From assembly GCF_030944625.1 (NCBI RefSeq), contig NZ_JAUSXY010000001.1, positions 682,001-746,000 of the forward strand: a DNA stretch of 64,000 bases. The letters are read 5' to 3'. The stretch is from Arthrobacter sp. SLBN-112 (GTDB lineage: Bacteria > Actinomycetota > Actinomycetes > Actinomycetales > Micrococcaceae). Under the pieces are notes generated by a model. The model did no database searches. It saw only the letters and a program-made list of their open reading frames with translations, and had not been told where the DNA came from. This document shows positions 1 to 64,000 of the stretch, one piece after another; position 1 is the first letter of the stretch, and each line of letters starts with the position of its first letter. The translations under genes and the position numbers were made by a program.

Positions 1-1119
1 ATGCTCCAGAACCAGCCCCGACTCGTGGCGGTCCTCCGAGGCCAGGGCTATTCCGTGGCGGATCGCGTCGGAGGGATTTCTCAGGACGGTCGATATCCCG
101 TCTAGCTCGAGTGATCCGCCCTTTATGGGCAGTAACCCGAAAAGCGTTTCAAGAATCTCCGTCCGACCGCTCCCGATGTTCCCGGCCAGTCCGTAGACCT
201 CGCCAGATGCAACGGAAAGATTCAGATCGTGAAGACGTCTGTTAGATACCCCACGCAGAGTAATTCGATCCTTTTCCTCTGCACGAATGAAAGATCGGTT
301 CATTGCGCTGCTTTCATTGTTTGCATACGCGTCGGCAAGTTTTCGGCCAACGATGGCATTCACGAGCTGCGACATATCCGTTTCTGACGTATTAACAGTT
401 AGAACATTTTTGCCATCCCTGAACACGGTTACCCTGTCCGTCAACCTGAAAATCTCGGATAGGCGGTGGGTTACGTAAATTACTCCCACACCCCGTTTGA
501 CTACATTGCGAACTGCCTCGAACAAGATTTTCTCCTCGTCCGCTGTAAGTGCAGACGTAGGTTCATCGAGGACCAGAATTTGCGCCTTTTCAAGAAGGGC
601 CTTGGCAATCTCGGTCATCTGTCTGTAAGCGAACGGCAGTGAAGCTACTACGGTTGAGGGGTCCAGGTCGAAGCCGTGCTCCTCAAGAAGATTCCGGGCA
701 TCTTTCTTCAGCTTTTTATGGTCGATTAGCCCCCAATTGGTTTTTGGTTCACGCCCGAGATAAAGGTTCGCAGCGACAGACATGGATGGAATCAGGCTGA
801 GATCCTGATATACGACGGATATGCCCGCTTTTTGGGCTTCTGCCGTCGAGCGTATATTCACATCCTTTCCGTTTAGCTGTTGCCTGCCACGGGTTTTTTC
901 TTCCGCGCCGGCCAGCACTTTGATTAAGGTCGACTTACCCGCACCATTTTGTCCAAGTATTCCGTGCACTTCCCCGGTGAACAACTCGAAGTCGACTCCG
1001 TTCAGCGCCTTTACCGGACCGTACTCTTTCTCGATGCCAACCATGCGGAGTAGCGGTACAGCCATTTCGTTGGAACCCTCACGTGTTGGGGCTGATTGAG
1101 CCTTTGTGGAAACAGACAT
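1..1119 (-). CDS. Sugar ABC transporter ATP-binding protein (RbsA/MglA type), 3' end beyond window
   Basis: This is the energising subunit of a carbohydrate importer of the ribose/galactose class, acting at the inner face of the membrane. I translated it from the minus strand: a Walker A motif (GQNGAGKST), a signature-like stretch, a Walker B motif (LVLDEPTSAL) and the start of the second nucleotide-binding domain (GLAGNIGSGRTEIL) are readable, which is the tandem two-domain layout of RbsA/MglA. The reading frame is still open at base 1, so roughly the last quarter is missing. I start it at ATG 1119; ATG 1065, preceded by GAGGG, is an in-frame alternative. It lies 27 bases behind the binding protein gene and must be cotranscribed with it. 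The permease is presumably just outside the window. Substrate is not known. Confidence 0.9.
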   Translation of the reverse strand, partial: MSVSTKAQSAPTREGSNEMAVPLLRMVGIEKEYGPVKALNGVDFELFTGEVHGILGQNGAGKSTLIKVLAGAEEKTRGRQQLNGKDVNIRSTAEAQKAGISVVYQDLSLIPSMSVAANLYLGREPKTNWGLIDHKKLKKDARNLLEEHGFDLDPSTVVASLPFAYRQMTEIAKALLEKAQILVLDEPTSALTADEEKILFEAVRNVVKRGVGVIYVTHRLSEIFRLTDRVTVFRDGKNVLTVNTSETDMSQLVNAIVGRKLADAYANNESSAMNRSFIRAEEKDRITLRGVSNRRLHDLNLSVASGEVYGLAGNIGSGRTEILETLFGLLPIKGGSLELDGISTVLRNPSDAIRHGIALASEDRHESGLVLEH

Positions 1120-1146
1120 CAGTGACGCCTTTCGTGTTTCGACGAG

Positions 1147-2301
1147 TTATTTCCTGCAGGCGGCGTTGTCATTGCAGGTCTTCACGAGATCGGCCGGCGG
1201 ATCCTGGTGGTATACCTGCTTCCATGCGTCTAGGACGTTGTTGCGAATTACCGGGACGGATTTGAATGCAATCCATTGCGGTACGGATTTGCCGAGAAGT
1301 GCGTTGATTGCTGCGCTGGCTTCTGCCATCCCCTGGTCGTAGGGGACCTGCGCGCCGAAACCCTTGATCATTCCGCCGTTGGCAAGATCGATGGCTACGT
1401 CAGAGGCGATATTTACGGACGTGATAGGAAGGTTCTTACCCTGATTACGCAAGGCGCTCTCAATACCCATCGCCGGAACCTCCCATTCCGTGTACATGCC
1501 TTTCACATCGGGATTTGCAGTCAGGAAGTTTGATGCAGTGTCACCGGCCTTGGCTGGATCCAGAAATTCTGTGACTTTCACAACTATGTCGGGACGGTTT
1601 TCCTTCATCCAGTTCGTAAAGCCGTTTTTCCGTTCTTTAGTGACGAAGAAGTCGACGCCGAAGTCTAATACGCCGACCGATCCGCCGGTGGGAATATATT
1701 CGGCAAGAGCTTTCGCAGCTACAGCGCCGTTGCCCTGGTTATCAGATGAGACTATGCTCTGATAGTCCGTAGGGTACTTCAGACCCTTTGGGATGTTGTC
1801 CATCAAAATCAGCTTGATGCCGGCTGCACCAATCTTCTTGTAGGCTTCCGCGGTTGCCGTGTCATCAACGGGAATGCTGAGGATTGCGTCGGGCTTTTTT
1901 TGAATCATGTTTTCAATGCCGGCAATTTGTTTTTCAACGTTGTAGTCGGGGTCGATGACTCCTACTACTTCTGCATTGAACTCCTTTAGTCGGTCGGTAA
2001 TACCCCGGACCTGTTCGGTGGACCATTCCACGTTCATGGTTTGCATGACAATGCCAACTTTGTACTTTTCGGACTTGGCTTTGGCGACCTCTTCGGTTGT
2101 CAGGTTGAGATCGCTGATGTTGCCGGATTTAACTCCGTCAGGTCCCCGCCCGACGATGTCGTTGGGTACGAGCGTCGCTGCGTCAACGGCTTGCAGTGGT
2201 TCGTTGTCTGATGAACCGGTCTGGGGGGATGAGCCGCATCCAGTTAGGAAGGCGAGTGATGCGGCGAAGGCAATCACGGCAACATTGGCTGATGTCTTCA
2301 T
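1147..2301 (-). CDS. Sugar ABC transporter substrate-binding lipoprotein
   Basis: This is the extracellular binding protein of the importer whose ATPase follows it. The 384-residue product begins with a lipoprotein signal peptide ending in a lipobox (LTGC, residues 19-22), then a linker, then a type I periplasmic-binding fold of the ribose/galactose class (Peripl_BP_4-like) from about residue 80, with the strand start KVGIVMQTMN and the later stretch MYTEWEVPAMG. An AAAGAG Shine-Dalgarno sequence precedes ATG 2301. The gene sits between the isomerase/dehydrogenase pair and the ATPase, all on the minus strand, so the operon reads dehydrogenase, isomerase, binding protein, ATPase. The ligand cannot be read from the sequence; the neighbours suggest a cyclitol, anhydrosugar or aldose. 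Confidence 0.9.
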   Translation of the reverse strand: MKTSANVAVIAFAASLAFLTGCGSSPQTGSSDNEPLQAVDAATLVPNDIVGRGPDGVKSGNISDLNLTTEEVAKAKSEKYKVGIVMQTMNVEWSTEQVRGITDRLKEFNAEVVGVIDPDYNVEKQIAGIENMIQKKPDAILSIPVDDTATAEAYKKIGAAGIKLILMDNIPKGLKYPTDYQSIVSSDNQGNGAVAAKALAEYIPTGGSVGVLDFGVDFFVTKERKNGFTNWMKENRPDIVVKVTEFLDPAKAGDTASNFLTANPDVKGMYTEWEVPAMGIESALRNQGKNLPITSVNIASDVAIDLANGGMIKGFGAQVPYDQGMAEASAAINALLGKSVPQWIAFKSVPVIRNNVLDAWKQVYHQDPPADLVKTCNDNAACRK

Positions 2302-2449
2302 TTGTCTCTTTCTGAGTTCAATCCAAGTGATATGCCAGCAGGTTCACTTGGTGTTGGCTGAGGGGTTAGATCAGAATTTCAATCTGGTGGGGGAGCTTAT
2401 GAGCGACGGACCGGATTCCCCGTCGTCCAGGTGCGGTCCTGCTGTCGGC

Positions 2450-3241
2450 TTAGTCGCTAAATGCGGTGCGGAACGCGGTGAGGGCCTCATTGCCGGCCGG
2501 CACGCTCTGGCCACCGGAAGCGGAGGCTTCCAGCCCTACGACACCTGAGTAGCCGCTGAGCCTGAGCGCCGCCGCGACGGCCTGGAAGTTGATTTCGCCT
2601 GTGCCTGGCTCAAATCGCCCCGGGACATCCGCAACTTGAACTTCTCCGATCCAAGGCAGCGCTGCCCGAACCGTCTCGATGAGGTTTCCTTCCCCGATCT
2701 GGGCGTGGTACAGGTCCAGCATCATCCTGATGTTGGGATGATCCACGGCGGAGACCAGAGTAAGGGTGTCCTTAGCGCGGGCCAGCGGTATGCCGGGGTG
2801 GTCAAGGGTCGTGTTCAGGTTCTCCAGGGCGAATGTCACATCGTTTTGCTCGCCCAGCATGGCCAATCGTTCGAGGGTGCGCAAGCCGGTAAGCCACATT
2901 TCCCCCGTGGCACGGTGCAGCGGTCGAACCGCATGACCGCCCTCCCCTAGTTCGGCCGGATGAATGACCATGCGTTCGATACCTAGTTCTGCTGCGGTCG
3001 GAATCAGCTTCTCTGCTGATGCAAGGACTTGGTCCGCGCTGTCCGGGTCGATGAGGCTTCCCCCGAAGTAGCCGCTCATTGAGGAAAAGCGCGCACCGGT
3101 GGCGGCCAGGGCATGGGTGTCCAGTCCGCGGGTATCCCACAGCTCTACCTCGAAGCCCTGTTCGTGAATCAGCTTCACCCGTTCGATCAATGGCAGTTCC
3201 CCGTACAGCATTTCGGCACAGACTGCTAGCCGGAAGCTCAT
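2450..3241 (-). CDS. Hydroxypyruvate-isomerase-like / sugar isomerase, TIM barrel
   Basis: This 263-residue protein belongs to the xylose-isomerase-like TIM-barrel superfamily (PF01261), closest in shape to Hyi/OtnI hydroxypyruvate isomerases. Visible family landmarks are FALENLNT (metal-ligand Glu), MMLDLYHAQ (Asp and His), a run with GRFEPGTGEINF typical of Hyi, and GLEAS near the C-terminus (second Glu ligand). Its ATG overlaps the stop of the upstream dehydrogenase by four bases (ATGA), so the two are translationally coupled. A 148-base gap without a clear gene separates it from the binding protein. Such pairs of Gfo/Idh/MocA dehydrogenase and TIM-barrel enzyme act in sequence on oxidised sugars or cyclitols. 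The exact reaction is unknown. Confidence 0.85.
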   Translation of the reverse strand: MSFRLAVCAEMLYGELPLIERVKLIHEQGFEVELWDTRGLDTHALAATGARFSSMSGYFGGSLIDPDSADQVLASAEKLIPTAAELGIERMVIHPAELGEGGHAVRPLHRATGEMWLTGLRTLERLAMLGEQNDVTFALENLNTTLDHPGIPLARAKDTLTLVSAVDHPNIRMMLDLYHAQIGEGNLIETVRAALPWIGEVQVADVPGRFEPGTGEINFQAVAAALRLSGYSGVVGLEASASGGQSVPAGNEALTAFRTAFSD

Positions 3242-4356
3242 GCAAGCTCCACTGCTGCATATGCTTCTGGCTGGGATGCCCGAAGGTTGGCAATCGCCGA
3301 AACGTCAACCGGTTGGCCAGTCTCCGCGGATCGGAAGGCCGCCAAGGCTACGGCGAGTGCGTTACGAGCGTCGATGCCTCGAGGGGCGCCGGCCGCCTGC
3401 TGGCGTCCGTCCCGGCCGGATTCCACTCCGGTTACGAACTCGGCCAGTTCGGCCGTATAGGCGTCGAAAAAAAGCTCAGTGTTCAATCGAACGGTGGCAG
3501 CGCCGATACCCGAGGACGTGTAACTGGTGGCGCTGGAATGTTGAGGTCCTCCAACGGTGATCATGCCTGCAGAGCCAAATACTTCACCCCGGACGTCATA
3601 GCCATACAGGGCGTTGAAGTTGGCTTCAGCCACTGCAATGGCACCGTTGCTGTAGGTAATGGTTACCACGGCGGTGTCCTGAAGGCCGTTCGGCCTAAGT
3701 TCAGGAGCCACTAGAGCATCCGCCACGGCATGTACACGAACGGGAACAGCGCCAGGATTGAGCCAATTGAGCGTGTCAAAATCGTGGATCAGGGTCTCGA
3801 GGAAGATCGTTCCAGGCGCTATGCGGCCGGCGTTCGCTAGACCTGAAGCGGATCCCGGGTCCCGGGTCAGGGAACGGAGCAGCTGTGGTGTTCCTACGGT
3901 GCCGTCGTCAACGAGTTTCTTGGCTGCCGCGAAATCCTTCGCATAGCGTCGGTTGAACCCGAACTGAATACCAACCCCTGCAGCCTGGACGGCTTCCAAT
4001 GCCTTGTCCAGTTCCTCCATATTGCGCGCCCCCGGCTTCTCGCAGAATACGTGTTTTCCCGCTTGAGCGCAGGCGGAGATCAAGTTGGCGTGGAAGCGCG
4101 CCGGCGCCGAGATGATGACGGCATCGATGTCGGGGTCATCGACCACGTCAGCGGGATCCGCGCTGACCTTACTGACGCCAAGTCTGGCCGCCAACGCATT
4201 TGCGACGGGAAAATCGGGGTCCGCGATTGCCTCTAATCGGGCATTAGGGATTCTGTGGACAACGGATTCGGCATGGAAACTTCCAATCCATCCAGCTCCG
4301 ATAAGTCCCAGACGAATGGGGCTGGCATCCATCACACGTTGGTGGATATAGGTCAT
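3238..4356 (-). CDS. Gfo/Idh/MocA family NAD(P)-dependent dehydrogenase
   Basis: The 372-residue product has an N-terminal Rossmann fold (GLIGAGWIGSFHAES, from about residue 15), the family motif CEKP (about residue 105) that presents the catalytic lysine, and the C-terminal alpha/beta substrate domain with the HDFDTLNWL segment containing the conserved DxxxH-type active-site region. Family members oxidise inositols, glucose, anhydrosugars and related polyols. ATG 4356 has a good AGGAG five to six bases upstream. It is the first gene of the minus-strand operon and faces the LacI gene across an intergenic region with two operator copies, so it is almost certainly repressed by that regulator. 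Inositol 2-dehydrogenase and levoglucosan-dehydrogenase-like activity are both possible. Confidence 0.88.
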   Translation of the reverse strand: MTYIHQRVMDASPIRLGLIGAGWIGSFHAESVVHRIPNARLEAIADPDFPVANALAARLGVSKVSADPADVVDDPDIDAVIISAPARFHANLISACAQAGKHVFCEKPGARNMEELDKALEAVQAAGVGIQFGFNRRYAKDFAAAKKLVDDGTVGTPQLLRSLTRDPGSASGLANAGRIAPGTIFLETLIHDFDTLNWLNPGAVPVRVHAVADALVAPELRPNGLQDTAVVTITYSNGAIAVAEANFNALYGYDVRGEVFGSAGMITVGGPQHSSATSYTSSGIGAATVRLNTELFFDAYTAELAEFVTGVESGRDGRQQAAGAPRGIDARNALAVALAAFRSAETGQPVDVSAIANLRASQPEAYAAVELA

Positions 4357-4376
4357 AAATGCTCCTGCTGCTCAAT

Positions 4377-4390
4377 CTAGATCGTTCTAG
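4377..4390. promoter_or_regulatory. LacI-type operator, copy 1
   Basis: CTAGATCGTTCTAG is an inverted repeat with five-base arms (CTAGA/TCTAG) around a four-base centre containing CG, the usual form of a LacI-family site. It lies 21 bases upstream of the dehydrogenase start codon at 4356. The same word recurs 47 bases away next to the divergent LacI gene. Confidence 0.65.
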
Positions 4391-4423
4391 TGGATCAAGA
4401 GTGGCATGTGATCCTCGTCATGT

Positions 4424-4437
4424 CTAGATCGTTCTAT
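4424..4437. promoter_or_regulatory. LacI-type operator, copy 2
   Basis: CTAGATCGTTCTAT repeats the first 13 bases of copy 1 and overlaps the presumed -10 box of the lacI-family gene. Binding here would block transcription of the regulator itself, so autoregulation plus control of the divergent catabolic operon is the likely arrangement. Confidence 0.6.
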
Positions 4438-4440
4438 ACT
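4435..4440 (+). promoter_or_regulatory. Probable -10 box of leaderless regulator transcript
   Basis: TATACT ends eight bases before the ATG at 4448, where no useful Shine-Dalgarno sequence is present. This spacing places transcription start at or within a base or two of the start codon, as in leaderless mRNAs that are common in actinobacteria. No good -35 box is visible. Confidence 0.4.
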
Positions 4441-4447
4441 CAGCAAG

Positions 4448-5512
4448 ATGGAGGAGCAGACGAGAGAGCCACAGCGCCGGCCGACGATGATGGATGTAGC
4501 CGAGGCCGCAGGAGTTTCACGGGCCTTGGTCTCCATCGTTATGAGAGGCGTTCCCGGCGCCGCCGAATCAACCCGCCAAAAGGTATTCGAAGCTTCCCGT
4601 CAGCTGGGGTACAGGCCGGACAGCCGCGCGCGGTTGCTGCGCAGCACCCGCACAAGGTTGATCGGTGTGAGCTTTTCAAGTTCCCAGCCGTTTCACACAG
4701 AAATCGTCGACGCTGCGTATGCGCAAGCCGACGCTCGAGGGTACGACATTGCGTTGAGTGCCGTCGCCAACGGACGTCCCGAAAAACGCGCCGCAGAGTC
4801 GTTACTTGATCTCGGATGCGAAGCGTTGATCATGATTTCCTCAACCTTGAGCCAGGAGGATCTCGAGCGATATTCCGGCCAAGCGCCAGTCGTCAGCCTT
4901 TTGCGCAGTGATGTGGGGGGCCACATAGATGCGGTCAGCAGTGATGATCTACACGGCATCCGATTAGCTGTTGAGCACTTCGCCGACTTAGGGCACGCGA
5001 GAATAGTTCATGTGGACGGGGGGACAGCAGTCTCGGCCAGGCAGCGCCGAAAGGCCTTTCGTATCGAGATGCAACGCCGGGGCCTTCAGGCGATTATCCT
5101 CCCCGGTGGACCTGGGGAAGAAGATGGGCTTCGAGCGGCAGAAGCCTTGAAGGACGACCCTCCCACGGCAGTTGTGGCCTTCAATGACAGGGCCGCCCTC
5201 GGTCTGATAGAGGGCCTACGGGCGAGTGGCTTGCGTGTCCCGCGCGACGTCTCGGTACTCGGCTACGACGACAGCCAGCTTGCGCGGCTTAGTTTTGTCC
5301 AGCTTTCATCCATTAGCCAGGATGCTCCAGTTCTGGCAGCAACGGCCGTTGACCGTGCCGTGGAACGGGTTGAAGGAACAACTTCTGCCGCTCACGTTGT
5401 AAGAACTCCGCATCTTGTCGTCCGCAAGACAACTGCGCCACCCCGAACGGCCCAATCACAGCCTAGCTGGGGGCCGGTAATGCAATCTAGAGATTTGCCG
5501 CATGACAAATAG
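4448..5512 (+). CDS. LacI family transcriptional regulator
   Basis: A 354-residue LacI/GalR regulator. Residues 14-33 form the helix-turn-helix (MMDVAEAAGVSRALVSIVMR), followed by the hinge region (SRARLLRSTRTRLIGV) and a periplasmic-binding-like effector domain ending with VSVLGYDDSQLARLSFVQLSSI, a typical C-terminal subdomain. It is transcribed divergently from the dehydrogenase/isomerase/ABC operon and two copies of an inverted repeat lie between them, so it most likely represses that operon and itself, released by a pathway sugar. ATG 4448 lacks a ribosome-binding site but sits right behind a -10-like TATACT, suggesting leaderless translation. The gene visibly uses more A/T-ending codons than genes in the right half of the window. 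Confidence 0.93.
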   Translation: MEEQTREPQRRPTMMDVAEAAGVSRALVSIVMRGVPGAAESTRQKVFEASRQLGYRPDSRARLLRSTRTRLIGVSFSSSQPFHTEIVDAAYAQADARGYDIALSAVANGRPEKRAAESLLDLGCEALIMISSTLSQEDLERYSGQAPVVSLLRSDVGGHIDAVSSDDLHGIRLAVEHFADLGHARIVHVDGGTAVSARQRRKAFRIEMQRRGLQAIILPGGPGEEDGLRAAEALKDDPPTAVVAFNDRAALGLIEGLRASGLRVPRDVSVLGYDDSQLARLSFVQLSSISQDAPVLAATAVDRAVERVEGTTSAAHVVRTPHLVVRKTTAPPRTAQSQPSWGPVMQSRDLPHDK

Positions 5513-5592
5513 GCTGCTCTAGTCCAGACATCTCGGCCCCGCAGGCTTGCTGGGTGCGGGATCCTAAGTGCCCCCTGCCATCCGGCGGCCTG

Positions 5593-6630
5593 CTATAGGG
5601 TAAGGCTGGTTGCGGTCACACTCACAGGAAGACCCGACTGCAGCGATTGCTGAGCTGCCTCTGCAACTATCGAAGCTGCGACGGCATCCTCTGGAGGGCA
5701 TGGGTTCTTGCGCCTGCCGAGAATCAATTCGATGAAGGCGATGATTTCGGAGCGGTAAGCCGCCCTGAAGCGGTCGGCAAAAGTCAAATGCGGGATGCCC
5801 TCCGGGAACGTACTGGAGACCTCCGCCGAGCGAAGGGCAATCCTCTGGTCAAGACCGACCATGAGGGAGCCCTTTGAACCTTGTATCTCGAGCCGAACAT
5901 CATGGCCCCCGCCGTTGTAGCGACTGGCCGAGACGGAGGCAAGCATCCCATTGTCGAAGGTCACCATGGCAAGCCCCGAATCGACGTCGCCAAGTTCGCC
6001 GATCCTGGAATCTCCATTGTTGGACCCTTGCGCATACACCTCGACGATTTCGCGTCCTGTCAACCAGCGCAGGATGTCGAAGTCGTGGACCGAGCAGTCA
6101 TGAAAAATCCCGCCGGAGGTGGCCAGAAATTCCAAAGGTGGAGGGGCCATGTCGCATGTGACGGCTCGCAGAGCATGGAGCCACCCCAACTCTCCGGCAA
6201 GAAAGGCGCGTTTGGCCTCAAGGTAGCCCGCGTCGAACCTGCGCTGGTGACCAACTTGAACCGTACCGTCCATCGCCTTGATATGGTGGAGAACCGCTAG
6301 CGATTCAGGGACAGTAGTGGCCAGGGGTTTTTCGCAAAAAGCGGGGATGCCGGCATTGACAGTTTCCAGCAAAAGGTCCGGGTGGGTGCTGCTGCCCGTA
6401 GCGATGATGATTCCATCGACCCTGGACTCAAGAATATCAGTGAATGAGGTCCGAAATCCGGCCCCGAGACGGGCGGCTACGTCTCGGGCATGATCAGCTG
6501 CAACATCTGTGAGGACCAGTTGGAGATCAATGCCCTGACGGAGCATCTCTTTCTTGATGGCGTCTACGTTTTTGGCATGCATCGCGCCTATCCGCCCAGC
6601 TCCGACTAAGCCCAGCGTCATGTTTTTCAT
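5593..6630 (-). CDS. Gfo/Idh/MocA family dehydrogenase (inositol 2-dehydrogenase-like)
   Basis: A 345-residue dehydrogenase. The Rossmann motif GLVGAGRIGAMHAKNV is near the N-terminus, CEKP follows at about residue 100, and the active-site segment FHDCSVHDFDILRWL matches inositol 2-dehydrogenases well (Asp and His of the catalytic triad). An upstream in-frame ATG at 6732 exists, but the start at 6630 is preceded by GGAGG at six bases and begins exactly at the conserved fold, so I use that. The gene converges on the LacI gene and is separated from other minus-strand genes, so it forms a single-gene unit or belongs functionally to the LacI locus. Its substrate could be myo-inositol, a rare inositol or an aldose. 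Confidence 0.88.
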   Translation of the reverse strand: MKNMTLGLVGAGRIGAMHAKNVDAIKKEMLRQGIDLQLVLTDVAADHARDVAARLGAGFRTSFTDILESRVDGIIIATGSSTHPDLLLETVNAGIPAFCEKPLATTVPESLAVLHHIKAMDGTVQVGHQRRFDAGYLEAKRAFLAGELGWLHALRAVTCDMAPPPLEFLATSGGIFHDCSVHDFDILRWLTGREIVEVYAQGSNNGDSRIGELGDVDSGLAMVTFDNGMLASVSASRYNGGGHDVRLEIQGSKGSLMVGLDQRIALRSAEVSSTFPEGIPHLTFADRFRAAYRSEIIAFIELILGRRKNPCPPEDAVAASIVAEAAQQSLQSGLPVSVTATSLTL

Positions 6631-6818
6631 GTTGGTCCTCCATAGCAATTCCGCCAGTAGGTCGGTGGACGAGTACGTAGTTTGGGCACTCCCGCCGTTA
6701 GTCCGTTTTTTGCCAGATGTCGCCAACGCCACTTCTCATAGGGACAGGGGGCCGGTGGTGGGCACGGCCGCACTCCATTCGTTTCCGGGCCCGGAGGAAG
6801 TTCTGTCAAAGGCCGTTA

Positions 6819-7225
6819 TCAGCCTCGCCATGAGGGCATTATGTTGCAAGCGGCCCAGACGTTTGGTTCGTTAGCCTGGTTTCGTGGAAGGGAGGAGCGG
6901 ACTCGGACGTCAAAGCCTGAAGCTTTATCAAACACCCGCCGGGGCTCAGCTCCTTCCGAGAGGACCCATACGATTGAGGATCGATTTACCACGTCTTCCA
7001 CCTCACCGACCCGCAACATCCTGCCGTCTCTAAAGACCTCGATCACTTCCCCTCTAGGGTTTTCCCAATCGTCCCGGAACTCAACGACGGGACCTTCACT
7101 CTTCCTTGGGGAAGGGTGGCCGGGGGTCCGCTCAACGTATACCCGAACGGGCAGCGATGTTGCGTCCTCCGTTTGTGCGTCAGAAGCTGGTTTCCCCCCG
7201 CTCTACCTGCGGATAAGGTCCCCAT
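6819..7225 (-). pseudogene. Small hypothetical protein gene with apparent frameshift in a G6 tract
   Basis: An open frame from 7202 down to 6819 reads as a plausible soluble protein (segments VRVYVERTPG, EFRDDWENPRGEV and EVFRDGRMLRVGEVEDVV), but has no ATG and only one GTG, at 7046 in its middle. An ATG at 7225 with TGGAG eight bases upstream opens a different frame (MGTLSAGRAG) that would join this frame if the G6 run at 7194-7199 had one more G. I infer a gene of about 135 codons broken by loss of one base in the homopolymer. If the shift is real, only the 75-residue GTG product could be made. I do not recognise the function. Confidence 0.4.
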
Positions 7226-7364
7226 ATTCGCAGCTCCATTCAGCATCTGTTTCACGTCCCGAAAATTGCAGTACCGCGTGCTGACTGGGCCTGGAAGGGG
7301 CAAGCAGTCAACCCGGTGGTTGTCGCGCCAGGGGCTCACCGTCAGAGATTGCCCCGCTTCAGCA

Positions 7365-7583
7365 TCACCAGGAAGAAAGTTCCTGAGTGAGTCCGAATGG
7401 TACGGATTCGCTGACGGCCACGGTGAAACGGTTAAGGCTGTGGCGGGTGACCAGCACCCCATACTTTCGTTCCTTCATAGCTTCCTGCCTGGCAATCGAT
7501 TCGGCCTTGTGAAGCTGACGCTCCATAGATGTCCTGTCCGTCGCTGTGATTTCAAGGACGATTTGAGTATCCCGGTGTGCCAT
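7365..7583 (-). CDS. Small conserved protein of unknown function (paralog of 42058..42261)
   Basis: A 72-residue protein with a good ribosome-binding site (CGGAG, six bases before ATG 7583). It is recognisable as real because a second gene in the window, at 42058-42261, encodes a colinear relative. Both share an N-terminal DR.SM motif, the block GxLVTRHxxxxFTV, then SExVPFGLTxE and a C-terminal Trp. No signal peptide or membrane segment is seen; the pattern of short beta strands and one amphipathic helix suggests a small alpha/beta fold. It sits alone in a scar region between a frameshifted gene and a TetR remnant, with no obvious operon partner. Function unknown. Confidence 0.75.
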   Translation of the reverse strand: MAHRDTQIVLEITATDRTSMERQLHKAESIARQEAMKERKYGVLVTRHSLNRFTVAVSESVPFGLTQELSSW

Positions 7584-8015
7584 GTCATCTCCGTGATTGG
7601 AACTCTTAGCATCGGGTCTAGAGCCGGTGGGAAAGCCGGCGCGGCCCCGCGCTGGAGGGGGTGTGGATTGATTGCGGCCCTAGAAGAGCCTGTTCCGCGG
7701 TCCATTCATGAGGGATGCCGGGGAGCGTCGCCGCCGGGCGACTTGATTAGTTTCGATAGAAACTGTTGTTCAGCTTAGAACGAAGGAATGTGATTTGCAA
7801 GAGTTTGTTATGACAACAGAACAACCTGCCCGTAACTTCACCTCCAGCGAGTGAAGCCCAGAAAAAGGCGCTGCAAGCTCAGACACGTAGGCAAACTAGG
7901 AACTATTACTGCTGGGATTAGCCACGCGGCACACGAACGACAACTCCCGCACGCCGTCTTCAGACAAGCGGGGCACTAGCTTGCCATCCCGAGAATGAAG
8001 CGGTGAGGGGGGCTT
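7584..8015. other. Intergenic region without a supported gene
   Basis: About 430 bases hold only short, unsupported reading frames. One small inverted repeat, AGTTTC-GATA-GAAACT at 7749-7764, is present and could be a regulatory site or chance. No promoter that I can defend and no RNA gene is seen. Confidence 0.5.
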
Positions 8016-8234
8016 GTGGAAAACCGGGACCTGATCCAAGGCTACCCGGCAAGACGCTTCGAAGAGACAGCTCCCAGAGGCCGCTCCCGAACGGGATGCC
8101 TGCAGAGCACTGCGGCTGCGTTGGTACGCACAGTTATCCAAGGAATGGCCGTAAAGGGCAAAAGCGGTCGTACCAGAGCAGAGCTCGAATCAGTTGTTAG
8201 ATCAATCATGCCCCTCTGGAACGTAGCCAACTAG
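8016..8234 (+). pseudogene. C-terminal remnant of a TetR family regulator
   Basis: The frame from about 8025 to the stop at 8234 aligns without gaps to the last 60 or so residues of the two intact TetR proteins in this window (8346-8927 and 17825-18478): RDLIQGYPARRFEET corresponds to RDALWGMLTEKLEEA of the second, and VIQGMAVKGKSGRTRAELE to LVQGLAVQAKSGRSKEELT of the first. A stop codon at 8004-8006 closes the frame, and no helix-turn-helix or N-terminal part lies upstream. It is therefore the tail of a third TetR paralog, left by a deletion or recombination next to the intact copy. It is not expected to be functional. Confidence 0.7.
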
Positions 8235-8345
8235 ACCCTGCAGGGCACGGCAAGGAAGGCCTGTGGTTGGCAGGGCCAAGCGGCAATGTGACTGCACACA
8301 ACCTGGTTGCCTTCCCGTCGTCCTAGGGGGTTGTTGTCCTATCTT

Positions 8346-8927
8346 TCAGTCCGGCCAAGTTCGTAGGACAGCATTTACCAGTTCGGTGAGTTCCTCCTTG
8401 GATCGTCCCGATTTGGCCTGAACGGCGAGTCCCTGGACGAGTGTGCTCACGATTGCCGCCGCGTCACTGGCAGACATCGATGGCGGAAGGCCACCGTCAT
8501 CCTTTGTATCCTCGAACCTTTCAGTTAACAAGTCCCAGAGGGCCTCCCGGCTCTCGGCCAGCTGAGCGCGGATTCTTTCTTTCTCCGGGCCTATGGCCAG
8601 AGCCGCATTGGTCTCCAAGCAGCCTGCGGGAGTCTCCTGTTCGGCATGGAGATTCACCATGCCGTGCAGCAGCCTGGTAGCGATCATCTTCGGGGTCCTT
8701 TGTCCCAGTGCCTCGATCCGGAACCTGAGGTACTCGCGATGGTAAACCTCCCGCACGCGCTCAAACAGCTCCTGTTTGGAGCCGAAAACTCTATAGATGC
8801 TGGCCTTGTTCATCCCCATGGCTTCCGCCAGCAGCTCCATGGAAGCCCCCTCGTAACCGTATCGCCAGAAGGTCTGCAGGGCAGCCCTCAAGGCCGCAGT
8901 CTCTTCAAATGTCCTGGGTCGCGACAT
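8346..8927 (-). CDS. TetR family transcriptional regulator
   Basis: A 193-residue TetR/AcrR regulator. The N-terminal DNA-binding domain runs from RTFEETAALRAAL to about residue 60, with the helix-turn-helix LLAEAMGMNKASIYRVFGSK; the C-terminal domain with PAGCLETNAALAIGPE is of the TetR_C_33/YxaF-like kind. It is transcribed divergently from the first alpha/beta hydrolase gene, and the 210-base intergenic region holds two direct copies of a 16-base word with a palindromic centre, the probable operator. By position it should repress itself and the hydrolase/ABC operon and respond to a small-molecule substrate. It has a full paralog at 17825-18478 at the other end of the locus, and a partial one beside it at 8016-8234. 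Confidence 0.92.
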   Translation of the reverse strand: MSRPRTFEETAALRAALQTFWRYGYEGASMELLAEAMGMNKASIYRVFGSKQELFERVREVYHREYLRFRIEALGQRTPKMIATRLLHGMVNLHAEQETPAGCLETNAALAIGPEKERIRAQLAESREALWDLLTERFEDTKDDGGLPPSMSASDAAAIVSTLVQGLAVQAKSGRSKEELTELVNAVLRTWPD

Positions 8928-9006
8928 TCACCCCTCCTCGCGTTCCTGTCAACAGCGCAATCCTCTCACGAAACAAGACGTTTTTTACCGAACGTTTGCA
9001 TTCAAT

Positions 9007-9045
9007 GAGAACGCCCGTTTACACTTTTTGAGAACGAGCGTTTAC
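9007..9045. promoter_or_regulatory. Tandem TetR operator candidate (two 16-base repeats)
   Basis: GAGAACGNNCGTTTAC occurs at 9007-9022 and again at 9030-9045, a 23-base period (about two helical turns). Each copy contains the palindrome AACG-NN-CGTT. A shorter related AACGTT lies at 8992-8997. The position between the divergent TetR and hydrolase genes fits cooperative TetR binding. Confidence 0.6.
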
Positions 9046-9137
9046 GTTGGGTCTCCGCGCACCGTGCGCCCCAGAAGTGCTCGCCATCCCCACTGTTGGG
9101 ATTTTCCGTTTACAGAGAAGTAAGGAGAGGGTTCCCA

Positions 9138-10022
9138 ATGCTCGAGGTCAAAGACTTCGCTGGTGCACCTGTCACTCATGGGCGCGTCAGCCTGAATGGA
9201 ACACGTATCCACTATGTGGTGGCCGGTCAGGGGGAACCGCTTGTCCTCCTGCACGGCGTGCCGAAGAGCTGGTACTACTGGCACCGCGTCATCCCGATGC
9301 TTAGTGAGCACTTCACCGTCATCGCCCCGGACATCCGGGGATTCGGCGACTCCTTCCGACCGCAAAGCGGTTATGACATGGAGACAGTATCCGAAGACAT
9401 CATCCAGCTTGTCGACCATCTGGGCTTCGATAAGTTCGGTGTAGTCGGCGAAGACTGGGGGGCCTGCTTCGCCTTCGCAGTTGCCGCGAGATATCCCGAG
9501 CGGGTAACGAAACTGTCCTTTGGAGAGTCACTCCTCCCCGGGTTTGGCCTCGAAGACTGGTCCCACCTGAGCCCAGAAAACCGCGCTTTGGGCCGTTTCC
9601 TGTGGCACGTCAGCTTCTTCCACGTTCCCGACTTCCCGGAGATGTTGATTTCGGGGAAGGAGGCGGCATTCTGGTCCACCTGGATGAAGAACGAAACCTA
9701 CGATCCGGCAGCCATCACGGATGACTGTGTTGATGAGTGGGCCAGGACGTCGTCGGCGCCCGGCGGTCTTCGAGCAATTTTCTCCGTCTATCGGGCCACG
9801 TGGGAGAACATCAAGTTCACGCAATCAGTTCAGGAAAAAGGACTACCCATGCCCATCCTCACGATCGGCGCGGAGTACTTCATCGCAGAGGAGGCTCGTA
9901 ACCAGATGCAGCACTTCTCCAGCAACGTCGAGTACGTCGGGTTTGACTGCGGCCACAGCCTGGCGCTGGAGCGTCCGGTCGAGCTGGCCGAGACTCTGAT
10001 CAAGTTCTTTTCGCCCGCCTAA
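9138..10022 (+). CDS. Alpha/beta hydrolase, epoxide hydrolase/haloacetate dehalogenase type
   Basis: A 294-residue cytosolic alpha/beta hydrolase. The oxyanion-region motif HGVPKSW is at about residue 39, the nucleophile elbow is VGEDWG with Asp106 in place of Ser, and the catalytic His is in DCGHSLALERP (His273). An Asp nucleophile is characteristic of epoxide hydrolases and haloalkane/fluoroacetate dehalogenases rather than esterases. ATG 9138 has AGGAGAGGG just upstream, whereas the longer frame from TTG 9096 has no ribosome-binding site. It is the first gene of a plus-strand run leading to a sugar-type ABC importer 36 bases downstream. A second hydrolase of the same class closes the transport genes. 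Substrate unknown. Confidence 0.88.
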   Translation: MLEVKDFAGAPVTHGRVSLNGTRIHYVVAGQGEPLVLLHGVPKSWYYWHRVIPMLSEHFTVIAPDIRGFGDSFRPQSGYDMETVSEDIIQLVDHLGFDKFGVVGEDWGACFAFAVAARYPERVTKLSFGESLLPGFGLEDWSHLSPENRALGRFLWHVSFFHVPDFPEMLISGKEAAFWSTWMKNETYDPAAITDDCVDEWARTSSAPGGLRAIFSVYRATWENIKFTQSVQEKGLPMPILTIGAEYFIAEEARNQMQHFSSNVEYVGFDCGHSLALERPVELAETLIKFFSPA

Positions 10023-10058
10023 ATACCAGCCCTCTGCCCCGTCAAAGGAGACAGGCAT

Positions 10059-11214
10059 ATGTCAAGAATCACCAGCACCACTCGAGTTTCAGCATCGGTA
10101 GCTGCGGTTACCCTGATGGCCGCCTTGGCGGCATGCAGCCCGCCGCCGCTCCCGACGCAGTCTTCTGGAAACGGCGCCAATGCCGATGCATCGGGTGAAA
10201 ACTACCTGGTAGCCCCCAGTTCGGCTGTCAAGGTCAAGTCAGAAGAGGGCACGCCCGTGACGTCGCCCGATGGCAAACAATTCACCATGCCCTACTCGAA
10301 CATCGCACCGCTGCCAGATGGACCGGTTGGTGATCCCGCCAAGACCTACACAGTTTGCTTCTCGCAGGCGGACTCGATTGGTTCTTGGGCGGTAGCCCAG
10401 CGTGAAAGTGCAGCCATCGAGGCGGCCCGTCACCCGAATGTCAAGGTTCTCTACTACAACACCAACAATGACCCCTTGAAGCAGGTCCAGGACCTTGATT
10501 TCCTGCCTTGCCCAGAAGGTCGATGCTGCTGTGGTTTGGCCTCACTCCGTTAAACCCCTGACGCCTGAAATTGAAAAAATCAAGGACTCCGGAACGCCCA
10601 TCGTTGGCATGGAACGAACCGTAGCCACGAGGGACTACGATTCGTGGATTTACCTTGATACCGAGGCGTCAGCCAGGAGCCTGGCCGAGCAGGTTGGAAA
10701 GTCCATGAATGGAGAAGGTGTTGTTGTAGAAACAGATGGCGCCCTCGGATCATCCCCTCAGATTCTTCGCAACGAAGGGTTCAAAAAGGCCCTCAATGAG
10801 CTGTATCCCAACATCAAAATCGAGTACACGGCACCCACTGACTACAGCCGGGGCCAGGGATACAAGGTGGCTCTGGACTACCTCCAGGCCCATCAGGACC
10901 AAAAGATCGGGGCCTGGTACTCCCAGTACACGGAAATTGGATACGGCGTCAACCAAGCCCTAAAGGATTACAACCGCGCCGACTCAGTCCCGCAGTTCTC
11001 AATAGTTGACGGCAAGACTGCAGTCAAGGCCGTCCAAGACGGCGTCTTCAAGGCGCTCTCCCCCTGGAACCCTGTGCACGGCGACGTCGGTATCCGTGTG
11101 GCGCTTTACCACGTCTTGGGCAAGCCCGTAGAGAAGGACTATCTCCTCGAGCAGCCTCCAGTTATCACCAAAGAGAACGCGGCAGAAGTCCTGAAGAGCA
11201 CCTGGGAAGGATGA
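10059..11214 (+). pseudogene. Sugar ABC transporter substrate-binding lipoprotein, apparent one-base frameshift
   Basis: The gene starts at ATG 10059 (AAGGAG eight bases upstream) with a lipoprotein signal peptide ending in LAAC and continues as a type I sugar-binding protein to about residue 145. There the frame changes: reading on from 10495 restores a continuous binding-protein sequence (SCLAQKVDAAVVWPH onward) to the stop at 11214. Removing one C of the CC at 10493-10494 joins both parts without any gap, giving about 384 residues. Everything else of the importer is intact, which makes a sequence error or very recent mutation more likely than an old pseudogene. If real, the importer would lack a working binding protein. 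The stop overlaps the region of the ATPase start. Confidence 0.85.
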
Positions 11215-11216
11215 CC

Positions 11217-12752
11217 ATGGCTCAAGACCCATCACAACCGGGAATCGCACCTCACGCGCAGGAACCTATCCTGTCGTTGCGAGGCATCAGCAAGAGCTAC
11301 CCCGGGGTGAAGGCCCTGGCTGACGTCAATCTGGACATCCACCCAGGCCGCGGACACGCCCTCGTAGGAGAAAACGGTGCTGGAAAGTCAACGCTGATCA
11401 AGGTCATCGCCGGTCTGGTCCGGCCTGACGCGGGCGAGGTCCTCATCGACGGTCAACCCGTTGTGTTGCGTACTCCATCCGACGCCCTTCGCCACGGCAT
11501 ACACCTCGTTCCCCAGGAAATCTCCTTGGCCGAGGACCGGAACATTGCCGAAAACATCTTCCTTGGCAAGCTCCCGCACGCCGGGCCCTTCGTTCAACAG
11601 CGTAATTTGCTGACCCGTTCGGAGGCGCTGCTTGCGCGGCTTGGTTTGGAACACATCGACCCGCGATCGCTGCTGCGTGACTTGAGGCCTGCTGTGAAAC
11701 AGATGGTCATGATCGCACGGGGCATTTCCACGGGCGGTCGGATGTTTATCCTTGATGAACCTACGGCAACCCTGACTGAGCCCGAAGTTGAACGTCTCAT
11801 CGCCGTGGTCCAGCAGTTGGAGGCAGAAGGTTCAGCCGTCCTCTATGTCAGCCACCGCCTCCCTGAGCTCCAACACGTGGCGGACAGCATCACGGTCATG
11901 CGGGACGGCCGGTCCGTGGCGCGGATGCCTCTCGCCGGCACGACCGAAGACGACCTCGTTCAGGCAATGGTGGGCAGGTCCGTTGAGCGGTTCTTTGACA
12001 CCCAGCAAGAACGCGTCATCGGAGAAAAGGTCCTTGAAGTTGAGGGACTGTCGAGAAAAGGCAGTTTCCAGGACATCAGCCTGAGCCTGCGTGCAGGGGA
12101 AATCGTTGGCCTGGCCGGACTCGTAGGGGCAGGACGAACTGAGGTCGCACGTTCCCTGTTCGGCCTGGATAAGGCCGACAAGGGAACGGTCCGGATTGAC
12201 GGGAAAGAAGTCAAGATCCGCAGGCCCAAGGATGCGATTAAGGCTGGTCTCGCCCTCGTGCCCGAGGAACGCAAGAGCCAAGCACTCGTACTCAACTTCC
12301 CGATTTCCCACAACATCGTGCTTCCGCACCTGAAGAAAATGAGCACGATGTCCTGGCTTTCGCGACGCAGGATCAGGGCACTTTGTGAATCAGTCGCGGA
12401 ACAGGTGAATATCAAGGCCCCCAGCGTAGCCACCTCCGTGGGATCCCTGAGCGGCGGCAATCAACAGAAAGTGGTCCTTGGCCGCTGGTTCTGCTCTGAT
12501 CCGCGCGTATACATTCTGGACGAGCCAACCCGCGGCATCGACGTCGGTGCGAAAGCAGAGATCTATCAGAACATTGGGCGGTTTACTGCCAAAGGTGCCG
12601 CCGCCTTGGTGATCTCATCCGAGCTCCCAGAACTGTTGGGCATCTGTGACCGCGTACTCGTGATGCGGTCAGGACGTCTCGTAGGCGAGATCTCAACCGC
12701 TGAAGCCAGCGAACAAAACATCCTTCAGCTCGCAATTGGAGCAACAAAATGA
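11217..12752 (+). CDS. Sugar ABC transporter ATP-binding protein (RbsA/MglA type)
   Basis: The product of about 511 residues carries two ABC domains. The first has Walker A GENGAGKST and Walker B FILDEPTATL; the second has the degenerate P-loop GLVGAGRTEV usual in RbsA, the signature LSGGNQQKVVLGRW and Walker B YILDEPTRGIDVG. It powers import of a monosaccharide-like substrate with the adjacent permease and binding protein. GGAAGG ends directly before ATG 11211 and six bases before ATG 11217, so I favour the second ATG. The stop codon overlaps the permease start by four bases (ATGA), showing translational coupling. The gene belongs to the TetR-flanked locus and probably shares a transcript with the upstream hydrolase. 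Confidence 0.93.
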   Translation: MAQDPSQPGIAPHAQEPILSLRGISKSYPGVKALADVNLDIHPGRGHALVGENGAGKSTLIKVIAGLVRPDAGEVLIDGQPVVLRTPSDALRHGIHLVPQEISLAEDRNIAENIFLGKLPHAGPFVQQRNLLTRSEALLARLGLEHIDPRSLLRDLRPAVKQMVMIARGISTGGRMFILDEPTATLTEPEVERLIAVVQQLEAEGSAVLYVSHRLPELQHVADSITVMRDGRSVARMPLAGTTEDDLVQAMVGRSVERFFDTQQERVIGEKVLEVEGLSRKGSFQDISLSLRAGEIVGLAGLVGAGRTEVARSLFGLDKADKGTVRIDGKEVKIRRPKDAIKAGLALVPEERKSQALVLNFPISHNIVLPHLKKMSTMSWLSRRRIRALCESVAEQVNIKAPSVATSVGSLSGGNQQKVVLGRWFCSDPRVYILDEPTRGIDVGAKAEIYQNIGRFTAKGAAALVISSELPELLGICDRVLVMRSGRLVGEISTAEASEQNILQLAIGATK

Positions 12753-13837
12753 CACAGACCATAACACCCGATACGGCGGGCAAGAACCGCGCCAGTGACT
12801 CAAAGCGCGGGAGCCACACCAACGACCGTTTCCGTCGAATCCTCTCGGTAAGTGGAATGCTTCCGGTACTGGTGCTACTCATCCTCGTAGGTTCCATCTT
12901 GTCGCCCGCCTTTCTCACCGCGACAAACTTTTCCAATGTATTGCGCCTCGGTGCCGTGATCGGCCTGCTGGCAGTCGGGCAAACGCTGGTGGTGCTATCC
13001 GGCAGGGGCGGCATCGATCTCTCGGTTGCACAGGTCGCGTCAGCGTCTGCCGTTGTCGGCTCGTTGTACCAGGCGTGGGGTCTCCCGGCGGTCCTGATCG
13101 CCGCGCTGATCACCGGAGTATTCTTCGGAGTCGTCAATGGAGTTGGTGTCTCCTACTCGAACCTCCAGCCCTTCATCGTCACCTTGGCTACGATGACTAT
13201 GGCGAAGGGCGTGGCCTTTGAATTAACCAACGCTTCACCGTTGCCGGTAACGGCCCCGGGGCTGTCTTGGTTCTCCACCGGTCTCGTCCTCGGCATCCCC
13301 GTGCCCATCGTCATCCTGGCCGTGGTGGTCGTCGTAGGACAACTGGGACTCAGCGGCACCACGTTTGGCCGCAGCCTTTACGCTGTCGGCGGCAATGAAG
13401 AGGCGGCCTACGGCGCAGGCATCAACGTCCGCGGTTACCGCATCGGCGTCTACGTCATTAGCAGCGTCCTTTCGGCCCTGGCCGGTGTACTCGGCATGGC
13501 GCAACTGAACACTGCAGACCCCAACTTCGCGAGCGGCTATGAGCTAAGCGCGATTGCGGCCGTCGTTGTCGGCGGGACGCTGTTGGCCGGCGGTCGCGGC
13601 AACATCTTCGGCACGCTCATCGGCGTCGTGATCATGGCCTTGGTTTCGAACCTGCTCAACCTGCTCAACGTCAACCAGTGGACAAACCTGATGGTAACGG
13701 GTCTGATCATCGTAATCGTCGTGTCGCTGAACCGCCCCGCTGACGGAGAGGGACGCCGAGAACGCATTTTGAAATCGCTGCCCCTCTTCGGGCTACTCCT
13801 CCTTGGAGCAGTAACTCTCTACGGCGTTCTCAAATAG
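12749..13837 (+). CDS. Sugar ABC transporter permease (RbsC/AraH type)
   Basis: A 362-residue polytopic membrane protein of the BPD_transp_2 family, with some eight to ten hydrophobic segments beginning with MLPVLVLLILVGSILSPAF. The family hallmark GRGGIDLSVAQVASASA and the loop GRSLYAVGGNEEAAYGAGIN, which contacts the ATPase, are both present. Its ATG overlaps the ATPase stop. The next gene, a second alpha/beta hydrolase, follows 91 bases later. With the ATPase it forms the translocator of the importer whose binding protein gene is frameshifted. Substrate class is carbohydrate or autoinducer-2-like by family; not further resolved. Confidence 0.93.
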   Translation: MTQTITPDTAGKNRASDSKRGSHTNDRFRRILSVSGMLPVLVLLILVGSILSPAFLTATNFSNVLRLGAVIGLLAVGQTLVVLSGRGGIDLSVAQVASASAVVGSLYQAWGLPAVLIAALITGVFFGVVNGVGVSYSNLQPFIVTLATMTMAKGVAFELTNASPLPVTAPGLSWFSTGLVLGIPVPIVILAVVVVVGQLGLSGTTFGRSLYAVGGNEEAAYGAGINVRGYRIGVYVISSVLSALAGVLGMAQLNTADPNFASGYELSAIAAVVVGGTLLAGGRGNIFGTLIGVVIMALVSNLLNLLNVNQWTNLMVTGLIIVIVVSLNRPADGEGRRERILKSLPLFGLLLLGAVTLYGVLK

Positions 13838-13928
13838 GTCGACGAACCCACCCCCAAAATTGCTTACAACCAGCGCAGCCGAAGCAACTCCAGATCCGAG
13901 GCGGCGCGGGCAGCTAGGAAGGAATATC

Positions 13929-14903
13929 ATGGCATCTCAATCAGACCTCACTTCGGAATACGCTAAAAGGTACGGAGCTCCTACACCCTCTTCACCTGCC
14001 CCTAAGGGCAGCCGGGGTTCCCAGATCAATGGTCTTCGGCATGGCCTTGTCCCCGTCGACGAAGGTGTACGGCTGCACTACGTTGTTGCTGGTGAAGGCG
14101 AGCCTGTCGTACTCATCCCAGGCTGGCCGCAGAGTTGGTACGCCTGGCGTCACGTCATCCCGCTCCTCGTTGAGCAGGGACGTAAGGTCTACGCTATTGA
14201 TCCACGAGGATTCGGTGACAGTGACATGCCTTCCGAAGGCTACGACATGGCGACGACCGCGAGGGACGTACACGTCTTCCTGCACCAGCTAGGACTGGTC
14301 GGCCCCGAAGGTGTGGATATCGTCTCCCACGACGTCGGCACATGGATCGGATTCACGCACGCCATCGAATATCCGGAGGACGTTAAGCGGCTCGTGGCCT
14401 CGGATGCCCATATCCCTGGCATTTCACCCCTTCCTGTGGGCGACTATCCCGCAATGGAGGGAGTTAACAGGCAATGGCATTTCTACTTCAACCGTCTCGA
14501 CGGACTTCCTGAGGCCCTCATCCACGGTCGTGAACGTGAATTCCTCGGGTGGTTCTTTGGACCGGCAAAACTTGCCCGGACATGGGCAATCGACCACGAT
14601 GCCTTCGAAGAATACCTGCGTGTATTCAGTAAAACTGGCGCAGCCAGGGCTGGCCTGATGTACTACCGCGAGATCTTCAGCCCGGCCGGCCGCGCTGCCA
14701 GCCTGGATCGCAGCAAGAAGCGGCTGCCCATGCCCGTCCTGACTTTGGGAGGAGGCTACGCTGACCGCGACAATCTTTTCAACACCATGCAGCAATTTAG
14801 CGACAGCGTCACGAACCACATCTTTGAAGGCATCGGACACCACATTCCGGAAGAAGCCCCTGAAGAATTCGTCGAGCAGATCCTCAAGTTCTGGGCGGCC
14901 TGA
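13929..14903 (+). CDS. Alpha/beta hydrolase, epoxide hydrolase type (second copy)
   Basis: A 324-residue hydrolase related to the one at 9138-10022. It has PGWPQSW (about residue 65), nucleophile elbow VSHDVG with Asp135, and catalytic His in GIGHHIPEE (about residue 304). The N-terminal extension of some 35 residues is rich in Ser/Pro and not a signal peptide. ATG 13929 has AGGAAGG at a good distance; the longer frame from TTG 13860 has no such site. Two distinct Asp-nucleophile hydrolases on either side of one importer suggest they act on the imported compound, opening an epoxide, halide or activated ester/ether bond. A 13-base-pair hairpin follows the stop. Confidence 0.87.
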   Translation: MASQSDLTSEYAKRYGAPTPSSPAPKGSRGSQINGLRHGLVPVDEGVRLHYVVAGEGEPVVLIPGWPQSWYAWRHVIPLLVEQGRKVYAIDPRGFGDSDMPSEGYDMATTARDVHVFLHQLGLVGPEGVDIVSHDVGTWIGFTHAIEYPEDVKRLVASDAHIPGISPLPVGDYPAMEGVNRQWHFYFNRLDGLPEALIHGREREFLGWFFGPAKLARTWAIDHDAFEEYLRVFSKTGAARAGLMYYREIFSPAGRAASLDRSKKRLPMPVLTLGGGYADRDNLFNTMQQFSDSVTNHIFEGIGHHIPEEAPEEFVEQILKFWAA

Positions 14904-14926
14904 CGAAAGATGCCTGAAGGAGTCAC

Positions 14927-14968
14927 CGGGATCTGTTGCCAGATGCAACTAGCTCGCAACAGATCCCG
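14927..14968. terminator. Strong hairpin downstream of second hydrolase
   Basis: CGGGATCTGTTGC (14927-14939) pairs perfectly with GCAACAGATCCCG (14956-14968) across a 16-base loop. No T-run follows, so it may be a factor-dependent terminator or a stabilising 3' hairpin rather than a classical intrinsic terminator. Confidence 0.55.
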
Positions 14969-15104
14969 CACTTCAGAGGGCAACGCCCGGCGTGACTGCG
15001 CCCGGAGGCAGCGGTCACAGCCTGCGTGGATAGGACTGAAGGCTCATAAATCCTAGTGCTCCGCGCAAATCTTTCAAACCTCAACAAGTGAAAAGGGAAC
15101 CGAC

Positions 15105-15899
15105 ATGGATTTGAACCTGGATGGCAAAATCGCCGTTGTGACAGGGGCCAGCAGGGGAATCGGCAAGGCGATAGTATCCGCCCTGGCAAACGAAGGTGCC
15201 ACAGTTGTGGCCAGTGCTCGAAGTTTCCCCTCGGACTACGGGAAAGACCAGGAAAAAGGCCGGATCGTCACCGTGGAAGTTGATCTCCTTCATGAAGGAG
15301 CTGCAGAGAAGATCATCCAACGGGCAGCTGAACTGGGAGGTCTTGATATCCTGGTGAACAACGTCGGGGCCGTGACTCCCCGGATGGACGGATTTTTGGC
15401 GATACCTGAAAAGGCGTTCGACGAAACGTACTCCGTAAACTTCAAGACCGCGCTGCGGACAATCCGCGCCGCATTGCCGCTACTGCTTGAGCGCGGAGCG
15501 GGAAGCGTCATCTCCATCAGTTCTGTCAACGCATTCCTGCCTGACCCCGGTGTTGCTGACTACTCAGTGGCGAAGGCAGCTCTGACCAACCTCTCAAAGG
15601 CCCTTTCAAAGGAATTCGGTCCCCGCGGTATTCGGTTCAACACAATCAGCCCCGGTCCGGTCGCAACCGACATGTGGTTCGGGGATGACGGAATCGTCAA
15701 CACAATCTCTTCCGCTACGGGGCTGGAAGCCGAGGTCGCAAAGAAGAGCGTGGTGGATGCCCAGGGCGGCTTCACCACAGGACGGTTCACTGAGGCCAGC
15801 GAAGTGGCCGCACTTGCCGCAATGTTGTCCGGTGCCATCGTCGCCAATGTTAACGGCTCCGACTTCCTGATCGACGGCGGCCTAATCAAGACACTTTAA
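15105..15899 (+). CDS. SDR family NAD(P)-dependent oxidoreductase
   Basis: A classical short-chain dehydrogenase of 264 residues: cofactor motif TGASRGIG (13-20), NNVGA (95 region), catalytic Ser140, Tyr153 and Lys157 in the YSVAK motif, and the ISPGPVATDMW loop after the active site. AAGGGA precedes ATG 15105. The large substrate loop after residue 190 mentions no diagnostic residue I can link to a substrate. It stands between the second hydrolase and a TIM-barrel isomerase, so in a pathway the released alcohol could be oxidised here. Preferred cofactor is uncertain; an Ala-Arg at the end of the second strand (ASARS) leans towards NADP. Confidence 0.92.
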   Translation: MDLNLDGKIAVVTGASRGIGKAIVSALANEGATVVASARSFPSDYGKDQEKGRIVTVEVDLLHEGAAEKIIQRAAELGGLDILVNNVGAVTPRMDGFLAIPEKAFDETYSVNFKTALRTIRAALPLLLERGAGSVISISSVNAFLPDPGVADYSVAKAALTNLSKALSKEFGPRGIRFNTISPGPVATDMWFGDDGIVNTISSATGLEAEVAKKSVVDAQGGFTTGRFTEASEVAALAAMLSGAIVANVNGSDFLIDGGLIKTL

Positions 15900-15997
15900 T
15901 TTGAGGTCCTCCGCGGCCACCCCGCCTGCTGGATAGGTCAACGATCGCCCCCGGCCTCCAAACCGATCCATCAGTTACACACAAGAATGGACTAAAC

Positions 15998-16963
15998 ATG
16001 CAGCTCGGGCTCATAACCGATTCAGTCGGCAGCCTCCCGCTTGAGAAGGCACTCGACTTTGCAGCAGAACTAAATCTCGACACAGTTGAGATCGCGACCG
16101 GCAACTGGTCCGAGGCGCCCCACGCCAACCTTGCCGACCTCGTTTCCAGCGGCACCGCACGGAAACAACTGTCCGAGGCCGTAGCATCCCGCGGGCTCAC
16201 GCTGAGCGCGCTGAATGCCAATGGCAATCAACTGCACCCCGTTTCCGGTCTCAAACATGACCAGGTTGTCCGCGACACCATCACTGTTGCGGGTGAACTC
16301 GGAGTGCCGACAGTTGTCCTGACCTCCGGACTGCCCGCAGCACGGGGCGACCGTACTCCCAACTGGATCACAACTTCGTGGCCGCCAGAAACCCTACAGG
16401 TGCTCGATTACCAGTGGAACGAAGTAGCAATCCCGTACTGGGAAGATCTTGGACGTTACGCTAAAGCCCGTGGGGTACGGCTGGCAGTCGAAATGATAGG
16501 CAGCCAGCTTGTGTTCAACGTTGCCACTATGCTTCGTCTGCGAGAGGCTGTGGACAGCGAAGTAGTGGGCTGCAACCTGGATCCCTCACACTTGATGTGG
16601 ATGGGAGCTGACATCTCGGATGTAATCCATGCTCTTGGATCCTCTATATTTCACGTCCACGCCAAGGACGCGGTCATCAATAGGAAAGTCTCGGGAGTGA
16701 ACGGCGTCCTTGACACCCTTCCTCCGTCCGACGCAAAAAACCGTGCTTGGAACTACGTGACACTGGGCCTGGGACACCCGGGAGGTGCCGGCTTCTGGGC
16801 CGACTTCGTATACCAGTTGCGCTCCGTGGGGTACGACGGTCCTCTCAATATCGAGCATGAAGACATCCTTGTAAGCTCGCGCGAGGGCGTCACCCGGTCC
16901 GTTAATACACTAAGTGAGCTCATACTTCGCGACACTCCTGATTGGACCCCCGCGCGTATCTGA
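15998..16963 (+). CDS. Sugar phosphate isomerase/epimerase, TIM barrel
   Basis: A 321-residue member of the xylose-isomerase-like TIM-barrel family. Metal-site positions are readable as LAVEMIG (Glu), CNLDPSHLMW (Asp/His), FHVHAKDAVI (His) and LNIEHEDILV (Glu), in the order typical of inosose dehydratase/epimerase relatives. It ends the plus-strand locus; a 98-base gap separates it from the SDR and no strong ribosome-binding site is visible before ATG 15998. It may isomerise, epimerise or dehydrate the keto-product of the SDR. The family also includes IolE and IolH, which is notable since the nearby iol genes lack IolE. Confidence 0.85.
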   Translation: MQLGLITDSVGSLPLEKALDFAAELNLDTVEIATGNWSEAPHANLADLVSSGTARKQLSEAVASRGLTLSALNANGNQLHPVSGLKHDQVVRDTITVAGELGVPTVVLTSGLPAARGDRTPNWITTSWPPETLQVLDYQWNEVAIPYWEDLGRYAKARGVRLAVEMIGSQLVFNVATMLRLREAVDSEVVGCNLDPSHLMWMGADISDVIHALGSSIFHVHAKDAVINRKVSGVNGVLDTLPPSDAKNRAWNYVTLGLGHPGGAGFWADFVYQLRSVGYDGPLNIEHEDILVSSREGVTRSVNTLSELILRDTPDWTPARI

Positions 16964-17063
16964 CCAACCCACCCCCCGTCGTCCGGCAGGCGTTACGGCT
17001 GCTGGCGATAACCGTGGTTCTTTCCCAGCATTTGCCGGCAATGACTTAGCGGAGGGACCACAC

Positions 17064-17107
17064 GATCCGCCAGCCACTGAAGCACATGCTTCGGCGGCTG
17101 GCGGATC
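17064..17107. terminator. Hairpin after the isomerase gene
   Basis: GATCCGCCAGCC (17064-17075) pairs perfectly with GGCTGGCGGATC (17096-17107). The loop itself contains GAAGC/GCTTC, which extends the fold. It lies 100 bases past the isomerase stop, without a T-run. Confidence 0.55.
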
Positions 17108-17498
17108 ACCTTAAGCGTCTCGTCTGACAAATCCGAACGACGCAAGGGCAGCATGACAGCCTTACTTGTGGCGGCACAGGTGTAGATCCTGACACTTGTT
17201 GCCTCATCCTAATTGATGAATCTCGCCCTAAATACTCAGCCCGGAAGATTGTTCAGGAGTGCTTCCTCAATGACTGGGGTACCCAGTCCCCGCCGACGCG
17301 CTGACCGTGGCGCCCCGGGCCACGAGACTGGAAAATGCTCTCGTGAGACTCCGTGGCCAACGCCCGCCCGCACTTAGGATCTCCTCATGTCCAAACCGGC
17401 CGAACGAAGCATGGACAGGCTGCTACACCCCGACCTCGTCAGCGGGAGTAGCAGCCTCTCAAGCCATCGTTCAGGAGGAACCGGCGACCTGAAGTGAA

Positions 17499-17542
17499 CG
17501 ACCCGCATAGCCCTGAGTACCCAGGGCTATGCGGGTCGTTTT
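17499..17542 (+). terminator. Intrinsic terminator without an adjacent gene
   Basis: A perfect 17-base-pair stem (CGACCCGCATAGCCCTG at 17499-17515, complement at 17522-17538) closes a six-base loop and is followed by TTTT. This is a textbook rho-independent terminator for plus-strand transcription, yet the nearest upstream gene ends more than 530 bases away. Confidence 0.7.
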
Positions 17543-17824
17543 GCCGGTGTTCCCGGCACCTCGCCCGGGGGCCGATGACAGGACCTGGGCGAAGGGGAAA
17601 CTGACGCCTGTCTCGCGTGGACTGGTCTCCTCGGATGGAACATAAATACTCTTGGTGTTGTTTGAAGGGGTGGTCGGGTGTCTACAGGCGTGCCGGGAAC
17701 GGGATGGCGTGGAACGAACGCAGTCGGCTAGTTGCGCCGAGTGTGAAACGATCGGTCTCATTTGAGAGGCGGTGGTTCCCGATACAAGAGGTGCCGCTTG
17801 TGATTCCCAGGAAGGGAGAAATTG

Positions 17825-18478
17825 ATGGCTCGGCCTAGGTCCTTTGATGAGTCCGCGGCGCTTGAAGCCGCACTCATCGCCTTCTGGCGTTACGGCTATG
17901 AAGGAACGTCTCTCGAACTTCTCGCAAAATTGATGGGCATGAACAAGGCGAGCATTTATCGTGCGTTTAACTCGAAAACGGACCTTTTTAGGCGTGTTGT
18001 AGAACTATACAACCAGGATTATCTCGCGTTCCGCCACGCCGCCCTTGAGCAGGCGTCTCCCCGCGAAGTTGCCTCCACGCTTCTCTACCGGATGGTTGAG
18101 CTGCATGCCGAAGGCGCAACACCAGCAGGCTGTCTTGTAACCAGTGCCGCGTTGACGGCTGGTCCGGAGTTCGACGACATCAGACAACACCTCGCGAAGG
18201 AGCGGGACGCCCTTTGGGGGATGCTAACGGAGAAACTTGAGGAAGCTCAGCGTGTAGGTCCGCTGCTCAGTGGACTGTCTGCAGCGGAAACAGCTGGTCT
18301 GATAGCGACAGTTGTTCAGGGCTTGGCCGTCCAGGCCAGTTCTGGCAGGAGCCGCGAAGACATGGCGGGAGTCGTGACTTCATTCCTGTCACTATGGCCT
18401 TCGGATAAAGCGGTGGCGGATGATGGAGGTTCCGCGACTGAGCGGCAGAGCCAAGAGGTAGCCACCGTCGGAGCATAA
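17825..18478 (+). CDS. TetR family transcriptional regulator (paralog of 8346..8927)
   Basis: A 217-residue TetR protein closely related along its whole length to the regulator at 8346-8927: N-terminus RPRSFDESAALEAAL, helix-turn-helix LLAKLMGMNKASIYRAFNSK, and the C-terminal PAGCLVTSAALTAGPE and VVQGLAVQASSGRSRED segments. A tail of about 25 residues beyond the paralog's end is of low complexity. ATG 17825 has AGGAAGGGAG upstream; a TTG at 17822 is in frame but less well placed. It converges on the inositol dehydrogenase gene. It may control the same locus as its paralog or respond to a related compound; I found no clear copy of the 9007 operator in front of it. Confidence 0.92.
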   Translation: MARPRSFDESAALEAALIAFWRYGYEGTSLELLAKLMGMNKASIYRAFNSKTDLFRRVVELYNQDYLAFRHAALEQASPREVASTLLYRMVELHAEGATPAGCLVTSAALTAGPEFDDIRQHLAKERDALWGMLTEKLEEAQRVGPLLSGLSAAETAGLIATVVQGLAVQASSGRSREDMAGVVTSFLSLWPSDKAVADDGGSATERQSQEVATVGA

Positions 18479-18531
18479 CGTTGGTGGAGGTCTCACTGAA
18501 TGAATGCTCCCCGCCCAGTCCTGCGGATCCA

Positions 18532-19545
18532 CTACGCGTAGAGCGCGGGTTTTTGATTGAGTGCTACTGACTCGTTTTTTCCGCTCTTCTGCGCCTTGAT
18601 ACCCGCTTCACAACAAGCCGCAGTGGCATAGCCGTCCCATGCGGAAGGCCCACCAATTTCCCCTTTTAGGGCAGCATCAACCCATGCCTGTACTTCCACG
18701 TCATATGCTGTGCCAAAGCGTTCCTCGAATCCCGGTGTAACGGAGCCGCCCCACCGGCCGGCGTATCGCGTATAAGGTCCTCCGTCCCGACCGATGCTAA
18801 CAATGCCTTCCTCGAACGAGGCCTGTGTTGCCACTTCGTAGCCATATCTCGCGTTGACGTATATCTCGACGTCAGCCAGGACACCGGATTCCGTCTCAAC
18901 AAGAACCTGCTGAGGATCATGCTGGCCAGCGGGGGCGTTGCGGGTGGGTTTACCCAAACGCACCTGAATGCTGGTGATTTCCTCTCCCGTAAGGAAACGG
19001 ATGGCATCGAACTCATGGACTACGGAGTCGTTTATCAGCATCTCGGTGGTGAAGCTCTCTGGGGCGGCAGGGTTTCGGTGCTGATGATGCAGCATGAGCA
19101 ACTCGCCCAGTTCGTGGTCCCCAATCACTGACCTCAGAGCCATGTATTCAGCGTCGAAGCGACGCATAAAACCAACCTGGATCCGTTTACGTCCTAACTT
19201 TGTCTCAGCTTCGACTACTCTCCACGACGATTCAGCATCCGGTGTCAAAGGCTTTTCGCACAGAACCGGAAGGTCCTTATCGAGGGCCTTGACCAGAACC
19301 TCCTCATGCAGGAAACCCGGGGTGGCGATTAGGACCGCGTTTACGTTCTCATGGTCTAGAGCTTCCGTGAAACTGCTTAACGCCACCGCCCCTCTAATGC
19401 CCTCGATCGCGGTCTGAGCCCGAACCAGGTCGACGTCTACGACTGCAGCTACTTCGGCGCCATGGATCCGGGTGTGCAACCGTTTGATGTGGTCTGCACC
19501 CATGCGCCCCGCACCAATAACGGCTACACGGAGGGATTCAGTCAT
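18532..19545 (-). CDS. iolG: Inositol 2-dehydrogenase (Gfo/Idh/MocA family)
   Basis: The 337-residue product oxidises myo-inositol or a related inositol to an inosose with NAD, the first step of inositol catabolism. Evidence: Rossmann motif VIGAGRMGADHIKRLH, CEKPLTP carrying the catalytic Lys (about residue 97), and NDSVVHEFDAIRFL with the Asp/His pair, an arrangement shared with characterised IolG enzymes. AAGGAAA precedes ATG 19545. It is the last gene of the minus-strand iol run, 95 bases behind iolA. Specificity among myo-, scyllo- and chiro-inositol cannot be told from sequence, and the window has three other members of the family. Confidence 0.82.
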   Translation of the reverse strand: MTESLRVAVIGAGRMGADHIKRLHTRIHGAEVAAVVDVDLVRAQTAIEGIRGAVALSSFTEALDHENVNAVLIATPGFLHEEVLVKALDKDLPVLCEKPLTPDAESSWRVVEAETKLGRKRIQVGFMRRFDAEYMALRSVIGDHELGELLMLHHQHRNPAAPESFTTEMLINDSVVHEFDAIRFLTGEEITSIQVRLGKPTRNAPAGQHDPQQVLVETESGVLADVEIYVNARYGYEVATQASFEEGIVSIGRDGGPYTRYAGRWGGSVTPGFEERFGTAYDVEVQAWVDAALKGEIGGPSAWDGYATAACCEAGIKAQKSGKNESVALNQKPALYA

Positions 19546-19640
19546 TGTATTTTCCTTAGTTTCGCAGGGTTTACGGGCGGGCGTGTCCGGAGTACGAGAA
19601 TGAAGACCACGCCCAACCGCATCCCTTCATTCGATCGGGG

Positions 19641-21149
19641 CTAGTTGGAAGGGAAGTTGTAGGACGCCCCTGATGCGTGGTGGGTTTCGGGCCAGCGGGA
19701 AGTGATGACCTTGCCGCGGGTGTAGAAGGAAACACCTTCGGGGCCGTAGATGTGCTTGTCGCCGAAGAGTGACGCCTTCCAACCGCCAAATGAGTAGTAG
19801 GCGACCGGAACCGGCAGGGGCACGTTGATACCGATCATGCCGACATCCACGGAGCGCTGGAATTTGCGGGCTGCGGCGCCGGAAGAGGTGAAGATGGCGG
19901 TGCCGTTGCCGTAGGGGTTGGCGTTAATGAGCTTGATGCCCTCTTCCAGGGTCTCGACACGGACCACAACGAGGACGGGTCCGAAGATCTCCTCTGTGTA
20001 GGCAGCCATTTCGGTCTTGACGTGGTCGATGATGGTGGGGCCGACCCAGAAGCCGTCTTCATGGCCGGGGACCACCAGGTCCCGGCCGTCAACTACTAGC
20101 GTGGCTCCAGCAGCCTCTGCTTCAGTAACCGTCTTAAGGATGAAATCCTTGGATGCAGGGGTAATAACCGGGCCCATGTCGGCATCGGGCGCGGTGCCGT
20201 CCTTGACCCTAATTTCCAAGGCACGTTCCTTGACCTTGGTCACTAGCAAGTCGGCGGCGTCCCCGACCGCGACGGCGACGGAGATGGCCATGCAACGCTG
20301 GCCGGCGGAGCCGAAGGCGGCAGCGGCGAGGTGGTCGGCGGCGTTGTCCAGGTCGGCGTCGGGCAGGATGATGGCGTGGTTCTTCGCCCCGCCCAAGGCC
20401 TGTACCCGCTTCCCGTGCGCTGTGGCAACTTCTGTGATGTGCTGGGCCACCGGTGTGGAACCAACAAACGAAATGCCGTCCACGTCAGGGTGCGTCAGCA
20501 ATCCGGAAATAGTATCGCGATCGCCGTGCAGGACCTGGAAGACGCCGTCAGGCAGGCCGGCTTCCTTGAACAGCTCGGCAAGGAGCATAGCGGCGGACGG
20601 GACATTACCGGAGGGCTTGAGGATGAAGGCGTTGCCGGTGGCGATCGCCATGGGGGCCATCCACAGCGGCACCATCACAGGGAAGTTGAACGGGGTAATG
20701 CCCGCGACCACGCCGAGGGGCTCACGGAAGGAGAACACGTCGATGCCGGTGGAAACCTGGTCCGAGTAGTCACCCTTGAGCAGCGTGGGGATGCCGCAGG
20801 CGTACTCGATGACTTCCAGGCCGCGGCCGATCTCGCCCTTGGCATCGGCGAGAACTTTGCCGTGCTCGGCGGTGATCAGCTGCGCCAGTTCCTCGATATG
20901 GGAAGCGACGAGTTCGCGGAACTTGAACAGGACGGCGGTGCGCTTGGCCAGGGAGATGTCACCCCAAGTGTCGGCGGCGGCCCGCGCGATGGCGACGGTG
21001 GTGTCCAGGTCGGCCTTGTCTGCAAGGCGCAGCTCTGCCGTGACCTGACCAGTCGCGGGATTGTAGATTGGCTTGGTGCCGGTTCCGGTGCCCGGCGTCT
21101 CAACGCCATTGATGTAGTGGTTGATGACGTTTTCAGTCGTCGTTGACAT
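19641..21149 (-). CDS. iolA: CoA-acylating methylmalonate-semialdehyde/malonate-semialdehyde dehydrogenase
   Basis: The 502-residue enzyme converts malonate semialdehyde (from inositol) or methylmalonate semialdehyde (from valine) with CoA and NAD to acetyl-CoA or propionyl-CoA plus CO2. It has the ALDH-fold landmarks ITPFNFPVMVPLWM (about residue 150), the cofactor-binding GSTPV, and the catalytic cysteine in GSAGQRCMAIS (about residue 290), diagnostic of MmsA/IolA. The ribosome-binding site AAGGAAA lies before ATG 21149. Position directly after iolD supports the inositol role. Codon use is strongly GC-rich from here to the right, in contrast to iolG next to it. Confidence 0.95.
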   Translation of the reverse strand: MSTTTENVINHYINGVETPGTGTGTKPIYNPATGQVTAELRLADKADLDTTVAIARAAADTWGDISLAKRTAVLFKFRELVASHIEELAQLITAEHGKVLADAKGEIGRGLEVIEYACGIPTLLKGDYSDQVSTGIDVFSFREPLGVVAGITPFNFPVMVPLWMAPMAIATGNAFILKPSGNVPSAAMLLAELFKEAGLPDGVFQVLHGDRDTISGLLTHPDVDGISFVGSTPVAQHITEVATAHGKRVQALGGAKNHAIILPDADLDNAADHLAAAAFGSAGQRCMAISVAVAVGDAADLLVTKVKERALEIRVKDGTAPDADMGPVITPASKDFILKTVTEAEAAGATLVVDGRDLVVPGHEDGFWVGPTIIDHVKTEMAAYTEEIFGPVLVVVRVETLEEGIKLINANPYGNGTAIFTSSGAAARKFQRSVDVGMIGINVPLPVPVAYYSFGGWKASLFGDKHIYGPEGVSFYTRGKVITSRWPETHHASGASYNFPSN

Positions 21150-21212
21150 GGTTGGGTTTCCTTTGACTTGGTTGCTTGCGGGGTTGTGCCCGGCACAGCT
21201 GGCCGGAGAGTT

Positions 21213-23198
21213 CTAGCCGAGCAGTTTGCGTTGGCGGTTCTTGTGGTCGACGTAGGTCTGGAAGGCCTGTTTCGTGGATTCCAGTTCGGAGACCTGGGAG
21301 ACGGGGACGTCCCACCAGGACTCGGAGGACGGTGCGTCCAGGAGCGGGTCGGACTCGACGTGGATCAGGATCGGTCCACTGTTTTCGGGTGCGGCCTTGG
21401 CGTCGCGGATGGCCTGCTCGAGTTCGGCGATGACCTTCTCGCCGGGTTCGATCCGGAGGACCTTCACGCCCAGGGACTGGGCGTTCAGGGCAAGGTCCAC
21501 GGGCAGGGTCTCGCCCTCGTCGAAGCTGTGCTGTTCCTCGTCGAGGGCACGGTACTGCGTGCCGAACCGCTGCGAACCGAGCATCTCGGAGAGGGATCCG
21601 ATGGAGGCGTAACCGTGGTTCTGGATCAGGACCACGATCAGCTTGATGCGTTCGGCGACGGCGGTGACCAGTTCGGTGTGCATCATCAGGTAGGAACCGT
21701 CCCCCACCATCACGACGACGTCCCGCACCTGGGCGGCTTCCCCACCGATGGCGCCTGACGCCGTCGTGCTTGCTGCTTCGGCGATCGCTGCTCGCTTGAC
21801 GCCCAGGCCGCCGGGGATTTCGTAGCCCATGCAGGAGTAGGCGTATTCGACGTGGTAGCCGAACGGGTCCCGGACGCGCCACATCTTGTGCAGGTCACCT
21901 GGCAGCGAACCCGCCGCGCAGATGACCACGTCGCGGGCGTCCATGGCCCGGTTGGTCGCGCCGATGATCTCGTTCTGCGCCGGCAACGGGGTGAACCTCG
22001 TGTCGAAGGCTTCGTCCACGGTGGCGTTCCAGCGCTTCTTCTCCGCCTCGATCTTCTGCTCCAGGTCCCCGCCGACCCGGTACCCGCCGAGGGCTGCGTT
22101 GAGCTTGACCAGGGCCTTGCGTGCGTCGGCGACGATCGGCAGCGTGGTGCCGTGCTTGTAGGCGTCGATCGGGGCGACGTTGATGTTCACGAACTTCACG
22201 TCCGGGTTCTGGAATGCCGTCCGGGACGCGGTGGTGAAGTCCTCGTAGCGGGTGCCGATGCCAATGATCAGGTCCGCCTCGGCGGCAATGGCGTTGGCCG
22301 CCGTCGTACCGGTGGAGCCAATGGCGCCGAGGGAGAACTGGTGGTCCCAGGGCAGGACGCCGACGCCGGCCTGCGTGTTGCCTACCGGAATCCCGGTCAG
22401 CTCGGCCAGTTTGGCGAGTTCGTCGTTGGCGTAGGCGTAGAGGACGCCGCCGCCGGCGATGATCAGCGGACGCTTTGCAGCGCGGATCGCTGCGGCGGCG
22501 CGGGCGATGTCCTCGTCGTCGGCCTCGGGGCGGCGGATCCGCCACTCCCGCTCGGCCAGGAACTCGACCGGGACGTCCAAGGCCTCGGCCTGGACGTCCT
22601 GCGGCAGGGAGATGGTCACCGCGCCGGTCTCAGCCGGGTCGGTCAGCACGCGCAGGCCGTGGTGGAACGCGGAGAACAGCTGCTCGGGCCGGTTGACCCG
22701 GTCAAAGAACTTGGACAGCGGCCGGAACGCGTCATTGACCGTGATGTCGTAGGCGTAGGGCTGCTCAAGCTGCTGCAGCACCGGATCGGCAGCGCGCGTG
22801 GCGAACGTATCCGATGGCAGCAGCAGCACCGGGAGCCGGTTGGTGGTGGCCAGCGCGGCGCCGGTCAGCAGATTGGACGAGCCCGGGCCGATGGAGGTGC
22901 TGATCGCGTAGGTCTGGCGGCGGCGGGTGTGCCGGGCGTATCCCACGGCCTGGTGGACCTGGGCCTGTTCGTTCCGGCCCTGGTAATACGGCATGATGGC
23001 CGGGTCCAGCTGCTGGTACTGCTTCAGGGCCTGGCCCACACCGGCCACGTTGCCGTGCCCGAAAATACCGAACGTGCCCGGAATGAGCCGCTCGCGGTAC
23101 TCAACGCCGTTGACCGAGTCAACCGTGTACTGCCGGGAAAGGTATTCGACGACGGCCTGGGCCACCGTCATTCTCCGCGTTCCTGTTGTTGCGCCCAT
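21213..23198 (-). CDS. iolD: 3D-(3,5/4)-trihydroxycyclohexane-1,2-dione hydrolase
   Basis: A 661-residue thiamine-diphosphate enzyme that opens the ring of the diketone intermediate of inositol breakdown to 5-deoxyglucuronate. Recognisable parts: GRNEQAQVHQAVGYA with the conserved Glu that activates ThDP (about residue 75), the central FAD/NAD-like domain (LIIAGGGVLYAYA), and the ThDP-Mg motif VGDGSYLMMHTELV followed by IQNHGYASIG (about residue 490). Length matches IolD, longer than acetolactate synthase. GGAGAA precedes ATG 23198, and the stop of the upstream aldolase-like gene is only two bases away, so these are one transcript. Confidence 0.96.
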   Translation of the reverse strand: MGATTGTRRMTVAQAVVEYLSRQYTVDSVNGVEYRERLIPGTFGIFGHGNVAGVGQALKQYQQLDPAIMPYYQGRNEQAQVHQAVGYARHTRRRQTYAISTSIGPGSSNLLTGAALATTNRLPVLLLPSDTFATRAADPVLQQLEQPYAYDITVNDAFRPLSKFFDRVNRPEQLFSAFHHGLRVLTDPAETGAVTISLPQDVQAEALDVPVEFLAEREWRIRRPEADDEDIARAAAAIRAAKRPLIIAGGGVLYAYANDELAKLAELTGIPVGNTQAGVGVLPWDHQFSLGAIGSTGTTAANAIAAEADLIIGIGTRYEDFTTASRTAFQNPDVKFVNINVAPIDAYKHGTTLPIVADARKALVKLNAALGGYRVGGDLEQKIEAEKKRWNATVDEAFDTRFTPLPAQNEIIGATNRAMDARDVVICAAGSLPGDLHKMWRVRDPFGYHVEYAYSCMGYEIPGGLGVKRAAIAEAASTTASGAIGGEAAQVRDVVVMVGDGSYLMMHTELVTAVAERIKLIVVLIQNHGYASIGSLSEMLGSQRFGTQYRALDEEQHSFDEGETLPVDLALNAQSLGVKVLRIEPGEKVIAELEQAIRDAKAAPENSGPILIHVESDPLLDAPSSESWWDVPVSQVSELESTKQAFQTYVDHKNRQRKLLG

Positions 23199-23200
23199 TG

Positions 23201-24139
23201 CTAGTTCTCCGGGATTTCAGTGGTGTGATGCAGGAGCGAGGCAGCCGCTGCGACGGCGCCCGCGACGTCCCCGTCAGAGGGGTAAAGCAAGGTGCGGCCA
23301 ACGGTAAGCCCCTGCACGCCCGGCAGTGCCAGCGCGGCACCCCAGGTGGCGAACACCTCGTCCTGGGAACCGTCCGGGTCACCGCCCAACAGGACCGTGG
23401 GCATGGTGGTGGCCGCCATGACGCGCTCCATCTCCGCCACCACTGGCAGCTTCATCCACGTGTAGGCGCTGGTGGAACCCAGTCCCTCGGCAATCGCGAC
23501 GGACTTGATCACCGAGTCCGTCGAGAGGTCATTCTTGACCTTGCCGTTTTCCCATCTGGACAGAAACGGCTCCACCATGGCGATCAGCTTCCGCTCCGCC
23601 AAAGAATCGATAGCCTTGGCCGTTGCCTCAAGAGTCACCACAGTGTCCGGATCGCCCAGGCAGATCCGCGTCAGCATCTTCCCCCCGTCCGCGCCGAGGG
23701 CTTCCAGTGCTGCCGCGGTGTGGCCCGTGAACCTGTCATCAAGTTCGTTGACCAGCCCGGACAGGCCGCCGCGGTTCATGGAACCGAACACCAGCTTGCC
23801 GTCCAGGGCACCCAGCAGCAACAGGTCATCCATGATGTCCGGGGAGGCCAGGACACCGTCGACGGCCGGGTTGGCCAGCGCGACCTGGAGCCGGTCCAGC
23901 AGCTGCCGGCGGTCAGCCATCGCCACGGGATCGGAGCCGACGGCCAGGGCGCCGCGGGCCGGGTGGTCGGCGGCAACGATAAAGTTCTGCCGCCCCGCCT
24001 TCACGCCTGGGTGGCGGCGCCGGGACTGGGCGGCGCGGGCCACGGCGTCCGGGTCTTCGAGGCGGATGGTGCTCAGGTGCTCGTAACGGCGCGGATCATC
24101 ATCGACGGCATTGTTTGAGGCGATCGGGGTGAGGGTCAC
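23201..24139 (-). CDS. Aldolase-like (beta/alpha)8-barrel protein of the iol operon (Cgl0158 type)
   Basis: A 312-residue TIM-barrel protein of the family often labelled deoxyribose-phosphate aldolase or Cgl0158-like in actinobacterial iol operons. Readable landmarks are NFIVAADHPARGALAVG near residue 50, SMNRGG, AYTWMKLPVV with a Lys suited to Schiff-base chemistry, and VLLGGDPDG. By context it probably cleaves 2-deoxy-5-keto-gluconate 6-phosphate to dihydroxyacetone phosphate and malonate semialdehyde, the job of IolJ in Bacillus, but it is not an IolJ homolog in sequence and this assignment is inferred. ATG 24139 overlaps the iolC stop by four bases. Confidence 0.8.
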   Translation of the reverse strand: MTLTPIASNNAVDDDPRRYEHLSTIRLEDPDAVARAAQSRRRHPGVKAGRQNFIVAADHPARGALAVGSDPVAMADRRQLLDRLQVALANPAVDGVLASPDIMDDLLLLGALDGKLVFGSMNRGGLSGLVNELDDRFTGHTAAALEALGADGGKMLTRICLGDPDTVVTLEATAKAIDSLAERKLIAMVEPFLSRWENGKVKNDLSTDSVIKSVAIAEGLGSTSAYTWMKLPVVAEMERVMAATTMPTVLLGGDPDGSQDEVFATWGAALALPGVQGLTVGRTLLYPSDGDVAGAVAAAASLLHHTTEIPEN

Positions 24140-25152
24140 AGTGCTGCTCCTTCAGTAATGGAAGTGCCGGAAACGGTGCCCGGCACAGAACGTCCCCGTT
24201 CTGCCAGCAGCGAGATGACCTCGTGCGGGGTCGGCATGGCATCTGAAGCTGACAGGCGCGAGGCCACAATCGCACCGGCGGCGTTGGCATAGTCCAGAAC
24301 CTGTTTCAGGGGCCAGCCCGAGAGCAGCCCGTGGCAGAAGGCGCCGCCGAAGGAGTCACCGGCACCCAGGCCGTTCAGGGTTTCCACCGGGACCGGGGCG
24401 GAAACTACGCGTTCGGTGCGGGTCTTGGCCATGACCCCTTCCGGGCCGAGCTTGACGACGGCGATTTCGACCCCGGCGGCCAGCAGCCGGTCCGCCTGCT
24501 CGTCAGGGGTGCCCTCGCCGACCGCAACCGCGCATTCCTTGTCATTGCCGATGGCAACGGTAACGTGCGGCAGGATCTTTGCGACCTCCGCGCGCGCTTC
24601 CTCCTCGGAAGCCCAGAACATGGGCCGGTAGTCCAGGTCCAGGATGGTGAACTGGCCAATTCTTAGCCGGTCTCGATTCCTGGCCTCGTGGGCGGCGATG
24701 TGCGCCGACCGGGAAGGTTCCTGGCACAGGCCGGTCACCGTGGACCAGAAAATCCCGGCCCCGCGGATGGCGTCCAGGTCCAGCTCTTCGGCCTTAATCT
24801 GCAGATCCGGTGCGGTGGGGAAACGGCCATAGAAGTACAGCGGGAACTCGTCCGTCGCGGGTTTGATGGCACAGAACGTCGCTGGCGTCTGCAGGCCCAC
24901 GACCGGGGTTACAAACGAATCGTCGACATTGAACTTGCCCAGTTCGCGGTGCAGGTAGGTGCCGAAGGGGTCGTCCCCTGTCCGGGTAATCACGCCTGCC
25001 CTGCGGCCGTGGCGGGCTGCCGCAACGGCGACGTTGGACGGTGAACCACCAAGGTATTTGCCGAAGGACTCAACATCCTCCAGGCCAACCCCGATGTCGT
25101 TGGGGTAGATATCAACGCTGATGCGCCCGATCGTAAGAAGCTCGTGGGGCAA
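24136..25152 (-). CDS. iolC: 5-dehydro-2-deoxygluconokinase
   Basis: A PfkB-family sugar kinase that phosphorylates 2-deoxy-5-keto-gluconate in inositol catabolism. The protein begins HELLTIGRISVDIYPNDIGV, contains the glycine motif YLGGSPSNVAVAAARHG (about residue 40) and the C-terminal anion-hole/catalytic motif NGLGAGDSFGGAFCHG with the base Asp. The frame is open to GTG 25215, but the added residues are not family-like; TTG 25152, with AAGGA ten bases upstream, begins exactly at the conserved N-terminus, so I choose it (338 residues). It is the first gene of the five-gene iol run, and a promoter is predicted about 200 bases upstream. Confidence 0.93.
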   Translation of the reverse strand: MPHELLTIGRISVDIYPNDIGVGLEDVESFGKYLGGSPSNVAVAAARHGRRAGVITRTGDDPFGTYLHRELGKFNVDDSFVTPVVGLQTPATFCAIKPATDEFPLYFYGRFPTAPDLQIKAEELDLDAIRGAGIFWSTVTGLCQEPSRSAHIAAHEARNRDRLRIGQFTILDLDYRPMFWASEEEARAEVAKILPHVTVAIGNDKECAVAVGEGTPDEQADRLLAAGVEIAVVKLGPEGVMAKTRTERVVSAPVPVETLNGLGAGDSFGGAFCHGLLSGWPLKQVLDYANAAGAIVASRLSASDAMPTPHEVISLLAERGRSVPGTVSGTSITEGAAL

Positions 25153-25346
25153 GGCAATCTCGTCCTTTCTGGGTTCAACTACTGCAACGGTGGGCCGTTC
25201 CGGTCTCCGAGGCACAAATGTTCGACATTGGGGTCCTATGCGATGGAGATCCCCACCGCGAATCGCTGTCTTCGGACCGCATCCGGTTCAAAACAACCTC
25301 TTCATGCACGTGGCAATGGAGCATTCTTCAATCCGCACATGTCCTG

Positions 25347-25375
25347 ACATTAGTACCAAGTCGCTCGTTTGTAAA
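25347..25375 (-). promoter_or_regulatory. Predicted promoter of the iol operon
   Basis: On the minus strand TTTACA (25375-25370) is followed by a 17-base spacer and TAATGT (25352-25347). Spacing and boxes fit a sigma-70-like promoter, leaving a leader of about 190 bases before iolC. I saw no convincing operator in that leader. Confidence 0.4.
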
Positions 25376-25455
25376 CAGCCGTTCTTATTGGTTGTTCTTA
25401 CTCAGATCGCAAGTGCTTGGGCAATCATCAGGACACGGCGGGCTGAGCCGCGAGG

Positions 25456-26373
25456 TCAGCCTCGGCGTTCCAGGGCTGCACGGTCCCAGCTTGCACAAAT
25501 CGCGGCGGCCTCATAGGTGCTCTGAAGGAACTCAAGGAGTGTGGCCTCGGGATCCTCTGCAGTCCGCACCAGCGCGTAGGGCAGCACGAATTCACTGAGC
25601 TCGGTACTGAAATAGGCGCCGGCAGGTCTAATCGGAAAATCTCGGAACCCCTCCGGTTCGGGGTAAATGTACGAGAAAAAAATGCCCTCGGGCCCGCCCC
25701 CGGGCCAGTAACCGGCACTGTTCACCTCGTGGGAATACGCTTCAAGCATTACAAGGGGTCCACAGTTCGGCGCACCGCCAGGATGAGGCGGCGCAGGCCT
25801 GCCGGAGAAACGACTTACTGCGAGGTCCAAGGACCCCCAGAACAGTTGGACCGGGCTGGCTTTGCCCAGGAATCGCCCGCGGAAGATTGTGAAAACACGC
25901 TCGGCCTCGACCAGGATAAGCCAGAAACGACGGACCGGCTCGGGGTCGTAGGATGCATGCGTCGAGTCGTCAGGGAAGGGAACCGCACCGGAAATCTCCA
26001 CCGGAACAGGCCAAAATTCCGTGGTCAAATTCAGCTCGCTCAGGCAATGGAGCAGGTGGGTGTAGAAGTCCGCGACGGAGAGGGAGACGAGACCGAATGA
26101 GCGCGCCGCGCCGGACGTGGTCACAATCTCTAGACGATGGGCCTGAAAGTCCAAATCGATCTGGAACCTTTGACCCCCCGGGTGGGGCATCAGCACGGTG
26201 GAAAGCCCACGGGCCGTCACACGGAGACTGCAGTTCCACCAGTGATTAACCAGCGGCGAGTGAGCCAGGCTTACCTTCCCGACCATCTGGGTGAACAACT
26301 GCAGGGTGTCGCGCGTGTCCTGCCACTGGGCCGTTGGCAGATAAGGCCACGTCCCTGAGCCATCCGTGTTCAT
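25456..26373 (-). CDS. DUF5996 family protein
   Basis: A protein of about 305 residues of an uncharacterised actinobacterial family, recognised by the N-terminal stretch WQDTRDTLQLFTQMVGKV, then NHWWNCSLRVTARGLST, and the C-terminal block with GYWPGGGPEGIFFSY and the Glu-rich YPEPEGF. It is soluble, with no signal peptide or membrane segment. Start choice is weak: GTG 26418 and ATG 26382 are also in frame, but family members begin close to the ATG at 26373. It has no operon partner; it converges with nothing and is divergent from the zinc-finger gene at 26534. Function unknown. Confidence 0.8.
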   Translation of the reverse strand: MNTDGSGTWPYLPTAQWQDTRDTLQLFTQMVGKVSLAHSPLVNHWWNCSLRVTARGLSTVLMPHPGGQRFQIDLDFQAHRLEIVTTSGAARSFGLVSLSVADFYTHLLHCLSELNLTTEFWPVPVEISGAVPFPDDSTHASYDPEPVRRFWLILVEAERVFTIFRGRFLGKASPVQLFWGSLDLAVSRFSGRPAPPHPGGAPNCGPLVMLEAYSHEVNSAGYWPGGGPEGIFFSYIYPEPEGFRDFPIRPAGAYFSTELSEFVLPYALVRTAEDPEATLLEFLQSTYEAAAICASWDRAALERRG

Positions 26374-26533
26374 CTCACCCATTCCGAGCAGCCGTGAAAT
26401 CTCGCGCAAGTTTCCCACCCACGCCGAGGAACTTCAAGACTTCCGCGGCACCTTACGGCAAGAACACGCGTTGCTCTACTATGCAAGGAGCCGCCCGCGC
26501 CGGCGGGCGTTCTCGCGCAAAGGAAGCCAGTAG

Positions 26534-26881
26534 ATGAGCTACCCACCAGGAATTAACCCCTCCGCGGTGCCGAGCGGCACGGGGTGCGCCGACTGCGAGA
26601 ACGAAGGAGGATGGTGGTTCCATCTACGCCGCTGCGCTCAGTGCGGAAACATTGGTTGCTGTGACTCCTCGCCCTCCCAGCACGCAAGTGCGCACGCCGC
26701 CGCCACCGGCCATGAATTTGTCAGTTCCTTCGAGCATGGTGAGGACTGGTTTTGGAACTACACTACCGAGCAGTACTACGAAGGTCCGGTTCTGGCCCCT
26801 CCCCAACACCATCCGCTCAGCCAGCCCGTTCCGGGACCGGCAGGGCGCTTACCGGATGACTGGGAGCGCTTTTTGCACTGA
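26534..26881 (+). CDS. UBP-type zinc finger domain protein
   Basis: A 115-residue protein made almost entirely of a bacterial UBP-type (ZnF-UBP) zinc finger. The ligands are visible as C-A-D-C near residue 19, C-A-Q-C and CC near residue 37, then several His in SQHASAHAAATGHEF. The C-terminal third is Pro-rich and ends with DDWERF. AGGAAG lies seven bases before ATG 26534. In eukaryotes this fold binds the ubiquitin tail; in bacteria, which usually lack ubiquitin, the ligand is unknown. It is monocistronic and followed by an 11-base-pair hairpin. Confidence 0.88.
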   Translation: MSYPPGINPSAVPSGTGCADCENEGGWWFHLRRCAQCGNIGCCDSSPSQHASAHAAATGHEFVSSFEHGEDWFWNYTTEQYYEGPVLAPPQHHPLSQPVPGPAGRLPDDWERFLH

Positions 26882-27297
26882 CGATTGCCCGGTCCTAACG
26901 ATCAGAACTAACGGAACATCGGCAGCACAACAGGACGTAGGAGCACGTAACCGAACCCCATATCGCGGGGCAGGTACGTGCTCCTCTGCTTGCCACCTGT
27001 CGCGAAATCATGCTCTCATTGCGACGGGAATATCTCACCGTGGCCCGTAGCGGCCAACTGCCTCCGGCACTTCATGGTCCTGGCCAGCGTCAAACGACAA
27101 CATCAAGTAAGTGAACTACACCCCAACCTGACGTCAGGCAGCCCTCCGAAAACCGTCGGAATAGGGTCCATGCCGGCATTCCCGGACAATCAGCCACGAC
27201 GGTCCTGGCTCTCAACCTGACAGATTGCCAAGAAACCAAACCCAAAACATCGTGCTGGAAGCCAACTGGCAACGGAAATCTCCCCCGGCCGCCTGCC
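26882..27297. other. Intergenic region with one hairpin
   Basis: About 415 bases between two convergent genes. Apart from the hairpin at 26939-26985 I see no gene, RNA or regulatory site that can be supported. Confidence 0.6.
26939..26985. terminator. Hairpin between convergent genes
   Basis: AGGAGCACGTA (26939-26949) pairs perfectly with TACGTGCTCCT (26975-26985), and an inner CCCC/GGGG adds a second stem. It lacks a T-run. The position between two convergent genes fits a bidirectional terminator. Confidence 0.5.
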
Positions 27298-28167
27298 CTA
27301 CCCCTTCCGCTCCGCCCTGTACGCGCTGGGGCTGACCCCGTGCAGCCTGCGGAACTGCCGGGAGAAGTAGAACTGGTCCTGCAGCCCCACGCTGCGGCCC
27401 ACCTGCGCGATGGTCAGGCCGGTGGTATCGAGCAAATGCCGCGCCCGCGCCATCTTCAGCGCCGTATGGTGCGCCAGCACTCCCCCGCCGGTCGCCTCCC
27501 GGAACAGCTTGCTCAAGTGCGACGACGAAACACCCACCAAGGCGGCCAGGTCAGCCAACCGGATGGCACCGTCCACCCGCTCTTCCAGGTAGTTCATCGC
27601 CTGCTGCAGCGGGGTCCCCTTTTCCGGAACGCGGCGGTCCACGGCCAACGTGGCCAGCAGCTTCCACGCCATCCCCGCCGTGGCCACCAACCGGGCGGGC
27701 GACTGGTCCTTCTCCAGGGCACTGATGATTTCATCCAGCATCGCCGTCAACCGGTCCACCGACACCACCGGAACGATGCACCGGCCCGGCGTGATACCGG
27801 CACCTTCAACCAGCTCCGCCGCATCCGTCCCCCGGACGTGGCACCACCAGATCGTCCATGGATCATCCTTGGCGGCACCGTACGCATGCGCCTCGCCTGT
27901 GCCGCCAGGAAGGACGACGGCGGAACCCTTGCCGACGTCGGTCCGCGCACCGGCGGTTTCCACCCACCCCCGTCCGTCAACACACAGGATGACGATGGTT
28001 TCCTCCGCGCCCTGCGGCCGGTAGCGGCCGTGGTCCTCCGCGGCGGGAAACACGCCGGCGTCGGTGACCACCAGGCTGCGGGTTATGGGACGCCTGAGAG
28101 CTTCGAGGACCAGCGGCCGGGGCACCACCACCAGCCGCTGGTTCTGGAAACCATGCGCCCGCTCCAT
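27298..28167 (-). CDS. AraC family transcriptional regulator
   Basis: A 289-residue regulator with an N-terminal cupin-type sugar-sensing domain (ETIVILCVDGRGWVETAG, about residues 50-68) and a C-terminal double helix-turn-helix (LADLAALVGVSSSHLSKLF and LTIAQVGRSVGLQDQFYFSR). GGAGG precedes ATG 28167. It lies 48 bases behind the GH35 beta-galactosidase gene on the same strand, so it is probably cotranscribed and regulates that operon in response to a galactoside or its product, as AraC proteins beside glycosidases commonly do. Confidence 0.92.
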   Translation of the reverse strand: MERAHGFQNQRLVVVPRPLVLEALRRPITRSLVVTDAGVFPAAEDHGRYRPQGAEETIVILCVDGRGWVETAGARTDVGKGSAVVLPGGTGEAHAYGAAKDDPWTIWWCHVRGTDAAELVEGAGITPGRCIVPVVSVDRLTAMLDEIISALEKDQSPARLVATAGMAWKLLATLAVDRRVPEKGTPLQQAMNYLEERVDGAIRLADLAALVGVSSSHLSKLFREATGGGVLAHHTALKMARARHLLDTTGLTIAQVGRSVGLQDQFYFSRQFRRLHGVSPSAYRAERKG

Positions 28168-28215
28168 ACGGCCCCCTCCGTCACGAAACGTCCATAGTAA
28201 GACGGCGGGGACGTC

Positions 28216-30555
28216 TCAGCCCAGGACTTCCCGCCAATCAGACCAGCACACCAGCTGCACCCCGTCCACGGCAAGCAGGTCACCAACCGCCGCGTCCCTC
28301 CGGCACCGGGCCTCGGCCGGCAAACCCACCTTCGCGGCCTTGGGAAGCGGCAGGACTTGAAGCAAAACGTCCGCTCCCGGACGGATGCCGGCGTCGCCGA
28401 TTTCGATGATCCAAGCAGACCCGTCCCAGAAGCGGTCGGCCACTACCCGGCCGTCCACGAGCAGCCGGGCGACGTCGCCTGCCCAGGTGATCTCCAGCTC
28501 GGTGGGCCCACCGCCAGCGGCGATCTCCGTCGTCGGAAGCTCCAGCCTGTACACCGCGGCGAACTCCGCCACCGCTTCCCCGCCCGGCGCGGCAGCCCGG
28601 CCGGCCAGCGAACCGAAGAACGCGGGAACCGCAGCGGCACTGCGGACGGGCGCCACGGTAACGTCCAGGCGGGAAGGTTCCCTGACCACCGCGTCGGCAG
28701 TAACAGTCTCGAACCGGCCGGACCGGCTCGAATACCTCCGGACCGACGCCATTCCCAAAGAGCGGCCCGCCACCAAACCACGCGCATCAACCCATACCGG
28801 CTCGGCGGACAGCACGAGCTCCCGGCCGCGAGGCGTATCCAGCATCCATGCCTGTTCCGCCAGCGAAGCCGGCAGCACCAGAATCTTCAAGGCGCCCGCA
28901 GAACACGTCACCGTCACCGGCGCTGCGGAAGAAGAAGGAACCGCGTAAGCATTCCCGCCCAGCGGAGCAGCCTCCCCCGACAGGACAGTCCCCTCCGGCA
29001 GGCACAGCCGCGGTTCGATGCCGGCTTCCGCGGCAAGGACCAACGTGGGCGATCCCTCCGGATCGAGCACTGTCAGCGCGGACGCGGTGGCCCAGAGCAA
29101 CCGGACGCCACCCACCTCCAGATTCACCGGCCACGCGGCGATGGTGCCTGCGGGAATGTCAACGGGCGAGTCGGGCACTATCACCGGCCCATCAGCCAGG
29201 CCTAAACGGAACTGCGCGCCAAAATATATCGGAAGAGGAATATGCGGTTGGTGCCAAGTGATGAATACGAAGCCACAGTCCCCATCCGAACGCAACGCCC
29301 AGCGCAGGGTCTCCGCGTCCTCGACCCCCGACGGCTCCCGGTCCGGCAAGGTGGACGGCATCGGCGCCAGGCGCTCCCCGAACGCGGCCAGGAATGCGTG
29401 TTGCCGGCGCAGCAGCGCGAAGCCCGGCGCCAGCCTGCCGGATGCGCCGATGGGCGCATGGAAGTCGTAATCGAACTCGGGGAAGTCGTTCGGGTAGCCC
29501 GTCGCTTGGGACTCCTGCAGGCCGGCCGCAGGGTTCGTCCCGCCGGCAAACATGTAGTACCCCTGCCAGCCCGATCCGCTGCCGATCTTGTTGTTGGCAA
29601 CGGCCGCCACGTCCTTGTCCTGTGGCCATGGCCGGCGGTGGTAGGCCGTGGCCATGCCGCCGGTGAGCTCGCAGGTGGCCGGCGGATAAAGGCTTGAGGC
29701 GGAGCGGGGCGGCGCGGCATCGCTTCCGGAGAGGTGTTCGCGGAGGTCGGCGCCGATGCCGGGATCGTCCCACTGGTGACTGAAGAAATAGTGCTGGCGG
29801 AACGTCGGGTCCCAGGCCGCGTCGGCATCCACCCAGAACCCGTCCCCGTAGCCGCCGAAGACCGACAGCACCTCCGCCTCGGGCAGGTCGGCCCCGCCCC
29901 ACGCGGTGGCGGTCCAGATGGGGGCCGTGAGTCCGGCCGCCCGTGCCAGCTCCTTCAGCCGCGAAATATGGGCCGGCTGGTCGTAGAGCTCGTTTTCAAG
30001 CTGGATGCCGATCACGTTGCTGTGCGGCCCGGTCAGGCCGCGCAGCTCCGCTCCCAGCCGGTTGTACCAGCGCTCCACCATGGCCAGGTACGCGGGATCG
30101 TTGGTGCGGTGTTCGACGCCGGCCGCCTGGACCCAGTCAGGGAAGCCGCCATTGCGGACCTCGCCATGGGCCCAGGGCCCGACGCGCAGCACGACGTCCA
30201 GGTCCAGGGAGGCACAGAGCCGCACGAACGCCGCAATATCCAGGTTGCCGTCAAACCGCGCCCCACCCTGCACCGGCTCATGGTGGATCCAAAAGACGTA
30301 GCAGGCCACTACGGTGATACCGCAGGCCTTCATCAGGCGAAGCCTGTCCTCCCAGCGGTTACGGGGCAACCGGCTGAAGTGGATTTCCCCGGAGACCGGA
30401 ATGGCGGGGCGTCCGCCGCATTCCAGGTAGTGGTTTGTGACCCGCCACCTGACGTGCGGATCCTCGATGTTGCTCATGGGCGGCCGCAGCAAGGCATTCC
30501 CGTGCGGCCGGTGGACGGCAGTCGGAAGTTCAAGGGCCGTATTTCGGGAGGGCAT
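28216..30555 (-). CDS. Beta-galactosidase, glycoside hydrolase family 35
   Basis: A 779-residue cytoplasmic glycosidase. The GH35 catalytic barrel fills the first 400 residues: SGEIHFSRLPRNRWEDRL, CYVFWIHHEPVQG, the acid/base region GIQLENELYDQ, and YYMFAGGTNPAAG with FDYDFHAPIGASG, equivalent to the family's GGTNFG and SYDYDAPI segments. The remaining part is beta-rich jelly-roll. There is no signal peptide. ATG 30555 lacks a clear ribosome-binding site, and ATG 30477 is an equally weak alternative closer to the conserved start. It would release terminal beta-galactose from oligosaccharides such as pectin side chains, which fits the neighbouring secreted rhamnogalacturonan lyase. Confidence 0.9.
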   Translation of the reverse strand: MPSRNTALELPTAVHRPHGNALLRPPMSNIEDPHVRWRVTNHYLECGGRPAIPVSGEIHFSRLPRNRWEDRLRLMKACGITVVACYVFWIHHEPVQGGARFDGNLDIAAFVRLCASLDLDVVLRVGPWAHGEVRNGGFPDWVQAAGVEHRTNDPAYLAMVERWYNRLGAELRGLTGPHSNVIGIQLENELYDQPAHISRLKELARAAGLTAPIWTATAWGGADLPEAEVLSVFGGYGDGFWVDADAAWDPTFRQHYFFSHQWDDPGIGADLREHLSGSDAAPPRSASSLYPPATCELTGGMATAYHRRPWPQDKDVAAVANNKIGSGSGWQGYYMFAGGTNPAAGLQESQATGYPNDFPEFDYDFHAPIGASGRLAPGFALLRRQHAFLAAFGERLAPMPSTLPDREPSGVEDAETLRWALRSDGDCGFVFITWHQPHIPLPIYFGAQFRLGLADGPVIVPDSPVDIPAGTIAAWPVNLEVGGVRLLWATASALTVLDPEGSPTLVLAAEAGIEPRLCLPEGTVLSGEAAPLGGNAYAVPSSSAAPVTVTCSAGALKILVLPASLAEQAWMLDTPRGRELVLSAEPVWVDARGLVAGRSLGMASVRRYSSRSGRFETVTADAVVREPSRLDVTVAPVRSAAAVPAFFGSLAGRAAAPGGEAVAEFAAVYRLELPTTEIAAGGGPTELEITWAGDVARLLVDGRVVADRFWDGSAWIIEIGDAGIRPGADVLLQVLPLPKAAKVGLPAEARCRRDAAVGDLLAVDGVQLVCWSDWREVLG

Positions 30556-30970
30556 GAAGACGTCTTTCAGTTCACTGGGCGGTAAGGATCAGGTGGTTCT
30601 CCCGCAGGCAATGCCCCCCGCGTCAAGGATCTCCTGCTGGCCCGGCAGGGCATCGGGCAGGTCAACCCTGCTCCGCTCGCTGAGTTGGTTGGTCACCCGT
30701 CAAGGCTAAGAAGTGGTCTTGACGGGTGACCATGGCAAAAACGCTCAGCTATATGGACGATCGTGTACTCGCCACGGCGCCCGGAATAGTGCGTGCAGCT
30801 TGAGCGCATTCGCTTGGGCTCCCGCCAACTGAGGATGACGGGACTCCGGATGCCTTGTCGGAGTCCGGAAGCGGCTGCCGTACGCCATTGACGTTGCGGC
30901 CAACCCCTCATAAAATCGTTTCAATCATCCGGAAAGCGTTTTCCAGCCTCCGCTCAATGAGGAGCCATGT
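30556..30970. other. Divergent intergenic region with two inverted repeats
   Basis: About 415 bases separate the GH35 gene from the divergent lyase gene. It holds the large inverted repeat at 30691-30731 and a smaller one, GGACTCCG (30841-30848) with CGGAGTCC (30859-30866). These are the likely regulatory or terminator elements. A 23-codon frame at 30732 is not supported as a gene. Confidence 0.55.
30691..30731. repeat. 14-base perfect inverted repeat
   Basis: GGTCACCCGTCAAG (30691-30704) is exactly complementary to CTTGACGGGTGACC (30718-30731), with a 13-base loop. Outside it, GCTGAG before and CTCAGC after add a further symmetric element at about 10-12 bases distance. It could be an operator, a hairpin in RNA, or ends of a degenerated mobile element; no T-run follows. 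Confidence 0.6.
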
Positions 30971-33325
30971 ATGCAGCACAACGGAATGCAACCGTCCCAG
31001 GGTCGGGGAATCACCCGCCGAAACGCCATCCAGGGGGTGGGCGGGGCGGCGCTGGGTGCGGTCCTTGCCAGCCAGGCCGGGGGCGCTGCCTCGGCGGCGC
31101 CGCCGGTGGCAGCAGGAGAAGGCGTCAAGGTGTTGATCGGTGGCGCTCCGGCCAGTGTGGGCAGTTACGCCTTCCCGGCAGAGGTCCCGGAACTGGTCCT
31201 GGACAACGGGCTGGTGCGGGCCACGTTCGGACGGGATGACACCGGCATCCCCACCGGTTGGTCCGATGTCTCCATTACGGCGACGTCGATCGTGGTGGGC
31301 GGACAGGAGCTGGCACACAACCTCAATGGCGTCGAGCCGCGGGATCCGGACCGGCAGCACTCCTTCTATGTGGACGCCTCCGGTGGCAAGACCCGTCTTG
31401 TGTGTTCGCGGATTGACGTTGTGCGGGCCGAACCCGGCTTGGTTGAGGTGGTCTTCGTCGACACGACCAGCACCCCTCTGCGCCATGAACACCACCTCGT
31501 GATGCGCTCGGGCCGGCGGGGAATCTATGGCTACAACGTTATGACCGCGGTGACCGACACGGCCATCAACGAGGTCCGGATGAATACCAGGTGGGACCGC
31601 AGCATTCTCGATCATGCCTACAACTGGGAGCGCGGCGCGGGGCAGCAGCCAACATACGCCTACCTCGCCACCCAGCAGAGGCTGCAGGACGAGACCTGGA
31701 AGGTGGACGGCATCAACAACGCCACCCTTCCCAGTCCGGAAAGCAACTCCGGGAATTTGCCGGCGGACGCGGTCTACAGCAAGTACGACTGGAGCCTGTA
31801 TCACCACGAGAACCCGATGTTCGGGCACTTCGGCCACGGCTACGGTGCCTGGTTCACTCCACTGGGCGGCATCACGGACGACACCCTGTGCGCGTTCTAT
31901 GGAGCCGGGCCACAGCACCAGGACCTGGGGATCCACCAGGACGCACTCATCCTGAACTATTTCTCCCGCAACCACTACGGGGAACCCGCCTATCCCATCC
32001 CGGCGGGATACCGGCGGTTGTACGGGCCCTGGTTGACCTTCTTCACCGTCGGGGACGACTCCGATCCCGACGCGATGATCGCCCAGGCCGCGCGCACCGC
32101 CGAAACCGAGATCAGCGAGCACCGGGGCGGCGCGCCATGGGTGTCCGATCCCCTCTACCCGTCACCGGCCGGCCGCACCACAGTAACGGGCCGGGTCCGC
32201 CTGGCGGATGGCCGGCCCGCCGCCAACTTCCACGTGATCCTGTCCACCCAGGACAGCGACAGCCTGTTCCCCATCGCCGAGCCCACCTATTTCGTCAAAA
32301 CCGACACCGACGGACACTTCACCCTCCCCGGTATCCCGCAGGCATGGAAGCCCGGCAGCACGGCACCAGGCTCCTACGTCCTGTACATTCAGCCGGCCGA
32401 CGGCTCCGTTACCGACCTCTACCGCCGGCCCGGCGTCGTGGTATCCGGCAGCACCCAGGACCTCGGCGAGATCCTCTGGACCCCCGGCAGCCACGGGACA
32501 TTCCTCTGGCAGCTGGGCCGCTCCGACCGGACCGCCGGAGAGTATGCACTGGCGACGAAGTCGCCGGTGAACGCCAAGCCGCGAGGCTACCTAAAACCGT
32601 CCACCATACCGGCCGATCTGACCTTCACCATCGGCGAAAGCTGGGAACCCACGGACTGGTACTACGCCCAGACCAACAGGGGCACCTGGACGGTGCGGTT
32701 CATGCTTGAGCGTGCTTTCCAGGGAACCGCCTACCTCACAGTTGCAACGGCCATGCAGCAGGGCGGCGCCCCCACGGTAGCCGTAAACGGCAACAGCTCG
32801 TCCATAACCGGCGTCCTCCCCAACAACAACGACTCCACCATTGCCCGGCAGGCAGACCGGAGTGGATATCCACGGACCGCCGTATTGTCCTTCCCGGCAG
32901 CACTGCTCACAGCCGGCGAGAACCGGATCACGTTCGCGCATGGCGCGCCAGCAGCGGCCGGCAAGGGACCGGGCTGGGACACTCTGGTCCTCGAAGTCGA
33001 CGAAGGCACCCCCCAGCCCGCGGCACAGCTGACGGCTGATGTGCAAAAGGCGTACTCCGGCGGCACCACCACCTGGGCGGTGACTGTCACCAACAATGGC
33101 CCCGGCACGGCGCGTGACGTCCGGATTGAAAGCATCATGAACCCATCAGGCCAGCCGGCCAAAATCATCGGCCGGGACCCCGCCAAGTTTGCCGTTCCCC
33201 TGGCTGCCACCCTGGAACCGGGGGCCGGCACCACCGCGCACATCAGCGTCCTCGGCGGCCAACCAGTGACGGTGGCCCTGACAGCAGACGGCGGACGCAC
33301 CACCACCAGCGCCGCGGGCAAATAG
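30971..33325 (+). CDS. Secreted rhamnogalacturonan lyase (polysaccharide lyase family 4 type), Tat-exported
   Basis: A 784-residue extracellular enzyme that cleaves the pectin backbone rhamnogalacturonan I by beta-elimination. The N-terminus carries a twin-arginine signal (TRRNAI, then a hydrophobic stretch ending in AAGSASAA-like sequence at about residue 44). The catalytic beta-sandwich domain spans about residues 55-390 (HEHHLVMRSGRRGIYGYNVM), followed by the FnIII-like domain (TTVTGRVRLADGRPAANFHV, about 398-500), a CBM-like domain (to about 690) and a C-terminal DUF11-like repeat. GAGGAG precedes ATG 30971. A tatA gene begins 31 bases after its stop. It is divergent from the GH35 gene, forming a pectin-use island. 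Confidence 0.88.
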   Translation: MQHNGMQPSQGRGITRRNAIQGVGGAALGAVLASQAGGAASAAPPVAAGEGVKVLIGGAPASVGSYAFPAEVPELVLDNGLVRATFGRDDTGIPTGWSDVSITATSIVVGGQELAHNLNGVEPRDPDRQHSFYVDASGGKTRLVCSRIDVVRAEPGLVEVVFVDTTSTPLRHEHHLVMRSGRRGIYGYNVMTAVTDTAINEVRMNTRWDRSILDHAYNWERGAGQQPTYAYLATQQRLQDETWKVDGINNATLPSPESNSGNLPADAVYSKYDWSLYHHENPMFGHFGHGYGAWFTPLGGITDDTLCAFYGAGPQHQDLGIHQDALILNYFSRNHYGEPAYPIPAGYRRLYGPWLTFFTVGDDSDPDAMIAQAARTAETEISEHRGGAPWVSDPLYPSPAGRTTVTGRVRLADGRPAANFHVILSTQDSDSLFPIAEPTYFVKTDTDGHFTLPGIPQAWKPGSTAPGSYVLYIQPADGSVTDLYRRPGVVVSGSTQDLGEILWTPGSHGTFLWQLGRSDRTAGEYALATKSPVNAKPRGYLKPSTIPADLTFTIGESWEPTDWYYAQTNRGTWTVRFMLERAFQGTAYLTVATAMQQGGAPTVAVNGNSSSITGVLPNNNDSTIARQADRSGYPRTAVLSFPAALLTAGENRITFAHGAPAAAGKGPGWDTLVLEVDEGTPQPAAQLTADVQKAYSGGTTTWAVTVTNNGPGTARDVRIESIMNPSGQPAKIIGRDPAKFAVPLAATLEPGAGTTAHISVLGGQPVTVALTADGGRTTTSAAGK

Positions 33326-33356
33326 CCGAGGCAAGCAGGCAACGAAAGGATTTACT

Positions 33357-33533
33357 GTGGGGAGACTGTTCGATGGCCCGTGGCCCATCATCATCATTGT
33401 GGTTGTGGCGCTGCTCCTGTTCGCGGCGCCGAAACTGCCGGCCATGGCACGCAGCCTCGGCCAGTCCGTGAGGATCCTGCGCTCTGAGGTCAAGGAGATG
33501 AGGGCCGACGGCGACACAGCCGGCGGCGACTGA
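33357..33533 (+). CDS. tatA: TatA family twin-arginine translocase subunit
   Basis: A 58-residue protein that I translated directly: GTG start, GAAAGGA six bases upstream, TGA at 33531-33533. It has a single N-terminal transmembrane helix (PIIIIVVVALLLF), the hinge APKLP, and an amphipathic helix (ARSLGQSVRILRSEVKEM), exactly the TatA layout in which oligomers form the folded-protein pore. The usual Phe-Gly at the hinge is Phe-Ala here. It directly follows a Tat-dependent lyase gene, so this is probably an additional TatA coexpressed with its cargo, besides a housekeeping tat operon elsewhere. Confidence 0.9.
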   Translation: MGRLFDGPWPIIIIVVVALLLFAAPKLPAMARSLGQSVRILRSEVKEMRADGDTAGGD

Positions 33534-33566
33534 AGGAACCCTGCGCGTACGTCCCGCCGGCGGCGC

Positions 33567-33953
33567 CTAAAGCGCCAGCCGCGGCCCGTCCCCGGCGGGG
33601 TGTACCGAAGGGATCACCGGCAGGGAGCCGGCGAGGGCTTCCACCACGGCCATCTGGCCGGTGCTGTCCGGTACCCCCGGGTACTGCACCTGCGCCGGTT
33701 CGGCGGAGGGCGCGGGGTTTTCGGACCGCATCCGGACCAGCGCCACCGCGGAGATCAGGAACCAGGCCACGTTCGTGACCACGGACGGCCATGCCCCGTG
33801 AAGGGTTCCGTTAATGATGAAGGCAACGGAGCCGAACAGGTTTGCCGTCTGGAACCCCTTGCCGGCCTTCAGCCAGCCCATGGAAACGGCCAGGTACGCA
33901 CTGAGTATCGCAACCGCCCCTGCCCAACCGGCGATTTCCCACAGCAGTTCCAT
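33567..33953 (-). CDS. Small membrane protein, CBU_0592-like
   Basis: A 128-residue protein with three hydrophobic segments: WEIAGWAGAVAILSAYLAV, LFGSVAFIINGTLHG and VVTNVAWFLISAVALVRM, the pattern of the CBU_0592-like membrane family. The last 50 residues are a hydrophilic, Pro-rich tail that is unusual for the family. AAAGGA lies before ATG 33953. The gene converges on tatA with only about 33 bases between the stops. Role unknown. Confidence 0.8.
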   Translation of the reverse strand: MELLWEIAGWAGAVAILSAYLAVSMGWLKAGKGFQTANLFGSVAFIINGTLHGAWPSVVTNVAWFLISAVALVRMRSENPAPSAEPAQVQYPGVPDSTGQMAVVEALAGSLPVIPSVHPAGDGPRLAL

Positions 33954-34210
33954 GGCGTCCTTTCAAGGGTTTGCCTGCGCAGTATCCGGGCAGGGCTAAT
34001 GGTGGTGATTCAGGGTTTGGTTTCGCCGGATGCCGTCCCCGCAGGACCGCGCACATCCAGCTCTGCGTTGCCTCGAGCCCTGTTCGGGCGAGGACCTCAT
34101 GCGCTGGCGGCGGCATAATCATATCCTGCGCGCGGACGCCGTTCCTGCCGCTGGACCGTGACGCTCCCCACGTCTGGACAAGACCCCCGCGGCGTAGCAC
34201 GATCGGAGCT

Positions 34211-34660
34211 GTGACCAGCAGTCCAGCCAACGATCCCTACCTCCGGGAACTCACCCAACTCCGCCGCGTCAAGGACCGGATGGACCGGGAGTACGCGCAG
34301 CCGCTGGACGTCGAATCCCTTGCCAAGGACGTCCACATGTCCGCAGGCCACTTCAGCCGCCGCTTCAAGCTCGCGTACGGCGAATCACCCTACAGCTACC
34401 TCATGACCCGGCGCATTGAACGGGCCATGGCGTTGCTCCGCATCGGCGACCTCAGCGTCACGGACGTGTGCTTCGCCGTCGGCTGTTCCTCGCTGGGAAC
34501 CTTCAGCACCCGCTTCAGTGAACTGGTGGGCATGCCACCCAGCGTCTACAAGCAGGAGGCGGCGCACTCGACGGCGGGGATCCCCGCGTGCGTGGCGAAG
34601 CAGGTCACCAGACCGGTCAGGAATCGAGAAGCGCCCGCCCCTGAACCGTTACTAGCATGA
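34211..34660 (+). CDS. AraC family helix-turn-helix regulator, DNA-binding domain only
   Basis: A 149-residue protein that is essentially just the AraC DNA-binding domain: LDVESLAKDVHMSAGHFSRRF and LSVTDVCFAVGCSSLGTFST are the two helix-turn-helix units, with RFSELVGMPPSVYK closing the family motif. The frame is open further upstream, but GTG 34211 is the first start close to the conserved part, with GGAG at a rather short distance. Its stop overlaps the start of a VOC (glyoxalase-fold) gene by four bases. Such two-gene AraC/VOC units are frequent in actinobacteria and probably respond to an electrophile or drug. Confidence 0.85.
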   Translation: MTSSPANDPYLRELTQLRRVKDRMDREYAQPLDVESLAKDVHMSAGHFSRRFKLAYGESPYSYLMTRRIERAMALLRIGDLSVTDVCFAVGCSSLGTFSTRFSELVGMPPSVYKQEAAHSTAGIPACVAKQVTRPVRNREAPAPEPLLA

Positions 34661-35075
34661 CTGCCATGGACATCAACATTTCCTCAACCTTCCTTCCCGC
34701 CACCGATCCCGACGCCTCACTGGCGTTCTACCGCGACGCCCTGGGCTTCGAAATCCGCAACGACGTGGGCCGCGGCACCATGCGCTGGATCACCGTGGGC
34801 CGGCCGGCCAGAAGGACGTCTCCATCGTCCTGCACCCGCCGGCGGTGGACCCCGGCATCACGGACGACGAGCGCCGCACCATCGCCGAAATGATGGCCAA
34901 GGGCACCTACGCCACGATCGTCCTCTCCTCCCCTGACGTGGACGCCGCGTTCGCCAAGGTGGAGGCGACGGGAGCCGACGTCGTCCAGGAACCCATCGAC
35001 CAGCCCTATGGAATCCGCGACTGCGCCTTCCGCGACCCGGCAGGCAATACCGTCCGCATTAACCAGCAGTCTTAG
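34657..35075 (+). pseudogene. VOC family (glyoxalase/bleomycin-resistance fold) protein with apparent frameshift
   Basis: The first part (from ATG 34657 or 34666) reads SSTFLPATDPDASLAFYRDA and on to MRWITVG; the second part, in another frame from about 34804, reads KDVSIVLHPPAVDPGIT and ends with DCAFRDPAGNTVRINQ. Together they give a normal VOC domain of about 137 residues with metal ligands at usual places. Adding one C in the GGGCCGGCCGGCC stretch around 34798-34810 restores a single frame. The defect is thus a one-base deletion in a GC repeat, likely sequence error or recent mutation. It is translationally coupled to the AraC gene. Confidence 0.82.
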
Positions 35076-35167
35076 GCATATAACCAGCAACGTATATATC
35101 AGACGACGCCGCAGGGGGCTGCCAGCGCAGCCTCCTTGCAGTACCGCCCAGGATAGAGGGGGACACC

Positions 35168-37558
35168 TTGAGCACCGACACCAGCACCGACGCTGCCCAA
35201 ACCGGGATGCATCTGGCCGACACGCATGACACCATCCGGGTCCAGGGCGCGCGGGAAAACAACCTCAAGGACGTCAGCCTCGAGCTGCCCAAGCGGCGGC
35301 TGACCGCCTTCACGGGCGTGTCCGGCTCGGGCAAGAGCTCACTGGTGTTCGCCACCATCGCCGCCGAGTCGCAGCGCATGATCAACGAGACCTACAGCGC
35401 CTTCGTCCAAGGCTTCATGCCCAGCCTGGCCCGGCCGGACGTGGACAGGCTGGAGGGCCTGACGACGGCGATCATCGTGGACCAGGAGCGGATGGGCGCC
35501 AACCCGCGGTCCACGGTGGGCACGGCCACGGACGCCAACGCCATGCTGCGGATCCTGTTCAGCCGCCTGGGCCAGCCCTACGTCGGGCCGCCCACGGCCT
35601 TCTCCTTCAACGTTCCCACCCGCAAGGCCAGCGGCATCATGAGCACCGAGAAGGGCGGCCGGGTGGAGAAAAACGTGGTCCGCCAGGTGACCTACCTGGG
35701 CGGCATGTGCCCCAGGTGCGAGGGCATGGGCAACATCAGCGATATCGACCGGACCGCCCTCTACGACGATTCGAAGTCCCTGGCCGACGGCGCACTTACG
35801 GTCCCGGGCTACTCCATGGACGGCTGGTACGGCCGGCTGTTCGAGGGCATGGGCCTGCCGATGGACAAACCGATCGCGAAGTTCACCGCGAAGCAGCTGG
35901 ACACGATGTTGTACGCCGAACCCACCAAGATCAAGGTGGAGGGCGTCAACCTCACCTTCGAAGGCATCATCCCCAAGATCCAGAAGTCCATGCTGTCCAA
36001 GGACGTGGAGGCCATGCAGCCGCACGTAAAGCGGTTCGTGGAGCGGGCGGTTACGTTCGCCACCTGCCCGGACTGCGGCGGCACCCGCCTCACGCCCGAG
36101 GTGCTCGATTCGCGGATCAACGGCAAGAACATCGCGGACCTGTGCACCATGCAGATCAGCGACCTCGCGCAGTGGATCCGCGGGCTGGACGAGCCCACGG
36201 TGCGCCCGCTGCTGGCCGGACTGCGGGACCTCCTGGACTCCTTCGCGGAGATCGGCCTGGGGTACCTGTCGCTGGACCGCCCGGCCGGCACCCTGTCCGG
36301 CGGTGAGGCGCAGCGGACCAAGATGATCCGGCACCTGGGCTCTTCCCTCACCGACGTCACGTATGTCTTCGATGAGCCCAGCATCGGCTTGCACCCGCAC
36401 GATATCGAGCGGATGAACACGCTCCTGCTGCAGCTGCGGGACAAAGGCAACACCGTCCTGGTGGTCGAGCACAAACCGGAGATGATCGCGATCGCCGATC
36501 ACGTCGTCGACCTCGGTCCCGGCGCCGGCACCGGCGGTGGCGAGATCGTCTACGAGGGCGACGTCGACGGGCTGCGTTCCAGCGGCACCATCACCGGGCG
36601 GCACCTGGGTGACAAGTCCCGGCTGAAGGATTCCGTCCGGGCGCCCCGCGGCGCGCTGGAGGTCCGGGGTGCCTCCACCAACAACCTGCGCGACGTGGAC
36701 GTCGACGTGCCGCTGGGCGTGCTGTGCGTGGTGACGGGCGTGGCCGGGTCCGGCAAGAGCTCCCTCATCCACGGCTCGCTGGCGAAGCGTGACGGGGTGG
36801 TCGTGATCGACCAGGGCGCCATCAAGGGGTCCCGGCGGAGCAACCCGGCCACCTACACCGGGCTGCTGGAACCCATCCGAAAGGCGTTCGCCAAGGCCAA
36901 CGGCGTCAAGCCTGCCCTGTTCAGCTCCAACTCCGAGGGCGCCTGCCCCACCTGTAACGGCGCCGGCGTGATCTTTACCGAACTCGGCGTCATGGCCACG
37001 GTGGAGTCCACCTGCGAGGAATGTGAAGGCCGCCGGTTCCAGGCCGCCGTCCTGGAGTTCACCCTGGGCGGGAAGAACATCGCCGACGTCCTGGACCTGT
37101 CCGTGGAGGCGGCGCTGGCGTACTTTGCCGAGGGCGAGGCCAAAACGCCGGCGGCACACAAGGTCCTGGAACGGCTGGCGGATGTTGGGCTGGGCTACAT
37201 CACCCTGGGCCAGCCCCTCACCACGCTGTCCGGCGGCGAGCGCCAGCGCCTCAAGCTGGCCACGCAGATGGCGGAGACCGGGGAGATCTACATCCTGGAC
37301 GAACCCACGGTGGGGCTGCACCTGGCCGACGTCGAACAGCTGTTGGGCCTCCTGGACCGGCTGGTTGACTCCGGGAAGTCCGTCATCGTCATCGAGCACC
37401 ACCAGGCGGTCATGGCGCACGCGGACTGGATCATCGACATCGGTCCCGGCGCAGGGCACGACGGCGGCTCGATCGTTTTCGAGGGCACGCCGGCGGACCT
37501 GGTGTCCGGCCGGGCAACGCTCACCGCGCAGCACCTGGCGACCTACATCGGCCGCTAA
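35168..37558 (+). CDS. UvrA-like ABC ATPase (short, DrrC-type)
   Basis: The 796-residue protein has the full UvrA arrangement in a shortened form: Walker A GVSGSGKSS, zinc-finger pairs CPRCEGMG and CPDCGGTR, signature LSGGEAQRT with VFDEPSIGLHP; then second Walker A GVAGSGKSS, CPTCNGAG and CEECEGRRF, signature LSGGERQRL and ILDEPTVGLH. UvrA proper has about 950 residues, so parts such as the UvrB-binding insert are reduced. This length and type match UvrA-like proteins such as DrrC that give resistance to DNA-binding drugs. TTG 35168 is preceded by AGAGGGGG at five to six bases. It is monocistronic. Confidence 0.9.
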   Translation: MSTDTSTDAAQTGMHLADTHDTIRVQGARENNLKDVSLELPKRRLTAFTGVSGSGKSSLVFATIAAESQRMINETYSAFVQGFMPSLARPDVDRLEGLTTAIIVDQERMGANPRSTVGTATDANAMLRILFSRLGQPYVGPPTAFSFNVPTRKASGIMSTEKGGRVEKNVVRQVTYLGGMCPRCEGMGNISDIDRTALYDDSKSLADGALTVPGYSMDGWYGRLFEGMGLPMDKPIAKFTAKQLDTMLYAEPTKIKVEGVNLTFEGIIPKIQKSMLSKDVEAMQPHVKRFVERAVTFATCPDCGGTRLTPEVLDSRINGKNIADLCTMQISDLAQWIRGLDEPTVRPLLAGLRDLLDSFAEIGLGYLSLDRPAGTLSGGEAQRTKMIRHLGSSLTDVTYVFDEPSIGLHPHDIERMNTLLLQLRDKGNTVLVVEHKPEMIAIADHVVDLGPGAGTGGGEIVYEGDVDGLRSSGTITGRHLGDKSRLKDSVRAPRGALEVRGASTNNLRDVDVDVPLGVLCVVTGVAGSGKSSLIHGSLAKRDGVVVIDQGAIKGSRRSNPATYTGLLEPIRKAFAKANGVKPALFSSNSEGACPTCNGAGVIFTELGVMATVESTCEECEGRRFQAAVLEFTLGGKNIADVLDLSVEAALAYFAEGEAKTPAAHKVLERLADVGLGYITLGQPLTTLSGGERQRLKLATQMAETGEIYILDEPTVGLHLADVEQLLGLLDRLVDSGKSVIVIEHHQAVMAHADWIIDIGPGAGHDGGSIVFEGTPADLVSGRATLTAQHLATYIGR

Positions 37559-37569
37559 GTCGCCGCCCG

Positions 37570-38541
37570 CTAACTTCGCTGCAGCCGCCCAAGGAAGGAC
37601 ACGGTGGCCGCGGCGATCTGCTGCTGCGCGGCCTGGCGGCTGATGCCGGGTTCGCCGTCGCCGGGCTGCGCCCCGTAGTCGCCGAAGAATGCGTGCACCC
37701 CGCCGTGGACGGCGGCGAATTCCGCGTCCACGGGGAGGAGTTCGCGGGACGCCTGGATCTTGGCAGGGGTGCTGAGCCCGTCCTGGCTGCCGGAGACGGA
37801 GAGGACGGACAGTCCGGTCCGCCCGCGCAGCGAGTCGATCGGGTAGGACGCGTAGAGGACCAGGCCGCTGACATCGGTGTTGGCCAGCGCGAAGGACGAT
37901 GCGGATACCCCGCCCAGCGAGTGGCCGCCCACCGCCCACGTGGTGATGTCCGGGTTGTCGGCCATGGCGCTCCGGGCCTGGTTTCCGTCCAGCAGGCTGA
38001 GCCCCAGCGGTTCCTTCAGTATGACCACCCGGTACCCGGCGCCCACGGCAGGGGCCAGGATGTCCTGGTACGCCTTGGCGTCCACGCGGGCGCCCGGGTA
38101 GAAGACCAGTCCTTTCGTGGCGGTCCTGCCCTCCGGCGACATGGTGATGGCGGTGGCTGACTCGGTGATGGCGAGGTCCGACGTCGGGCCCGCTTCCGCT
38201 GCGTGGCCCGGCTGGTAAGCGAAGGGGCTGAGCCAGGCCAGCCCGGCGGCGAGCGCCAGCACGGCGAGCCTGGCCACCCAGGCACCGACGGCCCGGACAC
38301 GTGAGCGTTGCCGCGGAACACCATGGCGACGCCACAGCACGACGGCCCAGGCCACCCCCGCCGCAGCTGCGGCCAGGAGGATGCCCGGCAGCAGCGGGTG
38401 GCCGTCCAGGACCGCAGGATTTCCGGCCAGCATCCACGCGGGAACCAGGATCAGGGCGGCGGCGCACGCCACCGACACCCAGAAGAGAACGGTCCGGTGC
38501 CTCGCGGGCATGACCGGGGCCGGGGCTGGTGAGGTGTCCAT
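37570..38541 (-). CDS. Membrane-anchored alpha/beta hydrolase
   Basis: A 323-residue protein. The first 120 residues hold three hydrophobic segments (VLFWVSVACAAALILVPAW, LLPGILLAAAAAGVAWAVV and VARLAVLALAAGLAWL); the rest is an extracytoplasmic alpha/beta hydrolase with the nucleophile elbow GGHSLGG (Ser) and a late His in HGGVHAFFGDYG, as in the dienelactone-hydrolase-like PF12695 family. ATG 38541 has GGAAAGA upstream; longer frames reach 39129 but are not protein-like. It converges on the UvrA-like gene. Substrate unknown, probably an ester. Confidence 0.83.
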   Translation of the reverse strand: MDTSPAPAPVMPARHRTVLFWVSVACAAALILVPAWMLAGNPAVLDGHPLLPGILLAAAAAGVAWAVVLWRRHGVPRQRSRVRAVGAWVARLAVLALAAGLAWLSPFAYQPGHAAEAGPTSDLAITESATAITMSPEGRTATKGLVFYPGARVDAKAYQDILAPAVGAGYRVVILKEPLGLSLLDGNQARSAMADNPDITTWAVGGHSLGGVSASSFALANTDVSGLVLYASYPIDSLRGRTGLSVLSVSGSQDGLSTPAKIQASRELLPVDAEFAAVHGGVHAFFGDYGAQPGDGEPGISRQAAQQQIAAATVSFLGRLQRS

Positions 38542-38709
38542 GGGTCTGATCTTTCCACCGGGCGTCCGGATATTGGTGAACGGCATACGCTGGTTAAACC
38601 AGGGCCTACGGCCGCAGGGTTCCCTGGCCGTGGAGCCGCTCCGGCGAGGGCCCAAGACCGAGCTTGCGAGGGCAGGGAGGCGGCGTGGACTTGCGAGGTG
38701 GGGGAACTG

Positions 38710-39279
38710 ATGGGGACTTTCCGGTACGACGTCGAGATCCTGCACTTGCTGGTGTCCCCCGCGCACGCCTACTTCGGGCGGGCCCGCGACGGTGCCGCCG
38801 ATGTTCCCACCGATGATGCTGCGCAGGCGGAGGTGGTGGCCGGGAAGGGCATCGTGGGCGACCGGTTCTTCGGCAAGGCCGCGCACATGGACGCCGCGGT
38901 GACCCTGTTCGCCGTCGAATCGCTTGAGGCCATCGCCGCCGAGCTGGGCACGCAGCCGTTCGATCCCCTGCTGACCCGCCGCAACGTGGTGCTCCGCGGG
39001 GCGCAGTTGGCGCCGCTGCTGGGACAGGATTTTGCGCTGGAGTCGGGCGGGGGCGTGGTGGGGTTCCACGGCGGCCGGCATGCCCAGCCCTGCGCATGGA
39101 TGAACGAAATGCTCGCCCCTGGGGCGCACCCGGCCATGCGGGGCCGCGGCGGCATCCGGTGTCGGGCCTTAACCAGCGGGCTCCTGCACCGGGGCCCTGC
39201 CGTGCTGGTCAGTCCGGTGCCGCTGGATCCGGGCCAGGCCGGGGAGGCGAGCCTCCTGCGGCCATCGCGGCTTCCCTAG
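38710..39279 (+). CDS. MOSC domain-containing protein
   Basis: A 189-residue MOSC-domain protein, the C-terminal domain of molybdenum-cofactor sulfurases. Recognisable are GIVGDRFFGKAAHMDAAVTL (the GDR motif near residue 50) and RRNVVLRG, plus the late RGRGGIRCRALTSG whose Cys could carry sulfur. ATG 38710 has GGGGGA four bases upstream, while GTG 38698 is a poorer start. It may handle molybdenum cofactor or sulfur transfer in detoxification of N-hydroxylated compounds. No molybdoenzyme gene is in the window. Confidence 0.86.
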   Translation: MGTFRYDVEILHLLVSPAHAYFGRARDGAADVPTDDAAQAEVVAGKGIVGDRFFGKAAHMDAAVTLFAVESLEAIAAELGTQPFDPLLTRRNVVLRGAQLAPLLGQDFALESGGGVVGFHGGRHAQPCAWMNEMLAPGAHPAMRGRGGIRCRALTSGLLHRGPAVLVSPVPLDPGQAGEASLLRPSRLP

Positions 39280-39326
39280 CGAGGCGTACGACGCCGTCAC
39301 GCCCGGCACGCTTTCGGCCCACCCAT

Positions 39327-39362
39327 GACGGCGGTGCCCCGGAAAACCGGGACACCGCCGTC
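39327..39362. terminator. Bidirectional terminator hairpin
   Basis: GACGGCGGTG-C-CCCGG pairs with CCGGG-A-CACCGCCGTC around an AAAA loop; one mismatch. It sits between the convergent MOSC and MFS transporter genes. Confidence 0.65.
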
Positions 39363-39405
39363 GGGCACTCCTCGAAAGCCTGCTCCGCGTGACGCGGGCG
39401 CGGCG

Positions 39406-40761
39406 TCAGCTGGCCTGCTGCCCCTCAAGGTCCTCGAGCGATTTGCCCTTCGTGTCCGAGGACATCAGGGTGGCCACCGCGGAAACGAGGCAGATCCCGA
39501 GCGTGGTCAGGCCGATGGTGAGCGGCACGTTGGCGGAGCCGGGAGGAGCGATCGCGGTGAAGATGCTCGGGAAGAATGAGGCGATCATCAGCCCGATGTT
39601 CTGCGAGACGGCAAAGCCGGTCACCCGGATCCGCATGGGGAACTGCTCCTGGAAAAACGTGGCGAACGTGGCGTTCCACATCTGGAAGAAGATGCCCTGC
39701 ACGATCACGACGCACACGAAGACCAGCGGCAGGCTTCCCTGCTGGATCGCCCAAAGGTATCCGGTCACCAGCACGCCGCCAATGACCCCGCCGGCCGCCA
39801 TGAGCATCCGCCGGCCGATCCGGTCGGACAATGCGCCGAAAACCGGGATGGTGATGACGGCAGCGATGTTGGCCACCAGGGTCACCCAGAGGAACTCACT
39901 GCTGGAGAAGCCGTTGCCGTAGCCCTTCTGGGTGGCGTAGGAGACGCCGAAGATCAGCGTGGCCATGCCGATCACGTTGGTGAACGTCATCGCGACGCAG
40001 CGGACCAGGACGCCGGGGCGTGTGCGCAGGAGCTCGACGAGCGGGAAGCGCTGCTTGGCCTGGGCCGTTCCGGACTGCGCATAGGCGGGGGGTTCGGTCA
40101 CGCGGCGGCGGATCAGGTAGCCCGCAAGGATGACGACGGCGCTGAGCAGGAACGGGACGCGCCAGCCCCAGGAGCTGAACTGGTCCGCCGGGAGGAGCGC
40201 GGCGAGCGGGAGGAGCACCGCCGTGGCCAGGATCGAGCCCACCTGGGTGCCCTGGAGGCTGAAGCTGGCGAAGAAGCCACGCCTCGCGTCCGGTGAATGT
40301 TCCACGATCATCGCGCTGGCACCGCCCAGCTCACCGGCCACCGCGAAACCCTGGATAAGCCGGAGGACCACCAGCAGTGCCGGCGCAAGGAGACCGACCT
40401 GCCCGTACGTGGGGAGGAGTCCAACAGCGAAGGTCGCGAAACCCATGAGCAGCATCGCGAACACGAGCACCTTCTTGCGGCCGTGCCGGTCACCGTACGC
40501 ACCAAGCACCACGGCACCGATGGGCCGGGAGACATAGCCGACGGCGTAGGTGGCCAGGGAGGCGATGAGGGCTACGGTCGGGTTCCCGGACGGGAAGAAG
40601 ATGGCGGGGAAGACCAGGGTTGCCGCCAGTGAGTACAGCGCAAAGTCGTAGTACTCGAGGGCGCTTCCGATCCAGCCGCTCATCGCGGCTTTTCTGGGGT
40701 CCCGCACACCGGTTCCAGCCCCTTGGCTGGTGAGGGGCACGCGGGTTGGGGTGGTGCTCAT
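39406..40761 (-). CDS. MFS transporter, metabolite:H+ symporter (MHS) family
   Basis: A 451-residue permease with twelve predicted membrane segments. The MHS subfamily shows in GSALEYYDFALYSLAATLVF at the first helix, GAVVLGAYGDRHGRKKVLVF between helices 2 and 3 (the MFS DRxGRR-type motif), and LRLIQGFAVAGELGGASAMI. Members take up dicarboxylates, shikimate, proline/betaine and similar acids with protons. ATG 40761 has AAGGA seven bases upstream; the nine additional residues from 40788 are unlikely. The gene is upstream-neighboured by a hydroxyisobutyrate-dehydrogenase-like gene in opposite orientation to MOSC but is probably its own unit. Confidence 0.92.
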   Translation of the reverse strand: MSTTPTRVPLTSQGAGTGVRDPRKAAMSGWIGSALEYYDFALYSLAATLVFPAIFFPSGNPTVALIASLATYAVGYVSRPIGAVVLGAYGDRHGRKKVLVFAMLLMGFATFAVGLLPTYGQVGLLAPALLVVLRLIQGFAVAGELGGASAMIVEHSPDARRGFFASFSLQGTQVGSILATAVLLPLAALLPADQFSSWGWRVPFLLSAVVILAGYLIRRRVTEPPAYAQSGTAQAKQRFPLVELLRTRPGVLVRCVAMTFTNVIGMATLIFGVSYATQKGYGNGFSSSEFLWVTLVANIAAVITIPVFGALSDRIGRRMLMAAGGVIGGVLVTGYLWAIQQGSLPLVFVCVVIVQGIFFQMWNATFATFFQEQFPMRIRVTGFAVSQNIGLMIASFFPSIFTAIAPPGSANVPLTIGLTTLGICLVSAVATLMSSDTKGKSLEDLEGQQAS

Positions 40762-40960
40762 GTGCTTGTCCTTCGTCTTCTTTGGCAAGGAACCGGAGCC
40801 GCTGGTTTCGGCAGTGTCCAGGGCTGGTGTGCTGCGCCGCTTCAGCCGGATCGGGGTCGGAGCGGCAGCTCTTGAATCGATTCATCCAATATAGAAGGTG
40901 ATGCGTGTTACGTCAATGGCAAGCGCTATCCCAGAAGGTCGCGGGACCGGCTCAGCCTCG

Positions 40961-41833
40961 CTACCGGCTCGCGTGGTAAGCGGCTGCCATGTCCTGCTTG
41001 TCGCGCCCTTGGCCGGCCACCCGGTCCAGCCTGGCGGCGGCTGCCTCCGCGCCGTCAAGTTTCAGCCCCTCTTGTGCGGCGGCATCGATAATGAGGTGGG
41101 CATCCTTGCGGGCGGTGTCGACGGCGAAGGACGCGGGCTCCAATCCATCGTCCAGGATGAGGCCCATCTTGGTCCGCAGGTAGGGCAGGTCCAGCGGGCC
41201 GCCGTCGAGCACGCTGAGGAACTGCTCCGGATCGACGCCCAGCGCCTGGGCAAGCGCCACCACCTCGCCCGCAGCATTGGAGGCGGCAATGACCCAGCTG
41301 TTGACCACCAGCTTGAGCCGGGCAGCCGAGCCCAGGGAGGGGTCTTCGCCCGTCCAGATGGTGCGGGCGCCAACGGCATCAAGGACCGGCGCTACGCGGT
41401 CGCGCACGCCCTCGGGGCCGGCGGCGAGTACCAGGAGCTGGCCCGCCTCGGCGGGCGCACGGGTGCCGGAGACGGGTGCCTCCACCAGGTCCAGGCCCAG
41501 CTCGGCGGCCAAGGCAGCGATTTTGGGAACATCCTCCACACCCACGGTGGTGGACTGGATCCATGCCGTGCCTGGCCGGATGCCGGGCGCCGCCTGCCGC
41601 ATGACCTGCTCAACCGCGTCGGCGTCGTACAGCATGGTGAGGACAACGTCGGCGGCCTCCACCGCTTCGGCAGGGCTGGGCGCCCGCAGGGCACCTTCGG
41701 CGGCCAGCGGATCAGTCTTGCTGGCATCCCGGTTCCACACTGACACCTTGTGATCGGCCCGGAGGAGATTGCGCGCCATGGCCGCTCCCATGATTCCGGT
41801 CCCCAGAACCGCCACGCTCACCTTGGTATCCAT
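40961..41833 (-). CDS. 3-hydroxyisobutyrate/beta-hydroxyacid dehydrogenase family protein
   Basis: A 290-residue NAD(P)-dependent dehydrogenase. The cofactor motif VAVLGTGIMGAAMARNLL starts the protein; the substrate motif APVSGTRAPAEAGQLLVLAAG is at about residue 118, and the catalytic-lysine region AARLKLVVNSWVIAASNAAGE at about residue 170. It oxidises or reduces a beta-hydroxyacid such as 3-hydroxyisobutyrate, tartronate semialdehyde or succinic semialdehyde. ATG 41833 has AGGAG about nine bases upstream; the longer frame to 41965 has no such site. It lies behind the MFS gene's promoter on the same strand but 199 bases away, so linkage is unclear. Confidence 0.88.
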   Translation of the reverse strand: MDTKVSVAVLGTGIMGAAMARNLLRADHKVSVWNRDASKTDPLAAEGALRAPSPAEAVEAADVVLTMLYDADAVEQVMRQAAPGIRPGTAWIQSTTVGVEDVPKIAALAAELGLDLVEAPVSGTRAPAEAGQLLVLAAGPEGVRDRVAPVLDAVGARTIWTGEDPSLGSAARLKLVVNSWVIAASNAAGEVVALAQALGVDPEQFLSVLDGGPLDLPYLRTKMGLILDDGLEPASFAVDTARKDAHLIIDAAAQEGLKLDGAEAAAARLDRVAGQGRDKQDMAAAYHASR

Positions 41834-42057
41834 GCCGCTGTTCTCCTGATCCGGATCTGTTTTCAGTGCAGACGAACGGCAGGTACCCACACGTGGCGGC
41901 GGCCAAACCCGGGACAAGGAATTTCTGCCACCTGGGCACGGCGGACACGCCAGGCAGGCGGGCATGGGCAGCCAGGTACGACGGCGGCGCGAAAGAGCGC
42001 GGGAGCACGTCCCTTACAAGGGGAAGCGGCGCCGCTGGTTTGGCGCCAAAGAGGTGG

Positions 42058-42261
42058 CTACCAGGCCTGGTGTTCCCGGGTGAGGCCGAAGGGAACCGTC
42101 TCGCTGAGGGAAACGGTGAATTTGTCCACGCCGTGCCGGGTGACGAGGATGCCGTGGCGCTCGCCAGTGAGTGCATGGGCCTTGGCGGCGGCGACGGCGG
42201 CGTCGAGTTCGCTGTCCATGCTCTGGCGGTCGGACACGGTCAGGGTCAGGGGGAAGTTCAT
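42058..42261 (-). CDS. Small conserved protein of unknown function (paralog of 7365..7583)
   Basis: A 67-residue protein; ATG 42261 has AAGG nine bases upstream. It is colinear with the 72-residue protein at 7365-7583: DRQSM, then an Ala-rich helix, HGILVTRHGVDKFTVSLSE and TVPFGLTREHQAW. Two divergent copies in separate contexts show that the family is under selection. The frame can be extended to 42510, but nothing supports the extra N-terminus. It is monocistronic, divergent from the glycosyltransferase-like genes. Function unknown. Confidence 0.75.
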   Translation of the reverse strand: MNFPLTLTVSDRQSMDSELDAAVAAAKAHALTGERHGILVTRHGVDKFTVSLSETVPFGLTREHQAW

Positions 42262-42430
42262 GTTGTGGTGCCTTATGTCTTTCGTGGGGCCGGGTGGGCA
42301 AAACGCCGCCCAGCGCTCCCCCTGGCTGCATAGGCGGTGGGCACTGACGTGCCTCGCACCATGGTGCCTGAGCAAATAAGAGCCAGCAACTTTAGATAAA
42401 TGCCGCAGGTCAGGCGCGCGGAGTTCAAGG

Positions 42431-42444
42431 ATTGTCCTGACAAT
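42431..42444. promoter_or_regulatory. 14-base palindrome in divergent intergenic region
   Basis: ATTGTC-CT-GACAAT is a perfect palindrome in the 332-base space between the small gene (minus) and the first glycosyltransferase-like gene (plus). It resembles sites of GntR-type regulators but no such gene is adjacent. The remaining intergenic sequence shows nothing I can support. Confidence 0.4.
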
Positions 42445-42593
42445 TATTGGCGGAGATGCGCCGTGAATTAGAGTTGAACAGGACTGGAACCCGAAATTCA
42501 AGGCCTCCAATCCCCATGAGACCCGCTTCGGGGCATGACCCGAGCCATTTTGCGCCGCCGCTGACTGTGCAACGACCTGACAAGGAATCCGCC

Positions 42594-43910
42594 ATTTCCA
42601 CCGACGCTCTCTTCGGCAACCTCACCCGGATCCGCGATGTCATCCTTCCCGCCAGGGTGCGGGCGGCGCTGAACAGCGGGCGCGGGCTGCTGGGCGGCTT
42701 CATCGTGGTGCACCTGGTCTTCCTGGTGTTCGGCGCGTCCCTGTCCCTGCGCGGCGAGGCCTTCAGCGACACCTTCATCTACCGCGAGTGGGCCATGGCC
42801 GGCTTCAACGACGCGAACCTCTCCGGCGGCCCCAGCCCCTGGGTCTACCCCATCCTGGCCTTGATTCCCATGGCCATCGCCGGGGTGGCAGGACCTGGCC
42901 CGTTCTTCTTACTCTGGGTCCTCATGACCACACTCCTCAACGGCTGGGCGCTGCTGAAACTCACCGGGCGGGGCCGCAACTCCAATGCCATCCCCGCCGG
43001 CTGGTGGTGGCTGGCATTCACGTTCCTGATGGGCTGGCTGGGATTCGCCCGCGTTGACGGCCTCACCGCTCCGCTGGTCCTGGTGGCCCTGGCGTATGGC
43101 GTCCAGCGCCCGTTCGTCGCCTCGATCCTGCTGGCAGTCGGCACCTGGGTCAAGGTGTGGCCGGCAGCCATCATGCTTGCCCTCTTTGCCGTCGTGAAGA
43201 ACCGCCTGCTGGTGGTGCTGGCAGGAATAGCCGCGACGGCAGGCGTCGTGGCGCTGGCGGCAGCCCTGGGCAGCGTCCCCAAGCTCCTGAACTTCCTCAC
43301 GCAGCAGGGCGACCGCGGCATGCAGCTCGAGGCCACCTTCACCACCCCCTGGCTCTGGCTGTCCGTCCTGAACATTGGAGGCTCCCGGATGTACATGAAC
43401 ACGGACATCAACTCCATGCAGGTGGACGGCCCCGGCACCGCCGTCATGTCCGTGCTGATGCAGCCGCTCCTGGTCCTGGCCGCCCTGCTGGTGGCCGGGC
43501 TGACGTTCTGGGCGCTCCACAACGGAAAGCAGCACAAGGTGGCCGGCGGCGTTGACCGCACCGAACTGCTCCTCGCCGGCGCCCTGACCCTTGCCACCGC
43601 CTTCGTGGTGTTCAACAAGGTGGGATCCCCGCAATTCATGGTGTGGCTCGGACCCGCCGTCGCCGTCGGCCTGGCACACAGCTGGCGCGAATGGCGCGTC
43701 CCGGCAGCGATGCTGATCGCCATCGCCGTGGCCACCTACTTCATCTACCCGCTCTTCTACGACGCCCTCAGCCACAACAACCCATGGATGGCGCTGGTGC
43801 TGACCATCCGCAACGTCCTGCTGGTGGTCCTGTTCCTGTGGAGCGTCCGGCGCCTGTACTCGCTGGGCAAGAAGACCGCAGCACCCGCCCCCGCGCTCAA
43901 GGAGACCTGA
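42594..43910 (+). CDS. Polytopic glycosyltransferase-like membrane protein (GT87/DUF2029 type), ATT start
   Basis: The 438-residue product has about ten hydrophobic segments and the acidic loop EAFSDTFIYREWAMAGF after the first, typical of GT-C enzymes that use polyprenol-phosphate sugars outside the membrane. The frame is open to TTG 42447, but the only ribosome-binding site, AAGGA at 42583, lies seven bases before an ATT codon at 42594. Similarity to the downstream paralog also begins exactly there (IST at both). I therefore start it at ATT, a rare initiation codon. Together with the paralog and MptB next door, a role in polymannose/lipoglycan synthesis is likely but unproven. Confidence 0.8.
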   Translation: MSTDALFGNLTRIRDVILPARVRAALNSGRGLLGGFIVVHLVFLVFGASLSLRGEAFSDTFIYREWAMAGFNDANLSGGPSPWVYPILALIPMAIAGVAGPGPFFLLWVLMTTLLNGWALLKLTGRGRNSNAIPAGWWWLAFTFLMGWLGFARVDGLTAPLVLVALAYGVQRPFVASILLAVGTWVKVWPAAIMLALFAVVKNRLLVVLAGIAATAGVVALAAALGSVPKLLNFLTQQGDRGMQLEATFTTPWLWLSVLNIGGSRMYMNTDINSMQVDGPGTAVMSVLMQPLLVLAALLVAGLTFWALHNGKQHKVAGGVDRTELLLAGALTLATAFVVFNKVGSPQFMVWLGPAVAVGLAHSWREWRVPAAMLIAIAVATYFIYPLFYDALSHNNPWMALVLTIRNVLLVVLFLWSVRRLYSLGKKTAAPAPALKET

Positions 43911-43911
43911 G

Positions 43912-45195
43912 ATTTCCACGAGGTTCTTTGACCGCCTGGTGACGGTCCGCAGCAAAGTCCTCCCGGCCACGGTGGTGGACTGGTTCGCCCGCCCCTCCAG
44001 CGTCTGGTGGGGCTTCGCCGTCGTGCACGTGTATTTCCTGGGCTGGATGGCATCCTTCTTCCTGAACGGCAATACGTTCAGCGACACCGAGCAATACCGG
44101 CAGTGGGCCATGGAGGGCTACAACCCGGCGGACCTGACCGGCAAGATCAGCCCCTGGGTCTACCCGGTCCTGGCGCAGATCCCCATTTTCCTCGCGAACG
44201 TCGCCGGCCCCGGCCTCTACCTGCTGGCATGGTTCCTGATCATCACGGCGCTCAACGCCGTCGGCCTGCTCTACCTCACCCGCGGACCACGGACTGTGAC
44301 CGGTGTTGCTCCGGCCTGGTGGTGGCTGTTCTTCACGGTCTTCATGGGCTACCTCAGCTTCGCCCGGGTGGAAGGCATCACCGCCCCGATCGTGCTGATC
44401 GCGCTGCTCTACGTGGCGGAGCGGCCCGTCGTGGCAGGCGTCCTGCTCAGCATCGCCACCTGGATCAAGGTGTGGCCTGCGGCCGTGCTCGTGCCCATCG
44501 TGATCGCCAGCCACAAGCGGGTCCAGGTGGTGCTCACCGGCGCCGCCGTGACCGCCGTCGTCTGCCTGGGGACCTGGCTGACCGGCGGCCTGCCGCACAT
44601 CATGGACTTCCTCACCAACCAGGGCGAGCGCGGCATGCAGCTCGAGGCCACGTTCTCCACCCCCTGGGTCTGGCTGAGCGTCTTCCACATCGCGGGCTCC
44701 AAAATGGCGGACAACACGGCCATCAACTCCACCGAGGTCTACGGCCCCGGGGCCGACGTGGCCGCGTTCCTCATGCAGCCGCTGCTCATCCTCGCCGCCC
44801 TTGGCGCTGCCATCCTGCTGGTGCGTGCCCTGCGGCGCGGCGCCGAGCGGGAGGAGCTGTTCCTTGAAGGCGCCCTGATGATGGTCACCGCGTTCATCGT
44901 CTTCAACAAGGTGGGCTCCCCGCAGTTCATCATCTGGCTGGCACCGGTGATCATCGCGGGCCTGACGCACGACTGGGAGCGCTGGAAGGTCCCGGCAGCG
45001 TTGCTGATGGGCATCGCCATGACCACGTTCGTGATCTACCCGCTGTTCTACACGCCGCTCATCCACGCCCACCCGGTCATGGCGGCCATCCTCACCACCC
45101 GCAACGTGCTCTTCGTGGTGCTGCTGTGGTGGTCGGTGAAGCGCACCGCGGAGCTCGGCCGGAAGACCACCGCGCAGGTACCGGCAGGAGCCTAG
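43912..45195 (+). CDS. Polytopic glycosyltransferase-like membrane protein, tandem paralog, ATT start
   Basis: The 427-residue product is colinear with the preceding protein throughout: VVHVYFLGWMASFF for VVHLVFLVFGASLS, SPWVYPVLAQIPI for SPWVYPILALIPM, RGMQLEATFSTPWVWLSV for RGMQLEATFTTPWLWLSV. AAGGAG lies seven bases before ATT 43912, one base after the upstream stop, and no ATG or GTG with a ribosome-binding site exists before GTG 43939, which would remove conserved residues. So it, too, appears to initiate at ATT. The gene is cotranscribed with its paralog and overlaps the end of the convergent mptB gene by four bases. Confidence 0.82.
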   Translation: MSTRFFDRLVTVRSKVLPATVVDWFARPSSVWWGFAVVHVYFLGWMASFFLNGNTFSDTEQYRQWAMEGYNPADLTGKISPWVYPVLAQIPIFLANVAGPGLYLLAWFLIITALNAVGLLYLTRGPRTVTGVAPAWWWLFFTVFMGYLSFARVEGITAPIVLIALLYVAERPVVAGVLLSIATWIKVWPAAVLVPIVIASHKRVQVVLTGAAVTAVVCLGTWLTGGLPHIMDFLTNQGERGMQLEATFSTPWVWLSVFHIAGSKMADNTAINSTEVYGPGADVAAFLMQPLLILAALGAAILLVRALRRGAEREELFLEGALMMVTAFIVFNKVGSPQFIIWLAPVIIAGLTHDWERWKVPAALLMGIAMTTFVIYPLFYTPLIHAHPVMAAILTTRNVLFVVLLWWSVKRTAELGRKTTAQVPAGA

Positions 45196-46808
45196 GGGGC
45201 TTCGGAGCGGTCGACGGCGGCACGGGCCTCGGCCCGGCGCGCAGCCCGGCGGTCCACCGCCCACTTCCAGGCGCGCCGCGCCACATCCAGCGGTTTCCCT
45301 TCGATCAGCAGTTTCCGGGTGTGGACATCCAGGACCAGCAGGTAGAACGTGAAGGCCAGGGCGGTGAAGAACGCCATGGATGAGGCGTCGATGGGCAGCT
45401 CCACGAAGGACCAGACCGAGAGCTGGTCCTGGGCGCCGAACACCACGAAGAACGTCACGCCCACATAGAGCGACCGGATCTGCCAGTCGTCCCGGATGCC
45501 GGTGACGGCCAGGAACGGCAGGAACCACAGGATGTACCAGGGCTGGATGATGGGTGAGAGCATGACGACGGCGGTGAACGCCAGGGCCATCCGGCGCACC
45601 GCCCGCGAGTAGTCGCCGCGGAACATCAGCAGCAGCACCAGCCCGATGGCGGCCCACTTCATGCCGGTCCGCAGGAAGGTGGCCAGCGTCCCGCCCGGCA
45701 GGCCCAGCGCGTTGGCAAGCATCTCCACCTGCTGGCCCAGGAACCCTGACGGCGAATAGCCCGTGTAGCCCGGGGTAGGGTCCATGATGGCCCAGGTCCA
45801 GCCGATGCCCAGGTTGAACGGGATGCCGCTGAGCGCCAGGACGCCAAAGCTGATGGCCGCCGTCGCAGCCCACGTGAGGAACTTGCGCGGCCAGGTGGCG
45901 CCCGGGCCGGCCCACATCAGGCCGATGAACGGCAGCAGCAGCACCGTGATGGGCTTGATGCCGATGGAGGCGGTCACCAGGAGGATGCCCAGGAGGTACC
46001 GGCGGGTTGCGGCCAGGTACACCCCGGCGACGGCGAGCCCCACCATCAGGGCGTCGTTGTGGGCGCTGGCGATGAAACTGATCAGGAACAACGGGTTGGC
46101 CACGGAAACCCAGAGTGCGCGCGCCCCGTTGATGCCGTGCAGCTCGGCGAGCTTGGGCACGTAGATGACGCAGAGCAGCACGCCGACGCCGGCCAGCAAC
46201 CGGAAGAGCAGGACCGATGCGTCCGGCTGCGCGCCGGTCAGTCCCACCACCCCGCGCGCCAGCCATAGGAAGTAGGGGCCGTAGGGTGTGCGGTTTTCCG
46301 CCCAGGCGGGGTCGGCTCCAAGGGCAAACCAGTTGTTGAGGGTGGAGATGCCCACCTCGTAGGGGTTCTGGCCTTCCATCACCAGCCGGCCCTGGCCCGT
46401 GTAGGCGTAGACGTCGCGGGAGAAGACTGGAACACAGAAAAGCAGGGGCAGGGACCAGGCGGAGATGGCTGCCACCACGGACCGCAGCGACGATTGGCCC
46501 CAGTCCCCCAGCCGCTGGCCCAGCCGCAGCCAGGAGCGCATCAGCAGCATGGCCCCGGCGGTCAACAGCACCGTGGATACTGCTACGCCCCAGCCCTCGG
46601 TGCGGAGCGCGATCACCACGGGCTGGCGGATCATCGGCGAGCCGTTGGCGATCCAGCCGGTGCCGGTGGAGCCGACGAACATCATGAGGGCGCCAATAAA
46701 ACCTTCGATGGTTGCCAGGTAGGCGCGGCCCTTGGCAGGCGCGGAGGCGTCGGCCGGTTCGCCCGGCCGGCTGTCCGAAGTCCTGAGGTGTGACCCGCCT
46801 GCCGTCAT
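45192..46808 (-). CDS. mptB: Polyprenol-phosphate-mannose-dependent alpha-(1->6) mannosyltransferase (MptB-like)
   Basis: A 538-residue GT-C membrane enzyme with 12 or more hydrophobic segments. The catalytic-loop motif FSRDVYAYTGQGRLVMEGQN followed by PYEVG after the third helix is the signature of the MptA/MptB family, which extends the mannan core of lipomannan and related lipoglycans in actinobacteria using polyprenyl-phosphomannose. Further hallmarks are NRTPYGPYFLWLARG and SFIASAHNDALMVGLAV. AGGGGA lies about 11 bases before ATG 46808. Convergence with two smaller GT-C-like genes suggests a lipoglycan synthesis cluster. Confidence 0.87.
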   Translation of the reverse strand: MTAGGSHLRTSDSRPGEPADASAPAKGRAYLATIEGFIGALMMFVGSTGTGWIANGSPMIRQPVVIALRTEGWGVAVSTVLLTAGAMLLMRSWLRLGQRLGDWGQSSLRSVVAAISAWSLPLLFCVPVFSRDVYAYTGQGRLVMEGQNPYEVGISTLNNWFALGADPAWAENRTPYGPYFLWLARGVVGLTGAQPDASVLLFRLLAGVGVLLCVIYVPKLAELHGINGARALWVSVANPLFLISFIASAHNDALMVGLAVAGVYLAATRRYLLGILLVTASIGIKPITVLLLPFIGLMWAGPGATWPRKFLTWAATAAISFGVLALSGIPFNLGIGWTWAIMDPTPGYTGYSPSGFLGQQVEMLANALGLPGGTLATFLRTGMKWAAIGLVLLLMFRGDYSRAVRRMALAFTAVVMLSPIIQPWYILWFLPFLAVTGIRDDWQIRSLYVGVTFFVVFGAQDQLSVWSFVELPIDASSMAFFTALAFTFYLLVLDVHTRKLLIEGKPLDVARRAWKWAVDRRAARRAEARAAVDRSEAP

Positions 46809-47100
46809 GATGTGTGTGGTCCCCTACCTTGTTACGGCCCTGGTAGCACCAGCTCCAAAGCCGCCCTGCAACCCGGCCATTTTATCAGCCATGCTTACTG
46901 CTGCCCGGGGGCGTCCTGCCGGGCCCGAAGCCATAGTCCGGCAACGGAGCTAGGGTAGCCTTGGAACCGCAGCCGAGTTCGGCCTATTCTCCTCCACCCC
47001 AGCTGTCTTCCATGACCGGGCTGGACCCGTGCGCACCGTGGCGCGCAGAAACGTTGCCCACCCGCCCTTCCTTGAGGGCCCACGTCCTTGGAGCCGCCCC

Positions 47101-48600
47101 TTGTCCGTCGCCGACAACCCCCGCCTTCTTCGGCAACCGGTCACGGTCCTGACCGCGCTTCGCTCCCCGCGGCAGCTTTCCCGCGAGGTCCTTGCCGGCA
47201 TGGTCACCACCCTTGCCCTGGTCCCGGAAGTCATTTCGTTTTCGATCGTCGCGGGCGTCGATCCGATGGTCAGCCTTGTGGCCTCCATTGTGCTGGCACT
47301 GACCATGTCGGTCCTTGGCGGCCGGCCGGGCGTGGTGACGGCGGCGGCGGGCTCCGTCGCCCTGGTGATCGCACCGCTCGTCCACGAGCACGGCGTCGAG
47401 TATGTCCTGCCCGCGGTACTCCTCGCCGGTGTGATCCAGATCGTCTTTGGCTTTGCCGGCCTGGCCCGGCTGATGCGGTTCATCCCGCGTTCGGTGATGA
47501 TCGGGTTCGTGAACGCCCTGGGCGTGCTGATCTTCATGGCGCAGGTGCCCCACGTCCTCAACGTCCCATGGCTCGCCTACGCCCTGTTCGCCCTGACATT
47601 GGCGGTCATCTTCATCCTGCCGCGCTTCACCAAGGCGGTCCCGTCGCCGCTGGTGGCGATCGTCGTCGTCACGGCCATCGCCATCATCGCCGGCCTCGCC
47701 GTTCCGAATGTCTCTGACGAGGGCCCGCTCACCGGCAAGATGCCCGGGATCACACCGTTCCTGTTTCCGCTGAACCTGGAGACTTTCCAACTGGTGCTGC
47801 CCACCGCACTGAGCGTGGCGTTCGTCGGCCTTATGGAAACGCTGCTGACGGCCAAGCTCGTCGACGACATCACCGACACCCCCTCGCACAAGGGCCGCGA
47901 ATCCTGGGCCCTGGGCGTCTCGAACATCTTCGCCGGCCTCTACGGCGGCATCGCCGGCTGCGCCATGATCGGCCAGACCGTCCTCAATGTAAAGACCGGC
48001 CAGGCCCGCACCCGCATCTCGACGTTCGTGGCCGGGCTCTTCCTCCTGGCCCTGGTGACGGGGCTCAGCTCGATCATGGGACAGATCCCCATGGTGGCCC
48101 TGGCGGCCGTGATGATGGTGGTCGCCGTCACCACCGTGGACTGGCACAGCGTCAAACCGTCCACCCTGAAGAGAATGCCGGTACCGGAGACGCTCGTCAT
48201 GGCCGTCACCGTCGCCGTCGTGGTCCTCACGGGCAACCTCGCATACGGCGTGCTGGTCGGCGTGGTCCTCGCGATGGTGCTGTTCGCGCGCCGCGTGGCC
48301 CACGTCATCAGTGTTGAGCGGACCTTGGCCGACGACAACGGGAGCGTCCGCTACGAGGTGGTGGGGCCGCTCTTCTTCGGCAGCAGCAATGACCTCGTGG
48401 AGCACTTCGCCTACGCCGACGACCCCGCCGCCGTGACCATCGACCTCAGCCGGGCCCAGATCTGGGATGCCTCAACGGTGGCCGCCCTGGACTCGATCGA
48501 GACGAAGTACGCGGACCATGGCGCCACGGTGGCAATCGAAGGCCTGGACGAGCGCAGCACCGGCTTCCACCGCCGCCTCACGGGGCACCTGGGCGCCTGA
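47101..48600 (+). CDS. SulP family inorganic anion transporter with STAS domain
   Basis: The protein of about 499 residues has ten or more membrane segments of the Sulfate_transp family (LVPEVISFSIVAGVDPMVSL at the first helices, then RFIPRSVMIGFVNALG and MGQIPMVALAAVMMVV) and a C-terminal STAS domain from about residue 410 (VTIDLSRAQIWDASTVAALD). It imports sulfate, bicarbonate or a similar anion. GGAG lies seven bases before TTG 47101; GTG 47029 is in frame without such a site. It ends at a 12-base-pair bidirectional terminator. Confidence 0.92.
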   Translation: MSVADNPRLLRQPVTVLTALRSPRQLSREVLAGMVTTLALVPEVISFSIVAGVDPMVSLVASIVLALTMSVLGGRPGVVTAAAGSVALVIAPLVHEHGVEYVLPAVLLAGVIQIVFGFAGLARLMRFIPRSVMIGFVNALGVLIFMAQVPHVLNVPWLAYALFALTLAVIFILPRFTKAVPSPLVAIVVVTAIAIIAGLAVPNVSDEGPLTGKMPGITPFLFPLNLETFQLVLPTALSVAFVGLMETLLTAKLVDDITDTPSHKGRESWALGVSNIFAGLYGGIAGCAMIGQTVLNVKTGQARTRISTFVAGLFLLALVTGLSSIMGQIPMVALAAVMMVVAVTTVDWHSVKPSTLKRMPVPETLVMAVTVAVVVLTGNLAYGVLVGVVLAMVLFARRVAHVISVERTLADDNGSVRYEVVGPLFFGSSNDLVEHFAYADDPAAVTIDLSRAQIWDASTVAALDSIETKYADHGATVAIEGLDERSTGFHRRLTGHLGA

Positions 48601-48620
48601 CCATCCCCGCCCCGTTCTGA

Positions 48621-48655
48621 TGAACAGGCGGGACCTGCGTGGCCCCGCCTGTTCA
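48621..48655. terminator. Bidirectional terminator hairpin
   Basis: TGAACAGGCGGG (48621-48632) is perfectly complementary to CCCGCCTGTTCA (48644-48655), loop 11 bases, between the convergent sulP-like and FAD oxidase genes. Confidence 0.7.
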
Positions 48656-48664
48656 CCATGCGGT

Positions 48665-49786
48665 TCAGGAGAAGCGCCCGGGCCGGAAAGTTGCAAGCAT
48701 AGGGTGCTTTTTGCCGGTCAGGATCTCGCCGGCCAGAAGCTCGCCGGCGATGAGTCCCAGAGTCGCGCCGGAGTGGGTGAACGCCACGAAGCATCCGGGA
48801 ACCTGGCCCAACTCGCCCAGGACGGGTTCGCCGTCGCCGGGAATGGGCTTGTAGCCCATCTTCCAGGAGGCGGGCTTGAGTTCCGGGTTTCCTTCAATCA
48901 GCTTCGAGGCCTCGTCGGCGAGTTCCTGCACCACCTCGTCCGGGATGCTGAACGAGCCGTCCGCATGCTCGGTGATGCGCTCTTCGTACCAGTCGTGGTC
49001 CAGGGCGAACGTGCCGCCCGGATTGGGCCGGAGGGCTGCGCGCGGCGTGTTCATTACTGCGGCAACGTCGTGCTGCACCTGCTTGGTCACCACCAGCATG
49101 GACACCGGGGACCCATTGGGGATGTGCACCCCCAGGGGTTCGACGACGGCAGGCGTCGCTGCACCGCAGGCCACCAGGACCGCGTCGGCGGCGTATGTTC
49201 CCCCTGCGGAGGTCTCCACGCCCGTGGCGCGGCCGCCCTCCACCATGACGGAGGCCTTGCCGGCGTTGAGGACCAGTTCACCGCCGCGGGCGTGGAATTC
49301 TTCCATGAGGAAGTCGATCAGGTCCGGGAGGCTGACCCAGCCCTCGCCCGGGTTGAAGATTGCGTTCTCCGGTACAGCGCCGGCGTCAATCCCGGCGGTG
49401 ACGGCAGCGATGTCTTCCGGGGCAATGAGCTTCGAGTCGTAGCCGATGGACTTTTCATAGGCGTGCCGGCCCTCGGTGGTTTCCCGCTGCCCTTGGGCGT
49501 TCCACATCAGGCCGCCACCGAACTGCAGCCATTCCCGTGCCGGATCAGCGGCAAAGAGGGTGCGGTAGCGGTCCACGCCGGTCACGCGCAACTGGTGGTA
49601 CGGGGTGGACCGTTCACCGGCGGAGTTAAGCCAGGACAGCGACCGGCCGCTGGCTTCGCTGGCCAGGCCGCGTTCGGTCAGCAGGATGACGGAGGCACCG
49701 TCGCGAAGAAGGTGCACTGCGGTGGAGACGCCCAGGATGCCGCCGCCGATGATGGCGACTCTTTTGGTGGATGTTGCAGAGGACAT
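48665..49786 (-). CDS. FAD-dependent amine/amino-acid oxidoreductase (DAO family)
   Basis: A 373-residue flavoprotein with the dinucleotide motif VAIIGGGILGVSTAVHLL at the N-terminus, SEASGRSLSWLNS (about residue 45), and the C-terminal FAD-binding HSGATLGLIAGELLA. The DAO fold covers D-amino acid dehydrogenase, sarcosine/glycine oxidase, amadoriase and the beta subunits of opine oxidases. ATG 49786 has AAAGGG six bases upstream. It is the last gene of a LacI-controlled minus-strand operon with an amino-acid ABC importer and a Gfo/Idh/MocA dehydrogenase, so it probably splits a C-N bond in the imported compound. Confidence 0.88.
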   Translation of the reverse strand: MSSATSTKRVAIIGGGILGVSTAVHLLRDGASVILLTERGLASEASGRSLSWLNSAGERSTPYHQLRVTGVDRYRTLFAADPAREWLQFGGGLMWNAQGQRETTEGRHAYEKSIGYDSKLIAPEDIAAVTAGIDAGAVPENAIFNPGEGWVSLPDLIDFLMEEFHARGGELVLNAGKASVMVEGGRATGVETSAGGTYAADAVLVACGAATPAVVEPLGVHIPNGSPVSMLVVTKQVQHDVAAVMNTPRAALRPNPGGTFALDHDWYEERITEHADGSFSIPDEVVQELADEASKLIEGNPELKPASWKMGYKPIPGDGEPVLGELGQVPGCFVAFTHSGATLGLIAGELLAGEILTGKKHPMLATFRPGRFS

Positions 49787-49855
49787 TGGTGTCCCTTTCT
49801 GATTCATGATGTTGAAGGACGCGGCGGCGCCCGGAAAAGGAAGGGTGCGGCCGGG

Positions 49856-50899
49856 TCAGGCCATGGCGTGGATGCCCTCGATGATTTTCAGCACGTTCAG
49901 CGGTCCGGCCGGATCCACCGGCAGGGGCCCCTGTCCGCGCAGGGCGCCGGCCAGCTGCACGTAGAACTGCGGGTAGGCGCCGCGCTCTGCGGGAACGGCT
50001 CCAGCGCTCCCATCCACCCCAAGGAGCCCCCAACTTCCCTGGGGTTCCACACCGTAGCCGGGGTCCGACGGCGGCAGGCCGGCTGCGAGGGCAGGTTCCT
50101 GGCCGTCGAGGCCCCATTTGGTGTAGGCGGACCGGGAACCCAGGACGTGGAAGCGTGGTCCGGCCTGCGCTGCCATGCCGTTCATCCAGAGCCGGGAGCG
50201 GACACCCGAGGTGTGCAGCATGGACACAAAGGCTTCGGTATCGGCTGCGTCCTGGTGTGGTCCACGGTTGGCGGTTTCGCCGTAGGTGCGCTCCACCGGG
50301 CCGAAGAGCTGGACCGCCTGGTCGATCAGGTGCGCGCCGAGGTCGTGCAGGATGCCGCCGCCCTCGGAAAGGGACACGGTGTCCCGCCAGTTTCCAAAAC
50401 CCTCCGGCCGCCACCATTCAAACCGCGATTCGAACGTGGTGACCTCGCCGAGAGCTCCGGACGCCAGCACCTTCTTCAGGGTGAGGAAGTCCGCATCCCA
50501 CCTGCGGTTTTGGAACACCGTCAGCCGCACCCCGCCGTCGGCCGCCCTGCTGATCAGCTCCTCACCCAAAGCCGACGTGGGGACAAAGGGCTTGTCCACC
50601 ACCACGTGCAGGCCGTGCGCGATGGCTGTTGCGGCCAAGTCGAAGTGGGTGTGCGGTGGGGTGCCCAGGACAACCAGGTCCAGGTCCGCAGCGCAGGCGA
50701 ACAGTTCCTCCGGCGTCCGGATGATGCGTGCCTGCGGGTAGAGGCGTGAGGCGTCTGCGGCCCGCTCGGGCCGGGATGTGACTATTACGTGGAGGGAGAA
50801 GTCCGGATTGGCGGCGATCAGCGGCGCATGGAACACGTTGCCGGAGATGCCAAAGCCGACGACGGCGGTCCGGATGGGTGCCGCTGCAGCCACAGCCAT
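49856..50899 (-). CDS. Gfo/Idh/MocA family dehydrogenase
   Basis: A 347-residue enzyme with Rossmann motif AVVGFGISGNVFHAPLIAA, DKPFVPTS in place of the usual CEKP (Lys retained, about residue 95) and the catalytic segment GGILHDLGAHLIDQA with the His. This variant resembles the YdgJ/scyllo-inositol-dehydrogenase-like branch. GGAGG lies before ATG 50899, whose A is part of the upstream ATPase stop codon (TGATG), so translation is coupled. Within an operon for an amine-type compound it would oxidise the sugar or cyclitol part. Confidence 0.88.
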   Translation of the reverse strand: MAVAAAAPIRTAVVGFGISGNVFHAPLIAANPDFSLHVIVTSRPERAADASRLYPQARIIRTPEELFACAADLDLVVLGTPPHTHFDLAATAIAHGLHVVVDKPFVPTSALGEELISRAADGGVRLTVFQNRRWDADFLTLKKVLASGALGEVTTFESRFEWWRPEGFGNWRDTVSLSEGGGILHDLGAHLIDQAVQLFGPVERTYGETANRGPHQDAADTEAFVSMLHTSGVRSRLWMNGMAAQAGPRFHVLGSRSAYTKWGLDGQEPALAAGLPPSDPGYGVEPQGSWGLLGVDGSAGAVPAERGAYPQFYVQLAGALRGQGPLPVDPAGPLNVLKIIEGIHAMA

Positions 50900-51699
50900 C
50901 AGAGCACCTCCGAGAGGAAGCGCTGGAGGCGTTCGCTGCGGGGGTTGTCGAAGAGTTGCGCGGGCGTCCCGGCTTCGACAACTTCGCCTTCGTCCATGAA
51001 GACCACCTGGTCCGCCACCTTGCGGGCGAAGCCCATTTCGTGGGTGACCACGAGCATGGTCATGCCGCGCCGGCCCAGGCCTGCCATCAGGTTCAGGACG
51101 CCTTTGACCAGTTCGGGGTCCAGGGCGCTGGTGGCCTCGTCGAAGAGCATTACTTCCGGTTCCATGGCGAGGGCCCTGGCGATGGCGACGCGTTGCTGCT
51201 GGCCGCCGGAAAGGTCCCTGGGGCGGTGGTCGGCGCGTTCGGCCAGCCCCACCTCGGCCAAGCGGCGGCGCGCAGTTTCCATGGCTCGCGCCTTGGGCAT
51301 CCCCTTGACGCTCCAGAGGGCAAGGGCCACGTTCTCTTCGGCGGTGTGGTCCGGGAAGAGGTTGAAGTGCTGGAACACCATGCCGATGCGCGTCCGGAGG
51401 GTGTCGGGGTTGGCGCCGAGGGTGCTTTCGCCAGCCAGGAGCACATCACCGCTCCTGGGTTCATGCAGCCGGTTGACGCCGCGCAGCAGGGTGGATTTTC
51501 CGGAGCCCGAGGGGCCGATGATGCAGGTGGTGGTGCCCGGGGCGACTGAGAGGCTGACGTTGCGCAGCACTTCGATGTCACCGTAGGCCATGGTCAGGTT
51601 GCGCAGTTCCAGGCTGGAGCCATGGAAGGCCTGGGTATCAGGGCTGGTGTGCTTGTCCCTGCGGGCAGTGTTGCTAGTGGTGGGGGTGGGCAGGTTCAT
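50899..51699 (-). CDS. Polar amino acid ABC transporter ATP-binding protein (GlnQ type)
   Basis: A 266-residue ATPase of the amino-acid importer class: Walker A GPSGSGKST, Q-loop MVFQHFNLFPDHTAEENV, signature LSGGQQQRVAIARALAM, Walker B VMLFDEATSALDPE and H-loop VTHEMGFA. The N-terminal 30 residues before LRNLTMAYGD are additional. Its ATG overlaps the permease stop by four bases. With the single permease gene it would form a homodimeric translocator. Confidence 0.94.
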   Translation of the reverse strand: MNLPTPTTSNTARRDKHTSPDTQAFHGSSLELRNLTMAYGDIEVLRNVSLSVAPGTTTCIIGPSGSGKSTLLRGVNRLHEPRSGDVLLAGESTLGANPDTLRTRIGMVFQHFNLFPDHTAEENVALALWSVKGMPKARAMETARRRLAEVGLAERADHRPRDLSGGQQQRVAIARALAMEPEVMLFDEATSALDPELVKGVLNLMAGLGRRGMTMLVVTHEMGFARKVADQVVFMDEGEVVEAGTPAQLFDNPRSERLQRFLSEVL

Positions 51700-52484
51700 G
51701 TGTTGCTCCCGGTGGTGAGCGGCGAGGCCGCGTCGAGTTCCTTGACTTCCTTCAGCCCGCTGGTGGGCGGTGCCGCACGGCGGCGGCCGGTGCGGAACTT
51801 GTTGTCGAAGTGGTTCACCAGGTGGGTCAGCGGAACGGTGATCACCAGGTAGAAGAGGCCGGCTGCCACCAGCGGCGAGAGGTTGCCGGACAGGACGGCG
51901 GCATCCTGGCCCACGCGGAAGAGTTCGCGTTCGGACACGAGCAGCCCCAGGAAGTACACGAGGGAGGAGTCCTTCACGATGGCGATGAACTGGTTCACCA
52001 GGGCCGGAAGCACCCGGCGGACGCCTTGGGGCACCACCACCAGGGCCATGGACTTGGCGTAGCTCATGCCCAGGGCCCGGCAGGCTTCACCCTGGCCTTT
52101 GTCCACGCTCAGGATCCCGGCGCGGAAAATCTCGCCGATGTAGGCGCTGGCGATCAGGCTCAGGGCGATGATGCCCAGCGGGTAGGGCGACGGGCCGAAA
52201 ACCGATTGGCTAAGGCGGGCAAAACCCTGGCCGATCAGCAGGATGGTGAGGATGGCGGGCAGGCCGCGGAAAAGGTCCGTGTAGATCCGGGCCGGTACCC
52301 GCAGCCATGGGGACGGAGAGATGCCCATGACGGCCACCACCATGCCCAGGACCGTGCCCAGGACGGTGGCGGCGATGGAGATGATCAGCGTGTTGAGCAG
52401 GCCGACCGCCAGGAGTTGGGGCAGGACCTCGGCCATTGCGCCGAAGTCGAAGAAGGTTCGGATGATGGTGTTGAGCCAGTCCAT
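51696..52484 (-). CDS. Polar amino acid ABC transporter permease (HisM/GlnP type)
   Basis: A 262-residue membrane protein with five hydrophobic segments, starting GLLNTLIISIAATVLGTVLG, and the conserved cytoplasmic loop GQGEACRALGMSYAKSM that contacts the ATPase (EAA-like motif). The C-terminal region VNHFDNKFRTGRRRAA is typical. It follows the binding-protein gene after a hairpin at 52517-52547. Ligands of this class are polar amino acids and also opines. Confidence 0.93.
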   Translation of the reverse strand: MDWLNTIIRTFFDFGAMAEVLPQLLAVGLLNTLIISIAATVLGTVLGMVVAVMGISPSPWLRVPARIYTDLFRGLPAILTILLIGQGFARLSQSVFGPSPYPLGIIALSLIASAYIGEIFRAGILSVDKGQGEACRALGMSYAKSMALVVVPQGVRRVLPALVNQFIAIVKDSSLVYFLGLLVSERELFRVGQDAAVLSGNLSPLVAAGLFYLVITVPLTHLVNHFDNKFRTGRRRAAPPTSGLKEVKELDAASPLTTGSNT

Positions 52485-52516
52485 GGTTGCTCTCAGACGT
52501 AGGTTGGGTGGAGGTG

Positions 52517-52547
52517 CCGGACGGGCCGCTTGCTGCGGCCCGTCCGG
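52517..52547 (-). terminator. Hairpin between binding-protein and permease genes
   Basis: CCGGACGGGCCGC (52517-52529) pairs perfectly with its complement at 52535-52547 around a five-base loop. In ABC operons such stems after the binding-protein gene usually protect its mRNA or attenuate downstream expression. Confidence 0.6.
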
Positions 52548-52592
52548 TCAGGCGGCCAAAAGAGGTGTTTGCCGGCCGGCTGATTGCCTGTG

Positions 52593-53442
52593 CTACTTGC
52601 TCGGCGCCGGCGAGGCGGTCTGCTCGGCCTTGGGCAGGTACTGCTCAGGCATCGGGGAGCCCGGGAACCACTTCTGGTAGAGCTTCTTCCAGGTGCCGTC
52701 CTCCATGGCTGCGGCCAGGCCCTTGTTCAGGGCTTCCTTGAACGCCGTCTTGCCCTTGGCCACCGCGAAGCCGGCAGGGGCATCGAAGGACGGAATGTCT
52801 GCAGCGCTGACCAGCCCGTGCTGTGCCTCGTAAGCCTTGGCGGCCTCGTAGTCGAGGAAGTGGGCGTCCACCGCCCCGCTGTTCACCGCTGCGATGGCCG
52901 TGTTGTTGTCCGGGAAGCGGACCAGGCTGGCCGAGGTGAAGTTCTTCACGGCATACGCTTCCTGGAGGGTTCCCTGGACCACGCCGAGCCGCTTGGCCGG
53001 CCAAGCCGTCGACGCCCGTGATTCCGGAGGTCTTGGTGGTGATCACGGTCAGGTAGCCGGCGAGGTAGCCATCCGAAAAGTCGACGGTTTCCTTGCGCTT
53101 GTCCGTGATGCCGATGGCGGCAACGCCGGCGTCGAACTGTCCGTTGGCCACCGCGGCCAGGAGACCGGAAAAGTCCTGTCCGGTGAAGACCACGTTGTCC
53201 ACACCGGCCCGGTGGGCCACGTCCTTGAAGAGTTCCACGTCGAAACCGGTGAAGTTACCGGAGGCGTCCGCGAAGGTGTACGGCTTGGAGTCGCCCAGGC
53301 TGGCTACCCGGATGGTACCGGGCTGGATCAGGCCGTACGGATTGTTCTCCGTGCTGGAGGCGGCCGAGGTGGTGCCGCAGCCGGAAAGGGCCAGGACCCC
53401 CGCGAGTGCTGCCGCGGCAATGCCGGCCGGGCCGAATTTCAT
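52593..53442 (-). pseudogene. Amino acid ABC transporter substrate-binding lipoprotein, apparent one-base frameshift
   Basis: From the N-terminus the gene encodes a lipoprotein signal (LAGVLALSGC) and the first lobe of a type II binding protein (GTIRVASLGDSKPYTFADAS, FDVELFKDVAHRAG, QFDAGVAAIGITDKR). At about 53000 the frame breaks; the other frame continues with [36 protein letters not shown] and a normal C-terminus at 52593. Removing one base of the GG at 52995-52996 restores the reading GKRLGVVQG expected at this position. ATG 53442 is used as start; TTG 53463 is also possible. As the rest of the operon is intact, sequence error or recent mutation is likely. Confidence 0.85.
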
Positions 53443-53521
53443 TTTCTTCACAGCGTTGTCCAATCGTTGGTGGGAAGGCGGTGCTGTCAGGGCCGCCGAA
53501 GAAAGTCTTCGATGCTCTTGT

Positions 53522-53560
53522 TGAGTCCGGTCTCACACCCTAGGATTGAGACCGGACTCA
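53522..53560. promoter_or_regulatory. Double LacI operator in divergent promoter region
   Basis: TGAGTCCGGTCTCA (53522-53535) and its exact complement TGAGACCGGACTCA (53547-53560) are separated by 11 bases. Each arm is itself nearly palindromic with a CCGG centre, the form of a LacI-family half-operator pair, so this is two dimer sites about 25 bases apart. Confidence 0.72.
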
Positions 53561-53623
53561 CATCGATGAATAGAAATGTAGCCGAAGTCACATGGGGCGT
53601 CAACACCCCGTCGAAAGGTAACG

Positions 53624-54739
53624 ATGAACGGTGAAGGAGCACGGCGGCGGGACGTAACCGTTGCCGACGTCGCAAAGGCCGCGCAGGTATCCAAGGCCCA
53701 GGCGGCGCGGGCACTGGGGAACTACGGTGCGGTCAGCGATGATGTGCGCGAGCGCGTCCTCGCCGCGGCGGAAGCCTTGTCCTACCGCCCCAACGAGCTC
53801 GCCCGCAGTATGAACACGGGGAAATCCCACACCATCGGCGTGGTGGTGGGTGACATCGAAAACCCGCACTTCGGCCTTGCCACCCGGGGCATCACAGACA
53901 CTGCCAAGAAGGCCGGCTATAACGTCATCCTGGTCAACACGGACGAGGACCGCGCGGCCGAGGTGGACGCGGTCCGGGTTTTGCTGGACAAGCGCGTGGA
54001 CGGGCTGATTGTGGCGCCGGCGTCCTCCGTGGATACCGGGCATCTGCAGGAAGTCCACAGGTCCGGCCGCCCCCTGGTTTTTATCGACCGTACCGCCGGT
54101 GACCTGCAGGTGGAGACCATGGCGGTGGACATGGCACGGATCTCCCTTGAGGCCACGCAGCATTTGCTCGAGGCCGGGCACCGCCGCATCGCCTTCGTCT
54201 CCACATTGAGGACTGACGCGCCCTACACCCCCGGGATGGCCCTTGAGTCATCGCAGATCGCCGACCGCCTTGCGGGCATGCGGCAGGCCTTCCTGGAATC
54301 CGGGCTGCCTTTTCCGGAAGACCTGGTCAGGTTGAATGCGGGCGACGAAGACTCCATCCGCAGTATCACCCGCGAAGTGCTGCGGGACCCCGACCGTGCC
54401 ACAGCCATGGTCGCATCGGACGGCCTGATCGCCCTCAGCGTCGTTGAGGCGATCCAGGAACTGGGCCTGTCCATTCCCGCAGACGTTTCGTTCCTCATGT
54501 ATGACGACTTCGCGTGGACCAGGCTCACCACGCCGCCCCTGACCGTCATTGCCCAGCCCGTCTACAACATGGGCGTGGCAGCGGCCAAGGCGCTCATCCG
54601 CCAGATGGAGGGATTGCCCCCCGCCGCCCCGGCCCAGTTCACAGCCACCCTGGTGCGGCGCGGATCGGTGGGACCGCTGCGGACGGGAGGGGACCATTCG
54701 CACCTTCAATCGGCCGGACACGGTTACCCTGAGCCATGA
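53624..54739 (+). CDS. LacI family transcriptional regulator
   Basis: A 371-residue regulator with helix-turn-helix VTVADVAKAAQVSKAQAARA (residues 11-30), hinge ELARSMNTGKSHTIGVV and a full sugar-binding-type effector domain (IENPHFGLATRGITDTAKKA; DVSFLMYDDFAWTRLTTPPL). It is divergent from the amino-acid ABC/FAD oxidase operon, with a double operator between, and so is its presumed repressor. The effector fold of LacI proteins normally binds a sugar, which supports a sugar-containing substrate for an otherwise amino-acid-type transporter. The stop overlaps the next gene's ATG by four bases. Confidence 0.93.
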   Translation: MNGEGARRRDVTVADVAKAAQVSKAQAARALGNYGAVSDDVRERVLAAAEALSYRPNELARSMNTGKSHTIGVVVGDIENPHFGLATRGITDTAKKAGYNVILVNTDEDRAAEVDAVRVLLDKRVDGLIVAPASSVDTGHLQEVHRSGRPLVFIDRTAGDLQVETMAVDMARISLEATQHLLEAGHRRIAFVSTLRTDAPYTPGMALESSQIADRLAGMRQAFLESGLPFPEDLVRLNAGDEDSIRSITREVLRDPDRATAMVASDGLIALSVVEAIQELGLSIPADVSFLMYDDFAWTRLTTPPLTVIAQPVYNMGVAAAKALIRQMEGLPPAAPAQFTATLVRRGSVGPLRTGGDHSHLQSAGHGYPEP

Positions 54740-55140
54740 GCCACCAACAGAAAACCTGGCACGAGAAACATAAAGCCTCCCTGAGCAAGGGTCAGCGCGC
54801 CGCGGACATCATGCGCAACGGAATGGGAAGCTGGCCCTTCGTTGCCAGCTTCATCGGCTTCATGCTCATCTGGGCCGCCATCAATACCTGGGCACTGGCG
54901 GCGAACGCCTGGGACCCGTACCCCTATATCCTCCTGAACCTCCTGCTCTCAATGCTGGCCGGACTTCAGGGTGCAATCCTGCTCATCGCCGCCAAACGGC
55001 AGGACGCCATTGCCGCGGCTATGGCCCAACACGACTACGACACGAACACCGAGGCAAAGAAGGAGATCGAACTCCTCATCTCCATCAACCGCATCCAGCT
55101 GGAAATCCTGCAGGAACTGAAGAAGTCGGCATCAGCCTAG
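54736..55140 (+). CDS. DUF1003 family membrane protein
   Basis: A 134-residue protein with two transmembrane helices (WPFVASFIGFMLIWAAINTW and ILLNLLLSMLAGLQGAILLI) separated by the WDPYPY loop, the signature of DUF1003, and a hydrophilic coiled C-terminus (EIELLISINRIQLEILQEL). Its ATG overlaps the LacI stop. DUF1003 proteins have no firm function; an accidental coupling to lacI is as likely as a functional one. Confidence 0.88.
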   Translation: MSHQQKTWHEKHKASLSKGQRAADIMRNGMGSWPFVASFIGFMLIWAAINTWALAANAWDPYPYILLNLLLSMLAGLQGAILLIAAKRQDAIAAAMAQHDYDTNTEAKKEIELLISINRIQLEILQELKKSASA

Positions 55141-55148
55141 GCCCACCC

Positions 55149-55892
55149 CTACTGGGAGGCGTCATATCCTGCCAGCAGGCGCCGTGACGCGGTCTGCATG
55201 TGCGAGCGCATGGTCGCGGTCACGGCATCTGCGTCGCGGGCAGCCAGGGCCTCATGGATCATGGCGTGCTCCTTAAGGGCGGCCGCGGCATGTCCTTCGT
55301 CCGTGAGGGCGCGGTCCACCCAGATCCGCAGGAGTGAGCGGATACTTTGCAGGAGTTCCTGGAGGACCTGGTTTCCTGACGCCTCGGCGATCTCGCGGTG
55401 GAAGGCTGCGTCCGCCTCGACGAAGGCGCCGAGGTCGTCCAGGGTTCCGGCCATGGTCTCCAGGTTGACGCGCATCCGGGCCAGCGCCTCTTCCGTGATG
55501 CGCTCCGCGGCCAGCTGGGCAGCCTGGACTTCCAGCCCGCTGCGCAGTTCCACGAGTTCGCGCGTGCGGGGGGCGCCCAGCATGAGGCCCCAGCTCAGGG
55601 TGCGCGGCAAGAGCTCGGAGACGCCGTCGCGAAGGTAGGTTCCCGACCCGGGCCGGACCACCACGACGCCCAGGATTTCGAGCGCAGCGAGGGCCTCCCG
55701 CACCGCAGAACGGCCCACGCCAAGGGAGGCGGCCAGCGTCCGCTCGGCAGGGAGCCTGGTCCCAGGGGCGATGTCGCCACTCGTAAAGAACGCCAGCAGG
55801 CGCTCAGCCACCTCAGACACCACGGAGCCCTGCCCCAAGGAACCGAGGGCAGCACTGATCTTGGCCGTCGAGGCGGCGGATTCTACGGACAC
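55149..55892 (-). CDS. GntR family regulator, FadR subfamily (FCD effector domain)
   Basis: A 247-residue regulator: winged helix-turn-helix VSEVAERLLAFFTSGDIAPG then RLPAERTLAASLGVGRSAVREAL, followed by the all-helical FCD domain with acid-sensing metal site residues (FVEADAAFHREIAEASGN, and HAMIHEALAARDADAV). The frame extends to 55958, but GTG 55892 is the best start: an extended -10 (TGT-TACGCT) ends six bases before the adjacent GTG codons, suggesting a leaderless mRNA. It is divergent from the MFS/kinase operon and two matching operator sites lie between, so it should repress both, released by a sugar acid such as apionate. Confidence 0.88.
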   Translation of the reverse strand: MSVESAASTAKISAALGSLGQGSVVSEVAERLLAFFTSGDIAPGTRLPAERTLAASLGVGRSAVREALAALEILGVVVVRPGSGTYLRDGVSELLPRTLSWGLMLGAPRTRELVELRSGLEVQAAQLAAERITEEALARMRVNLETMAGTLDDLGAFVEADAAFHREIAEASGNQVLQELLQSIRSLLRIWVDRALTDEGHAAAALKEHAMIHEALAARDADAVTATMRSHMQTASRRLLAGYDASQ

Positions 55893-55902
55893 CACCCAAG
55901 CG

Positions 55903-55919
55903 TAACAACTGGTTGACCA
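55903..55919. promoter_or_regulatory. GntR operator near the regulator start
   Basis: AACAACTGGTTGACCA shares CAAC-N-GGTTGACCA with the palindrome at 55971-55988. It overlaps the spacer of the regulator's extended -10 promoter, consistent with autoregulation. Confidence 0.5.
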
Positions 55920-55970
55920 CGCCCGGCAGCGGCCCACGGGCCGCATCCAGTCCGGCAATCCGAAATAAAC

Positions 55971-55988
55971 TAGTCAACCGGTTGACCA
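55971..55988. promoter_or_regulatory. GntR operator overlapping the operon promoter
   Basis: TAGTCAACCGGTTGACCA contains the perfect 14-base palindrome GTCAACCGGTTGAC (55973-55986). The palindrome covers the -35 box of the MFS operon promoter, so binding would block it. Confidence 0.68.
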
Positions 55989-56010
55989 ATTATTCTTTCA
56001 GTCTTATGGT
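55982..56010 (+). promoter_or_regulatory. Promoter of the apionate operon
   Basis: TTGACC (55982-55987), a 17-base spacer and TATGGT (56005-56010) form a good sigma-70-like promoter about 110 bases before the MFS gene. Confidence 0.6.
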
Positions 56011-56120
56011 GGAACTCACAGCTTCACCCCCCCGCGGCGCCCCAAAGGCCACGCGCATATGAGACAACCCCACGCCTCCAGTGACGGACGCGGCCTGGGC
56101 ACCAACATCTAGGAGTCAAT

Positions 56121-57485
56121 GTGGACACCACACAATCGGTGGTCGAAAAATCCGCAATCAGGAAAGTGGCGATCCGGCTTGTCCCGTTCGTCGCGATGAT
56201 GTTCTTCATCAACTACCTCGACCGCACCGCCATCTCATTCGCCGGCCCCAACGGCATGAACACGGACCTGGCGCTGAATGCCGCACAGTTCGGCTTTGCC
56301 TCAGGCGTCTTCTTCATCGGCTACATCCTGCTCGAGATCCCCTCCAACCTGGCGCTCCACAAATTCGGTGCCCGCCGCTGGCTGGCCCGCATCATGGTCA
56401 GCTGGGGCATCGTCTCGCTGCTGTTCACCTGGGTGGCCAACGTCGAACAGCTCTACATCCTGCGCTTCATCCTCGGCGTTGCCGAGGCAGGCTTCTTCCC
56501 CGGCGCCATCCTCTTCCTGAGCCTCTGGGTTCCCGCACGACACCGAAGCAAGATCCTGGCCCTGTTCTACCTGGCCCAGCCGCTGACCACCGTCATCGGC
56601 GCCCCGCTGGCAGGGCTCCTGATCCAGCAGCACGGCCTCTTCGGCCTCGACGGCTGGCGCGTGATGTTCCTCGGCGTCGCCATCCCCGCCATCCTGATCG
56701 GCATCATTTCCTGGTTCTACCTGGCAGACTCCCCCGCCAAGGCCAAGTGGCTCTCCGCCGAGGAAAAGACCTGGCTGACGGGCGCCTTGAAAAAGGAAAA
56801 GAAGGAAACCACCGCCGGCAACAAGCACGTCAGCGTCCGCACCGTGTTCGGCAACGGCCGCGTCTGGATGCTCTCCCTGATCTACTTCGGCTTCATCTAC
56901 GGCCTCTACGCCCTCGGATTCTTCCTGCCCACCATCATTTCCGGCTTCGAAGGCATCTATGGCACCAAGTTCGACGTCTTCCAGAAGGGCCTGATCACCG
57001 CCATCCCGTACCTGCCGGCAGCCATTGCCCTGTACTTCTGGTCCAAGGACGCCACCAAGCGCGGCGTCAAGACATGGCACATCGCGGTGCCCGCCCTGGT
57101 GGGTGGCCTAAGCATCCCGCTGGCACTGTTCGCAGGATCACCGGCAGCCACCATCGCCGTCATCACCATCACGGCAATGGCCATCTTCGCGGCCCTCCCC
57201 AACTTCTGGACTGTCCCCACGCAGTTCCTGACCGGTGCGGCCGCCGCAGCCGGCATCGCCTTGATCAACACCGTGGGCAACCTGGCAGGCTTCAGCGCCG
57301 GCTACATCACCGGTTGGCTCAAGGACTGGACCGGCGATTACACCGTGCCGATGTTCGTGGTGGGCGCGTTCATGCTCCTCTCAGCTGTGCTGATGCTGGT
57401 CCTCAGCCGCTCCGGCCGCGTCACGGACAGCGTTCGCCCCGAGGCCCTCAACCCTGCGGCTGCCGGACAGCACGCCGAACCCTGA
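56121..57485 (+). CDS. MFS transporter, anion:cation symporter (ACS) family
   Basis: A 454-residue permease with twelve membrane segments. ACS-type landmarks: FFINYLDRTAISFAGPNGM after helix 1, GYILLEIPSNLALHKFGAR before helix 3 and GVAEAGFFPGAILFLSLWVP in helix 4. ACS members carry sugar acids such as galactonate, hexuronates and tartrate with protons. GTG 56121 has AGGAG five bases upstream. It heads the operon of erythrulose and apionate enzymes and is the likely importer of D-apionate or a related C5 acid. A 12-base-pair hairpin follows before the kinase gene. Confidence 0.92.
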   Translation: MDTTQSVVEKSAIRKVAIRLVPFVAMMFFINYLDRTAISFAGPNGMNTDLALNAAQFGFASGVFFIGYILLEIPSNLALHKFGARRWLARIMVSWGIVSLLFTWVANVEQLYILRFILGVAEAGFFPGAILFLSLWVPARHRSKILALFYLAQPLTTVIGAPLAGLLIQQHGLFGLDGWRVMFLGVAIPAILIGIISWFYLADSPAKAKWLSAEEKTWLTGALKKEKKETTAGNKHVSVRTVFGNGRVWMLSLIYFGFIYGLYALGFFLPTIISGFEGIYGTKFDVFQKGLITAIPYLPAAIALYFWSKDATKRGVKTWHIAVPALVGGLSIPLALFAGSPAATIAVITITAMAIFAALPNFWTVPTQFLTGAAAAAGIALINTVGNLAGFSAGYITGWLKDWTGDYTVPMFVVGAFMLLSAVLMLVLSRSGRVTDSVRPEALNPAAAGQHAEP

Positions 57486-57508
57486 CGGCCTCAGAGCCAC
57501 CTGAACCC

Positions 57509-57539
57509 GGGGGCGTCCCCCTTGCCCGGGGACGCCCCC
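57509..57539 (+). terminator. Intra-operon hairpin between transporter and kinase genes
   Basis: GGGGGCGTCCCC (57509-57520) pairs perfectly with GGGGACGCCCCC (57528-57539), loop seven bases. Without a T-run it may attenuate or protect mRNA ends rather than fully terminate. Confidence 0.55.
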
Positions 57540-57594
57540 GCACCAAGTATCGCGATTCCCACTGACCTTCCCAGCTAGGCCCAGGAGCTTTCCC

Positions 57595-59337
57595 ATGACC
57601 CGCCTGTTCAACGAACCTTCAGCCTTCGCTGACGAAATGATCGAAGGATTCGTCGCCTCCCACGGCCGGTGGGTCCGGCGCGTCTCCGGCGGTGTTGTCC
57701 GCAACACCAAAAGCACCCCGGACACGGTGGCCCTGGTAATCGGCGGTGGTTCCGGACACTATCCCGCATTCGCAGGACTGGTAGGCCAGGGCCTGGCACA
57801 CGGCGCCGCGATGGGCAACCTGTTCGCGTCACCGTCGGCGCAGCAGGTCTACAACGTGGCCAGGGCAGCCAACAACGGCGCCGGCGTACTGCTGGGATAC
57901 GGCAACTATGCCGGGGACGTCCTGCACTTCACCCAGGCGCAGGAAAAGCTGCGCCGGGAAGGCATTGATTGCCGCAGCATCGCAGTCACGGACGACGTCT
58001 CCTCCGCCCCGATCGAGGAGCACACCAAGCGCCGCGGCATCGCCGGGGACCTCACCGTGTTCAAGGTGGCAGCGGCTGCCGCTGAGGCAGGCTACGGCAT
58101 GGATGCGGTGGTGGACATCGCTGAACGCGCCAACCACCGCACGCGTTCCTTCGGGGTCGCCTTCACCGGGTGCACCCTCCCGGGAGCTGAACAGCCGCTG
58201 TTTTCCGTCCCCGAGGGACGGATGGCCGTAGGCATGGGCATCCACGGTGAGCCCGGCATCGGCGAAACAGCCATTCCGACGGCGGATGAGCTCGCCGACC
58301 TGCTCGTGGCCAAGCTCCTCACCGAGGTGCCGGACGGGATCACTCCCCACGGTGCCCGGGTGGTTCCCATCCTGAACGGCCTGGGCAGCGTGAAGTACGA
58401 GGAGCTCTTCGTGGTCTACCGCCGCGTGGCCCAGCTCCTGGCCGAGGCAGGCCTGCAGGCCGTGGATCCGCAGGTGGGCGAGCTCGTCACCAGCTTCGAC
58501 ATGGCCGGCACCTCCCTGACGCTTTTCTGGCTCGACGACGAACTCGAGAATCTCTGGAACGCCCCCGCCGACGGCCCGGCTTTCCGCCGCGGTGCCGTGA
58601 CGGCCGAGGCACTGGAGGCGCCGGTGGGCGAGGCGGCCGACGTCGAACTATCCATTCCCGAGGCCACCGCGGAATCCCGCGCCGGGGCCGTCCGGGTCCT
58701 CGCCGCGCTCGGCGCGGCCAAGGACGCGGTGGACGCCAACGCGGCCGAACTGGGCCGCATCGACGCAATCGCCGGGGACGGCGACCACGGCATCGGCATG
58801 GAGCGCGGCGTGCGCGCCGCCGTCCAGGCCGCGGCAGACGCCGTCGCCCGCGGGGCCGGGGCCGCCACCACCTTGTACTTCGCGGCCGACGCGTGGGCGG
58901 ACAAGGCCGGCGGCACGTCCGGTGCCCTGTGGGGCATGGCCCTTCGTGCGGTGGGCGATGCCGTGGGCGATGACAAAGCGCCCGACGCCGGTGCTGTCGC
59001 CACCGGGGTGGGCGGCGCCGCCGCAGCGATCATGGAGTTCGGCAAGGCCAAGGTGGGCGACAAGACCCTGGTGGACGTACTGGTTCCTTTCCGCGATACC
59101 CTCACGGCCCGAGTCAACAGCGGAAAGTCCCTGGCCAGCGCCTGGGACGCCGCCGCCACCGCCGCGCAGCGGGCGGCCGAGGACACGGCAAACCTGCTCC
59201 CCCTGATGGGCCGGGCACGTCCGCACGCCGAGAAGAGCCTCGGCACCCCGGACGCGGGCGCCGTCTCAATGGCCCTCATCGTCCGGGCCATCCACAACAC
59301 CCTCAGCCAGAACACCACCATCAAGGAGAACGCATGA
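57595..59337 (+). CDS. lerK: Erythrulose kinase / dihydroxyacetone kinase family (DhaK-DhaL fusion)
   Basis: A 580-residue ATP-dependent ketose kinase. Residues 1-330 form the DhaK domain with [17 protein letters not shown] and [14 protein letters not shown], the segment that carries the substrate-binding His; residues about 365-575 form the DhaL domain with the nucleotide-Mg motif [12 protein letters not shown]. Fusions of this kind encode DHA kinases and the erythrulose kinases LerK/DerK. Because RpiB-like and TIM-like isomerases of the erythrulose pathway follow directly, I assign L-erythrulose kinase (product L-erythrulose 1-phosphate); the D-enantiomer or plain DHA cannot be excluded. 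Its stop overlaps the next ATG by four bases. Confidence 0.82.
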
Positions 59338-59804
59338 GCGCCAAACTGCGCCTGGTCATCGGGGCCGACGACGCCGGTTTCGACTACAAGGAAGCCCTCA
59401 AGGCAGACCTGGAAGCCTCCGAACTGGTCAAATCCGTGACCGACGTGGGGGTGGACGCCACCAGCCACACCCCGTACCCCTCCGTGGCCATCGCCGCGGC
59501 GGAACTCATCGCCGCCGGCAAGGCCGACCGCGCCCTGCTCGTCTGCGGCACCGGCCTGGGCGTCGCCATCGCAGCGAACAAGGTCCCCGGCGTCCGCGCC
59601 GTCACCGCGCACGACAGCTTCTCCGTTGAACGCGCCATCCTGAGCAACAACGCCCAGGTCCTGACCTTCGGCCAGCGCGTCGTCGGACTGGAACTCGCCC
59701 GGCGCCTCGCCAGGGAATGGCTCACCTACACCTTCGACGAAACCTCCGCCTCGGCAGAGAAAGTTTCCCTGATTAAGGACTACGAAGGTGTCACTTCCTG
59801 CTAA
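59334..59804 (+). CDS. derI: RpiB-like isomerase, probable D-erythrulose-4-phosphate isomerase
   Basis: A 156-residue member of the RpiB/LacAB family. Landmarks are [39 protein letters not shown] with the catalytic Cys, and [22 protein letters not shown]. Family members interconvert phosphorylated ketoses and aldoses. Within this operon the logical reaction is D-erythrulose 4-phosphate to D-erythrose 4-phosphate, as shown for DerI in erythritol and threitol pathways. It overlaps both neighbours, which indicates tight coupling. Confidence 0.85.
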
Positions 59805-60600
59805 GCCCCGCACCGGACCCAAGGCCATCATCGGCGTCAGCCTGAAGATGTACTTCGGCTACGCGCGGTCAGTGGACTACTGCCGCGACGTCGCATCAAT
59901 CGCCTTCACCCACCCCGCCGTGTTAAGCGGCGACATCGAACTCTTTGTCCTGCCCATCCTCCCGGCACTGCCGGAAGCGGCACGGATCCTCGGTCCGGCA
60001 GGTGCTGCCACCGGAGCGCAGGACATCTTCTGGGAAGACGAGGGCGCGTTCACCGGCGAAGTCGGCGGCAAAACAGTAGCTGAACTCGGCGGCCGGTACG
60101 CCGAGGTGGGCCACGCTGAACGCCGCCGGATCTTTGACGAGGACCAGCGCGTGATCGGACTGAAGACCGCCGCGGCCTACCGCAACGGCCTGACCCCCGT
60201 CCTCTGCGTCGGGGACCTGAACCGCGGATCCGTGGAGGAAGCCGTTGCCCAGTGCACGGCGGAAATCGATGGCATCCTCAAGCGCGCGTCATCGCTGACA
60301 CCGGCCGCCAGGACCATCGTGGCGTACGAGCCGCAGTGGGCCATCGGCGCTCCGGAACCGGCAACGCCCGGGCATATCAGCGCGGTCATCACGGGCCTGG
60401 ACGAGCACCTGCGCAGCCTGCCGGGGCAGGAAGACAGCCGCGTGATTTATGGTGGCAGCGCCGGCCCGGGCCTGATCGGCCAACTCGATCCCGCCGTCGC
60501 CGGCCTCTTCCTGGGCCGCTTCGCGCACGACCCGAAGGCGCTCAAAACCATCCTGGACGAGGCCGCGGCGCGGCTGGAAACAGCGGAGGTGGCGGCTTGA
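59788..60600 (+). CDS. lerI: Triosephosphate-isomerase-like enzyme, probable L-erythrulose-1-phosphate isomerase
   Basis: A 270-residue TIM homolog. Catalytic positions are kept: Lys in GVSLKMYF (in place of the NWKMN of true TIM), His and Arg in [10 protein letters not shown], and Glu in [10 protein letters not shown]; the phosphate loop IYGGSAGPG is at the C-terminus. The changed first motif is typical of the paralog that works on erythrulose phosphates rather than glycolytic TIM. GTG 59788 has AAGGA eight bases upstream and lies inside the end of derI. It would convert L-erythrulose 1-phosphate to D-erythrulose 4-phosphate. Confidence 0.85.
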
Positions 60601-61397
60601 CCTCGCGAATCGGCCTCAGCAGCTATGCGTTCTTCTGGCAGCTCTCGGACAAGGTCTCCTCGCCGCTGAGCATCCACGATGCCCTGGAACGGACGGCAGA
60701 ACTCGGTGTGGACCTGTTCCAGGTCTGCGACTACGCGCCGCTGGAAGCCATGAGTGACGCGGACCTCCAGGCCGTGCGGGACACCGCGGACCAGCTGGGC
60801 ATCAACCTGGAACTGGGCACCAAGGGGATCCGCCCGGAACACCTGCGCCGGTTCCTGCACATCGCCGGGATCCTCGGCTCGCCGCTGCTGCGCACCATGT
60901 TCAACTCCCCCGGGCACCTCCCCACCACTGAGGAAGCGGTGGCCATCTTCAAGGACGTGCTGCCGGAATTCAAGGACGCCGGGGTGAAGATCGCCGTCGA
61001 AACCTACGAACAGGTCCCCACCGGCCGCGTCCTGGACGTGATCCGGGGGGTGGACAGCCCGTACCTGGGGATCTGCAGCGACCCGGCCAACACGGTCGCG
61101 GCGCTGGAGATGCCGCGGGAGGTGATTGACGCCGTCGCGCCCTACGTCCTGAACATGCACATCAAGGACTTTGCCTTCAGCCGCAAGGACGGATGGGTGG
61201 GCTTCACCTACTCCGGCGCACCCCTGGGCGAAGGCCTGCTCGACTACGCGTACATGGCCGGGAAAATCCGGCCGCACGAAAGAAACATCAACCAAATCGT
61301 CGAACACTGGCTGCCCTGGCAGGACACCGAGGCGGACACCATCCGGCTCGAAAACCAGTGGACCCGGCACAGCATCGAATTCCTAAGGAGCAAGTGA
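60597..61397 (+). CDS. oiaC: TIM-barrel sugar isomerase-like enzyme, candidate 3-oxo-isoapionate decarboxylase
   Basis: A 266-residue xylose-isomerase-like TIM-barrel protein. Metal-site elements are IAVETYEQVP (Glu), LGICSDPANTV (Asp), LNMHIKDFAF (His) and RLENQW near the end. TTG 60597 has a perfect GGAGG seven bases upstream and overlaps the TIM stop (TTGA); the longer frame to 60252 runs inside the previous gene. The family contains OiaC, which decarboxylates 3-oxo-isoapionate to L-erythrulose; the neighbouring ApnO-like and erythrulose genes make that role likely. From sequence alone it could also be another isomerase. Confidence 0.72.
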   Translation: MTSRIGLSSYAFFWQLSDKVSSPLSIHDALERTAELGVDLFQVCDYAPLEAMSDADLQAVRDTADQLGINLELGTKGIRPEHLRRFLHIAGILGSPLLRTMFNSPGHLPTTEEAVAIFKDVLPEFKDAGVKIAVETYEQVPTGRVLDVIRGVDSPYLGICSDPANTVAALEMPREVIDAVAPYVLNMHIKDFAFSRKDGWVGFTYSGAPLGEGLLDYAYMAGKIRPHERNINQIVEHWLPWQDTEADTIRLENQWTRHSIEFLRSK

Positions 61398-61398
61398 A

Positions 61399-62259
61399 AT
61401 GTCAGCAGAAACTTTGACCGTCGCCGTCATCGGAGCCGGAGGCAAGATGGGGATGCGGGTTTCCCGCAACCTGCAGAAGTCCGCCCACACCGTCTTCTAC
61501 AGCGAAAACTCCCCCGCGGGCCAGGAGCGGATCCAGGCCGAAGGCCGCCAGATCACCGCCACGGACGACGCCGTCAAGGGCGCCGACGTCGTGATCCTCG
61601 CCGTGCCGGACACCGTCCTGGGCGTCGTGTCGGAAGGCGTCGTCCCGCAGATGAAGGCCGGCGCCATCCTGCTCACCCTGGATCCAGCCGCCGCGTACGC
61701 CGGGCTGCTGGCCAAGCGCGACGACGTGGTCCAGGCAGTTGCGCACCCTTGCCACCCGTCCGTGTTCCTGGAGCGCACCACCAAAGAAGAGTGGGCCGAC
61801 ACCTTCGGCGGCGAGGGCGCCCCGCAGAACGTCGTTGCCGCGATCGACGAGGATGCACCGGCAGCGACCCGCGACTCGGCAGAGGCGGTCATCCGCACCA
61901 TCTACGCACCCGTCATCGACGTGCACTGGGTCACCGTCAAGCAGCTCGCCATCCTCGAGCCTACGCTCGTGGAGACCGTGGCCTGCATGATCGGCACCCT
62001 GCTCAACGAGGCACTGCACGAGACCGTGCACACCGCCGGCGTCCCCGAAGAAGCCGCCAAGGCCATGCTGTTCGGCCACGTCCAGATCGCCCTGACCAAC
62101 GCCCTGCGCGGCTCCAACCCGTTCTCCGAGGCCTGCGAAATTGCCATCCAGTACGGCAAGGACACCATCATCAAGGACGACTGGAAGAAGATCTTCGACG
62201 ACTCCGAACTGGATGGCGTCATCGCCAAGATGCTCAAGCTCGAAGCCGTCAAACGCTAG
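61399..62259 (+). CDS. apnO: D-apionate oxidoisomerase-like dehydrogenase
   Basis: A 286-residue NAD-dependent enzyme with the nucleotide motif VAVIGAGGKMGMRVSRNL and a helical C-terminal domain of the phosphogluconate-dehydrogenase-like type (HPCHPSVFLERTTKEEW; IGTLLNEALHETVHTAGVPE). This form is characteristic of ApnO, which oxidises and rearranges D-apionate to 3-oxo-isoapionate. AAGGAG precedes ATG 61399. As the last gene of the operon it would perform the first catabolic step after uptake, supplying the decarboxylase candidate upstream. Confidence 0.8.
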   Translation: MSAETLTVAVIGAGGKMGMRVSRNLQKSAHTVFYSENSPAGQERIQAEGRQITATDDAVKGADVVILAVPDTVLGVVSEGVVPQMKAGAILLTLDPAAAYAGLLAKRDDVVQAVAHPCHPSVFLERTTKEEWADTFGGEGAPQNVVAAIDEDAPAATRDSAEAVIRTIYAPVIDVHWVTVKQLAILEPTLVETVACMIGTLLNEALHETVHTAGVPEEAAKAMLFGHVQIALTNALRGSNPFSEACEIAIQYGKDTIIKDDWKKIFDDSELDGVIAKMLKLEAVKR

Positions 62260-62266
62260 GCCCCGA

Positions 62267-62289
62267 CAAGAGGCGGCTGCCACCTCTTG
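62267..62289. terminator. Bidirectional terminator hairpin
   Basis: CAAGAGG (62267-62273) pairs with CCTCTTG (62283-62289), with an inner GGC/GCC. It fills the 32-base gap between the convergent apnO and dehydratase genes. Confidence 0.6.
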
Positions 62290-62291
62290 GC

Positions 62292-63479
62292 TTAGATCGC
62301 GGGCGTCCGCTCAAGGTTGAAGAAGGAGCAGGCGTCCGGCGGCCGGATGTCTGCGACGGCATCACTGAAGATCCGCATCGGGTGCGGTGTGTACGGGTGC
62401 TCCGCTATGGCCTCGAAGTCCAGTTCGATGCCCAGGCCCACCCCTTCAGGAATGAGGACGTCACCCTCCTCGGTCAGTTGCAGGCGTTCGTTCGAGATCT
62501 CACTTCGCCAAGGCACATCCGTGGCCATGATTTCCAGGTACCGGAAGTTGGGCAGCATAGCGCCCAACTGGAGGGTTGCTGCGGTACTGAGCGGACCGCT
62601 TGGGTTGTGGGGTGCGAATGGAATGTAGTGGGCCGCCGCGAGCGTGGAGATAAATGACAGTTCCAACAGTCCTCCCGCGTGTGTGACGTCGGGCTGTATG
62701 TAGTCCACTGCCTTACGGGCGAGGGCGGGAACGAAGGTGTTCCGCCCCATCCACCGCTCACCTGCAGCGATCGGAACCGGAGATTTGGAGCGTATCTCCA
62801 CGAGGGAATCGATTCCGTCGGGAGGGCATGGCTCCTCGAAGAACACCGGTTGGAATTGTTCGATCTCGCGGGCAACCCGAATGGCTGTGGGGACGTCGAA
62901 CCGCCCGTGTCCTTCGATAAAGAGTTCAACATCATCGCCCACTGCATCGCGCACAGCGGCCACGGGTTCAAGCATCCGCCGCAAGTCCCTCGGCTCCAAG
63001 GTTAGGTCCGCCGCCTCAAACGGGTCCCACTTGAGTCCGCGGAACCCTTGGGCAACGGTCTTCACGGCTGCGTCGGCAAATTCTTCAGGCGTTCTTGCTC
63101 CCGAAAACCAGCCGTTGGCGTACGCCCGGACCCTGTCGCGGACCTGGCCACCCAGCATTCGGTGGATAGGCACATCCAGGGCACGGGAAGATACATCCCA
63201 CATAGCCATTTCAAGGGCGCTCAGGGCGGTCATGGACACAGGACCGCCGCGCCAGTAGGCGTCGCGGTGAAGTTCGTAGATGGTTTGGCTGATCCGTGTT
63301 GGGTCCTTGCCCCGGACAGCGTCGGCGAGCACGGCAACGGCGCCCCTGACTGCGTGCTCCTGCCCTTCGAGGGTTGCTTCGGCGACGCCGGTGAGGCCCG
63401 AATCGGTGCTCAACCGGACGAAGATGAGATTTGTCCGGTAAAAGTCGACTACAACAGTGTCGAGGTTAGTGATTTTCAT
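62292..63479 (-). CDS. Enolase-superfamily sugar-acid dehydratase (mandelate racemase/GalD-like)
   Basis: A 395-residue member of the mandelate-racemase subgroup. Metal ligands are Glu in ELFIEGHGRF, Glu in VFFEEPCPP and Glu in PIAAGERW; the first acts with the EGHGR His, and a further His in FAPHNPSGPLS, as in galactonate dehydratases. It probably dehydrates a sugar acid to a 2-keto-3-deoxy acid. ATG 63479 begins seven bases after the stop of a permease stub, so the gene is the survivor of an ABC-importer operon controlled by the adjacent LacI gene. The exact acid is unknown. Confidence 0.9.
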   Translation of the reverse strand: MKITNLDTVVVDFYRTNLIFVRLSTDSGLTGVAEATLEGQEHAVRGAVAVLADAVRGKDPTRISQTIYELHRDAYWRGGPVSMTALSALEMAMWDVSSRALDVPIHRMLGGQVRDRVRAYANGWFSGARTPEEFADAAVKTVAQGFRGLKWDPFEAADLTLEPRDLRRMLEPVAAVRDAVGDDVELFIEGHGRFDVPTAIRVAREIEQFQPVFFEEPCPPDGIDSLVEIRSKSPVPIAAGERWMGRNTFVPALARKAVDYIQPDVTHAGGLLELSFISTLAAAHYIPFAPHNPSGPLSTAATLQLGAMLPNFRYLEIMATDVPWRSEISNERLQLTEEGDVLIPEGVGLGIELDFEAIAEHPYTPHPMRIFSDAVADIRPPDACSFFNLERTPAI

Positions 63480-63485
63480 ATCGGA

Positions 63486-63614
63486 TCATCCCTTAACAGC
63501 GCCGGCGGTCATCCCGCTGACCACATATCGTTGTGCGAACAGGTAGAAGGCGACTGCCGGCAGGGTAAACAAGAGACTCACTGCCATGATGCTTTGAATT
63601 GAGGTGTCCTCAAG
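63486..63614 (-). pseudogene. 3' stub of a carbohydrate ABC transporter permease (MalG type)
   Basis: In frame up to the stop at 63486-63488 the sequence reads MAVSLLFTLPAVAFYLFAQR and then YVVSGMTAGAVKG, the standard C-terminus of MalG/AraQ-type sugar permeases. The frame is closed at the other side by the stop codon of the LacI gene, so only about 42 codons remain and no start is available. An internal deletion has fused the regulator's 3' end to the permease's last part. Confidence 0.78.
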
Positions 63615-64000
63615 TCAGGCCGCCGGGGGCGCGGTGGATTCGCGGACGATCACCTGGGTGGCCAGCTCCACACGGTGGGAATCCAGCACTTCGCCGCGCG
63701 CCTGCCGCAGCAGGGACCTGAGGGCGGCGCGTCCCATTTCTTCGAGGGGCTGTGCCACGGAGCTCAACGATGGCACCGATTGCTCACCCTGGTTGGTGCC
63801 GTCAAAACCGATCAGGCTGATGTCTTCGGGAACCCTGATTCCGTGGTGCCGCGCTTCGCTCAGGACGCCCAGGGCAATGGCGTCACTGCCGGCAAAGATG
63901 GCAGTAGGGAGGGAATCAAGCTTCAACAACTCTTTGAAGCCACTGACCCCGCTCTCGGTCCGGAAGCGGCCTCCGGAGACTATGTATTGGGGGTCAACCT
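63615..64000 (-). CDS. LacI family transcriptional regulator, 5' end beyond window
   Basis: The C-terminal 128 residues of a LacI/GalR protein: GRFRTESGVSGFKELL, TAIFAGSDAIALGVLSEARH, GIRVPEDISLIGFDGTNQGE and the terminal SLSSVAQPLEEMGRAALRSL. The helix-turn-helix lies outside the window. It is oriented like the dehydratase and directly precedes the permease stub, so it probably regulates what remains of that sugar-acid operon. Confidence 0.9.
   Translation of the reverse strand, partial: VDPQYIVSGGRFRTESGVSGFKELLKLDSLPTAIFAGSDAIALGVLSEARHHGIRVPEDISLIGFDGTNQGEQSVPSLSSVAQPLEEMGRAALRSLLRQARGEVLDSHRVELATQVIVRESTAPPAA

Follow-up and report, generated by a model that had tools for sequence, protein, structure and literature searches.

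The GT87 gene pair and its ATT codons

Two tandem genes, each encoding a membrane glycosyltransferase of family GT87, lie within the window (the whole 64-kb stretch of DNA analysed) and are here termed gene 1 and gene 2 (Table 1). Judging from the sequence, ATT, a very weak start signal, is almost certainly the first codon of both genes. The Shine-Dalgarno (SD) sequences, read as AAGGA and AAGGAG, precede the ATT by seven bases in both genes, as proposed in the initial annotation, and the codon is followed by TCCACC in gene 1 and TCCACG in gene 2. The two proteins share 52% identity over 434 columns, and their local alignment opens at residue 1 of both (IST/IST), bearing out the suggestion that the similarity of the paralogs begins at the ATT codon. 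A search of the own genome at E 1e-3 found no GT87 copies beyond this pair. The initial annotation placed the two starts within 42594..43930, a span that does include the second start, although gene 2 continues beyond it to 45195. It had further claimed that no NTG codon with a usable ribosome-binding site exists nearby; this is correct insofar as none shows an SD by eye, yet the frame of gene 1 does contain upstream NTG codons. Within this genome, the case for ATT starts thus builds on the placement of the SD and the absence of an NTG codon with an SD, and it is the relatives that make the case strong.

Table 1 Features of the GT87 gene pair and its surroundings
Feature	Positions	Strand	Remarks
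Gene 1, GT87 membrane glycosyltransferase, 438 aa	42594..43910	+	Putative start ATT 42594-42596; stop TGA
Gene 2, GT87 membrane glycosyltransferase, 427 aa	43912..45195	+	Putative start ATT 43912-43914; stop TAG
SD AAGGA of gene 1	42582..42586	+	7-nt spacer (ATCCGCC) to ATT
SD AAGGAG of gene 2	43899..43904	+	Inside the last codons of gene 1; 7-nt spacer (ACCTGAG)
Stop TGA of gene 1	43908..43910	+	1 nt ahead of gene 2 ATT; likely translational coupling
In-frame GTG, rival start of gene 1	42567..42569	+	Nine codons ahead of ATT; judged not used
GTG codon 10 of gene 2, database start (P0001, 418 aa)	43939..43941	+	Judged wrong
MptA/MptB-like mannosyltransferase homolog, convergent neighbour	45192..46808	-	Assigned from profile scores

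Predicted products and the convergent neighbour

Both proteins match the GT87 profile PF09594 above its gathering cut-off of 25, gene 1 with 39.1 bits (E 9.4e-10) and gene 2 with 31.1 bits (E 2.6e-07). The predicted structure displays a GT-C fold like that of PimE, described in excerpts of PMC12041525 as a mycobacterial GT-C mannosyltransferase. The match to PimE, at 14% identity, came from VIA, and PimE is not among the 50 Foldseek rows listed; on its own, Foldseek returned a GPI transamidase subunit (8imx_U) and GPI mannosyltransferase I (9wno_A) as its two matches at E <=0.001. Besides this low identity, the GT87 genes differ from PimE in forming a tandem pair with a putative AUU start. An invariant D58, a candidate for the catalytic Asp that comes after the first transmembrane helix in PimE-like enzymes (D58 in PimE), follows a helix spanning residues 28-51, in a region where the model is weak (pLDDT 50-57 for residues 51-80). 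Searching the sequences of solved structures with gene 2 returned one weak match to a designed protein (E 4.5e-05), which was judged irrelevant. The same search with the convergent neighbour gave no match, nor did the neighbour match Pfam at 0.001. It does, however, score 94.1 bits against the MptB profile NF038066 (cut-off 40) and 194.1 bits, below the cut-off of 439.4, against the MptA profile TIGR03459. The products of the pair are probably polyprenol-phosphomannose-dependent mannosyltransferases of the PimE kind, with mannose as the presumed sugar.

Conservation of the start position in relatives

Matches at E 1e-20 occur in 106 of 198 genomes of the same genus, and in 123 of 295 genomes and 13 of 32 genera of the same family, where the distant matches (about 45% identity) are perhaps not genuine orthologs. 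Within its genus the pair is patchy, 92 of the 198 genomes being without a match at this threshold.

The start position was compared in a first set of 81 loci, consisting of the window and the best 80 of 115 relatives. Gene 2 aligned from residue 1 in 77 of these loci, with ATT in 75 and ATC in two, while gene 1 did so in 66, with ATT in 57, ATC in five, ATG in two and GTG in two. Hence AUU or AUC stands at the homologous start in 77/77 gene 2 and 62/66 gene 1 loci. Left out of the gene 2 counts were four rows (L099 judged ATG, L110 judged ATT, and L105 and L112 without an assigned start), and out of the gene 1 counts 15 rows, 14 of them assigned to ATG, GTG or TTG by hand and one (L099) without an assigned start. 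As the column varies among ATT, ATC, ATG and GTG behind one SD, it behaves as a start codon rather than as an ordinary isoleucine codon. Its codon usage is also distinctive: ATT makes up 97.3% of the isoleucine codons in the start column of gene 2 (75 sequences) and 91.5% in that of gene 1 (63 sequences), whereas the highest ATT share in other columns with at least 90% isoleucine is 36% in gene 2 (15 columns) and 26.7% in gene 1 (5 columns). Internal isoleucine codons of the two genes are mostly ATC, with ATT accounting for 13.5% and 12.7%.

The commonest bases of the gene 1 SD reach frequencies of 0.86-0.97 at -12 to -8 (66 relatives). In gene 2 the same positions are conserved in 100%, and A at -13 in 99%, of the 77 relatives aligned from residue 1; the gene 2 SD is less strict in more distant copies. 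In locus L136, for example, gene 2 reads AGGAG-CTCTAAG-ATT. Both genes mostly retain TCC as their second codon.

A wider set was assembled from the first loci and 58 further loci, with 30 of 256 copies dropped as identical proteins. A FastTree phylogeny was built from 225 of the 226 copies, one short copy being left out; 218 carried a start label and seven did not. By hand, 52 labels were assigned, some for rows dropped as duplicates, and the rest followed a rule preferring the homologous position. The labelled copies comprise 156 ATT, 25 ATC and 37 NTG, such that AUU or AUC is used in 181 of 218. Because ATC is found in 25 copies, it is AUU/AUC that is kept rather than ATT strictly, and the 37 copies with an ordinary NTG indicate that AUU is not indispensable. 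The tree needs 16 changes among the three states ATT, ATC and NTG, and seven between ATT/ATC and NTG. ATT/ATC changes in the start column number nine, compared with 6, 24 and 18 in three comparable isoleucine columns. These counts are not independent, as an AUU-started query collected the relatives, many are close kin and the labels favour the homologous position; the tree figures therefore describe start-codon conservation rather than test it.

Both paralogs have ATT in 56 of the 102 loci holding both unique copies, in several genera, and the ATT-started pair is thus older than a single genome would indicate. In gene 1, genus g24 typically has ATC, and Kocuria genomes ATG or GTG. Some relatives of genus g7 with a single copy (L156, L163-L165) read ATT TCC ATC behind an SD. 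Taken over the relatives, ATT as the start codon of both genes is strongly supported by the sequence data, and comparison makes a convincing case for a pair of conserved, unannotated AUU starts.

The region upstream of gene 1

The open frame of gene 1 extends upstream of the ATT and holds TTG 42447, ATG 42516 and GTG 42567, none with an SD by eye. Gene 1 could thus start at a GTG, TTG or ATG nine codons upstream, perhaps on a leaderless transcript, and the ATT would then be an internal isoleucine codon. An NTG at this distance is indeed present in 35 of 66 relatives, and in 59 of 66 the frame from the upstream codon to the ATT is free of in-frame stops. However, the other 31 relatives have no NTG nine codons ahead, seven have an in-frame stop at or after the upstream codon, and the preference of internal isoleucine codons for ATC is unlike the start column. 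In addition, codon periodicity is absent 45-19 bases upstream, while the first codons show it (66 relatives). Together with the missing SD, these observations make an upstream start of gene 1 very improbable. Orthologs with NTG starts and conserved upstream coding sequence had been named in the initial annotation as evidence that would speak against ATT; the 37 NTG copies mostly carry their NTG at or near the same place behind the SD, and the bases from -45 to -19 are aperiodic.

The last 18 bases ahead of the gene 1 start are uneven (4614/2519/3298) because the SD itself is conserved. Among the 87 gene 1 copies with ATT or ATC, 28 have no upstream NTG in the sequence examined and just one has an in-frame stop within six codons, so that stops do not settle the gene 1 start. 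As most relatives have an open frame ahead of the ATT, the view that this frame is non-coding is drawn from the lack of periodicity and of an SD. In locus L037, an in-frame stop five codons upstream means that there is no start further up, and the spacer there is one base shorter. Scanning 42240-42640 for sigma-70 promoters returned no candidate. A small open reading frame of 67 aa (42061-42261, minus strand) lies divergent from gene 1 and has no Pfam or NCBIfam match.

The stop-start junction and the start of gene 2

The stop of gene 1 itself lies exactly 1 nt ahead of the gene 2 start in 87 of 93 ATT/ATC copies. This count is tied to the frame of gene 1; counting any stop codon gives 91/91. 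Among the remaining six copies, the gene 1 frame ends elsewhere in five and one has no start candidate. Such a geometry suggests coupled re-initiation, by which translation of gene 2 would be coupled to that of gene 1. Since the genes are 1 nt apart and in different frames, it could also be speculated that gene 2 is made as a fusion by ribosomal frameshifting from gene 1 rather than by initiation at ATT. Against this, the gene 2 SD is kept at the right spacing, gene 2 begins with its own ATG in some relatives (L132, L138-L140), and the ATT arrangement recurs at gene 1, ahead of which no gene is evident on the same strand, making frameshifting extremely improbable. The gene 1 frame ends away from gene 2 in L049, L051, L053, L071 and L094, reflecting either sequencing error or decay. 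The same two explanations apply to stop codons in the gene 2 frame of Arthrobacter sp. Hiyo8 (L071, 3001-4260).

For gene 2, the sequence examined lacks an upstream NTG in 59 of 91 ATT/ATC copies, and in 11 of them an in-frame stop occurs within six codons upstream. Databases instead place the start downstream. All 120 proteins listed of 1391 matches are shorter than the ATT-started 427 aa, with 76 of 418 aa, 31 of 405-408 aa, two of 396 aa and 11 of other lengths, and the window's own record, which begins at GTG 43939, is without the first nine residues. Six database proteins were read, and all begin past the ATT position, in two cases by only some two residues. If the annotation were correct, gene 2 would start at GTG codon 10, or at GTG 21/22, and the ATT and its SD would be incidental. 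The 76 listed proteins of 418 aa, which correspond to a start at GTG 10 as in P0001, and the 31 of 405-408 aa agree with this view. Yet GTG 10 is missing in many orthologs with an intact SD and ATT, and GTG 43939, the first NTG of the open frame, has no SD by eye. A start at GTG 10 would also cut the predicted N-terminal helix formed by residues 3-16. Moreover, the stepped lengths (418, 405-408, 396) are as expected if gene callers take whichever NTG exists, and we regard a downstream start as very improbable. The putative ATT start is kept in many relatives of the same family, which argues that databases start these proteins wrongly, and gene 2 thus exposes an annotation error among the listed records (120 of 1391 matches).

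A conserved RNA structure at the gene 2 start is not claimed, as RNAalifold gave only a 4-pair hairpin of -1.38 kcal/mol in which no pair changed on both sides in 20 sequences. In 43901-43919, the gene 2 SD can pair with UUCC just past the start (GGAG/UUCC), without covariation. Predicted pairing of the SD is stronger in gene 2 than in gene 1 (21% vs 40% unpaired; mean MFE -16.1 vs -7.9), values that carry no shuffled baseline.

Chance occurrence of SD-ATT sites

Filtering both strands of the window for an SD match of 5 or more bases followed by 300 or more open codons left two of 738 ATT trinucleotides, namely gene 1 and gene 2. Control trinucleotides passed at similar rates by chance (ATC 8/1857, CTG 11/2736, GTT 3/1594, ACT 1/996), and the window count was discarded as evidence. 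Genome-wide, AAGGAG-N7-ATT occurs nine times and the backwards control seven times; a long frame follows at the gene 2 site only (427 codons, compared with 4 to 116 for the others). This strict pattern, the sole scan applied outside a 395-kb sample, misses gene 1 and infC. The sample comprised 20 stretches of the own genome (~9%), one of them picked to include infC, and 13 ATT sites passed the SD and coding filter. Of these, 12 were judged internal or beside an ordinary NTG, leaving infC as the sole convincing further case; 64 ATC sites, not judged individually, also passed. Site counts alone are weak evidence, and it is through conservation in relatives that the ATT starts stand above chance. 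Sequencing error as a source of the ATT codons was rejected, as many separate assemblies agree.

infC of the same organisms

The infC gene, encoding initiation factor 3 (IF3), reads AGGAG-CTTTAAC-ATT in this genome (L113, G000:C1:3589473-3592682). An ATT behind AGGAG at the homologous position was found in all 30 same-family genomes inspected, this one and 29 others (L113, L187-L215), picked among those with GT87 matches. The infC start is deduced from the SD and homology, many infC frames holding an NTG further up. With infC showing this arrangement in 30/30 genomes, AUU initiation seems to be used in these organisms. The infC ATT is also present where the GT87 start is ATC, ATG or GTG, and the GT87 start is therefore not simply following infC. 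Since infC appears to keep ATT too, and analogues elsewhere show such behaviour (excerpts of PMC13009471 and PMC1780047), it is plausible that ATT serves low or IF3-sensitive translation of the pair.

Proposed role of the weak start

The most coherent reading, in which we have high confidence, is that AUU starts both genes through weak, IF3-discriminated initiation, that gene 2 is coupled to gene 1, and that a PimE-like pair is held at a low level. It draws on the position of the codon, the SD, their conservation, the stop-start geometry and the predicted fold, with comparison among relatives pointing to initiation at AUU; from these we infer the low rate, the IF3 dependence, the coupling and mannose as the sugar. 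The SD seven bases upstream would place the 30S subunit at AUU. Because initiator tRNA pairs imperfectly with this codon, initiation would be weak and slow and would fall, like that of infC, into the class selected against by IF3. Gene 1 would initiate de novo. Gene 2 would initiate in the same way, though for the most part from ribosomes that have just terminated on gene 1, one base ahead of its AUU. The products would probably act on an envelope glycolipid resembling lipomannan, and the weak start would hold this pair of glycosyltransferases at a low level.

Alternatively, AUU may be a start without a regulatory role, good enough owing to a good SD and retained through inertia after an early change. 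The few changes on the tree (seven between ATT/ATC and NTG among 218 labelled copies) fit inertia, and the start tolerates ATC in 25 copies and NTG in 37. However, ATG is only one substitution away, both paralogs keep ATT, and infC appears to start with the same codon. Furthermore, the third base of the gene 2 start is T in 97% of 77 relatives, compared with 62-81% conservation of the spacer bases -7, -6, -3 and -1. A start without a role is on this evidence unlikely, although not negligible. If weak initiation does serve regulation, it could be speculated that the pair belongs to an IF3 regulon in Micrococcaceae, in which the level of IF3 would set glycolipid mannosylation along with translation capacity and gene 2 would read termination on gene 1. 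This extension is tentative and in our view possible but not probable; if true, the regulon would span infC and an envelope-mannosyltransferase operon via a kept AUU start.

Comparison with known AUU starts

A tandem pair keeping AUU/AUC offers a natural system for asking what purpose weak initiation serves, and whether IF3 has targets beyond itself. To our knowledge, an AUU start retained across many species has been described for few bacterial genes other than infC. The open-access literature on start codons, outside of which most subscription papers fall, yielded no AUU start kept over species in Actinobacteria, and the open-access literature held nothing on ATT starts in Arthrobacter. Conserved AUU/AUA starts are already known (infC, pcnB and Staphylococcus aureus cvfC1 and ccpN), and the GT87 instance appears new to the open-access literature searched.

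The infC gene of Escherichia coli has an AUU start subject to autocontrol by IF3 (Butler et al. 1987, cited in PMC1780047), and slow initiation at AUU proof-read by IF3 is established for this gene (cited in PMC1780047). The GT87 genes share with it an AUU start kept over genera. However, infC is autoregulated by its own product, whereas the GT87 genes would be targets at most, IF3 control being hypothetical. In pcnB of E. coli, the AUU start limits translation (Binns and Masters 2002, cited in PMC1780047), and AUU is likewise found on a gene other than that of an initiation factor; pcnB is a single gene, while the GT87 genes form a tandem pair of paralogs, of which the second lies at a stop-start junction. 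In S. aureus, a strong SD accompanies the non-canonical starts of cvfC1 (AUU), ccpN (AUA) and citZ (AUA); those of cvfC1 and ccpN are conserved over species, that of citZ is confined to one lineage, and AUU/AUA reporters gave about 10% of AUG output in poor medium (excerpts of PMC13009471). These Firmicutes genes carry an extended SD, whereas that of the GT87 pair is an ordinary AAGGA/AAGGAG, and output was measured there, while the GT87 pair is known from sequence comparison. Finally, the AUU start of Borrelia burgdorferi pncA (bbe22) was determined by genetics, biochemistry and structure (excerpts of PMC13398362), whereas that of the GT87 pair draws on comparative genomics; both are cases of AUU-started enzymes listed in truncated form in databases.
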